Source: a filamentous cyanobacterium Phorm 6
Lineage (GTDB): Bacteria; Cyanobacteriota; Cyanobacteriia; Cyanobacteriales; Microcoleaceae
Length of the DNA: 35,022 nt
Assembly (NCBI GenBank): GCA_003003725.1
Contig: PVWI01000028.1
Span: 1 to 35,022 of the forward strand
Direction: 5' to 3'
The notes beneath the pieces were generated by a model that was not told the DNA's origin, made no database searches, and saw only the letters and a list, made by a program, of their open reading frames with translations. A program made the translations under genes and the position numbers. The stretch's first letter is position 1; every line of letters begins with the position of its first letter. Below are positions 1 through 35,022 of the stretch, in pieces.

Positions 1-20
1 GGGCAATTCATGAATTGCCC
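1..20. repeat. Perfect 20-bp palindrome
   Basis: GGGCAATTCATGAATTGCCC is its own reverse complement, and CCTAC follows it. Short palindromes of this kind, ending in a CCCCTAC-like edge, are dispersed in Oscillatoriales genomes (recalled, not searched). The element is probably a truncated or minimal member of such a family and has no visible coding role. Confidence 0.7.
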
Positions 21-635
21 CTACCCAAGGTTGTAGCGATCGCATAATTGATGAATCATACCCAGAATCAGCAACGCCGGATTTTTCTGCCGCCGCGCCC
101 CTTGAGCACGGCTTAGACTAAAACCCGTTCTACTCGCTGGCCTGAAAATTCTGGCAATTTTTACCGGATTGTCTTCCTCGGACTGCTTTCTGTGCAAGTT
201 ATATGCCGAACACCTTAATAGAAGATTGCTCCTTGGTATTTGGGGTCTTGAAGGGATTTTGTGCCCGAAAAACCGGGTTTACAAGTAGCTGACACTTACA
301 TCGATCGCCAGTGCTGCCTCGTCTTGTTGAGGTAAAAGTTAACCCCGCACCGGTAATTGCTGACGGCAGATTTGCAGCGACGCTCTAGGTATTTCCATTC
401 ATGGCTGTCTTGCTTTTTATAGCAGAAGGAAGAAGGAACAAGGAACAAGGCTATCTAGGCGAAGCTGAGGGGGTAAAAAGCAGGAAAATACGGCCGCAGC
501 AATATTTTGGGCTCCAGAATATCCTAACCGTCCTTGAAAAATGCTATACCTTGAGCGCAGACTGGATCGGGAATTGGTAAATGCAGGTAACAGATTTTAC
601 TATAAAAAAGTAAAGCATTTAATTTGCAATAATTC

Positions 636-657
636 CCCGCGCGATCGATCGCGCGGG
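636..657. repeat. 22-bp perfect palindrome of HIP1-like sequence
   Basis: The two 11-bp arms, CCCGCGCGATC and GATCGCGCGGG, meet at a GATCGATC core and form a perfect inverted repeat. It is an extended version of the HIP1 octamer theme seen throughout the window. It lies about 190 bp upstream of the cyAbrB start codon, so a regulatory role is conceivable but not shown. Confidence 0.6.
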
Positions 658-776
658 CGATCGAAGCATTTGGGCCGCGAGCAGCAAATAGATCGCCCTT
701 CAAGTATCTTTACTTACACCCCCGGTTTTGAGACCTCGGTAATTAATCCAGAATCTTATATTCAGAATTCTTAGTA

Positions 777-803
777 TTGACACTGAAACAAACTTCATCT
801 AAT
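777..803 (+). promoter_or_regulatory. Candidate sigma-70 promoter for cyAbrB
   Basis: A perfect -35 hexamer TTGACA (777-782) is followed after 15 bp by TCTAAT (798-803, five of six matches to TATAAT), or after 17 bp by the weaker TAATGT (800-805). Transcription would start about 40 nt before the ATG at 850. Spacing is imperfect for the better -10, so this is a candidate only. Confidence 0.4.
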
Positions 804-849
804 GTGTTGTAATTGAAATAAGTAAATTCCAATAAGCGAGGTACAGTCA

Positions 850-1257
850 ATGGCAGAAACAGCTACAGCACCCTTAACAGGAAAAGGTCTGCTTCAAAAA
901 ATCAAAGGCAGTGATTTGCCGCGCAGAGAACTTGCAAAGCTTTGCGGCTACTTCACCGTCAGCAAGAGTGGAGAAACACGGATTAATCTGGCTGAGTTTT
1001 ACGATGCAGTATTAGCTGCTAAGGGCATTGAGCTAGAGAAGTCGAAAGCAGACGGACGCGGGCGAGAAGCGAGTTATCGAGCTAGCGTTCACAAGAATGG
1101 CTCGATCGTGATCGGGGCAAATTATACCCAAGAAATGGGATTAAAGCCAGGTGACGAATTTGAAATTAAACTCGGATACAAGCACATTCGCTTGATTCAG
1201 ATCGATGCGGACAGACCGGATGTGGTAGTGGAAGAAGAGGAGGATACAGAAGAATAG
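850..1257 (+). CDS. cyAbrB-family transcriptional regulator
   Basis: This 135-residue protein is a cyanobacterial AbrB-like DNA-binding regulator. These proteins are abundant in cyanobacteria and tune carbon and nitrogen metabolism, often opposing NtcA. The N-terminal part (LPRRELAKLCGYFTVSKSG, about residues 23-41) and the C-terminal DNA-binding part (HKNGSIVIGANYTQEMGLKPGDEFEIKLGYKHIRL, residues about 81-115, described here as a beta-rich AbrB fold) match the family architecture. Unlike Bacillus AbrB, cyanobacterial members carry the DNA-binding domain at the C-terminus. The tail is acidic (EEEEDTEE). The start is supported by GAGG about 9 nt upstream. The gene is followed after 92 bp by recX. 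Whether it is the cyAbrB1 or cyAbrB2 clade cannot be decided by eye. Confidence 0.9.
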   Translation: MAETATAPLTGKGLLQKIKGSDLPRRELAKLCGYFTVSKSGETRINLAEFYDAVLAAKGIELEKSKADGRGREASYRASVHKNGSIVIGANYTQEMGLKPGDEFEIKLGYKHIRLIQIDADRPDVVVEEEEDTEE

Positions 1258-1349
1258 ATGCGATCGCAATGCAGTCAGCCGATAGCAAGGCGACTGGATT
1301 TGACATTCGCTCTTATTCAGTATTTGCGCGTCACCCTTCAATTTAACTG

Positions 1350-1817
1350 ATGAACTGTCTTGACTATTTCTATTTTCTCTTGTCTCGCAAAGATTACAGC
1401 GCCTCTGAACTTCGCAAAAAGGGGCAAGAGAAAGGTTTTGGCAATGAGGAAATATTGGAGGCGATCGCGCAAATTCAAGACCGGGGCTATCAGTCTGACA
1501 CTCGCTTGGTGGCAAACTCGATCGCCTCTGCCGCTGGCAAATACGGCAAGTCTGCCGTCAAGCGCAAGTGCTTGCAAAAAGGAATTTCCAGCGATTTGTT
1601 CGAGCAAGTCTGGGAAGCAGAAATTGCCGAAAATCTGGACTCGGAAGCACAAAGACTAGCCGAGTTAAAAGCCAAAGTCATGCGGAAATATAAGATCGAG
1701 GCTTGGGGTAAAGTAGACCAAAAAACTAAGGGCAAAGTCTTGAATTACCTGCAATATCGCGGCTTTAATGGCTTTGAAATGTGGCGTCAGTGGGAAACTG
1801 AAGACGAAGAAGACTAA
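1350..1817 (+). CDS. recX: Regulatory protein RecX
   Basis: The 155-residue product is a RecX-family modulator that binds RecA filaments and limits recombinase activity. The family signature is present: an opening CLDYFYFLLSRKDYSASELRKK segment (residues 3-24), the glycine/tyrosine turn AIAQIQDRGYQSDTRLVANSI (about 38-58), and repeated three-helix modules ending in YLQYRGFNGFEMWR. Length is normal for RecX (about 150-260). recA is not adjacent in this window, as is common in cyanobacteria. The start is chosen because MNCLDYFYFLL aligns with the family N-terminus; the Shine-Dalgarno signal is weak. The acidic tail (ETEDEED) is unremarkable. Confidence 0.9.
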   Translation: MNCLDYFYFLLSRKDYSASELRKKGQEKGFGNEEILEAIAQIQDRGYQSDTRLVANSIASAAGKYGKSAVKRKCLQKGISSDLFEQVWEAEIAENLDSEAQRLAELKAKVMRKYKIEAWGKVDQKTKGKVLNYLQYRGFNGFEMWRQWETEDEED

Positions 1818-1846
1818 ATATAGCCTTTGTCTGAGTAACATGAGGT

Positions 1847-1874
1847 GGGCGATCGGGCGATCGGGCGATCGGGC
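1847..1874. repeat. Tandem 8-bp repeat GGGCGATC x3.5
   Basis: Three and a half uninterrupted copies of GGGCGATC lie 30 bp after recX. Each copy carries a CGATCG core, so this is a slippage-prone microsatellite built from HIP1-like sequence. Confidence 0.85.
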
Positions 1875-1947
1875 ATAGGAAGAAGCCCGCATACCTCACA
1901 ACGCTTGAGAACCACTATAGTACGGCATCGGAATTAATATTGCGCAC

Positions 1948-1980
1948 ACTCAGGAAACGGCGTTGTGCCGTTTCCTGAGT
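1948..1980. repeat. Dispersed inverted-repeat element (14-bp arms)
   Basis: The arms ACTCAGGAAACGGC and GCCGTTTCCTGAGT flank a 5-nt loop; a T-run follows at 1985-1989. It could terminate recX transcription. The flank and arm also recur at 3352-3446 (GCATCGGAATTA ... CAGGAGACGGC ... GCCGTCTCCTC), so it belongs to a dispersed repeat family. The rest of the 330-bp gap between recX and the next gene (1818-2147) holds only this element, the 8-bp repeat before it and the heptamers at 2121-2154. Confidence 0.7.
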
Positions 1981-2120
1981 TGCTGTTTTTCGACTGATAT
2001 CAATCCTCAGACTTGCTTCAAAAATTTTCGTATAGCAACCGCCACATCGGTGAGGGCATAAATAACCTGATGAAGGGAGACGAGAACCCACAGCATAAAC
2101 GGTTTGATTGCCGTACTCTG

Positions 2121-2154
2121 TAACTGTCAACTGTCAACTGTCAACTGTCAACTG
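2121..2154. repeat. Heptanucleotide tandem repeat (GTCAACT)n
   Basis: Four to five copies of the heptamer GTCAACT end the recX/DUF4385 intergenic region. The last copies overlap the 3' end of the minus-strand DUF4385 gene and supply its TGA stop at 2148-2150. The same heptamer returns at 14893, 20459, 20930-21150 and 26352. Confidence 0.95.
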
Positions 2155-2642
2155 CTATACATCTGTCGGTGTTTGACTAAAAGCTGGAGATACTTCTCGT
2201 TGATTTTCGCCAGCATCCATTTCTCTTTAAATATAGCGGCGGATTCTGCTTTCACCGGATCTGCTTCTAGCGGCAAAATATCTTTGCGAGCTGCGGTTTG
2301 CTCTGCAACAGAATTCAGCTTTTGAGGGTTCTGCTGGTATTTTCGCCCGCTTTTGTGGTTGGCGTAGCGGCGCGATCGAGTGTAGCCCATCTGTAAGAAC
2401 TTGCGCGCCATGTCGGCTCCCACAAAATCTTCGCGATCGAGATATTCTAAAAACAAGGAGTAAATTTTGCTGCTGGACTCCCTGGCAATTTCAGGAGTCT
2501 TAAATCTCCAAAAAGGCAAAATTTCTCCTTTATATGGCTCCACCAACAGCACTCCTTGTTCTCCTTTCCCCACCCGATAAAGTTCTGGGTGCTGTCGAAA
2601 GTCAAGATTCTTAAAATCCACAGAGTAGTCGAACTGCTTCAT
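2148..2642 (-). CDS. DUF4385 family protein
   Basis: The 164-residue protein matches the DUF4385 family as I remember it. It opens with FDYSVDFKNLDFRQHPELYRVGKGEQGVLLVEPYKGEILPFW, followed by a helix-rich region with FVGADMARKFLQMGYTRSRRYANHK (about residues 74-98). No biochemical role is established. It contains no signal peptide or membrane segment and is Lys/Arg-rich. Its ATG overlaps the TGA of the upstream DoxX gene (ATGA, 2639-2642), so the two are translationally coupled. The stop codon falls inside the GTCAACT repeat, leaving a short MYSS tail; repeat invasion may have altered the extreme C-terminus. Confidence 0.8.
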   Translation of the reverse strand: MKQFDYSVDFKNLDFRQHPELYRVGKGEQGVLLVEPYKGEILPFWRFKTPEIARESSSKIYSLFLEYLDREDFVGADMARKFLQMGYTRSRRYANHKSGRKYQQNPQKLNSVAEQTAARKDILPLEADPVKAESAAIFKEKWMLAKINEKYLQLLVKHRQMYSS

Positions 2643-3064
2643 GGGGTGTTTCCGGGTGTATCTGGAACTATAGAAGCCAGCGGTTTTCCTTCATCAGGTT
2701 TGGTATAAACCCAAGCCCAAGCAATCAAAACGGCTTGAAAAGGCAGCCTGAACCAATACAATAATTGGTTGTGGGGAATCCCTTCTATCGCAATGTTGTT
2801 GACGGCTTGATTGATATTAGCTGGAAATACGGCAACAAACAGGGCAATTAATCCCCACGCCGCCGCCCTGCTGACACGAGGAACTAACAACCCGATTCCG
2901 CCCAAAATCTCAAAAAAACCGCTGATGTAAACCAATGCTTCTGGGTAAGGAAGCTGGGGCGGCACGATTCTGATAAAGGGTACGGGTATTACAAAGTGCA
3001 GCACACCTATAATACTGATAGCTAATGCGAGGATAACTCGCCAAATTTTTGTTTGAGTTTTCAT
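2639..3064 (-). CDS. DoxX-like small membrane protein
   Basis: The 141-residue protein looks like a DoxX/DoxD-type integral membrane protein with four hydrophobic segments (about residues 9-29, 43-62, 69-90 and 112-132 in VILALAISIIGVLHFVI, YPEALVYISGFFEILGGIGLL, AAWGLIALFVAVF and PFQAVLIAWAWVY). The GFFEILGGIGLLVP motif is typical. The ATG at 3064 is preferred over an in-frame upstream codon at 3166 because the preceding 34 residues have no membrane character and the family begins just before the first helix. It forms a two-gene unit with the DUF4385 gene through a 4-bp overlap. The family is linked loosely to redox or oxidative-stress functions; no specific role can be assigned. Confidence 0.8.
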   Translation of the reverse strand: MKTQTKIWRVILALAISIIGVLHFVIPVPFIRIVPPQLPYPEALVYISGFFEILGGIGLLVPRVSRAAAWGLIALFVAVFPANINQAVNNIAIEGIPHNQLLYWFRLPFQAVLIAWAWVYTKPDEGKPLASIVPDTPGNTP

Positions 3065-4104
3065 GGGAAATCGGTAATGAATAATTCTTGATTTGTGGGG
3101 AAAATGCTTGCAAAAATCTGCGATGTGCGATCGAGATGACGGGAGGACTTGGGCACAAAAATTCAAGGGTTCGGGGTTGTTGTGCTCTTGTCAATGGCTG
3201 TAACAATCTTGTTTGGTCAAAAAATCCGGTTTCGGGGTAAGTCCCAGACAAGTTTTAGTAGCCTCAAACTTGAGAAAGCGGCGACTTGAATCTAAGGCTT
3301 GCCGATGCTTGCCTAAAACAGATAGCGCGCGTTTGGATATCAAATCCGTTAGCATCGGAATTATTAATATTACCGAAATCAGGAGACGGCTTGGCCTTAG
3401 TCCCTACAATTAATCAGGGTAGGGAAACGGCACGTGCCGTCTCCTCTATATGATTGCGGTGCAGCCGGAAACGATATGATGATAGGAAGATTTTAAGGTA
3501 TGGTTCCCTGCTATTGCCTCTATCTTCGGGTGGTAAAAACTAATTTTTGGTTCCGGCTAGGGCCAGGCGCAGCCAAACCAGTGAGATTTTCTCGATCGAC
3601 AATGCGTCGCAGCTTAACATTAAATCATCAACATAATTGATGAGTGCGATCGGTTCTAAAATTTCAGCTTGACTTGCGGGCGCTCCTGTTCTGCAAGCTT
3701 TCCTTCGGATCGCTTCGCTAACGCTAACGTACTTGAATTCGATTTATGAATCCGAGTAATTTGTCAAGGACTTTTAGAATTATTTAATATTTTGGGTGTT
3801 AAAATTATTTGTATAAGCAATTCGGGAACACTGTGTAATTTTAATTACAGACTAAATTTTTTAGATTATACCAACTTTGCAAAAATGTTAATCTGGATCA
3901 AACGATCGAGTTTGCTAAAAAGTCGTAGCGTAGCGGGGCGTAAGCCATCGCCCTAAAAACTCACAAATACTCCTAGTTGAATTAAATATTGTCAATATAT
4001 TGTCAATCCTAGGCAGGAACTTTTTAACCACCAGATGATTCAAAAAGACTGAGCCTCCCAGCGCTGTATCATTTTTATCTATACGCAAGCAATCACCGAC
4101 GACC
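3065..4104. other. 1-kb intergenic region with repeat remnants
   Basis: No convincing gene is visible. A 66-codon frame at 3213-3413 overlaps a dispersed repeat and has no recognisable domain. The repeat element at about 3352-3446 is a second, longer copy of the one at 1921-1980; its arms (AGGAGACGGC at 3382-3391, GCCGTCTCCT at 3437-3446) are separated by 45 nt. AT content rises after 3770. Another HIP1-like fragment lies at about 3705-3730, and a direct-repeat candidate operator at 3987-4007 precedes the DUF4168 gene. Confidence 0.6.
3987..4007. promoter_or_regulatory. Candidate operator: TATTGTCAAT direct repeat, 11-bp period
   Basis: Two identical decamers TATTGTCAAT lie at 3987-3996 and 3998-4007, one helical turn apart and about 100 bp upstream of the DUF4168 start. 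They are bracketed by CCTAG sequences at about 3972 and 4008. The geometry suits binding by a dimeric regulator on one DNA face. This is an inference from spacing alone; no known site matches. Confidence 0.3.
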
Positions 4105-4596
4105 ATGAACACCTCACTCAACACCTCTAAATTTGGATTTAACCGGATGCTGCGGCAATCGCTATTGCTTGGCATCATTTCCACAGCAGCTTTGGCTAGT
4201 GGATGGGCGCCCGGTTTGTATGGACAATCATCCCCAAGCCTGGTTTTCGGAGCCGCCGCCCAGGCTCAAGAGATTAGCAACGAAGAAATTACTATCTACG
4301 CTCGCTCTGTGTTGGCAATAGAACCCAGACGCGATCGAGCTTATAACGAAATTAAAGGAATAGTTGGCGGCTCGGTTCCCAGAGTAGTGTGTAACGAAAC
4401 TCAGGAAATTAACAGGCTGTCTGGAAATGTTCGCGGCATCGCCGTGAATTACTGCCAACAAGCTAAAAAAATTATCGAAACTAATGGCTTGACAGTTAGT
4501 CGTTTCAACCAGCTCACTTTGCTCCAGCAAGCGAATCCAGCAGTCAAACAACGAATTCAAGCGGAGCTGCTGCGGCTGCAACAAGCGGGCCAATAG
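4105..4596 (+). CDS. Secreted DUF4168 domain protein
   Basis: The 163-residue product has an N-terminal signal peptide: basic start, hydrophobic core SLLLGIISTAALASGW, probable cleavage after AAAQA near residue 54. The mature part is a small helical DUF4168-type domain (EISNEEITIYARSVLAIEP to RIQAELLRLQQ). Two cysteines (in VVCNET and NYCQQA) lie about 30 residues apart and could form a disulfide in the periplasm. The family is common in cyanobacteria and has no assigned function. The long N-terminal leader could mean that the true start is the internal Met at residue 15 (MLRQSLLLG), which would give a more ordinary signal peptide. Confidence 0.8.
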   Translation: MNTSLNTSKFGFNRMLRQSLLLGIISTAALASGWAPGLYGQSSPSLVFGAAAQAQEISNEEITIYARSVLAIEPRRDRAYNEIKGIVGGSVPRVVCNETQEINRLSGNVRGIAVNYCQQAKKIIETNGLTVSRFNQLTLLQQANPAVKQRIQAELLRLQQAGQ

Positions 4597-4663
4597 ATTG
4601 ATTGTGGGTTTTAGTCTTTCTTCTTATCCCGTTTTATGAGACATTTCCCAAAAAGACAGTTCT

Positions 4664-4685
4664 GAACAGGCTTTCCGGCCTGTTC
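4664..4685 (+). terminator. Stem-loop after DUF4168 gene
   Basis: GAACAGGC and GCCTGTTC form an 8-bp stem with a short TTTCCG loop, 67 bp after the stop codon. There is no T-tract behind it, so it is a weak terminator candidate or an mRNA 3'-end hairpin. Confidence 0.35.
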
Positions 4686-4779
4686 GACAATAATTAATTA
4701 TGGGAGAGGTGTATTGTTCGAGTTACTAGACGGTATGCAAAACTTTTTGAAAAAAGGACGATCGTCTGTAAAGAAGTGC

Positions 4780-4808
4780 TTGACAAAATGACCTAAATGT
4801 GGTATGGA
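4780..4808 (+). promoter_or_regulatory. Candidate promoter of the ureEFG unit
   Basis: TTGACA at 4780-4785 is followed, after 17 bp, by TATGGA (4803-4808, half matching the -10 consensus). It lies about 130 bp upstream of ureE in an otherwise empty 339-bp gap (4597-4935). A GTA-N10-TAC sequence at 4711-4726 resembles an NtcA site but has the wrong spacer length. Confidence 0.35.
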
Positions 4809-4935
4809 AACAAGAACGGGAGCGGTTCAGAGAGATGACAATTTTGCAACTCGCTGTAAATCGCAATTAGAAATAAAAAAATATTCCTCAAAAATTAGAT
4901 GTGAAGTGAATTCATCGGGGGCATAGAATAGAAAA

Positions 4936-5373
4936 ATGCTAACTTTCACAAAACATTTGCCTGCAAATCCCGATGCTGCTGTCAGTTGTAGTTTACCGAT
5001 GACAGCCGACGATCGCACTCGCAGTCGCCACCAATTCCAGACAGAAGGTGGGGAAAAACTGCACCTGAGTTTGCCCAGAGGTACGGTATTGCGCGATCGA
5101 GATTTATTGCAGTCGGAAGACGGTAGCTGCTTGGTATTGGTGACAGCAAAACCTGAATCGGTGCTGACGGTACGCGCTTCAAGTCCACTGCTACTGATGC
5201 GGGCGGCGTATCATTTAGGCAACCGCCACGTAGCTTTAGAAGTTGCTGATAATTATTTAAGGTTTTCTCCTGACTCTGTTTTGCAGGGAATGCTGGAAAA
5301 AATGGGTTTGGAAGTAATAGCAGAAGTTGTGCCATTTCAGCCTGAAACTGGGGCTTACGGACACAACCATTAG
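4936..5373 (+). CDS. ureE: Urease accessory protein UreE (nickel chaperone)
   Basis: UreE delivers nickel to the urease apoenzyme through the UreDFG complex. The 145-residue protein has the N-terminal peptide-binding-like domain ([13 protein letters not shown], about residues 46-58) and the C-terminal metal-binding domain with the conserved [13 protein letters not shown] segment; His98 of GNRH corresponds to the family's dimer-interface nickel ligand. The C-terminal tail is short (GAYGHNH) rather than poly-His, so nickel storage is probably limited. ureF begins 2 bp after the stop. Structural genes ureA-C and ureD are absent from this window, consistent with scattered urease genes in cyanobacteria. 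Confidence 0.95.
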
Positions 5374-5375
5374 GA

Positions 5376-6140
5376 ATGGGGAATGGGGAATTGAAACCAA
5401 CAAATAACAACAGTCAACCGTCAACAGTGAACAATCAACTTTTATGTTTGTTACAGTTAGCTTTTGCACCTGTGGGAGCTTATAGTTATTCTGAGGGAAT
5501 TGAAAGTTTGGTAGAAACCGGTGCGATCGACAGCGAGATTAGTTTGAGGAATTGGTTAGAAAATTCGCTGGAATTTGGGGCGGTGCGAGTAGAAGCTGCT
5601 GTGGCGATACGGGCGTTGAGGGCGGCACAGATTGGGGATTTGAAGGCTTTGAGTTACTGGAATGCTTGGGCGACTGCTGCTAAGGAAAGTGAAGAGTTGC
5701 GCTTGCAAAGTTGGCAAATGGGGCGGACTTTGACGCGGTTGTTGCTGGATTTGCGTGAAGCGAAGCTATCCCGCAGGGAATCGCCCGTTGTTTCTGATTT
5801 AACAACTATTGTAAAAGATTTGGTGGAAGTTGGCGGCAATCCGTGCAATTTTGCGATCGGCTTTGGGATAGCGGCGGCTTGTTGGCAGATTGAAGAGGAA
5901 GCGGCTGTGGTAGGATATTTGTACAGTTGGGCCGCAAATTTGGCGGGTTCGGGAGTGAAATTGATTCCCCTCGGTCAAACTGCGGGCCAGCAGTTACTGT
6001 TAGATTTACATTCTCAAATTAGTTTAACCGCGCGGGAAGTTTTACAATTAGAAGATGATGAACTTGCTAGTTGTAGCTGGGGATTGGGACTGGCTAGCAT
6101 GGCGCACGAAACTCAGTACACTCGGTTGTTTCGGAGTTGA
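5376..6140 (+). CDS. ureF: Urease accessory protein UreF
   Basis: UreF bridges UreD and UreG during nickel insertion. Family landmarks are LQLAFAPVGAYSYSEGIESLVETG (about residues 27-50), SWQMGRTL, GNPCNFAIGFGIAAA and the C-terminal LASMAHETQYTRLFRS. Two oddities are visible. The first 25 residues (GELKPTNNNSQPSTVN) are encoded by degenerate GTCAACT heptamer repeat; a GTG at 5427 would give a start closer to the family norm. A 33-bp dispersed repeat at 5754-5786 adds REAKLSRRESP in a region where, from memory, homologues are shorter. At 254 residues the protein is longer than the usual 220-235. Core motifs look intact, so function is likely kept. Confidence 0.93.
   Translation: MGNGELKPTNNNSQPSTVNNQLLCLLQLAFAPVGAYSYSEGIESLVETGAIDSEISLRNWLENSLEFGAVRVEAAVAIRALRAAQIGDLKALSYWNAWATAAKESEELRLQSWQMGRTLTRLLLDLREAKLSRRESPVVSDLTTIVKDLVEVGGNPCNFAIGFGIAAACWQIEEEAAVVGYLYSWAANLAGSGVKLIPLGQTAGQQLLLDLHSQISLTAREVLQLEDDELASCSWGLGLASMAHETQYTRLFRS
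5754..5786. repeat. 33-bp dispersed repeat inside ureF
   Basis: The segment with core CTATCCCGCAGGGAATCGCC is nearly identical (31 of 33 bases) to 30334-30366 in the phytochrome gene. The two proteins are unrelated and the copies are read in different frames: here REAKLSRRESP, there VKQSYPVGNRP. The core TCCCGYAGGGA is nearly palindromic. Confidence 0.85.
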
Positions 6141-6198
6141 AAATTGGCAGGGGGAAAATTCGGCAACGGAAGGTACGCCACAAGCACCCTACAATATA

Positions 6199-6241
6199 AA
6201 AAAATCTAAAATCTAAAATCTAAAATCTAAAATCTAAAATC
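6199..6241. repeat. Heptanucleotide tandem repeat (AAAATCT)n
   Basis: About six copies of AAAATCT fill the last 45 bp of the 104-bp ureF-ureG gap and end 3 bp before the ureG start. The ribosome-binding region of ureG therefore consists of this repeat and has no Shine-Dalgarno sequence. Confidence 0.95.
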
Positions 6242-6244
6242 GAT

Positions 6245-6841
6245 ATGAGTGCTTTTCGTGTAGGAATTGCTGGCCCGGTTGGTTCGGGGAAAACTGCTTT
6301 GCTTGATGCTTTGTGTAAGGCGCTGCGACAGCAGTACCAGATTGCTGTGGTTACTAATGATATCTATACTCAGGAAGATGCACAGTTTTTGGTTCGGAGT
6401 CAAGCTTTGGAGAGCGATCGAATTTTGGGCGTAGAAACGGGAGGCTGTCCCCACACAGCCATCCGCGAAGATGCTTCGATCAACTTGGTAGCTATAGAAG
6501 AGTTAGAACACAAATTTACTGATTTAGATTTAGTCTTTGTCGAAAGCGGCGGCGACAATTTGGCGGCAACTTTTAGCCCGGAGTTGGTGGATTTGACAAT
6601 TTATGTAATCGATGTCGCTGCGGGCGATAAAATTCCGCGCAAGGGCGGGCCGGGAATTACTAAATCGGATTTATTAGTGATTAATAAAATAGACCTCGCG
6701 CCTTTTGTGGGTGCAGATTTGGGCGTGATGGAACGGGATGCTAAAAAGATGCGCGGAGAGAAACCTTTTGTTTTTACTAACTTGAAGACGAAGGATGGCT
6801 TAGGGTCGGTGGTTGATTTTGTGAAGCTGAATGTCGCCTAG
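6245..6841 (+). CDS. ureG: Urease accessory GTPase UreG
   Basis: UreG is the SIMIBI-class GTPase that couples GTP hydrolysis to nickel delivery into urease. The 198-residue protein has the P-loop GPVGSGKT (residues 10-17), the metal-binding [17 protein letters not shown] motif with Cys68-Pro69-His70, the switch region [17 protein letters not shown], and the guanine-specificity motif NKID. The N-terminus lacks a His-rich extension. Length and motifs are fully normal. It follows ureE and ureF on the same strand, but the 104-bp repeat-filled gap may weaken co-expression. Confidence 0.97.
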
Positions 6842-6896
6842 GGCGATCGCATCTAGTATCATGGAAATAAGCCGTTTAATGATAACTAAGTAAGTT

Positions 6897-7346
6897 ATGC
6901 TGAGTTGTGATGATGCAGCCAAATACTTTTTGGCTCAGGTAAGTGAAGATGCTGGCGATCTGATATCTAATCTCAAACTTCAGAAATTGCTTTACTATGC
7001 TCAAGGCTTTCATTTAGCTTTGTACGACGAACCGCTATTTCCTGAAGCGATAGAAGCATGGACTCACGGGCCGGTTGTTCCTGATTTATACCGTCACTAT
7101 AAAAAGTATGGTGCTGGTGCAATTCCATGTCCTGAAGATATAGACTTTTCGATTTATGACGAAAAAACTAAGAGCCTGCTTGATGAAGTTTACTCAGTGT
7201 TTGGGCAGTTTGCTGCATGGAAGTTACGCAACATGACGCAAGAAGAATATCCCTGGAAACTTGCCGCTCAAAATAGCGGTACAATTACTCATCAATCGCT
7301 TCAGGAATACTTCAAGACTCAACTCAATTGTGAAGAAGCAGTTTAA
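6897..7346 (+). CDS. Panacea-domain (SocA-like, DUF4065) antitoxin
   Basis: The 149-residue protein carries the Panacea/DUF4065 domain found in SocA and in many toxin-antitoxin pairs, where it neutralises varied toxins. Landmarks are ISNLKLQKLLYYAQGFHLAL (about residues 23-42), PLFPEAIEAWTHGPVVPDLYRHYKKYG (about 46-72), and a C-terminal helix-rich segment ending LQEYFKTQL. The start ATG at 6897 aligns with the family N-terminus (LSCDDAAKYFL). A second frame begins before this gene's stop codon, the usual sign of a two-gene TA operon. It is placed between ureG and murG with no functional link to either. That the domain is an antitoxin here is an inference from family and layout. Confidence 0.85.
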   Translation: MLSCDDAAKYFLAQVSEDAGDLISNLKLQKLLYYAQGFHLALYDEPLFPEAIEAWTHGPVVPDLYRHYKKYGAGAIPCPEDIDFSIYDEKTKSLLDEVYSVFGQFAAWKLRNMTQEEYPWKLAAQNSGTITHQSLQEYFKTQLNCEEAV

Positions 7347-7743
7347 GGCAAATCAGCGCCAAGAAAAAACAACCAAGATTTCAGCTAGGGAAACTGTTGA
7401 TTTAGGGCCAGAGCAGCAGTCGCCTTTATTTTCTTTGCGATACATGAATAAAGATTACTCTCTTTCTCAATGTACAAAAGATGAAAAGGCAGCTTTTGCA
7501 GATACGCTCTACAAGTTAAGTCAGCTTACCTGGAGCCAGATTAATGCTTCTGGCCGTCACGGCTCTGGCTATGAGAAGATTGCTAAAAGTTCCATTAGAG
7601 TAGCTATTCCTAGCCATCTTAAGGATGATGTAAATTTTATTGCTTTTCGGTTTTGCGGGATGGCTCCGATGGTTGGTTATCGAGATGGGGCTGTGCTTTA
7701 TATTATTTGGCTGGATAGAGATTTTACGCTTTATCCTCATTAA
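7330..7743 (+). CDS. Candidate toxin partner of the Panacea antitoxin
   Basis: The frame overlaps the antitoxin 3' end. The GTG at 7330 (17-bp overlap) is the most economical start and gives 137 residues; a TTG at 7261 would extend it by 23 residues with no conserved look. The first 40 residues are charged and probably disordered (KKQFKANQRQEKTTK). The folded part contains LSQLTWSQINASGRHGSGYEKI, a central FIAFRFCGMAPMVGYRDG, and a C-terminal strand-like YIIWLDRDFTLYPH. The conserved-looking Arg, His and Lys residues (GRHGSGYEKI) and the terminal LYPH could form an active site, as in small RNase-type toxins, but I recognise no named family. The toxin role is inferred from context only. Confidence 0.6.
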   Translation: MKKQFKANQRQEKTTKISARETVDLGPEQQSPLFSLRYMNKDYSLSQCTKDEKAAFADTLYKLSQLTWSQINASGRHGSGYEKIAKSSIRVAIPSHLKDDVNFIAFRFCGMAPMVGYRDGAVLYIIWLDRDFTLYPH

Positions 7744-7782
7744 AAAATATCTCGTTAAATTAGTAGCGATGTCAAATTTGCG

Positions 7783-8874
7783 CTACCGACTCAACAATTC
7801 CCTGACCAAATTTGCCAAACGTTCCGTACTGTCTGTCACCGCTAAGTGAGCAGCAGCTTGAGACATTTTGGCTAAATATTCAGAATCTTTTAACAAATAC
7901 AGCACCTTGCTTTGCAACACATCTGCCGTGAGTTCGCTTTGACGGAATACCACGGCGGCTCCAGATGCGGCAAATACTTCCGCATTAAATCTTTGGTGGT
8001 CGTCTGCGGCGTGAGGATAGGGAATTAAAATAGAAGGTACTCCCGTTACTGCTAATTCTGTCAGAGCACTAGCGCCCGATCGACTAATTGCTATATTTGC
8101 TCGCTGCAACAAACTCGCCATATTGTCGTAAACTGGCATTGACAAATATTGCTCGTGCTTCAAACTCTCAGCATCCGGGTCATTATTTCCGGTGAGGTGA
8201 ACTACCCAAGCACCAGCCTCAAACCAAGCCGGAGCACACTCGCGCACTAACTGATTGACTGCGACAGCACCTTGAGAGCCACCCATAACTAAAATTACAG
8301 GTACGCTGTCAGGAATTGATAACTTTAGAGGTTGAGGGGCGAGGAATTGCGATCGCACTGGTGTACCCGCAACCACGGTTTTTGCGCGGGGTAAATAGTC
8401 AGCAGTCGCCTCAAATCCGATCGCCACTTTAGTGCAAAAAGGACTGAACCAACGAGTCACCTTACCCGGAAAAACATTAGATTCGTGGAGAATCACCGGC
8501 AAACCCAAAGAGCGAGCCGCCAAAATTGCCGGTGCTGCGATGTAACCGCCTGTCGTAAACACTCCCTGAAACTTTCCGGCTTTGAGCAACTTCCGCACTT
8601 GCAGGATGGAGCCGGCGAGTCCGCCCAAAATTCGCACTGTGCCGAGTCCAAATCGCTGCTGAAAGCCTTCGACGGCGATCGTGTGGAGGGGGTAAAGGGA
8701 TGAAACTAACTCTGTTTCCATGCGGTCTGGAACTCCCAGCCATTCGATCTGACAGTCGTTCAACTGCCCGGCGGTGGCGATCGCGGGGAATAAATGTCCT
8801 CCAGTGCCGCTAGCTGCAATCAACAACCGGACGGGGGTTTTTGTCAAGGTATTTGTCTCTTTTACAAGTTCCAC
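7783..8874 (-). CDS. murG: UDP-GlcNAc:lipid I transferase MurG
   Basis: MurG adds N-acetylglucosamine to lipid I to make lipid II at the inner face of the cytoplasmic membrane, the last intracellular step of peptidoglycan synthesis. The 363-residue protein has the GT-B fold with the N-terminal SGTGGHLFPAIA loop (about residues 22-33), the acceptor-side HESNVFPGKVTR segment, the MGGSQGA loop of the donor domain, and SRSGASALTEL with PYPHAADDHQRFNA for UDP-GlcNAc binding. Length is normal. It stands alone rather than in a dcw cluster, typical for cyanobacteria. It is convergent with the TA pair. The 15 residues before PVRLLIAASG are slightly longer than usual; a downstream start is possible. 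Confidence 0.96.
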   Translation of the reverse strand: MELVKETNTLTKTPVRLLIAASGTGGHLFPAIATAGQLNDCQIEWLGVPDRMETELVSSLYPLHTIAVEGFQQRFGLGTVRILGGLAGSILQVRKLLKAGKFQGVFTTGGYIAAPAILAARSLGLPVILHESNVFPGKVTRWFSPFCTKVAIGFEATADYLPRAKTVVAGTPVRSQFLAPQPLKLSIPDSVPVILVMGGSQGAVAVNQLVRECAPAWFEAGAWVVHLTGNNDPDAESLKHEQYLSMPVYDNMASLLQRANIAISRSGASALTELAVTGVPSILIPYPHAADDHQRFNAEVFAASGAAVVFRQSELTADVLQSKVLYLLKDSEYLAKMSQAAAHLAVTDSTERLANLVRELLSR

Positions 8875-9059
8875 AGGTCGATCGATTTTAGATTAGAGGT
8901 TTTAGATTATTATGCTTATTGTTCCGGCAGTTTCAGCCAATTTTCAATCAGCCATCTAAAATTAGATTGTGCCGTGTCCCTCCTTCCGTTGTCAGTTTTC
9001 GTTGCAGGCGAACAGTTGCTCGCGTCGCGAATCCTGACAAATAACCAAATTATCATCTA

Positions 9060-9998
9060 ATGCGTAATTTTTTGAATTTAGTGCCAAGTGTATCTCAGTA
9101 TTTTTGCAGCCGTCGGGACGAAAAAGCCGATCCTCTTCGTTGGCGCAGCCCCCGTAGGGGCGGGCTGCGCCAACGGGCGATCGTATTTGGCTTTAACGGC
9201 GGCCAGTCGATCGCTCAAATGTTGTTATGTTTAACAGTGGTAAGTGCTGGCGTACTGCATCCGAATGCTGTAGCGGCGATCGGTGTGACTCCCCAAGTAA
9301 TCACCCAAACCAAAGAAAATGCGCCCGCCCCACTCACAAAACTGTTAACAGAAATTGACGCCGCAGCCAACAAGCGCGATGTCAAAGCAGTTATGGCATT
9401 TTACAGCCCGAATTTCACTCATTCGGACGGCTTAAATAGTCAAAGTATGGAAAAAGGGTTGACGGAACTCTGGGAGCGATATCCAACGTTGAATTATCGA
9501 ACTGAGATCAAATCTTGGAAAACCGAAGGTAGCGCCCTTATCGCCGAAACCGTAACTACAATTACCGGCACTCATAAAAAAGATGGAATCGACTTAAATC
9601 TGAAAGCTACCATCCGTTCTCAGCAGCGCTTTGAAGGTGAAAAAATAGTTAAGCAAGAGATTTTAGCCGAAAAAACTCAGCTTACTTCTGGCACAAATCC
9701 TCCGACAATTCAAGTGAATTTGCCAGAGGAAGTGAAGGTGGGCCAAGAGTATTATTTTGATGCAATTGTTCGAGAGCCGATCGGCAATGACATTTTGATC
9801 GGAACTATTCTGGAAGAACCCGTTACGGAAAAAAGTTTTTTCAAGCCCGCAGAAGTCGAGCTGGAGTTGCTTAATTCCGGGGGGATTTTCAAAGTAGGTA
9901 AAGCTCCCGCTACGCCGGAAAATCGCTGGATTTCAGCAGTTCTGGTGCGACAAGGCGGAATTGCAATGGTTAGCGTGCGATTGCGGGTTGTCAAATAA
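9060..9998 (+). CDS. Secreted NTF2-like (SnoaL/DUF4440-type) protein
   Basis: The 312-residue protein has a hydrophobic segment MLLCLTVVSAGVLHPNAVAA (about residues 54-73) that looks like a signal peptide core. It is followed by an NTF2-like cone domain (LLTEIDAAANKRDVKAVMAFYSPNF to QEILAEKTQL, about 90-205) and a beta-rich C-terminal domain (IQVNLPEEVKVGQEYYFDAI to the end). The N-terminus is unusual. A dispersed inverted repeat (9138-9175) is embedded in frame and encodes the basic stretch LRWRSPRRGGLRQR before the hydrophobic core, which makes an unusually long signal region. The enzymatic role is unknown, since NTF2-like folds serve many functions. If initiation really occurs further in, the repeat would be in the 5' leader instead. 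Confidence 0.75.
   Translation: MRNFLNLVPSVSQYFCSRRDEKADPLRWRSPRRGGLRQRAIVFGFNGGQSIAQMLLCLTVVSAGVLHPNAVAAIGVTPQVITQTKENAPAPLTKLLTEIDAAANKRDVKAVMAFYSPNFTHSDGLNSQSMEKGLTELWERYPTLNYRTEIKSWKTEGSALIAETVTTITGTHKKDGIDLNLKATIRSQQRFEGEKIVKQEILAEKTQLTSGTNPPTIQVNLPEEVKVGQEYYFDAIVREPIGNDILIGTILEEPVTEKSFFKPAEVELELLNSGGIFKVGKAPATPENRWISAVLVRQGGIAMVSVRLRVVK
9138..9175. repeat. Inverted repeat embedded in the NTF2-like gene
   Basis: The 14-bp perfect arms CGTTGGCGCAGCCC and GGGCTGCGCCAACG surround a 10-nt loop CCGTAGGGGC. The motif belongs to the TTGGCGCAGCC class of dispersed repeats in cyanobacteria (recalled, not searched). It is open in the coding frame and falls between the start codon and the signal-peptide core. 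Confidence 0.85.
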
Positions 9999-10004
9999 TA
10001 GATG

Positions 10005-10132
10005 TTACTTGTTATTGGTTACTTGTTATTGGTTACTTGTTATTGATTGTTTGTTTGTTGCTTAGTTTTTACTTGTTGGCTATTATAACCAATAACCAAT
10101 AACCAATAACCAATAACCAATAACCAATAACC
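10005..10132. repeat. Heptamer repeats in opposed orientation (TTGTTAT / AACCAAT)
   Basis: Copies of a TTACTTGTTATTGG-type unit at 10005-10045 are followed by AACCAATAACCAAT-type copies at 10087-10132. The two blocks are complementary, so an mRNA covering them could fold into a long stem. The second block ends 4 bp before the SDR start codon, so that gene has no Shine-Dalgarno signal other than repeat. Confidence 0.9.
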
Positions 10133-10136
10133 AAAA

Positions 10137-10925
10137 ATGATTTCTATCCAAAATCAAATTGTTTTCATTACAGGTGCGAGTAGCGGTATTGGAGCAGCCT
10201 GTGCCAAGATATTCGCCAAAGGTGGAGCGAAATTAATTTTAGCAGCCCGCCGCCTTGAAAAGCTCGATCGACTGGCAAACGAACTTGTAGAAACAAAATC
10301 GATCGCCTCGGCGAACCAGATTTATTTGCTAGAATTGGACGTGCGCGATCGCCCGCAAGTCGAATCGGCGATAACAGCGCTTCCCGATGCCTGGAAAAAC
10401 ATCGATATTCTGATTAACAATGCCGGATTGAGCCGGGGTTTAGACAAACTGCACGAAGGCAACTTTCAAGATTGGGAAGAAATGATTGATACCAATGTGA
10501 AAGGCTTGCTTTACATGACTCGCTACATAGTACCGGGAATGGTCAGCCGAGACCGCGGCCACGTAGTCAATATCGGCTCAATAGCAGGCCGCCAAGCTTA
10601 CCCGAAAGGTAGTGTTTATTGCGCTTCCAAAGCAGCGGTGAGAGCGATTTCTGATGGGTTGAAACAAGACCTTTTGGGAACACCCGTGCGGGTGACGGAA
10701 ATAGAACCCGGTTTGGTGGAAACAGAATTTAGCAATGTCCGGTTTCACGGCGATGCAGAAAAAGCGAAGAATGTCTATCAAGGACTGACACCTTTGACGG
10801 CGGATGATGTAGCCGATGTAGTATATTTTTGCGCGACGCGATCGCCCCATGTCAATATTAGCGAAGTCTTGCTAGTTCCGACAGACCAAGCTACCGCAAC
10901 TCTGGTTCACCGCAAAGAGTTTTGA
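10137..10925 (+). CDS. Short-chain dehydrogenase/reductase (YdfG-like)
   Basis: The 262-residue protein is a classical SDR using NAD(P)H. It has the cofactor motif TGASSGIGAAC (about residues 11-21), the structural NNAG motif, the catalytic Ser (NIGSIAGR) and the YCASK Tyr/Lys pair, and the PG motif IEPGLVETEF after the active site. The AARR after the third strand suggests NADP(H) preference. It resembles the YdfG group, which oxidises 3-hydroxy acids such as serine, but substrate cannot be assigned by eye. The gene is preceded by heptamer repeats and followed by the seven-unit array. Confidence 0.9.
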   Translation: MISIQNQIVFITGASSGIGAACAKIFAKGGAKLILAARRLEKLDRLANELVETKSIASANQIYLLELDVRDRPQVESAITALPDAWKNIDILINNAGLSRGLDKLHEGNFQDWEEMIDTNVKGLLYMTRYIVPGMVSRDRGHVVNIGSIAGRQAYPKGSVYCASKAAVRAISDGLKQDLLGTPVRVTEIEPGLVETEFSNVRFHGDAEKAKNVYQGLTPLTADDVADVVYFCATRSPHVNISEVLLVPTDQATATLVHRKEF

Positions 10926-10977
10926 GTTTTCAGCGGCGATTGTCCGGATGGCGATGGAATTTTTGGGAAGCTTAATT

Positions 10978-11031
10978 GGTAGATGCACCCTGATTAATTA
11001 ACTCCCGACCAATTTTGGCCGGGTTTTTTTT
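10978..11031 (+). ncRNA. Array unit 1: candidate small RNA
   Basis: The core is canonical (hairpin 11004-11023, eight T at 11024-11031). The upstream block is the most divergent: only TTGTCCGGATGG and CTTAATTGG recall the consensus, so this unit may lack its own promoter. Confidence 0.4.
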
Positions 11032-11112
11032 GGTTGATCGCACTTTCGCCACAAATTCCCCGAATTTTTCAAACTGTCCTGAATGTGGTGCTGTTGAGCC
11101 GGAGATTAAATT

Positions 11113-11168
11113 AGTAGATGCACCCTGATTAATTAACTCCCCACCAATTTTGGTTGGGAGTTTTTTTT
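11113..11168 (+). ncRNA. Array unit 2: candidate small RNA with rebuilt stem
   Basis: Here the stem is AACTCCC (11135-11141) with GGGAGTT (11156-11162), seven perfect pairs, then one mismatch and ACCA/TGGT. The base changes on both sides relative to the other copies keep a stable hairpin, which argues for selection on structure. Eight T follow. Confidence 0.5.
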
Positions 11169-11273
11169 GGCGCGATCCTCTGCGAGGGCTTCGCCAACGA
11201 GCTTTCGACACAAATTCCCCCAAATTTTCCGAAACTGTCCTGAAGAAGGTGCTGTGGATGCGGAGATTAAATT

Positions 11274-11326
11274 AGTAGATGCACCCTGATTAATTAACTC
11301 CCGACCAATTTTGGCCGGGTTTTTTT
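11274..11326 (+). ncRNA. Array unit 3: candidate small RNA
   Basis: Closest to the consensus, with the full upstream block (AAACTGTCCTGAAGAAGG, then GCGGAGATTAAATT). The hairpin is at 11300-11319 and is followed by seven T. Confidence 0.5.
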
Positions 11327-11419
11327 GTCGATCCTCTGCGAGGGCTTCGCCAACGAACTTTCGTCACAAATTCTCGCAAATTGTCCTGAAAGAGGTACTG
11401 TGAGGCGGGAGATTAGATT

Positions 11420-11474
11420 AGTAGATGCACCCTGATTAATTAACTCCCGACCAATTTTGGCCGGGTTTTTTTTT
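11420..11474 (+). ncRNA. Array unit 4: candidate small RNA
   Basis: The hairpin at 11446-11465 is followed by nine T, one of the two longest tracts in the array. The presumed -10 reads TAGATT. The spacer behind it differs from the others: it carries another common intergenic repeat (CATCCGCGTTAATCTGCG) instead of the GATCCTCTGCGAGGG element. Confidence 0.5.
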
Positions 11475-11587
11475 GCGTATTGCCCAAAATCCCAAACATC
11501 CGCGTTAATCTGCGTGAATCAGCCTTGATCAGCGGTTAAAAATCAAATTCATCCTGAAAGAGGCTTGCAGATACCGGAGACTTAATT

Positions 11588-11642
11588 AGTAGATGCACCC
11601 TGATTAATTAACTCCCGACCAATTTTTGGCCGGTTTTTTTTT
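11588..11642 (+). ncRNA. Array unit 5: candidate small RNA
   Basis: The loop has one extra T and the 3' arm has lost one G (GGCCGG), but CCG/CGG pairing remains; nine T follow. The upstream block is diverged (TTCATCCTGAAAGAGGCTTG). Confidence 0.45.
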
Positions 11643-11745
11643 GCCGATCCTCTGCGAGGGCTTCGCCAACGAACTTTCGCCACAAATTCTCGCAAATTCT
11701 CGCAAACTGTCCCGAAAGAGGTGGTGTGGAAGCGGAGACTAATTT

Positions 11746-11798
11746 AGTAGATGCACCCTGATTAATTAACTCCCGACCAATTTTTGGCCGGGTTTTTT
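11746..11798 (+). ncRNA. Array unit 6: candidate small RNA
   Basis: The hairpin at 11772-11792 has a five-T loop and six T behind it, the shortest tract of the array. The upstream block is well conserved (AAACTGTCCCGAAAGAGG). Confidence 0.45.
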
Positions 11799-11963
11799 AT
11801 TGGGCGATCCTCTGCGAGGGCTTCGCCAACAAACTTTCATGTCAAATCCATTAGTATACGAACTATTTATCCCTCCCTTCTTTTCCTCTGCGCTCTCTGC
11901 GCCCTCTGCGGTAAAAAATCCAAACTGTCCTGAAACAAGCTCGCACCTAGCGGAGACTAATTT

Positions 11964-12017
11964 AGTAGATGCACCCTGATTAATAAACCCCAGCCAATTT
12001 TGGCCGGGGTTTTTTTT
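11964..12017 (+). ncRNA. Array unit 7: candidate small RNA and shared terminator
   Basis: This terminal copy has a longer stem (AAACCCC at 11985-11991 with GGGGTTT at 12006-12012), which is symmetrical enough to work on both strands. It lies 28 bp beyond the stop of the minus-strand gene at 12045, so it can serve as that gene's terminator as well. Confidence 0.5.
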
Positions 12018-12044
12018 GATTGAAAATTGGATTAACCCATGAGG

Positions 12045-12266
12045 CTAAAGCGCCTTAAAAGACTGCACTTCAAGCACCGGGCCAATCATCGCAAAAGTCA
12101 TCACATCCTTACGGACTTCACCTGTGACACTAACTTTCAAATCAGCTTTTTTTAACTCAGAAGGAGCATCCTTAAGTTCGTAAGTTTCCCCATCTTCGCC
12201 AACCAAAGCCCAAGTGCCCGGGCCCAATCCTTTACGTTCAATTACACCTTTGACAGTAATACTCAT
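12045..12266 (-). CDS. Small conserved-looking protein coupled to the S8 protease
   Basis: The 73-residue product (MSITVKGVIERKGLGPGTWALVGEDGETYEL to EVQSFKAL) is beta-rich, soluble and without signal peptide. Its alternating pattern and the VTGEVRKDVMTFAMIGPVLEV segment suggest a small OB-like barrel, but I recognise no named family with certainty. Its ATG overlaps the TGA of the protease gene (12263-12266), so it is translationally coupled and likely made in fixed proportion. A role as partner or regulator of the protease is possible but only inferred from position. Confidence 0.75.
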   Translation of the reverse strand: MSITVKGVIERKGLGPGTWALVGEDGETYELKDAPSELKKADLKVSVTGEVRKDVMTFAMIGPVLEVQSFKAL

Positions 12267-14032
12267 GCCGATCGCACCTCTGTTTTAATTGCTAGACGCG
12301 CCAGTCCGAAACACAGCAAAGCATTGACAATCAAGAATGATTGTGCTACCAAACCAGTTCCCAATCCCCAGACTGCGGGAGACACAAAAGCATTCACGGC
12401 TAAACTGCTGGCAAAGCCGATCGAAATGGCGATCGCGATCCACTTCCACTGTTGATGTCCCAACAGCAAAGCAATCAAAATCCCTGGAATCAAAACACTC
12501 GCAAACAAGGGATTCAGCATACTACTGCCGTTAATTGCGCCACCGAGTTCGGGAATAGAACTACCCATCAGGCGCATCGGCCACTGCGGCAGGTCAAATA
12601 CAAACAGATTTCGCAGCCCGAAGAACCCAGAACTGCCAGCAATCAAGCCGCCGGAAAAGCCCCAAGTCCACGCAAAGGGGAAATAATTCCGCATAAAGAA
12701 AGCCAGCAGATAGGAACCGAGCACCATTCCAATCTTAGGTAACAAGGCGACTGCACCGCCGTCGATCCAGAAACGCGGACTCAGATAGCCGTTGTCGCGC
12801 AACCAGCGGAAGAAATCGCGGAAGTTGATTTGTCCGCGCTGGGCTAGCTGAACTGCTGCGGCTGCGTCGAGGTTCCCGGCGCCAAAATGGTTTAGCGGAT
12901 CTTCGCTGACAACTCGGGCTGATTGCAAGAGTACGCTGCGAATTTCGTCTGGTTCTGTGATACCGGAGGCTTTAATCAGGGCTGCAACGGCGGCAACGTG
13001 GGGAGATGCCATGCTGGTACCTTGGTAGCCTTCAAAAATTTCTGCACCGGTTTCTGGGTCGATCGTACTTTGCAGAATCTTGCCATTTTCCGAACCGCCG
13101 GGGGCAGAAATATCAACTCCCGCGCCGAAGTTGGAGTAACCAGCTTTTTCGTCGTCTGGGCCGAGGGCAGAAACGCCGATGACGTGGGGATAGCGGGCGG
13201 GATAGGAAGCGGAACTATCGCCGGAGTTGCCTGCGGCTGCGACGATTACAACGCCTTTAGAGTGCGCGTAGTCGATCGCCTCTGCCATTAACTGACTTTC
13301 GCCACCGCCGCCTAAACTCATGTTGATCACATCTGCGCCGTTGTCAGCAGCAAATTTAATTGCTTCAGCGATGTCGGAAACCGTGCCGCCACCGCTGCCG
13401 CTTAACACTTTTAGCGGCATTAAAGCTGCTTCGTAGGCAATGCCTGCAACGCCGTAATTGTTGTTAGTTGATTGGGCGACTGTACCGGCGACGTGAGTAC
13501 CGTGGCCGTTGTCATCGTAGGCTTCGGCACGATCGTTTACAAAGTCGTAGCCCGGTACGAATTTGGTTTCTTTTAAGTCCGCGACGGGAGTAATTCCCGT
13601 GTCAATTACCGCTACTGTTGTGCCGCTGCCTTTGGTTTCATTCCAAGCGGCTTCTACGTTGATACTGCGCAGATTCCACTGCTTGTTATACATGGGGTCA
13701 TTCGGAATCTCGAAGATGTTGTAGACGTAGTTTGGTTCAATGTATTCGGTATCTTTAGCGAAATTTGATTTTCTCAGGGCGTTTAGCAAAGTGCGATCGC
13801 CCTTAACTACATATACATTGTCGCCCGCTGAGAATTCGCTGTTGAGTTGTGGTGCGATTTTGTACTGCTGGGCGATCGTTTCTACTTGTTTTGCAATCTC
13901 AGCATTACCGATATCTTCGCGGAAATCCAGCACAATCGAGTCATAAGTGCCTTGAGTAGCCAGTCCTGGGAAATTAGAAATTGCCCAGCCGAGCCCGATT
14001 AAGAATAAGCACAGAAGGAAAAATTTTTTCAT
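12263..14032 (-). CDS. Subtilisin-like (S8) serine protease with C-terminal membrane segments
   Basis: The 589-residue protein starts with a signal peptide (MKKFFLLCLFLIGLGWAIS). A possible propeptide/I9-like region follows (about 30-105, ending YIEPNYVY), then an S8 catalytic domain. The triad is visible: Asp144 in VAVIDTG, His177 in NGHGTHVAG, Ser340 in GTSMASPHVAA, with oxyanion Asn269 in AAAGNSG. After residue 400 there are about five hydrophobic segments, so the protease domain is probably tethered to a membrane and faces the periplasm or thylakoid lumen. The ATG at 14032 is preferred to one 33 bp upstream because it begins directly at the signal peptide. It forms a coupled pair with the 73-residue gene. 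The substrate is unknown. Confidence 0.9.
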   Translation of the reverse strand: MKKFFLLCLFLIGLGWAISNFPGLATQGTYDSIVLDFREDIGNAEIAKQVETIAQQYKIAPQLNSEFSAGDNVYVVKGDRTLLNALRKSNFAKDTEYIEPNYVYNIFEIPNDPMYNKQWNLRSINVEAAWNETKGSGTTVAVIDTGITPVADLKETKFVPGYDFVNDRAEAYDDNGHGTHVAGTVAQSTNNNYGVAGIAYEAALMPLKVLSGSGGGTVSDIAEAIKFAADNGADVINMSLGGGGESQLMAEAIDYAHSKGVVIVAAAGNSGDSSASYPARYPHVIGVSALGPDDEKAGYSNFGAGVDISAPGGSENGKILQSTIDPETGAEIFEGYQGTSMASPHVAAVAALIKASGITEPDEIRSVLLQSARVVSEDPLNHFGAGNLDAAAAVQLAQRGQINFRDFFRWLRDNGYLSPRFWIDGGAVALLPKIGMVLGSYLLAFFMRNYFPFAWTWGFSGGLIAGSSGFFGLRNLFVFDLPQWPMRLMGSSIPELGGAINGSSMLNPLFASVLIPGILIALLLGHQQWKWIAIAISIGFASSLAVNAFVSPAVWGLGTGLVAQSFLIVNALLCFGLARLAIKTEVRSA

Positions 14033-14289
14033 GGCCGATCGTCCGTGTAGGGAAGGCTTGTTCACTACAATAACCCAATTTTCACCGCTGATGCCAGTTT
14101 TACGGGCGGCGGGTGCTGGATGACTTGCGGGCGGGCGTTTGGTATTTGGCGATGGTGGCTGCCCGTGCGATCGCCCGTAGCTCTACTTTTTCGTTGAAAT
14201 TGCCTCGTCGAGTCTGAGAAGTTCAATCAATTGTATGATTAGAGTAGATGGCAAACAGAACAAGCGAGTTTTTTTAACAAGGATATTGC

Positions 14290-14706
14290 ATGGAAAGAGG
14301 TTTAATGTGGTTGCCGCTGTTGGCAATTTTTATAGGGCTGGCTTGGGCTGGATGGAACGAGTATCAAAAACTGGAAGCCTATCGCATCTGGGCTGAACAA
14401 TTCGCTAAGGCAAAGTATGATATTTATGCTGTACTTGGTCAGCAAGAAGATAGTTTAACTTGGGGAAAACCAACTCGCAGCGGGCCTGTGAATTTGCAAA
14501 CTTTTTCTTTGAAAGATGTGCAGTCGATCCAATTGTTAGTTAATGGCACTGTGGTAGATTTAGAGTTGCCGCCGAATTCTGGAAAGGCGATCGTCCTGAA
14601 ATTTTTGTTGAAAGATGCGGAGGCTGTGGAGGTTCCGTTTACAGAGGTTCCTCTAGCGACTAAGTGGGGAAAGTATTTGCAGCAAGAATTGCAGCGATTT
14701 TTGTAA
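14290..14706 (+). CDS. Small membrane-anchored hypothetical protein
   Basis: The 138-residue protein has one N-terminal membrane anchor (GLMWLPLLAIFIGLAWAGW, residues 4-22). A soluble domain of alternating strands follows (YDIYAVLGQQEDSLTWGKPT, DVQSIQLLVNGTVVDLELP, AIVLKFLLKDAEAVEVPF). The start is supported by AAGGA about 8 nt upstream. I do not recognise the family. The gene is divergent from the S8 protease with a 257-bp gap between them. Confidence 0.75.
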   Translation: MERGLMWLPLLAIFIGLAWAGWNEYQKLEAYRIWAEQFAKAKYDIYAVLGQQEDSLTWGKPTRSGPVNLQTFSLKDVQSIQLLVNGTVVDLELPPNSGKAIVLKFLLKDAEAVEVPFTEVPLATKWGKYLQQELQRFL

Positions 14707-14745
14707 AATCATCCAATCAGCGCAACTTCTGAATCATTTTGTTTT

Positions 14746-14787
14746 GACTAATGACTGATGACTAATGACTGATGACTGATGACTAAT
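14746..14787. repeat. Heptamer repeats TGACTAA / TGACTGA
   Basis: About six copies of a TGACTAA/TGACTGA heptamer follow the 138-residue gene. With the plus-strand gene ending at 14706 and a minus-strand gene ending at 14926, this sits in a convergent intergenic region. Confidence 0.9.
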
Positions 14788-14892
14788 TACCAGAAAGAAT
14801 TGGTTTAAAGCCGGAACCCTTGTAGGGAGAAATTAAAATCAGACTATTCATTACTCCAATCCTCTTCCTTCCAGGTAGAGGTCGCCCTCAAG

Positions 14893-14923
14893 CTGTCAAC
14901 TGTCAACTGTCAACTGTCAACTG
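14893..14923. repeat. Heptanucleotide tandem repeat (GTCAACT)n
   Basis: Four copies of the same heptamer as at 2121 end 2 bp before the stop codon of the minus-strand HEAT-repeat gene. Confidence 0.95.
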
Positions 14924-14925
14924 AA

Positions 14926-17040
14926 TTACCAGTCTTCGCTACCCAGTTGGCGGCCGGCTAAGGCCCGCACTTGCTCGTCTTCGTCGGAAACGGAGATCGA
15001 TCGCAACAACGGCATAGTTCCCGGATTTTCGGGATAATGTTCGATAATCGCTTCGAGTGCTGTAAACCTGGGATTGTAAGCAAAAGAACCAGTTCGATCG
15101 TAAGAGTCAACCAAAGCTCGATCGCGCAAAAACTCAAACATTCCCGGTTCGTCTTTCCATCTCCGCATTAACTCTACCAGGGCGATCGCCCGCACCTGCG
15201 AATCCTCATCCTGCGCGGCCCTAATTTTCAGCCACTCAAAAGTATCCGGCTCATTTGTCCGCCCCCGCGCCAACTTTTGCAAAGCCATTTGTCTCACAGC
15301 CGGACTCTCATCGCCCTTTGCTTTCGCCTCCACCAGCGTCCAAGTTTCAGGATTGTCCGGCCAGTTGTCAGCGAGGGAGATCACTGCGGCTTCCCGCACC
15401 TGCGTCGCCTCAGAATCAAGCTGAATTTTTAGCCACGGCAAGGTTTCGGGGTCGTCTGGCCACCCCCGGACGATCGCCCGTACGAGGATACTCAGCAGGT
15501 GAGAATCTTGCTCAGACTCGACCAGGCTTTTGAGGAAAGGCAAAGTTTCGCTCAGGTGACACCAACGTTTTGCTATTTTTTTCACCGCTGTTTCTCGGAC
15601 GTTCAGGTGTCTGTCTGACTCGGCGAGATTTTGCAACCAGCCAAAAACTTCGAGACTGGCTGATGGTAGCGCAGCCACTGCTTCTACCGCTACTTGCCGC
15701 ACAGTCCAATAATCCTCGGAATCAGCGATTTTTTGCAGTAGGGGCATGGTTTCCGGGCTGTCCGGCCAACCTGTGGCTATCTGTTGCAGGGCGATTTCTC
15801 GCAGTTCGCTGTCGCGATCCTCTTCGAGGGCTCCGCTAACGCCCGTAGCTAGATTTTGCAAAAAAGGTAGAGTTGCGGGGTTGTCGGGCCAGCCAGAGAC
15901 CGCTGCTTGCACGGCTGCCCGTCGCACGATTGAACTCGTATCCGACTCGACCAGAGTTAACAGCAGGGGATAAATGTCTGGTTCGCCCCGCCAGTGGGAT
16001 GCCAATTGTTCGATCGCGGCTGTACGTACTTCTTGACTGCTGTCAGATTGAGCTAAGGTTTTCAGCAGCAGACAAACCTCGGCTACTTCGGGCCAACCAG
16101 AGGCTAACTCGCGCACTGCAACTGTTCGCAGAGTAGAACTTCCCGTCTGAGTGAGGTTTTTGAGCAGGGAAAAAGTGCTTAAAACGGCGTGCCAACCAGA
16201 AGCTATTTGTTGCCATGCTGCGACTTGGACTCCCAAATTTTCGTCTGTTTCGGCGATTTTTCTCAGCAGTAGCAAGGTATCTGTGCGATCGCGCCAATTA
16301 GAGGCTAACTGTTCCACTGCACAGGTGCGGACAGCGGGGCTACGATCGCCCTCGGCGACACTTCTCAGCAGCGGCAACGTATCGCCCATATCCGGCCAAC
16401 CTGCTACCATTTCTCTGATTGCGGTCGATCGCACTGCCCAACTTTGATCCGATTTTACGAAGTTTTTCAGTATCAGGTAAATTTCTGGATTGTCCTGCCA
16501 ACCGCGGGCTATGGCTTCGACTGCTGTGGCTCGGATTTCGCCGCTGTCGCTGGAGTGAGCCAGTATTTTCAGCCAAGGCAGGGTTTGCGGGTCGTTTTTC
16601 CAAGTTTGGGCGATCGTGGCGATCGCCCGGGAACGAATTTGATATGTTTCCTGCAATTCTTGGGCGCTTTGATGAAGAATCAGGAAAACCGTACCGTATT
16701 GCGATAACTTTTTCAAAGCGTTTAACAGTTTTTTTTCGGTTATTTTATTGACGCCATTTTTAACTTTTAACAGGCATTTTGCTGCTAGAAACAAATTAAT
16801 AAATTTTTCGGCTTGACCATTTTGATCTGTCAGATATTCTATAATTTCGTTGGCTATTTCTTGGTCTAGTTTTTCGGCAATTTCTCCGAGGACTTCGTGC
16901 CAAGATTCATCCCGCCAGTGCTGGCCGAAAACTTGTGTTTTGAGTTGGGGGCAAGTCAGTTGACCAGTTTTGAGTTGTGCGTCGATTAACTCTGCCACTG
17001 TCTGGGGATTATTTTCAGAAACAAGTTTTTTTAACAACAT
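14926..17040 (-). CDS. HEAT-repeat protein resembling the C-terminal half of NACHT NTPases
   Basis: The 704-residue protein has an N-terminal helical region (VAELIDAQLKTGQL to KINEFLAAKCLL-type segment, about 15-100) and about 16 HEAT-like repeats of 31-33 residues. Most repeats carry a GWPDNPETLPLL-like turn. The N-terminal ESWHEVLGEIAEKL and IIEYLTDQNGQAEKFINLFLAAKCL, plus these repeats, recall the region after the NTPase in cyanobacterial NACHT (NLR-like) proteins. No P-loop or NACHT domain is present. The ATG at 17040 is chosen (GGGGGT about 11 nt upstream) over one at 17100. One repeat (about residues 395-415) has roughly seven extra residues (GVSGALEEDRD) encoded by a dispersed DNA repeat. 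It lies downstream of nirD on the same strand. A scaffold or sensor role is inferred. Confidence 0.8.
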   Translation of the reverse strand: MLLKKLVSENNPQTVAELIDAQLKTGQLTCPQLKTQVFGQHWRDESWHEVLGEIAEKLDQEIANEIIEYLTDQNGQAEKFINLFLAAKCLLKVKNGVNKITEKKLLNALKKLSQYGTVFLILHQSAQELQETYQIRSRAIATIAQTWKNDPQTLPWLKILAHSSDSGEIRATAVEAIARGWQDNPEIYLILKNFVKSDQSWAVRSTAIREMVAGWPDMGDTLPLLRSVAEGDRSPAVRTCAVEQLASNWRDRTDTLLLLRKIAETDENLGVQVAAWQQIASGWHAVLSTFSLLKNLTQTGSSTLRTVAVRELASGWPEVAEVCLLLKTLAQSDSSQEVRTAAIEQLASHWRGEPDIYPLLLTLVESDTSSIVRRAAVQAAVSGWPDNPATLPFLQNLATGVSGALEEDRDSELREIALQQIATGWPDSPETMPLLQKIADSEDYWTVRQVAVEAVAALPSASLEVFGWLQNLAESDRHLNVRETAVKKIAKRWCHLSETLPFLKSLVESEQDSHLLSILVRAIVRGWPDDPETLPWLKIQLDSEATQVREAAVISLADNWPDNPETWTLVEAKAKGDESPAVRQMALQKLARGRTNEPDTFEWLKIRAAQDEDSQVRAIALVELMRRWKDEPGMFEFLRDRALVDSYDRTGSFAYNPRFTALEAIIEHYPENPGTMPLLRSISVSDEDEQVRALAGRQLGSEDW
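15814..15849. repeat. Dispersed repeat embedded in the HEAT gene
   Basis: GCGATCCTCTTCGAGGGCTC continuing to GCTAACGCCCGTAGC matches the element GCGATCCTCTGCGAGGGCTT found between units of the array (11172, 11329, 11644, 11804). In the minus-strand coding frame it supplies the extra GALEEDRD residues in one HEAT repeat. Confidence 0.8.
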
Positions 17041-17125
17041 ACAGATATTACACCCCCTGGAGTTTATTTGCATTGAAAGTCCTCGCACCAGCTCCAGCAA
17101 TAGTTTAGATGTTTTGAAGCCGGGC

Positions 17126-17146
17126 GAGTCGATCGCCGATCGACTC
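17126..17146. repeat. 21-bp palindrome with CGATCG cores
   Basis: The arms GAGTCGATCG and CGATCGACTC surround one central base. It lies between the HEAT gene and the nirD terminator hairpin and may also limit read-through, but it has no T-tract. Confidence 0.65.
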
Positions 17147-17191
17147 TATTTTATCTCAAAACTACTGGATCGCTTAGCGCACAGATGCAAA

Positions 17192-17230
17192 ATCCGCCAA
17201 CACCCACAGAAATGTTAGGTGTTGGCGGAT
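17192..17230 (-). terminator. Terminator-like hairpin downstream of nirD
   Basis: The 13-bp perfect arms ATCCGCCAACACC and GGTGTTGGCGGAT are separated by 13 nt, and on the minus strand the stem is followed by TTTTGC. It begins 28 bp after the nirD stop. It is a plausible but short-U terminator that would insulate the HEAT gene from the nir operon. Confidence 0.65.
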
Positions 17231-17257
17231 GACGATCGAACAATTGAGCTGCGAAAT

Positions 17258-17617
17258 CTAGGTAATAGCTACTTGGACGCGCGAGGCTACAACCCGAACC
17301 GTAAAAGTCGGAATTGTGACGGTTTCATCGTCCAAACACTGGCCAGTAGCCAAGCTAAAATTTTGCTTGTAGATGGGAGAAGCAACTTTCAGAGTCCCAT
17401 TGCGATCGCCCACAAGTCCCCGCGACAACACAAAAGCCTTACTAAACGGGTCGTAATTGCTCAAACCATAAACTTCATCCCCGTTTCCCGCCCGGAAAAC
17501 TGCCACCTGTTGGCCTGCTACTAAAGCGCAAACTCCGGTATAAGGCGCGATCGCATCCAGCGAGCACACATCTACCCAAGTTGTCACAATCTCGGAAACC
17601 TGTAATGATTGAACCAT
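17258..17617 (-). CDS. nirD: Nitrite reductase (NAD(P)H) small subunit NirD
   Basis: NirD is the small Rieske-like subunit of the NAD(P)H-dependent siroheme nitrite reductase. The 119-residue protein has the NirD pattern WVDVCSLDAIAPYTGVCALV, the NYDPFSKAFVLSRGLVGDR loop and KVASPIYKQNFSLATGQCLDD. It lacks the Cys/His cluster ligands of true Rieske proteins, as usual for NirD. It follows nirB on the same strand after 136 bp, which contain a 63-bp inverted-repeat element. The pair is uncommon in cyanobacteria, which mostly use ferredoxin-dependent NirA. Confidence 0.93.
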   Translation of the reverse strand: MVQSLQVSEIVTTWVDVCSLDAIAPYTGVCALVAGQQVAVFRAGNGDEVYGLSNYDPFSKAFVLSRGLVGDRNGTLKVASPIYKQNFSLATGQCLDDETVTIPTFTVRVVASRVQVAIT

Positions 17618-17678
17618 TTTTTTTCCTATTAATTTAATACAATTTCCTTCCCAATTTCCGGTTAAAAACCGCTAAATT

Positions 17679-17741
17679 GGTTTGTAGTGAGGACTTCAGT
17701 CCTCTTAAAACTCCTGCGGACTAAAGTCCTCACTACAAACC
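17679..17741. repeat. 63-bp MITE-like inverted repeat between nirB and nirD
   Basis: The 24-bp arms GGTTTGTAGTGAGGACTTCA.. and its complement ..AAGTCCTCACTACAAACC surround a 15-nt centre. Two close relatives lie in tandem at 32540-32662. No transposase gene is visible, so it would be a non-autonomous element. It sits inside the nirBD operon on the transcribed strand and would form a strong RNA hairpin. Confidence 0.85.
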
Positions 17742-17753
17742 AAATAATCGCGA

Positions 17754-20306
17754 TTATTTGTCCGAAACTCCAACCAGAGCCTTTTCATGCTCATAAGCAG
17801 GGCGAGTTTGTCCCCGTTCCTCAACACGAACAATACTCGGATCTGGCAAATCGGAATTCACAAAATGCTGGAACCGCTGCACCTTTTGCGGGTCTTCAAT
17901 CGTCGTTTTCCACTCGCACTGATAAGTATTCACCAAATGTTCCATCTGCGCTTCTAGCTCAGCACAAATGCCCAGAGAATCCTCAATTATCACCTGCTTC
18001 AAGTATTCAATCCCGCCCTCAAGCTTATTAAACCATGTAGCAGTACGTTCCAGGCGATCGGCAGTGCGGATGTATAAGATTAAAAAGCGATCGACATACT
18101 TAATCAAAGTTTCCTTATCGATATCAGACGCTAGCAAAACTGCGTGCTGCGGCTTCATCCCACCATTGCCGCACACATACAAATTCCAACCATTCTCAGT
18201 CGCAATAATTCCAAAATCCTTGCTTTGAGCTTCCGCGCATTCGCGAGTGCAGCCAGAGACAGCAGACTTGAATTTGTGAGGAGCTCGCAAACCGCGATAA
18301 CGCAATTCAACCTCGATCGCCAAACTCGTCGAATCCTGCACCCCAAAGCGGCACCAAGTGCTACCAACACAAGATTTTACCGTCCGTAAAGCCTTACCAT
18401 AAGCGTGTCCTGACTCAAATCCCGCATCGATCAACCTGCGCCAAATTAGGGGCAACTGATCCACACGCGCCCCAAACAAATCGATCCGTTGCGCCCCAGT
18501 AATCTTAGTATAAAGCCCAAAATCCTTAGCAACTTCTCCCAAAACAATCAACTTATCCGGCGTAATTTCTCCACCCGGTACTCGCGGCACCACCGAATAA
18601 GTACCGTCGCGCTGAATGTTTGCCAAATAGTAATCATTCGTATCTTGCAAACCGACGTGAGACTTCTCTAGAATATGGTCATTCCAGGTAGAAGCCAGCA
18701 TCGAAGCAACAGCCGGCTTGCAAATTTCGCAGCCGTGGCCTTTGCCGTGTTGTGCGATCGTCTCGTCAAAGCTTTTCAGCTCTTGAGAGCGCACCAAATG
18801 GTACAATTCTTGACGGGAATACTCAAAATGTTCGCAGAGGTGATTCTTGACTGCAAACCCGGCTTTCTTCATCTCCGACTTAAAGATATCCGTCACCAAA
18901 GGCACGCAGCCGCCGCAACCAGTACCAGCTTGAGTGCATTTCTTGACGCTGGGGACATCAGTTAAATTGCGATCGCGAATCGCCTCACAAATCTGTCCTT
19001 TACTAACATTATTGCAAGAACAAATTTGAGCCGAATCAGGCAAACTATCCACACCAAAACCAGCAGGTGCTCCACCTTCTCGCGGTGGTATCAACAAATC
19101 TTCAGGATGTGGCGGCAAAGCAATATCATTTTGCATGAATTGCAGCAGAGTACCGTAAGCAGAAGCATCTCCCACGAGAATACCGCCTAAAATCCGGCTA
19201 CCGTCTTGATTTAAAACTAATTTTTTGTAAATGCCTTGGAAAGTGTCAGCCACCACAATTTCTTTAGCATCCGCAGACTTGGCAAAAGCATCACCAAAAC
19301 TAGCAACGTCCACTCCCAAAAGTTTGAGTTTCGAGGACATATCCGCACCTGTAAAAGTGCTAGTGCTGGCATCTGCTGCACTGCTCAAAATATCCGCTGC
19401 GACGCTGGCCATCGTATACCCAGGCGCAACTAAGCCGTAGATCCGATTTTGATAAAGTGCGCATTCGCCGATCGCATAAATATCAGAATCAGAAGTTTGG
19501 CAGCTATCATTAATCACAATACCGCCGCGTTCACCTACTTCTATCCCAGAAGTTCTAGCAATTTCATCGCGCGGGCGAATACCAGCCGAAAACACAATCA
19601 TATCCGTTGCCAATTCCGAACCATCAGCAAACAGCATTTTAGTAACTTTGCCATCTTCGCTGACAATTTCGGTAGTAGATTTGCTGGTGTGAACCGAAAC
19701 CCCCAACTCTTCAATTTTGCTGCGAAGAATCGCACCGCCAACCTCATCAACTTGTACAGGCATCAGTCGCGGCGCAAACTCAACCACATGAGTTTTCAAA
19801 CCCATATTTTGCAGAGCATTGGCACATTCCAAACCCAACAAACCGCCGCCAATTACTACACCAACTTGGCAATTTTTAGCGTGCTCTGACATCGCCTCCA
19901 AGTCGTCAATTGTCCGGTAAACGAAAGTGCCAGCAGTATCTTTGCCTTTGATCGGCGGTACAAATGGATAGGAACCGGTGGCGAGGACAATTTTGTCGTA
20001 GGGAACCTCTAAACCGTTGGCTGAAAAGACTGTTTTTTGTTCCCGATTGATAGCGACTGCTTTGTCGCCGATATGAATTTCAATGCCGTTTTCTTGATAA
20101 AATCCTGGTGCAACTAGAGATAAATCTCCCGCTGTTTTGCCAGAGAAAAATCCGCTGAGATTTACGCGATCATAAGCAACGCGCGGTTCTTCACAAAAAG
20201 TAATTAAATTCCAGTTTTTGGCAGCATCCAAGCTCACCATTAACTCTAGGAATTTGTGACCTACCATGCCATTGCCGATTACAATCAGGTTTTTTTTGGC
20301 TGTCAT
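17754..20306 (-). CDS. nirB: Nitrite reductase (NAD(P)H) large subunit NirB
   Basis: NirB reduces nitrite to ammonium with electrons from NAD(P)H through FAD, iron-sulfur and siroheme centres. The 850-residue protein matches the E. coli length (847). In order it has the FAD domain (LIVIGNGMVGHKFLE, residues 7-21), the NAD(P) domain (VGVVIGGGLLGLECANAL, about 148-165), a BFD-like [2Fe-2S] module (CSCNN near 427 and CTQAGTGCGGC about 35 residues later), a second C-x2-C module (HGCEICKPA), and the siroheme/4Fe-4S part with CVGSTWCRFG near 643 and SGCTRECAEAQSKDFG near 684. It stands behind a clear NtcA-type promoter, indicating nitrogen control and assimilatory use. No nitrate transporter or narB gene is in the window. 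Confidence 0.96.
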   Translation of the reverse strand: MTAKKNLIVIGNGMVGHKFLELMVSLDAAKNWNLITFCEEPRVAYDRVNLSGFFSGKTAGDLSLVAPGFYQENGIEIHIGDKAVAINREQKTVFSANGLEVPYDKIVLATGSYPFVPPIKGKDTAGTFVYRTIDDLEAMSEHAKNCQVGVVIGGGLLGLECANALQNMGLKTHVVEFAPRLMPVQVDEVGGAILRSKIEELGVSVHTSKSTTEIVSEDGKVTKMLFADGSELATDMIVFSAGIRPRDEIARTSGIEVGERGGIVINDSCQTSDSDIYAIGECALYQNRIYGLVAPGYTMASVAADILSSAADASTSTFTGADMSSKLKLLGVDVASFGDAFAKSADAKEIVVADTFQGIYKKLVLNQDGSRILGGILVGDASAYGTLLQFMQNDIALPPHPEDLLIPPREGGAPAGFGVDSLPDSAQICSCNNVSKGQICEAIRDRNLTDVPSVKKCTQAGTGCGGCVPLVTDIFKSEMKKAGFAVKNHLCEHFEYSRQELYHLVRSQELKSFDETIAQHGKGHGCEICKPAVASMLASTWNDHILEKSHVGLQDTNDYYLANIQRDGTYSVVPRVPGGEITPDKLIVLGEVAKDFGLYTKITGAQRIDLFGARVDQLPLIWRRLIDAGFESGHAYGKALRTVKSCVGSTWCRFGVQDSTSLAIEVELRYRGLRAPHKFKSAVSGCTRECAEAQSKDFGIIATENGWNLYVCGNGGMKPQHAVLLASDIDKETLIKYVDRFLILYIRTADRLERTATWFNKLEGGIEYLKQVIIEDSLGICAELEAQMEHLVNTYQCEWKTTIEDPQKVQRFQHFVNSDLPDPSIVRVEERGQTRPAYEHEKALVGVSDK

Positions 20307-20347
20307 TAGAATCTCTTTTATGCCGTTTATCAGTCGTTGGCTTTATT

Positions 20348-20387
20348 AATATAAGAGTTTATTATAAAGTTTTGTATGTATAGATAC
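20348..20387 (-). promoter_or_regulatory. NtcA-activated promoter of nirB
   Basis: The sequence GTA-N8-TAC lies at 20374-20387 and extends to a TTTTGTA-N8-TACAAAA palindrome, the consensus NtcA site. On the minus strand, 20 bp further on, is TATATT (20348-20353), a TAN3T -10 element. This spacing is that of classical NtcA-activated promoters, where the site replaces the -35 box. nirB starts about 40 bp downstream of the -10, so nitrogen-limitation activation is strongly suggested. Confidence 0.85.
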
Positions 20388-20460
20388 AAAATATTAAATA
20401 TTATGCAATTGTCGAATGCTGCTGATTGCATTTTTGCATGATGTCTGCTGACAGTGGACA

Positions 20461-20514
20461 GTTGACAGTTGATAGTTGACAGCGCCGGAGATTGTTCGCT
20501 AAATATCCACTGTC
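20461..20514. repeat. 54-bp direct repeat, left copy (flanks S23 gene)
   Basis: GTTGACAGTTGATAGTTGAC followed by AGCGCCGGAGATTGTTCGCT and AAATATCCACTGTC matches 20935-20988 with one mismatch in 54 bp. The core (GACAGCGCCGGAGATTGTTC) is not heptamer repeat but unique sequence, so the two copies probably come from one duplication event. Further heptamers follow to 20560. Confidence 0.9.
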
Positions 20515-20549
20515 CCTCTGTTCACTGTCAACTGTCCCTCTGCTCACTG

Positions 20550-20915
20550 TCAACTGTCACTGAGTTTTTGTTTGGTTGTTTTGATGATGCTGGTTAGTAG
20601 TTTTAGGAGTTCTTTTAAGTCGTTTAAGATTGATTCGCTTTCTTTTGGAGTGAGATAATCGGTTTCTCGAAGTAGCAATATCCAGTATTCTGTTTCGTGG
20701 GCTTCTTTGAGAGCTATAGCTAGTTTATGAATAAAATCGGCTTTGCTTTCGGCTTGTCCTGCTTCTCTAACTAATGCACCGATAGCTGTTCCAGATCGTA
20801 GTAGTTGTTTTGACAATACATATTCTTTTTTATTTATAGATAAATATTTATCAAGGTTTACAATTCGGACAGCAAAGGCAAAAGATTTATTTTTGAGGGG
20901 GGAGTTATCAGTCAT
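20550..20915 (-). CDS. Four-helix-bundle protein (S23 / rRNA-intervening-sequence type)
   Basis: The 121-residue protein matches the S23-type four-helix-bundle family, first noted in intervening sequences of 23S rRNA genes and widely spread as solo genes. The pattern FAFAVRIVNLDKYLSINKKEYVLSKQLLRSGTAIGALVREAGQAESKADFIHKL followed by ALKEAHETEYWILLL is typical. The family acts in unclear ways, perhaps in RNA or DNA contacts. It is not in rRNA here but sits between two 54-bp direct repeats (20461, 20935) in heptamer-rich DNA, and its TGA stop is supplied by the heptamer. This suggests a recently moved cassette. Confidence 0.85.
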   Translation of the reverse strand: MTDNSPLKNKSFAFAVRIVNLDKYLSINKKEYVLSKQLLRSGTAIGALVREAGQAESKADFIHKLAIALKEAHETEYWILLLRETDYLTPKESESILNDLKELLKLLTSIIKTTKQKLSDS

Positions 20916-20934
20916 TGATAGTTAATAGTTGATA

Positions 20935-20988
20935 GTTGACAGTTGATAGTGGACAGCGCCGGAGATTGTTCGCTAAATATCCACTGTC
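20935..20988. repeat. 54-bp direct repeat, right copy
   Basis: This is the second copy of the element at 20461-20514; the only mismatch is G at 20951 for T at 20477. With the left copy it brackets the four-helix-bundle gene. Confidence 0.9.
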
Positions 20989-21150
20989 TACTGTCCCGTG
21001 TCCACTGTCCCCTGTCAACTGTCCCGTATCCAGTGTCCTCTGTCCTCTGTTCGCTGTCCCCTGTCAACTGTCCCGTATCCAGTGTCCTCTGTCCTCTCTC
21101 CTCTCTCTGTCCTCTGTTCGCTGTCAACTGTCAACTGTCAACTGTCAACT
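20989..21150. repeat. Degenerate heptamer tract (TGTCCNN / GTCAACT)
   Basis: About 160 bp of imperfect heptamers (CTGTCCC, CTGTCCT, GTCAACT) separate the S23 gene from the ABC permease. The tract also contains a larger internal duplication: a CTGTCAACTGTCCCGTATCC-containing segment at about 21011-21045 returns at about 21060-21095. No gene is present. Confidence 0.85.
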
Positions 21151-21152
21151 GT

Positions 21153-21941
21153 CTAAGCTCCCATACCCGAATACTGTTTTAAACCCTGCCGCCACAGCCA
21201 GCGATTCCACACAAAAAACACTACACCCCAACCGAACATCACCAACAAACCGCGGCCAACATCTACTGGCAATCCTATCAAGATTGAAGCGGGAAAATTA
21301 ATCAAATAAGGAAACGGCGTCCACAAAACTACTTCACGCACGGCTGGGGGAAACACTTCTAGCGGCGCGACAAGTCCCGATAAAAACAAGTACATTAAAA
21401 ACCAGAATTGCTCGATCGCACTTGCCCTCTCAATCCAAAAAGCAAACAGCGCAAACGTATACTGGATCAGGAACCGCAGACAAAAAGCCAAGACAATTAC
21501 CAGCAAAAAAAGCATAAATCTGCCAGCACTCGGCAACCAAAAAGACTGCGGGTAAAGTGCAAAAAATAGCAGTACCAATCCTAATACAAACGGCAGCCTC
21601 GCAAACCTTTCGGAAACATGAGACGCGAAGTGATGCCATACTGGATCTAAAGGCTGCAACAACTTATTAGATAAAGTTCCTTGCACTACCTGTTTTTCAA
21701 AATCCCAAATCACCCATACAACATTTGTTTGTCTGACGATAAAAGCTGCTAAAAAGTAACGGGCAAAGTCGATCGGATTCAGCCCAAATTGCCCATTTTG
21801 AGCCGCCTGCATCCACACGCCCATCAAGATAAACGGCAAAGCTCCCGACAGAACCCATAAAAGCAATTCCGCCCGGTATTCGACCATATAAGCGTAGTAG
21901 GTAATCAGTAAAGTTTTAGCAATTCTGATGATTTTTTTCAT
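21153..21941 (-). CDS. ABC-2 type transporter permease
   Basis: The 262-residue protein has about six membrane segments (LLLWVLSGALPFILMGVWM, the region from FALYPQSFWLP to LLVIVLAFCLRFLI, FWFLMYLFLSGLVAPLEVF, and others). It matches ABC-2 family permeases of the COG4587/COG3694 type (recalled, not searched). The ATG at 21941 is preferred over 21983 because the family begins at MKKIIRIAKTLLITYYAYMVEYRAELLLW. It is downstream of the ATPase gene on the same strand, separated by 180 bp that contain a dispersed repeat. Such exporters usually have a second permease gene, which is not found here. The substrate cannot be inferred. Confidence 0.85.
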   Translation of the reverse strand: MKKIIRIAKTLLITYYAYMVEYRAELLLWVLSGALPFILMGVWMQAAQNGQFGLNPIDFARYFLAAFIVRQTNVVWVIWDFEKQVVQGTLSNKLLQPLDPVWHHFASHVSERFARLPFVLGLVLLFFALYPQSFWLPSAGRFMLFLLVIVLAFCLRFLIQYTFALFAFWIERASAIEQFWFLMYLFLSGLVAPLEVFPPAVREVVLWTPFPYLINFPASILIGLPVDVGRGLLVMFGWGVVFFVWNRWLWRQGLKQYSGMGA

Positions 21942-22020
21942 AGAGCGTATCAAATCATGTAAATTTATACTTATATCGTGCACATTGAATTCCCGGCGAT
22001 CGAATTCTGTCGATGGGTGG

Positions 22021-22075
22021 GGGCGGGTTTATTTATATTCTGGATGTGAATTACAGATTGTTTGTGAACCCGCCC
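22021..22075. repeat. Dispersed inverted repeat between ABC genes
   Basis: GGGCGGGTT at 22021-22029 pairs with AACCCGCCC at 22067-22075, followed by CCTACA. A related sequence (GGGCGAGTTTT ... AACCCCGCCCCTACAA) lies at about 23169-23235 before the RTX-like gene. Both resemble the 1-20 element in ending with CCCCTAC. Confidence 0.75.
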
Positions 22076-22121
22076 CTACAAGTATTGTGGTTAATTTTAT
22101 TCACCAAAGCGCTCGCATTAA

Positions 22122-23102
22122 TTACACTTTTCCGGTGCGAAAAACTCGACCGATAACCTCTTCAATTGGCGGATCAGTAACAGTCAAATCTACCACTTCT
22201 AACTCCGCTAACATCTTCGAGACGCTCCCTGTCAGCTCGTCTCTTTTTACCAAAAACCGTACCGAATTCCCCTCAATAGATTCTACCTCGCCGTAACCAA
22301 AAGCGTGATCTTTTGGCAGCGGATGAGCTAATTCTACCTGAACTTGCCGATAAGGTGCAAATCTATCGAGCAATCCGTCCAAACTGCCATCATAAACTAA
22401 TTGCCCTTCATGGATTAACAAAACTCGCTTGCACAAAGCAGTAATGTCAGCCATATAGTGACTTGTCAACAGCACCGTTGCTTGATAGCGCTCGTTATAT
22501 TCTCGTAAAAATTGTCTGACGCTAAATTGTGCGTTGATATCCAAACCTAACGTCGGTTCATCTAAAAATAATACCTCCGGTTGGTGAAGCAGCGCCGCCA
22601 TTAATTCAGCTTTCATTCGTTCGCCCAAAGAAAGCTTTCGTACCGCCTGATTTAACTTGCCTTCTAGTGACAGCATTTCTGTCAATTCTCCGATTCGCTG
22701 TCGGTAATCTTTGTCAGAAATTCCGTAGACAGCGGCATTAATTTTCAGAGAGTCGAGCACGGGTAAATCCCAGATTAACTGCTGTTTTTGCCCCATCACT
22801 AAGGTGATTCTTTGCAGAAAATCGGCTTCGCGGCGAAAGGGAGTTCGATCGCACACACTGACAGTACCACCCGACGGATAAATTAAACCAGTCAGCATTT
22901 TTAGTGTCGTAGTTTTGCCCGCGCCGTTAGCACCGAGAAACCCGACAACTTCTCCGGGTTCAATACTGAAAGAAACGCCCTCAACTGCTTTCACATTGCG
23001 ATAAGTGCGGTTAAAAAAGTGGCGCACTGTTCCTTTAAGTCCCGGTTCTTTAATGGCGATGGGATAAACTTTGCTCAAGTCTTCAACTAAGATAATTGGC
23101 AT
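22122..23102 (-). CDS. ABC transporter ATP-binding protein (COG4586-like)
   Basis: The 326-residue protein is the ATPase of an ABC exporter. It has Walker A GANGAGKT (about residues 58-65), Q-loop GQKQQLIWDLP, signature LSLGERMKAELMAALL, Walker B VLFLDEPTLGLD and the switch His in LLTSHYM. The GERMKAELMAALLHQPEVLFLDEPTLGLDINAQ pattern and the C-terminal extension (about 250-326) resemble the COG4586 group, paired with ABC-2 permeases. It begins the unit whose next gene is the permease at 21941-21153. Confidence 0.9.
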   Translation of the reverse strand: MPIILVEDLSKVYPIAIKEPGLKGTVRHFFNRTYRNVKAVEGVSFSIEPGEVVGFLGANGAGKTTTLKMLTGLIYPSGGTVSVCDRTPFRREADFLQRITLVMGQKQQLIWDLPVLDSLKINAAVYGISDKDYRQRIGELTEMLSLEGKLNQAVRKLSLGERMKAELMAALLHQPEVLFLDEPTLGLDINAQFSVRQFLREYNERYQATVLLTSHYMADITALCKRVLLIHEGQLVYDGSLDGLLDRFAPYRQVQVELAHPLPKDHAFGYGEVESIEGNSVRFLVKRDELTGSVSKMLAELEVVDLTVTDPPIEEVIGRVFRTGKV

Positions 23103-23339
23103 CGGCTCAACTTTTTATTTTTATTTTAATTTGCGATAAGTAGGTAGGTACAAATAAACATGGCATGGGGAGGGCGAGTTTTGTACTCATCAACTGCTTT
23201 ATATCAGGGATTTTTAGCTAACCCCGCCCCTACAATATACTATGTTTTTGTGGCAATGACTTACTTATTGCGATCGGCTTGTGCCAAGATGGAGATAATT
23301 GTAAGATATCCACGATCGCATCGCACAAAATTTACAACT

Positions 23340-24149
23340 ATGGTACTCACCCCCGATAATTCAGGCATCTCTCGTTTGGTAGGAGACAATTCTCCTGAAA
23401 ATATTACACTCGCACCGGGACAACTTGCTAGTTTTCCTGGAGGAATTTGGATGCTGGGCGGCAGCGATACTGTCAGGGGCGCGTCAGATGCAGAACGGAT
23501 TTTCGGCAACGATGGTAAAGACAGTCTGTTAGGTGGTGCCGGTAATGATTCTCTTTACGGTGGCAAAGATGATGACGACATTTTGGGAGAAACAGGCGAC
23601 GATTTCTTGACAGGAGATAGAAATAGCGATTTCCTGGATGGCGGTGCAGGAAATGATTTACTGCGCGGCGGACAAGGTGTTGATTTGTTAGTTGGCGGTG
23701 ACGGTAACGATACTTTAATTGGCGACAGAGATGTGGATATTTATAAAGGTGGTGCGGGGAGTGATGTGTTTGTTTTTCGAGTCGATCAAGCTGGAATCAA
23801 AACCGTTGGAATTGAACTTCCTGACGCGGTAATTGTGGACTTTGATAAGTCGAGCGATTCGATTGGAATTAGTGTACCATTTACTAGCAATAATATCTCA
23901 TTTGAACAGGTAAGTTATAGCTTAAACGATCCGAGACTGCTGCTGCTCAATCCTGCAACTATATCGGGGGGAACGAGTTTGTTAGCCAAGGGTGGCATCT
24001 CGCAGCAAAGTCTCGATCCTGATGGTAACGGCCGTGTGGAAGCGACTAATATTAGATTCGGTGTTACTAATGCTTTGTTGGGTACTGTGTTGAATGTCAC
24101 CCCGGCCGATTTAACTGGTCGTTTGATTAATGCTAGTTCTTTGCTTTAA
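23340..24149 (+). CDS. Calcium-binding RTX-like protein
   Basis: The 269-residue protein contains about eight RTX-like nonapeptides (GGAGNDSLYGG, GGAGNDLLRGG, GGDGNDTLIGD) between roughly residues 50 and 140, forming a calcium-binding beta-roll. The C-terminal domain (VDIYKGGAGSDVFVFRVDQ to the end) resembles the end regions of cyanobacterial RTX proteins. No N-terminal signal peptide is seen; such proteins usually leave by type I secretion, which reads C-terminal signals. The ATG at 23340 is chosen. The upstream in-frame extension to 23160 is encoded mostly by the dispersed GGGCGAGTTTT/AACCCCGCCCC repeat and is not convincing. Confidence 0.85.
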   Translation: MVLTPDNSGISRLVGDNSPENITLAPGQLASFPGGIWMLGGSDTVRGASDAERIFGNDGKDSLLGGAGNDSLYGGKDDDDILGETGDDFLTGDRNSDFLDGGAGNDLLRGGQGVDLLVGGDGNDTLIGDRDVDIYKGGAGSDVFVFRVDQAGIKTVGIELPDAVIVDFDKSSDSIGISVPFTSNNISFEQVSYSLNDPRLLLLNPATISGGTSLLAKGGISQQSLDPDGNGRVEATNIRFGVTNALLGTVLNVTPADLTGRLINASSLL

Positions 24150-24188
24150 TTAGTGTAGCGCAATGCGCACCTTATTCATGACTAATTA

Positions 24189-24989
24189 CTAATTACCATT
24201 TGCCATTGCCCACTGCATCAAACCCGGGAATAATCGATAGGCTTCCGATGCAAAGAAAGCTGGCCCGACTATAACTTCTGCACGATGATTTTTCACAGCA
24301 TCCCAGATAGCTTTAGCAATATCTTCGGGCTGACTTGCTGCTGAAGATTTTAGCATTTCGGTCATTTGCTGGCGGCGCAATTCGACTGCGGATTCGGATC
24401 GATCGCGAAATTGAGCTCTTTCCAAAAAATCGCTGTTAATCAAGCCCGGATGCACGGCGCAAACGTGGATACCTTGGGGCGCTAATTCCAATCGCAAAGT
24501 TTCTGTTAAACCCGTTACTGCATATTTGCTGGCGCAATAAGCGGTCATTTGAGGCAAGGGCATTTTGCCACCAATGGAACCAACATTGACGATTGTACCC
24601 GTTTTGCGATCGAGAAAATGTGGCAAAAGTTCTTGAATTGTGTTAACGCAGCCCCAAAAATTGGTATTCATTAATTGCTGCCAGTCTTCGGAGGTGGTTT
24701 GCTCGATCGCCCCTGTGACACAAATCCCGGCATTATTCACCAAAACATCAATGTTTCCGCAAGCATCTAGGGCTTTTTGGACTATCGCACGTACTTGTTG
24801 AATGTCGCCAACATCCCCCGCAATCGCGATCGCCGAAGTGCCTTCACGCTGCACCTGAGCGGCTGCTGCTGCCAATCTCTCTGGCTCTCGTGCCACCATC
24901 ACCACATCGTAACCTTTACTGGCAAATAACAGTGCTGTTGCCTTGCCGCTTCCTTGAGAAGCGCCTGTAATCAAAACTTTAGGAGCCAT
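24189..24989 (-). CDS. Short-chain dehydrogenase/reductase
   Basis: The 266-residue classical SDR has the cofactor loop TGASQGSGKATALL (about residues 8-21), the NNAG motif, the catalytic Ser in NVGSIGGKM, and YCASKYAVTG, with HPGLINSDF after the active site. The cofactor loop reads TGASQGSG in place of the more usual TGASSGIG. Substrate cannot be assigned. It is convergent with the RTX-like gene, 39 bp away. A common cyanobacterial repeat (GAACCGCGAAGACGCAAAGG) lies upstream at 25132. Confidence 0.9.
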   Translation of the reverse strand: MAPKVLITGASQGSGKATALLFASKGYDVVMVAREPERLAAAAAQVQREGTSAIAIAGDVGDIQQVRAIVQKALDACGNIDVLVNNAGICVTGAIEQTTSEDWQQLMNTNFWGCVNTIQELLPHFLDRKTGTIVNVGSIGGKMPLPQMTAYCASKYAVTGLTETLRLELAPQGIHVCAVHPGLINSDFLERAQFRDRSESAVELRRQQMTEMLKSSAASQPEDIAKAIWDAVKNHRAEVIVGPAFFASEAYRLFPGLMQWAMANGN

Positions 24990-25131
24990 AGATAGTTATA
25001 ATTTGTAACTGAGGGGAGTGTTTTATGCTGTATTGAAACTATAACAGATTTAAGGTGCTTTTGGGCGTGTTCTAGATTGATAGTTTTCCTTGAAAATAGC
25101 AATCTTTCATGATTGGCGATGGGCTTTTTTT

Positions 25132-25164
25132 TGAACGAACCGCGAAGACGCAAAGGACACGAAG
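25132..25164. repeat. Dispersed repeat, CGCGAAGACGCAAAGGACAC type
   Basis: TGAACGAACCGCGAAGACGC followed by AAAGGACACGAAG is a widely seen intergenic sequence in cyanobacteria (recalled, not searched). It lies in the divergent gap between the SDR and the DMT transporter. Confidence 0.6.
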
Positions 25165-25272
25165 TCAGATAAGATCATAGAAGGGAATACAAGATCGATA
25201 GTTTATAATTTCTCCGAAAATTGCTAGATATTTTTTATTTTTGGAAATTACCAATTACTAATTACCTCAAAA

Positions 25273-26205
25273 ATGAATCTTCCGAAACAACGGCCGAATT
25301 GGTCGATCGCCCTCGTCTTAATTATCGGCGTGTTAGCAGTCTCAACCTCATCAATCTTGATTCGGCTGGCCAACCTGAAAGCAGGCGCGGGCGGCTTCGG
25401 TTTTAGTCTGGTACTCGCCGCTTCTCGCCTGACTTTATCTGCCTTAATTTTGCTTCCCGCTTGGCCGAAAATTCAGTGGAAAACCCTGCGCCCCGGAGCT
25501 CGGCGCTATGCTGCGGCTGCGGGTTTGTGTCTAGCCCTGCATTTTGCTCTCTGGATTACCTCACTTTCTTATACTTCTATCGCCGCTTCCACAGCCCTTG
25601 TCACCACAAGTCCCGTTTGGGTAGCGCTGTTGTCGCGCTTCTGGTTTGGCGAAAAAATCAGCAAAATGTCGATCGCTGGCATTACTATAGCGCTGGTTGG
25701 CGGCATGGCGATCGCAGTCGGGAGTGCGGGCGATCCCGGTGTCGGAAACAGTCAACTACTGGGTAATTTCCTGGCTCTATCTGGTTCCTGGGCTGTCAGC
25801 TTGTATCTGCTTCTTGGGCGGGAAGCTCAGCGGCGGGGATTGGGAATTGGTGGTTATATCGCGATCGCCTATACTGTTAGTGCGATCGTCCTCCTGCCTC
25901 TCCCCCTCATCTTTGGCACCAGTTATACGGGCTATCCAAACATCGTATATTGGTATATTTTGTTAACCGCGGCCTTGCCTCAATTAGTCGGACACACGAT
26001 TTTAAACTGGGCTGTAGTGCAGATTTCCCCGACTCTGGTAACTCTTGCCATTTTGTTTGAACCCGTGGCGGCGAGTTGTTTGGGTTATTTGCTGTTTGGG
26101 GAAATGCCCGCCCCGGCGGTACTCGCAGGTGCTGCGGTGCTGCTGTTGGGTGTAGCAACCGCTACCGTCGGAGCCCAAAAATCACAGTCAACAGTTAATA
26201 GTTAA
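25273..26205 (+). CDS. DMT/EamA-family transporter
   Basis: The 310-residue protein has about ten membrane helices in two EamA-type halves, ALVLIIGVLAVSTSSILIRLAN to the middle loop near 150 and LLGNFLALSGSWAVSLYLLLG to ATVGAQ, typical of drug/metabolite transporters. The first-half motif ALWITSLSYTSIAASTALVTTSPVWVALLSRFWFGEKIS is characteristic. The substrate is unknown. The last residues (SQSTVNS) and the stop are encoded by the heptamer repeat (ACAGTCAACAGTTAATAG), so the C-terminus was extended or trimmed by repeat invasion. Confidence 0.92.
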   Translation: MNLPKQRPNWSIALVLIIGVLAVSTSSILIRLANLKAGAGGFGFSLVLAASRLTLSALILLPAWPKIQWKTLRPGARRYAAAAGLCLALHFALWITSLSYTSIAASTALVTTSPVWVALLSRFWFGEKISKMSIAGITIALVGGMAIAVGSAGDPGVGNSQLLGNFLALSGSWAVSLYLLLGREAQRRGLGIGGYIAIAYTVSAIVLLPLPLIFGTSYTGYPNIVYWYILLTAALPQLVGHTILNWAVVQISPTLVTLAILFEPVAASCLGYLLFGEMPAPAVLAGAAVLLLGVATATVGAQKSQSTVNS

Positions 26206-26351
26206 GAGTTTTCAACATTGCCACTACAGTTGCCGTGAGTCAGGATAGAACAGATTAGGGCTTAAAAACACAAATAACTCGTCGGTTGAATATCGGCTCC
26301 AAACTATCAAATGTCTAATTAATGACAACTCTCAACTGCTAACTGTTCACG

Positions 26352-26382
26352 CTGTCAACTGTCAACTGTCAACTGTCAACTG
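26352..26382. repeat. Heptanucleotide tandem repeat (GTCAACT)n
   Basis: Four copies of the heptamer lie 30 bp upstream of the Hpt gene. Degenerate copies begin near 26317. The tract sits where a promoter or leader for the Hpt gene would be expected. Confidence 0.95.
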
Positions 26383-26412
26383 ATCCCAGGGTGCCTTTCG
26401 GAGAAAAAAAGT

Positions 26413-27267
26413 ATGCTGCCAGAACAACTACAGCGCATTATCGGCTACTTTCTAGAAGAAGCCACAGAACACATTCAAATCATGGAACAAGGCTTGCAGG
26501 GCTTGCAAAACACCGTGCAAGCTCCCCAAAGGATACATCAGCTCATCCGAGCCTCGCACTCGATTAAAGGGGGAGCAGCTATGCTCGGATTTAGCAGCAT
26601 TCAGCGCATAGCCCACCGTTTGGAAGATTATTTGAAACTGCTCAGAGAATGTCCGATCGCCATAGATAACAGGCTGCAATCGCTGTTAACCCAAGTTTTT
26701 GATATTTTAGCAGCCCTCGTGTCCAAGGTTTCTAAGGGTTTTGGACTCAACAATGAAGACGCAAACCAAATGCTCTCCCTCGCCGAACCGATTTTTGACG
26801 AACTCGACGCTTACCTGAGAGTGCTGATTCCCACTCGCGTGACTGTGAGAGCTACTACCGACGAACACATACACGTTTTCTCCGGTTACTGTACCTCCCT
26901 GGGGGAATTTTCCTCGGCTATTGCCTCGCGCGTCGGTTTGCTCGGAGGTACTATTACCCGCCACGAGTACGAAGGCGACGGCATACGCCTTTATATTGAC
27001 ATTTACCTGCCACCTTACACCAGGATCGAAAACATCCGCCAAGCTGTGGAATTTTCAGGCGCTATTATCGGGACTGTTCAGACGCAGCGCGACTTTTCGC
27101 TGTTGGCTGCGGATTATCCGATTTACCAAAGGGCGATCGAACGTCCGGCAATTTGCAATGGATGTCGCTACTATTACGGCAGAAGTGACGGTGGCCATCT
27201 GCTCAACTGCACAATCCATCCCCGCGGCCCGGAAGCAGAAGATTGTCGCGATCGTGAACCAGAATAA
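26413..27267 (+). CDS. Hpt-domain protein with C-terminal cysteine motif
   Basis: The 284-residue protein begins with a histidine phosphotransfer domain; the phosphoacceptor is His49 in LIRASHSIKGGAAMLGFSS, followed by the paired helices to about residue 130. A middle region (about 140-230) is mixed alpha/beta. The C-terminus has a compact Cys motif: CNGCRYYYG, then LLNCTIHPRGPEAEDC, spaced about 18-30 residues, which could bind zinc or form disulfides. The start has the GGAG upstream (CGGAGAAAAAAAG). No histidine kinase or response regulator is adjacent, so it may act in a phosphorelay from elsewhere. The Hpt is well supported; the fused module is unassigned. Confidence 0.85.
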   Translation: MLPEQLQRIIGYFLEEATEHIQIMEQGLQGLQNTVQAPQRIHQLIRASHSIKGGAAMLGFSSIQRIAHRLEDYLKLLRECPIAIDNRLQSLLTQVFDILAALVSKVSKGFGLNNEDANQMLSLAEPIFDELDAYLRVLIPTRVTVRATTDEHIHVFSGYCTSLGEFSSAIASRVGLLGGTITRHEYEGDGIRLYIDIYLPPYTRIENIRQAVEFSGAIIGTVQTQRDFSLLAADYPIYQRAIERPAICNGCRYYYGRSDGGHLLNCTIHPRGPEAEDCRDREPE

Positions 27268-27428
27268 CCATTATAAAATCACGACTCCGAATCAATATTT
27301 GGCAGCAGGAAACTCTTTAGCAAAAACTAATATTATCCCTGAAGATTTTCACATTTCTAGCTACCAACTTCTCTCAAGGGCGATAACTCAAACTTTCTTC
27401 CTAACCTCCATTACATCCGTTACATCCG

Positions 27429-27809
27429 TTACAAAATCCGTTGCCGAACTTCCTTCTTTCCAAAACCTCCCCTAAAAGCTGATTCCATAACTCGAATTAA
27501 TTGGATCATGCTCGCCGGATGTCCCACTGCCCAGATATTGATTGTCAGACAAGTGATTCCCATAACTAGCAAGATGTATGTCGGAGGCATTACTACCCCG
27601 ATCGCGAACCAGGTAAAAACGTGAAATAACATTGCTGTAGCCCAAAGCCCTGCCACAGCGGCAGACGCCCACACTTGCATTCGAGGTCGGTTTAGTCCTG
27701 TCAAAATCGCTGTCTGCAAAGTAGTCAGCAAGTTTGCCGGAACTAAAAAGGCACAGATACCTATGCAGTAGGTACGAGAAAACTCAGTAACTGTATTGAA
27801 GTCGAGCAT
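27429..27809 (-). CDS. Small membrane protein, function unknown
   Basis: The 126-residue protein has three to four hydrophobic segments (CIGICAFLVPANLLTTLQTAI, WASAAVAGLWATAMLFHVFTWFAIGVV, PTYILLVMGITCLTINIWAV) and a basic C-terminus (FRGGFGKKEVRQRIL). It looks like a conserved cyanobacterial membrane protein but I recognise no family. It is convergent with the Hpt gene. Short direct repeats (TTACATCCG, 27414-27440) lie at its 3' end. Confidence 0.7.
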   Translation of the reverse strand: MLDFNTVTEFSRTYCIGICAFLVPANLLTTLQTAILTGLNRPRMQVWASAAVAGLWATAMLFHVFTWFAIGVVMPPTYILLVMGITCLTINIWAVGHPASMIQLIRVMESAFRGGFGKKEVRQRIL

Positions 27810-28285
27810 CAGTCTAATTATCGGGCCTGTTGGATATACTTTAAGAGCTTAACGTGACTTGACTTTGAAATCTTGTCACCCTTACTTTAACTTAATGTTT
27901 TCGTCAATGGGTCGGCCTGAAGACGCATTTCTCTCCCCTTTTTATTGCTTCTAAAATTTTACCACAAATATTAATTTTATGGAAAACTATTAGAACAACT
28001 TGAACAATGGCAACAAGTGCTGCAATAATTAAGCTTGGGGATCGATCGCACTTGCATATCCCAGTCAGTTAAAATATCTAGAGGGCTGCCGTCAGTCGAG
28101 CATTAACACAACGGCAGGCTGATTTTTGACTGGCTGATTCTCGGATGATTGATTGTCGGAGTCTGTCAAGAAATCGATATGTTGTGCGATCGAACAATAT
28201 GAGATTATTATTGAGAAGGTAATTTGATCTCAAATCTAAGATCGAGAGAACCCAAAGAGAACTTTTACAGCGGAAAACAGAGAAA
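27810..28285. other. Intergenic region upstream of the phytochrome gene
   Basis: No gene is visible in 476 bp. AT-rich stretches and a GATCGATCGC at about 28041 occur. I saw no convincing -35/-10 pair or known operator, though a divergent promoter region is expected here. Confidence 0.5.
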
Positions 28286-30832
28286 ATGGATCGACCAACC
28301 AGAATTCCAGAACTCGCAGAAGTTGACTTGACAAACTGCGACAGAGAGCCCATTCACATATCAGGGCAGATTCAGCCGCACGGAGTGCTACTTGTTGTAC
28401 GAGAACCTCAATTAGAAATACTGCAAATCAGTGAAAATACGCAAGATTTGTTAGGCTTTGATGCCAAAAGTGCGATCGGTCAAGATTTAAGCTTATTACT
28501 CGATCAAACTCAGCTAGAAAAACTCAAGGCCTGTTTGCAGAATGAAAACTTAAAAACCGTCAATCCGATTAAACTGTCTGTCAAAAAAGCAGGCAAGTCT
28601 TTAGAATTTGACTGCATCCTCCACCGAGGAGAAGGAGTTTTGATCGTCGAGTTAGAATTGGCAACCACCAGAGAAAATCTTTCAGTTTTTAGCTTTTATC
28701 ACTCTATCAGATCGACTGTCAGCCAAATTCAAAGCGCCAAGAATCTCAAGGAATTATGTCAACTGACTGTAGAAGAAGTCAGGAAAATATCGGGATTCGA
28801 TCGAGTTATGGTCTATCAATTCGATCCCGAAGGTAACGGCGCTGTCATCGCTGAAGATAAAACAGAAAACCTGAGTCCTTTCTTAGGCTTAAACTACCCC
28901 AGCACAGATATTCCCAAACAAGCCAGAAAACTATATTCGTTAAATTGGCTGAGGTTAGTACCAGATATTAATTATCAACCAGTCCCCCTCGTTTCATCAA
29001 ACAATCCTGTTACCAACGGGCCCGTAGACCTCAGTTTCAGCGTATTGAGAAGCGTTTCTCCCATTCACCTAGAATACCTGCACAATATGGGCGTTGCAGC
29101 TTCGATGTCAATCTCGTTAATGAAAGATCAAAAACTGTGGGGATTGATTGCTTGCCACAATTATACACCCAAATACCTCAACTATGAAGTACGCGCAGCC
29201 TGCGAATTTATCGGGCAAGTAATGTCCTTAGAATTGCAATCAAAAGAAGGAAACGAAGACTACGACTACAAACTACACTTAAAATCAATTCAAACCCAGA
29301 TTTTTGAAGACATATCCACCGCCGAAAATTTATCGGAAGTGTTAGTTAAATGCCAGCATAATTTGCTGGAAGCAGTTAACGCGCAAGGAGCAGCAATAGT
29401 ATTTGGAGACAATTGCTATCGAGTCGGACAAACACATCCGGGAGAATCGCTCAAATATTTAACCAAGTGGGTGCAAAAAAACCTAACCAAAGAAATATTT
29501 TATACAGACTCCCTGACCAAATTCTATCCAGAAGCTGAGGAATTGAAAGATACAGCCAGCGGGTGTTTGGCTATAGCAATATCGCCGATTCATAAAATAT
29601 ATGTTTTGTGGTTTCGCCCGGAAGTAATTAAGACCGTAAATTGGGCTGGAAACCCCAACAAATTAGTTCAAATAGATGCAGATGGCAGCCAGCGAATTTC
29701 ACCTCGGCAATCCTTCGACCTGTGGAAAGAAAATGTGAGTTGCCAATCACTGCCTTGGAAACAATGCGAAATAGACGCTGCATTGGAACTGAAAAAAGCC
29801 ATGATTAATATCGTGCTGCGCCAAGCCGACAAACTCAAAAAATTAAATACAGCACTAGAAGCATCCATCGCCAGAGAACGGGAAAAATCTGCTCATTTAA
29901 AAATAGCGATGTCAGAGCTTCAGCGCGCGCAAACTCAATTGGTGCAAAGCGAAAGAATGTCAAGTTTGGGACAGTTGGTGGCGGCGGTAGCCTATGAAGT
30001 TACTAACCCGATTAACTACATCTACGGAAATCTTACCTATGCCAACGAATACAGTCAAAAGCTGATCCATTTATTGCAGCTTTACAATGAACAATATCCG
30101 TCGCCTTCGCCAGAAATTAAAGCTGAAATAGAAGCAGCCGAAGTAGAGTTTATAGTTGAAGACTTACCGAAGTTGCTGGGTTCAATGAAAGTAGGAGCTA
30201 ACCGCATCCGCGAGATAGTTCAGTCTCTGCGAAACTTCTCTAGAATTGACGAAGCAGAGATTAAACCAGTTGACATTCACGACGGATTAGACAGCGCTTT
30301 GTTGATTTTGAGCAACCGACTCAAACCGAAGCCCGTGAAGCAAAGCTATCCCGTAGGGAATCGCCCTGCAATTCATCTCATCAAAGAATATGGCTCTCTG
30401 CCTTTGGTTGAGTGTTACGCAGTTGAGATCAACCAAGTGTTTATGAATATACTGACAAATGCAATTGATGCTCTAGAAGAGTCCTTTGTTCAGAAAAATT
30501 TATCGCCGCAATGTGGGTGCGAAGAAGGCCAGGCTAAGTGTGGACAAATTCGGATCGTGACAGAAGTTTGTCCGGGAGAAAAAGCCGTAGCAATTCGGAT
30601 CAAGGACAACGGTTGGGGCATGGAAGAAACAGTTCGCCAAAAAATATTTGAGCCATTTTTTAGCACAAAACCGGTGGGAAAAGGTGCGGGAATAGGTTTG
30701 GCGATATGTCACGAAATTGTGGTGGAACAACACGGCGGCAAATTGAGCTGCATTTCTGCCCCCGGAAAGGGAACCGAGTTGATTATTGAGATTCCCTTGA
30801 GCCAAACTCATCGGAAACCCATTGTCAAATGA
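28286..30832 (+). CDS. Bacteriophytochrome-type sensor kinase with H-box Tyr
   Basis: The 848-residue protein has PAS-GAF-PHY photosensory modules and a kinase-like C-terminus. The N-terminal DLTNCDREPIHISGQIQPHG includes Cys18, the biliverdin-linking site of bacteriophytochromes (CphB/BphP type). In the GAF domain the Cph1-type Cys is Ile260, followed by conserved His261 in SPIHLEYL. The GAF YPSTDIPKQAR (PASDIP-like) and the PHY tongue SPRQSF are present, so red/far-red sensing with biliverdin is likely. The kinase module has N-box EINQVFMNILTNAIDAL, G1 KDNGWGM and G2 GKGAGIGLAI. However, the H-box reads LVAAVAYEVTNPINYIYGN, with Tyr570 where the phosphoacceptor His is expected. A 33-bp repeat adds about 8 residues (VKQSYPVGNRP). 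No response regulator gene follows. Confidence 0.93.
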   Translation: MDRPTRIPELAEVDLTNCDREPIHISGQIQPHGVLLVVREPQLEILQISENTQDLLGFDAKSAIGQDLSLLLDQTQLEKLKACLQNENLKTVNPIKLSVKKAGKSLEFDCILHRGEGVLIVELELATTRENLSVFSFYHSIRSTVSQIQSAKNLKELCQLTVEEVRKISGFDRVMVYQFDPEGNGAVIAEDKTENLSPFLGLNYPSTDIPKQARKLYSLNWLRLVPDINYQPVPLVSSNNPVTNGPVDLSFSVLRSVSPIHLEYLHNMGVAASMSISLMKDQKLWGLIACHNYTPKYLNYEVRAACEFIGQVMSLELQSKEGNEDYDYKLHLKSIQTQIFEDISTAENLSEVLVKCQHNLLEAVNAQGAAIVFGDNCYRVGQTHPGESLKYLTKWVQKNLTKEIFYTDSLTKFYPEAEELKDTASGCLAIAISPIHKIYVLWFRPEVIKTVNWAGNPNKLVQIDADGSQRISPRQSFDLWKENVSCQSLPWKQCEIDAALELKKAMINIVLRQADKLKKLNTALEASIAREREKSAHLKIAMSELQRAQTQLVQSERMSSLGQLVAAVAYEVTNPINYIYGNLTYANEYSQKLIHLLQLYNEQYPSPSPEIKAEIEAAEVEFIVEDLPKLLGSMKVGANRIREIVQSLRNFSRIDEAEIKPVDIHDGLDSALLILSNRLKPKPVKQSYPVGNRPAIHLIKEYGSLPLVECYAVEINQVFMNILTNAIDALEESFVQKNLSPQCGCEEGQAKCGQIRIVTEVCPGEKAVAIRIKDNGWGMEETVRQKIFEPFFSTKPVGKGAGIGLAICHEIVVEQHGGKLSCISAPGKGTELIIEIPLSQTHRKPIVK
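30334..30366. repeat. 33-bp dispersed repeat inside the phytochrome gene
   Basis: The core CTATCCCGTAGGGAATCGCC matches 5754-5786 in ureF with two differences. In this frame it reads VKQSYPVGNRP, placed between RLKPKP and AIHLIKEYG, a linker where homologues are shorter as I remember them. Confidence 0.85.
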
Positions 30833-30949
30833 AAAAAGTGTGTTCATCGCCCAAATGCACAAATCGAAAATTAGATTAAAATACAAAAGCAGCTAAGTAG
30901 TAAGCTGTTTTGCCGTTAAATTGTGTGTCAAAAATCAATCAGACTCTTG

Positions 30950-30973
30950 TGGGATGGGCTTCTAGCCCGTCCC
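30950..30973. repeat. Hairpin repeat GTGGGATGGGCTTCTAGCCC
   Basis: GGGATGGGCT and AGCCCGTCCC form a 10-bp stem with one G-T pair and a TCT loop. It lies in the 213-bp gap between the phytochrome and SDR-CIA30 genes and is likely a dispersed element that may also limit read-through. Confidence 0.7.
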
Positions 30974-31045
30974 GAATATGCAATTTAAATAAGCAACAGC
31001 TTATTGAATAGTAAGTAGATTTGATCCCATTCTGAGGAAGCGACT

Positions 31046-32509
31046 GTGACAGAAAAAAATACCGCCCAATGGGATGCCGGCAGATTTGTCAAAACCTTGG
31101 CTTATTTCGGCGTTATTCCCTTCATTGGCAGCATTAGCTGGCTGCAACAACTGTTCGGAAGCAGCAGCAACCAGAAACAAGACCAACCTAAACTCGTACT
31201 CGTAGCAGGTGCGACTGGCGGGGTGGGAAAGCGAGTTGTCAAGCGGCTGCAACAGCGGGGATATAAAGTCCGCTGTCTCGTCAGAGATACCAAAAGAGCA
31301 ACAGAAATTCTGGGCAAAAATGTTGAATTAGTCGAAGGAGATATCACTGTCGCCGAGACGCTAACGCCCTTAGTAACCGAGGGCGTAGATGCAGTTATCT
31401 GCTGCACCGGCACCAAAGTTCAACCTGTAGAAGGAGACACCCCAACCAGGGAAAAATACTATCAAGGCATCAAGTTTTATATGCCGGAAGTTGTGGATGT
31501 TCCCGAAATTGTGGAATATAAAGGTCTGAATAATTTAGTGCAAGCTGTTCGCAGCCAGCTCGTTAAAGCAGGCGAAAAAATCATTTTTGACTTCACAAAA
31601 CCTACCCAAGATTTAAAAGAAACTTGGGGCGCTCTCGACGATGTTGTGATGGGCGGTACTAGCGAAAGTTCGATCGTCCTTACAGACAGTACAGCTATAT
31701 TCACGGGCAATGTTTCCACGGCAAACTCCGGCGGCTTTGCTTCCGTCCGCACCCGAAACTTCGATTCTCCCCTCAATCTCGCAGGATTTAGCGGCCTCCA
31801 ACTGCGGGTAAAAGGGGATGGTAAGCGCTACAAGTTGATCGTGCGTAGCGAGGCTAAATGGGATGGCATTGGCTATAGCTATTCGTTTGATACTGTTTAC
31901 AATACTTGGATTACTGTCACCGTTCCCTTCGATAAGTTAATTCCAGTATTCCGGGCGAAAACTGTGAAAGATGGCTCGAAATTAGATCCGAGCAATATTT
32001 ATTCTTTTCAGTTAATGCTGAGCAAGTTTGAATACGACGGCGGGCTGAATCCCAAATTTACACCGGGCGTTTTTCAACTGGAATTAGAATCTATTAAAGC
32101 TGATGGCGGGCAGACTTTGCCGCGATTTGTGATGGTGAGTTCGGCTGGAGTGACGCGCCCGGGCCGCCCTGGACTTAATTTGGAGGAGGAACCGCCGGCT
32201 GTCAGGATGAATGATATGTTGGGGGGGATTTTGACTTGGAAGTTGAAAGGGGAGGATTGCGTGCGATCGAGCGGCATACCTTATACTGTTGTCAGACCTT
32301 GTGCTTTGACTGAAGAAGCGGGCGGCAAAGCTTTGATATTCGAGCAAGGAGACAATATTCGAGGTAAAGTTAGCCGGGAAGATATTGCAGAATTGTGCGT
32401 ACAAGCTTTGTCAGAACCGCAGGCTTGTAAGGTGACATTTGAAGTTAAAGAGGGGGAAAATTCTCGTTCTCCGGGAGATTGGGAGGGTTTGTTTTCTGGG
32501 TTGAAATAA
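31046..32509 (+). CDS. Atypical SDR with inserted CIA30 domain
   Basis: The 487-residue protein is an NAD(P)-binding atypical SDR whose fold is split by a CIA30-like domain. Residues about 50-170 hold the Rossmann start (LVLVAGATGGVGKRVVKRL, CCTGTKVQPVEGDTP). Residues about 185-365 are CIA30-like (IFDFTKPTQDLKETWGALDDVVMGGTS, VSTANSGGFASVRT). The SDR resumes from about 370 (FVMVSSAGVTRPGRP, IPYTVVRPCALTEE). The architecture resembles plant HCF173, a factor for photosystem II psbA translation, and its cyanobacterial relatives; the functional link is inferred. The start is a GTG at 31046 with GAGGAAG about 7 nt upstream, a strong Shine-Dalgarno. Confidence 0.88.
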   Translation: MTEKNTAQWDAGRFVKTLAYFGVIPFIGSISWLQQLFGSSSNQKQDQPKLVLVAGATGGVGKRVVKRLQQRGYKVRCLVRDTKRATEILGKNVELVEGDITVAETLTPLVTEGVDAVICCTGTKVQPVEGDTPTREKYYQGIKFYMPEVVDVPEIVEYKGLNNLVQAVRSQLVKAGEKIIFDFTKPTQDLKETWGALDDVVMGGTSESSIVLTDSTAIFTGNVSTANSGGFASVRTRNFDSPLNLAGFSGLQLRVKGDGKRYKLIVRSEAKWDGIGYSYSFDTVYNTWITVTVPFDKLIPVFRAKTVKDGSKLDPSNIYSFQLMLSKFEYDGGLNPKFTPGVFQLELESIKADGGQTLPRFVMVSSAGVTRPGRPGLNLEEEPPAVRMNDMLGGILTWKLKGEDCVRSSGIPYTVVRPCALTEEAGGKALIFEQGDNIRGKVSREDIAELCVQALSEPQACKVTFEVKEGENSRSPGDWEGLFSGLK

Positions 32510-32539
32510 GTATTATTTGTAGGGCGAGTTTTTGATCTA

Positions 32540-32662
32540 GGTTTGTAGTGAGGACTTTAGTCCGCATCAAGAAGGACTGAAGTCCTCATTACGAACCTAT
32601 AATAGGTTTGTAGTGAGGACTTTAGTCCGCATCAAGAAGGACTGAAGTCCTCACTACGAACC
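32540..32662. repeat. Two tandem MITE-like inverted repeats
   Basis: Two nearly identical 58-bp elements (32540-32597 and 32605-32662; GGTTTGTAGTGAGGACTTTA ... GTCCTCAYTACGAACC) lie end to end with a 65-bp period. They belong to the same family as 17679-17741. Each folds into a hairpin. Together they occupy most of the gap before the sugar permease gene. Confidence 0.9.
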
Positions 32663-32689
32663 TAGAGTAATTACTAATTACGAATTATT

Positions 32690-33568
32690 ATGTATTTGAA
32701 TTTTTTCCGACGCTATTCGACACCTTATTTGTTTTTGTTTCCGGCTTTGTTTATTTTGACTTTAACGGTTTTGTGGCCGGCGGTGCAAGCTTTTTATTTG
32801 AGTTTTACTAATTACGAATACGATTTAACTCAAATGCCTCAGTGGGTGGGTTTGAAGAATTTCGATCGATTATGGCGCGATCGCACTTTTTGGCAAACTT
32901 TGACCAATACGCTGCTGTATCTGATCTGTGTAGTGCCTGTATTGGTTGTTATACCGCTGGGAATGGCCATTTTGTGCAATCAAAAGCTGCGGGGGATGAA
33001 CTGGTTCCGCGCAGCATACTACACGCCTGCGGTGATTTCGATGGTTGTCGCCGGGATTGCTTGGAAGTGGCTGTTTGCTGAAACTGGATTGCTGAATCAG
33101 TTGGGGGAAATGTTGGGTTTACCTCCGGTTTCTTGGCTGGCAAACCCGAAGGTGGTACTCTTTAGCGTGATGGCAGTTACTGTCTGGAAAGGCTTGGGTT
33201 ATTACATGGTGATTTATTTGGCGGGGCTGCAATCTATTCCGGCAGAACTTTACGAAGCTGCTGCGATTGATGGTTCGGAAGGTTTGCGGAAACACTGGGA
33301 TATTACTGTGCCGCTGATGAAGCCTTATTTAGTTTTGGTAGCGGTGATTTCGGCGATTTCTGCTACTAAGGTTTTTGAAGAAGTTTATATTATGACTCAG
33401 GGCGGCCCTCGCAATAGTTCTAAGACTGTTGTTTATTATCTTTACGAACGGGCTTTTAAGGATTTGGAAATTGGTTATGCTTGTACCATCGCCCTCGTGT
33501 TATTTTTGCTGATTTTGGGTTTGTCGGTTTTGCAAGTTAGCCTTCAGGGTTTGACTCGCAATGATTGA
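32690..33568 (+). CDS. Carbohydrate-type ABC transporter permease (MalF/UgpA-like)
   Basis: The 292-residue protein has six membrane helices and the EAA loop ELYEAAAIDGSEGLRKHWDITVPLMKP (about residues 185-211), typical of binding-protein-dependent sugar permeases of the MalF/UgpA class. The N-terminus (YLFLFPALFILTLTVLWPAVQAFYLSFTNYE) is that of the family. Partner permease, ATPase and solute-binding protein are not adjacent in this window, so it is an orphan locus here. The start is family-like; the RBS region is taken up by AT-rich sequence after the tandem repeats. Confidence 0.92.
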   Translation: MYLNFFRRYSTPYLFLFPALFILTLTVLWPAVQAFYLSFTNYEYDLTQMPQWVGLKNFDRLWRDRTFWQTLTNTLLYLICVVPVLVVIPLGMAILCNQKLRGMNWFRAAYYTPAVISMVVAGIAWKWLFAETGLLNQLGEMLGLPPVSWLANPKVVLFSVMAVTVWKGLGYYMVIYLAGLQSIPAELYEAAAIDGSEGLRKHWDITVPLMKPYLVLVAVISAISATKVFEEVYIMTQGGPRNSSKTVVYYLYERAFKDLEIGYACTIALVLFLLILGLSVLQVSLQGLTRND

Positions 33569-33965
33569 GGAGTCATTAGTCATTGGTCATTTGTCATTGG
33601 TCATTTGTCATTAGTCATTGGTAATTTGTCATTAGGAAGAAGATGAGACGGCGGTTTTAAGCGCCCGTCATTCAACCGCGTCGGCGCGTGAGTATTTGTG
33701 TTGACGCGGTTTCAACTGCCGAATCTCATTTAAGTAAAATTTAGCCCATTACTTGTTCCCAATCATAGGCAAGTCCCAAGCCTGCTTAAAGATTAAGTTA
33801 AATAACTAATGACAAAGCTCTGAGACTTGTACTAAGCTTAAGTATATCTCGGAAGTTTTGCGATCGCCCGCGCCATCACCCATCTAACACACCCCATTAA
33901 CTTTCGTCAATAGCACAACTCGTGCAAATTGGCTGCAAACCCTTTAACTTCAAATTTATTAAACT
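33569..33965. other. Intergenic region with TCATTAG/TCATTGG heptamers
   Basis: The first 70 bp (33572-33640) hold about nine copies of a TCATTGG/TCATTTG/TCATTAG heptamer. An imperfect inverted repeat (AACCGCGTC, then GACGCGGTT) lies at about 33677-33711. The remainder is AT-rich leader for the kinase gene. No gene is seen. Confidence 0.7.
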
Positions 33966-35022
33966 ATGATTTTACTCACAGGCTATCAAATTACCGAAAA
34001 GATTTACTCTGGTGTCAATACTGTGATTTATCGGGGAATCTGGCAAGAACAGGATTTGCCAGTCATCGTCAAAACCCTGAACAGCGAGTATCCAACTCTG
34101 GAAGAAATTACTCGCTTGAGACATGAATATAAAATCCGAACTAATCTGAAAAATATCGAAGAAATTGTCAATTGCTACCGTCTAGAAACCAATCAAAATG
34201 GTGTAGCGCTGACCTTAGAAGATTTTGGAGGGTTGGCTTTATCTAGTTTTTTAATTTCGACCAAACTTGACTTAAAACAATTTCTGGAAATTGCCGTTGG
34301 ACTCGCCAAAAGTTTAGGTAAAATTCATCAAAACCAAATAATTCACAAAGATATTAAACCGCCCAATATTATTATCCATCCCGAAACCTATCAGGTCAAA
34401 ATTACTGACTTCAGCATCTCCTCGCGCTTGGTTCGAGAAAACGCAACTCCCAGCTATCCCAATTTGCTAGAAGGTACGTTAGCTTATATTTCGCCGGAAC
34501 AAACTGGTAGAATGAATCGCGCTATTGATTACCGCAGCGATTTCTATTCCTTGGGTGTTACTTTTTACGAGATGCTGACTGGTGAATTACCGTTTAGGGC
34601 GATCGATCCTTTAGAATTAGTTCACTGTCACATCGCTAAAATCCCCCCCAATCCCCGCAGTTTGAAGCCGGAAATTCCTGAAGCAATCTCTGCCATCGTG
34701 ATGAAGCTGTTGGCGAAGATGGCGGAAGATAGGTATCAAAGCGCTGATGGGCTGAGGTTTGACCTCGAAACTTGTCTGGCGCAACTACAAGCTACTGGCA
34801 ATATATCTGATTTTACTGCCGGAAATGCCGATCGAGCCGGCCAACTGCTCATCCCCCAAAAACTCTACGGTAGAGAAGCCGAAGTCGCCGCTTTGTTGGC
34901 AGCATTTAACCGAATTAGCGGTGTAGAACCCCCCCAACCCCCCCTTGTTAAGGGGGGGCTTCAAGAAAGTTATTCGCCTACGCCCGCATTTAACCGAATT
35001 AGCGGTGTGGAACCCCCCCAAC
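33966..35022 (+). CDS. Ser/Thr protein kinase with AAA-type region, 5' part only
   Basis: The reading frame is open from the ATG at 33966 to the window end (352 codons plus one base) without a stop. The kinase domain spans about residues 1-275: catalytic Lys36 (IVKTLN), HKD at 127-129 (IIHKDIKPPN), DFS at 148-150 in place of DFG, and EGTLAYISPEQTGRMNRAIDYRSDFYSLGVTFYEMLTGELPF. Residues about 298-313 (LYGREAEVAALLAAF) begin the AAA/ATPase region of the large cyanobacterial kinase-AAA-GAF-histidine kinase proteins. There the frame enters an 84-bp tandem repeat (34902 on). Whether a Walker A follows is beyond the window. The start is supported by family alignment. Confidence 0.85.
   Translation, partial: MILLTGYQITEKIYSGVNTVIYRGIWQEQDLPVIVKTLNSEYPTLEEITRLRHEYKIRTNLKNIEEIVNCYRLETNQNGVALTLEDFGGLALSSFLISTKLDLKQFLEIAVGLAKSLGKIHQNQIIHKDIKPPNIIIHPETYQVKITDFSISSRLVRENATPSYPNLLEGTLAYISPEQTGRMNRAIDYRSDFYSLGVTFYEMLTGELPFRAIDPLELVHCHIAKIPPNPRSLKPEIPEAISAIVMKLLAKMAEDRYQSADGLRFDLETCLAQLQATGNISDFTAGNADRAGQLLIPQKLYGREAEVAALLAAFNRISGVEPPQPPLVKGGLQESYSPTPAFNRISGVEPPQ
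34902..35022. repeat. 84-bp in-frame tandem repeat in the kinase gene
   Basis: GCATTTAACCGAATTAGCGG starts at 34902 and again at 34986; the period of 84 bp is a multiple of three. The unit encodes 28 residues (AFNRISGVEPPQPPLVKGG, then LQESYSPTP) and the second copy runs off the window. Each unit holds the palindrome CCCCCCCTTGTTAAGGGGGG (34938-34958), a common cyanobacterial repeat type. Confidence 0.9.

Follow-up and report, generated by a model that had tools for sequence, protein, structure and literature searches.

The window, i.e., the whole stretch of 35,022 nucleotides analysed here, which is one whole contig of a genome of 6.64 Mb in 526 contigs, carries seven tandem head-to-tail units (RNA parts at 10977-12018) that are with near certainty copies of the small RNA NsiR1, at a place orthologous to the hetF-linked nsiR1 locus: the right flank is shared, the left flank differs, and hetF is gone. 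As the best overall explanation, we consider it probable that these are seven separately transcribed NsiR1 genes driven by HetR and HetZ and acting antisense in trans. The whole feature spans about 10943-12018, its first promoter box starting at 10943, and is arranged with its neighbours as follows:

10137..10925, + strand: left neighbour, a short-chain dehydrogenase (SDR; Pfam adh_short), a lineage-specific left flank
10943..10948, + strand: DIF1 box TCCGGA of unit 1, an exact match, 34 nt ahead of the Rfam start of unit 1
10977..11031, + strand: NsiR1 unit 1, RF02399 48.5 bits (cut-off 39)
11112..11168, + strand: NsiR1 unit 2, RF02399 52 bits; upstream DIF1 TCCTGA; rebuilt, stronger terminator stem (fold z -3.25)
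11273..11328, + strand: NsiR1 unit 3, RF02399 43.8 bits; upstream DIF1 TCCTGA
11419..11474, + strand: NsiR1 unit 4, RF02399 47.1 bits; upstream DIF1 TCCTGA
11587..11641, + strand: NsiR1 unit 5, RF02399 40.6 bits; upstream DIF1 TCCTGA
11745..11801, + strand: NsiR1 unit 6, RF02399 43.4 bits; upstream DIF1 TCCCGA
11963..12018, + strand: NsiR1 unit 7, RF02399 57.2 bits, the best match; upstream DIF1 TCCTGA (fold z -2.84)
12045..12266, - strand: right neighbour, a 73-aa ORF (ORF73) with tblastn matches to NsiR1 loci of several families
12263..14065, - strand: right neighbour, an S8 subtilase with DUF5942 (Pfam), conserved beside NsiR1

The Rfam model of NsiR1 (RF02399) matches all seven units at 40.6-57.2 bits, over its curated cut-off of 39 bits, and the E-values for this window (6.7e-9 to 8.5e-5) exclude chance. 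No other Rfam family reached its gathering threshold in the window, including Yfr2 and Yfr1. Yfr1 resembles the array units in being a short regulatory RNA of cyanobacteria whose single-stranded pairing segment is conserved. In the genome as a whole, nine NsiR1 matches were found, i.e., the seven array units and two solitary copies. An earlier note on this DNA, made from its letters, had rightly compared the array with NsiR1; it also supposed that the array may be new, which the seven Rfam matches contradict. The RNA family is known, and the novelty lies in the orthology of the locus and its uncoupling from hetF, and possibly in a link with the HetZ group.

In every unit a promoter block is followed by the leader, then by a hairpin and a T-tract, and successive unit starts lie 135, 161, 146, 168, 158 and 218 nt apart (range 135-218 nt), the seven copies forming a tandem array. 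This bears out the multicopy small-RNA locus of the earlier note, each copy with its own promoter, leader and terminator, down to the TAAATT-like -10 regions and the T-tracts. The better conservation of leaders than of spacers that it described was likewise recovered: mean pairwise identity among the seven units is 97% in the leader (minimum 89%), 79% in the hairpin part and 78% in the -10 region, as opposed to 40% in the promoter spacer and 34% far upstream. The small indels that it had held against a protein are present, and no ORF longer than 83 aa lies within the array. The stem of unit 2 is indeed rebuilt, as is that of unit 7, although these changes were read from individually folded units and are thus partly circular and not taken as proof of covariation. 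Only these two units, with fold energies of -15.6 and -17.1 kcal/mol, beat all 200 shuffles, while the other five (-6.7 to -10.7 kcal/mol) fold no better than 200 shuffles (z -0.24 to -0.98). Separately, an identical 20-nt element, TCCTCTGCGAGGGCTTCGCC, stands in four of the array spacers (11176-11195, 11332-11351, 11648-11667 and 11808-11827) and resembles an interspersed repeat.

DIF1 (TCCGGA at -35, one mismatch allowed) is described in passages of PMC6133370 as the mark of heterocyst-type promoters, including PnsiR1. With at most one mismatch it stands in register before all seven window units, as TCCGGA once, TCCTGA five times and TCCCGA once. Across 96 loci, 277 of 290 units have it in the six-base window starting 40-35 nt before TAGATG, a count that falls outside the patterns used to pick the loci; eight control six-base windows gave 0-18 matches in seven cases and 71 in one (around -22), the latter because CCGGA-like letters fall in the -10 block. 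The proportions are similar for loci found with the Rfam model (122/127 units) and with the exact leader pattern (155/163 units). Transcription of the array is very probably driven from these DIF1 promoters. Exact-pattern matches in two Gastranaerophilales stretches (L068 and L089) and in a lactobacillus (L087) lie outside photosynthetic cyanobacteria and were taken as chance: the former two are 80% identical over 6.3 kb and gave no counted unit, the match in L089 lying inside a long ORF, and the lactobacillus unit, which is without DIF1, was kept among the 290. In the leader, the part conserved family-wide is GTAGATGCACCCTGAT and not TTAACTCCC (93 loci, with a bias from the choice of loci and units). 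The latter, proposed earlier as the pairing segment, is less well conserved, and most of it serves as the 5' arm of the terminator in units 2 and 7.

The neighbouring genes had been called unrelated and convergent. However, in Nostoc-type genomes ORF73 (without NCBIfam match) and the subtilase are likewise neighbours of the nsiR1 array at hetF, and two of these genomes (G111 and G168) have the array between a divergent hetF (in G111 with 1370 bits to NF045509) and the same ORF73 and subtilase. The order hetF<- NsiR1-> <-ORF73 <-subtilase recurs in 21 of 50 stretches (in L124 with a gap of 5 kb), and these belong to six families (f8, f11, f14, f20, f21 and f33; labels are the tool's own, f1 being the family of the window and f33 the one called Nostoc-type because of its hetF-linked arrays and best Rfam scores). 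Outside the order, hetF-NsiR1 adjacency was seen in one of six stretches (L274) from five genomes. Arrays with 4-11 copies lie between the same two genes in eight stretches (the window with 7, L091 with 10, L045 with 6, L058 with 4, L059 with 5, L064 with 6, L080 with 11 and L082 with 7), and the SDR gene adjoins the array not only in relatives but also in contigs named as Microcoleus, Tychonema and Lyngbya. The nearest named proteins beside arrays come from Microcoleus, Tychonema, Kamptonema and Lyngbya contigs, with SDRs 88-97% identical; for the metagenome isolate PMM_0080, identity is 99% for the subtilase, 100% for ORF73 and 96% for the SDR. A HEARO RNA was also seen between NsiR1 array and ORF73 of one Nostoc-type genome (L090:7282-7501).

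Among 40 genomes sampled from the window's family, NsiR1 is present in all and hetF in 39, and NsiR1 occurs within 800 nt upstream of hetF in none of the 30 genomes (of 39) whose hetF starts were read, these having been found through hetF. The distance between hetF and the array is about 11 kb in G033, a relative with a complete genome. Outside this family, antisense NsiR1 lies at most 800 nt upstream of hetF in 28 of 30 genomes (all but G154 and G047), counted per genome in stretches that had been found through NsiR1, which favours adjacency. No conserved trans site was found in the hetF upstream region of the window's family. One candidate, an 8-nt match in the host genome, was rejected, being absent from the sister species and reached by 2-3 of 60 shuffles; in another genus (L155 and L156) a 9-nt match upstream of hetF (0/60 shuffles) was not taken as a conserved site.

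The host of the array looks like Microcoleus, which is non-heterocystous, and probably makes no heterocysts, in line with which its genome has no match to the HetP family. It encodes HetR (L105:5878-6828; Pfam HetR_C and S48) and, directly upstream on the same strand, a PatX of 75 aa with RGSGR (NF047413, 39.7 bits, cut-off 30), whose ATG is preceded by TCCTGA at 58 nt, as well as HetZ (NF037963, 633 bits, cut-off 550). Its HetF-like protein (L132:5130-6806 on contig C106, an ORF of 577 aa) matches the HetF model NF045509 with 627.7 bits, below the cut-off of 1200, and only over positions 1-386, the N-terminal part. HetF-like open frames measure 575-592 aa in seven of the nine genomes of the genus listed and 785-786 aa in the other two.

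NsiR1 co-occurs with HetR and with HetZ-type proteins. In 195 genomes of the order, NsiR1 is over cut-off in 125 and HetR_C (PF18460) present in 113; both occur in 111, NsiR1 only in 14, HetR only in two and neither in 68, i.e., 179 genomes agree, and BLAST with the host's HetR detected no HetR in the 14 NsiR1-only genomes. In 194 genomes of the phylum, a sample overlapping with the former, HetR was found in 46 and NsiR1 (E <= 0.001) in 50, 44 of them over cut-off. Compared by eye, all 46 HetR genomes are among these 50, two of them (G029 and G053) with sub-cut-off NsiR1 only, and the four NsiR1 genomes without HetR are also below cut-off. A closely matching HetZ-type protein (best E below 1e-100, a threshold set by us, matches falling either below 1e-140 or between 1e-26 and 1e-17), in a set that includes a paralogue (HetZ-related), was found in 122 of the 195 genomes and agrees with NsiR1 in 190: 121 have both, four (G045, G151, G177 and G186) NsiR1 only, and one (G189) the HetZ-type protein only. 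At its own curated cut-off, HetZ is found in 99 of 195 genomes and agrees with NsiR1 in 169, below the 179 of HetR, and 26 of the 125 NsiR1 genomes are without it. The statement that HetZ tracks NsiR1 better than HetR does was thus rejected for strict HetZ and is true only for the wider group (190 versus 179). In five f31 genomes, the HetZ-type match falls short of the HetZ cut-off and may belong to the separate family HetZ-related (NF037964).

Where HetR and the close HetZ-type protein disagree (13 genomes), NsiR1 follows the HetZ-type protein in 12, although independent events are few because f31 alone supplies nine of the 13. The two genomes with HetR and without a HetZ-type protein have a sub-cut-off NsiR1 match only. 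DIF1 promoters have been published as depending on HetZ (PMC7377430), with which this pattern agrees, but only as a correlation of a widened group. As a further observation, HetR went undetected in the f31 genomes L099, L100, L101 and L103, where NsiR1 is kept, mostly with DIF1-like boxes.

The two solitary copies differ in their promoters. Locus B (L002) carries DIF1 and occupies, in antisense orientation, the gap that separates lgt from a TP-methylase (rsmI-like) gene, its Rfam start 24 nt before the methylase start, with similar spacing in seven of eight family relatives read (not in L191); NsiR1 recurs with lgt and the methylase in f21 (L142) and with the methylase in f32 (L140). Locus C (L093:6864-6940 on contig C196), between serS and a glycosyltransferase (GT4) gene, is without DIF1 and has instead two GGGN5CCC palindromes and a TATACT -10. 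Copies of its type were found in nine of 20 further family stretches, mostly beside serS (DIF1-less class in L184, L186-L188, L192, L193, L195, L201 and L203), and in four genomes of the genus the locus C copy lies on the contig of hetR, at 12-21 kb. GGGnnnnnCCC is given in PMC4192349 as the core required by HetR in crystal structures, and HetR may bind the palindromes of locus C.

Under the explanation preferred here, the array would have stayed beside ORF73 and the subtilase by descent, with hetF having been moved away in the window's family. Each copy would yield its own RNA of about 55 nt, switched on from its DIF1 promoter by the HetR-HetZ cascade, probably when nitrogen is limiting and perhaps in individual cells of a filament, and ended at a Rho-independent terminator; the many copies may serve dose. 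NsiR1 of Nostoc, with its DIF1 promoters, is reported in passages of PMC9045159 to repress hetF and alr3234 post-transcriptionally, the pairing with alr3234 covering the start codon. By analogy, the leader GTAGATGCACCCTGAT would pair with mRNAs at or near start codons and block their translation. Since hetF no longer adjoins the array, any effect of the array on hetF or on other genes would have to be exerted in trans, and antisense action of this kind appears likely. The known Nostoc targets do not carry over, because there is no NsiR1 near hetF (0/30), no conserved trans site there and no HetP-family match in the host genome. Candidate targets are instead the mRNAs of patU and of the TP-methylase, whose start region is complementary to the leader, although for any target named here the case is doubtful at best.

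The leaders of all seven units pair with the start region of the TP-methylase at -30.2 to -34.7 kcal/mol, and none of 200 shuffles was as good for unit 1. This match exists because the NsiR1 of locus B is antisense there, and is therefore no proof, by itself, that the array acts in trans, as it may do on this mRNA. When 28 start regions of the host genome were screened, patU (named by its place only, as the ORF after hetZ, and without NCBIfam match) came next best after the TP-methylase. Complementarity to the leader over 8 or more contiguous bases occurs just upstream of the patU ATG in 25 of 51 distinct hetZ-patU junctions, as compared with 25 of the 2831 other windows taken from these stretches (68 junctions were read, of which 11 without an ATGAA[TC][AG] start and six identical windows were dropped). 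The site is strongest in f33 (10-11 nt in seven of eight), amounts to no more than a 7-nt run in the host genome, is weak in its sister G033 (z -2.0, 5/200 shuffles as good) and is missing in several genomes (e.g., L205, L209, L240 and L244). The stretch overlaps the 3' end of hetZ and perhaps also the real start of patU, which makes coding constraint a serious alternative, and the patU site is best described as a candidate, enriched but unproven. It would make sense in that PatU3 restrains HetZ and is cut by HetF, as stated in PMC12288457, although the NsiR1 and patU passages of that paper name no such target. In 50 of the 51 distinct junctions (e.g., L211, L206 and L207), the ATG of patU is also preceded by a TCC[GT]GA box that begins exactly 22 nt ahead of it, a placement seen also where hetZ stops earlier; this box is possibly part of an internal DIF1 promoter, with a -10 that overlaps the start of patU.

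The array could also be a decaying leftover of an ancestral heterocyst-type circuit, weakly transcribed or untranscribed and functionless in this host, as the uncoupling from hetF, the absence of a HetP-family match, the short HetF-like protein below its family cut-off and the weakness of several terminators would suggest. We nevertheless regard such decay as improbable: leaders identical at 97% between units beside a promoter spacer at 40% and far upstream DNA at 34%, DIF1 retained in all seven units, the eight stretches in which 4-11 copies are flanked by the same two genes, and NsiR1 in 40 of 40 sampled family genomes all speak against it. The tandem DIF1 sites, with a box conserved where the spacer is not, would equally suit a role of the DNA itself, the cluster titrating HetZ or its partner and the RNA being a by-product. 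Yet it is the transcribed leader, and not the box, that is most conserved, each unit is followed by a terminator-like hairpin and T-tract, and in Nostoc the RNA itself acts (passages of PMC9045159), all of which makes titration quite unlikely.

Spread by transposition, the units being termini of a mobile element, had been raised in the earlier note as scattered single copies. Solitary copies do exist elsewhere in the genome, and four spacers have the 20-nt element in common, but the solitary copies each have a promoter of their own, and in relatives copies are found at three conserved places (hetF/ORF73, lgt/TP-methylase and serS/GT4); the array showed no inverted repeats, and a scan of ten neighbouring proteins gave no transposase domain. 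We give this origin almost no credence.

The nearest known system is NsiR1 of Nostoc (Anabaena) sp. PCC 7120, with which the seven genes share the RF02399 family, the tandem arrangement, a DIF1 promoter per copy, the terminator, and ORF73 and the subtilase on the right (as read in the Nostoc-type genomes L090 and L094). In contrast, there are seven copies here and 12 in PCC 7120; the PCC 7120 array lies beside hetF, whereas this one does not and has no copy antisense to hetF; and the present host is probably non-heterocystous. A divergent hetF with an antisense upstream copy, a trait of many NsiR1 members that lies outside the definition of the RNA family, was not found here. After GTAGATGCACCCTGAT, the leader continues with TAATTAACTCCC here and with AACTAACTCCCC in L090. 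A published precedent from a non-heterocystous filament with hetR is the NsiR1-like RNA162 of Limnospira indica PCC 8005, which is reported as one 57-nt RNA, and the passages available of PMC8400943 describe no array. No report of the present array or of an NsiR1-HetZ link was found in the parts of the literature searched, the founding NsiR1 papers being outside that scope. From the orthology of the locus, NsiR1 looks older than heterocysts.

A wider joint reading, which we hold only tentatively and think rather unlikely in its entirety, would make NsiR1, instead of an invention of heterocyst formers, an ancient output of the HetZ/DIF1 circuit in filamentous cyanobacteria, with the HetZ group (HetZ or the closely related HetZ-related), rather than HetR, as its usual partner; it would include a loop through a conserved hetZ-patU target, in which NsiR1 would lower PatU, which restrains HetZ, together with, in Microcoleus-type filaments, an array freed from hetF and acting wholly in trans and a serS copy directly controlled by HetR. 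If true, it would offer a handle on HetR and HetZ in filaments without heterocysts; the roles of hetR and patX in non-heterocyst species "remain a mystery", in the words of a passage of PMC11298460. An RNA with a DIF1 promoter, if expressed in such organisms, would be a ready reporter of when and in which cells the circuit fires, and natural experiments on the regulator that reads DIF1 are provided by the NsiR1 genomes without HetR and by the two HetR genomes without a HetZ-type protein.

Elsewhere in the window, an 850-aa protein encoded at 17754-20306 (- strand) resembles a NirB-type nitrite reductase in its domains (pyridine nucleotide-disulphide oxidoreductase, BFD-like and nitrite/sulphite reductase), and a 65-nt unit occurs in two tandem copies, 98% matching, at 32538-32664.
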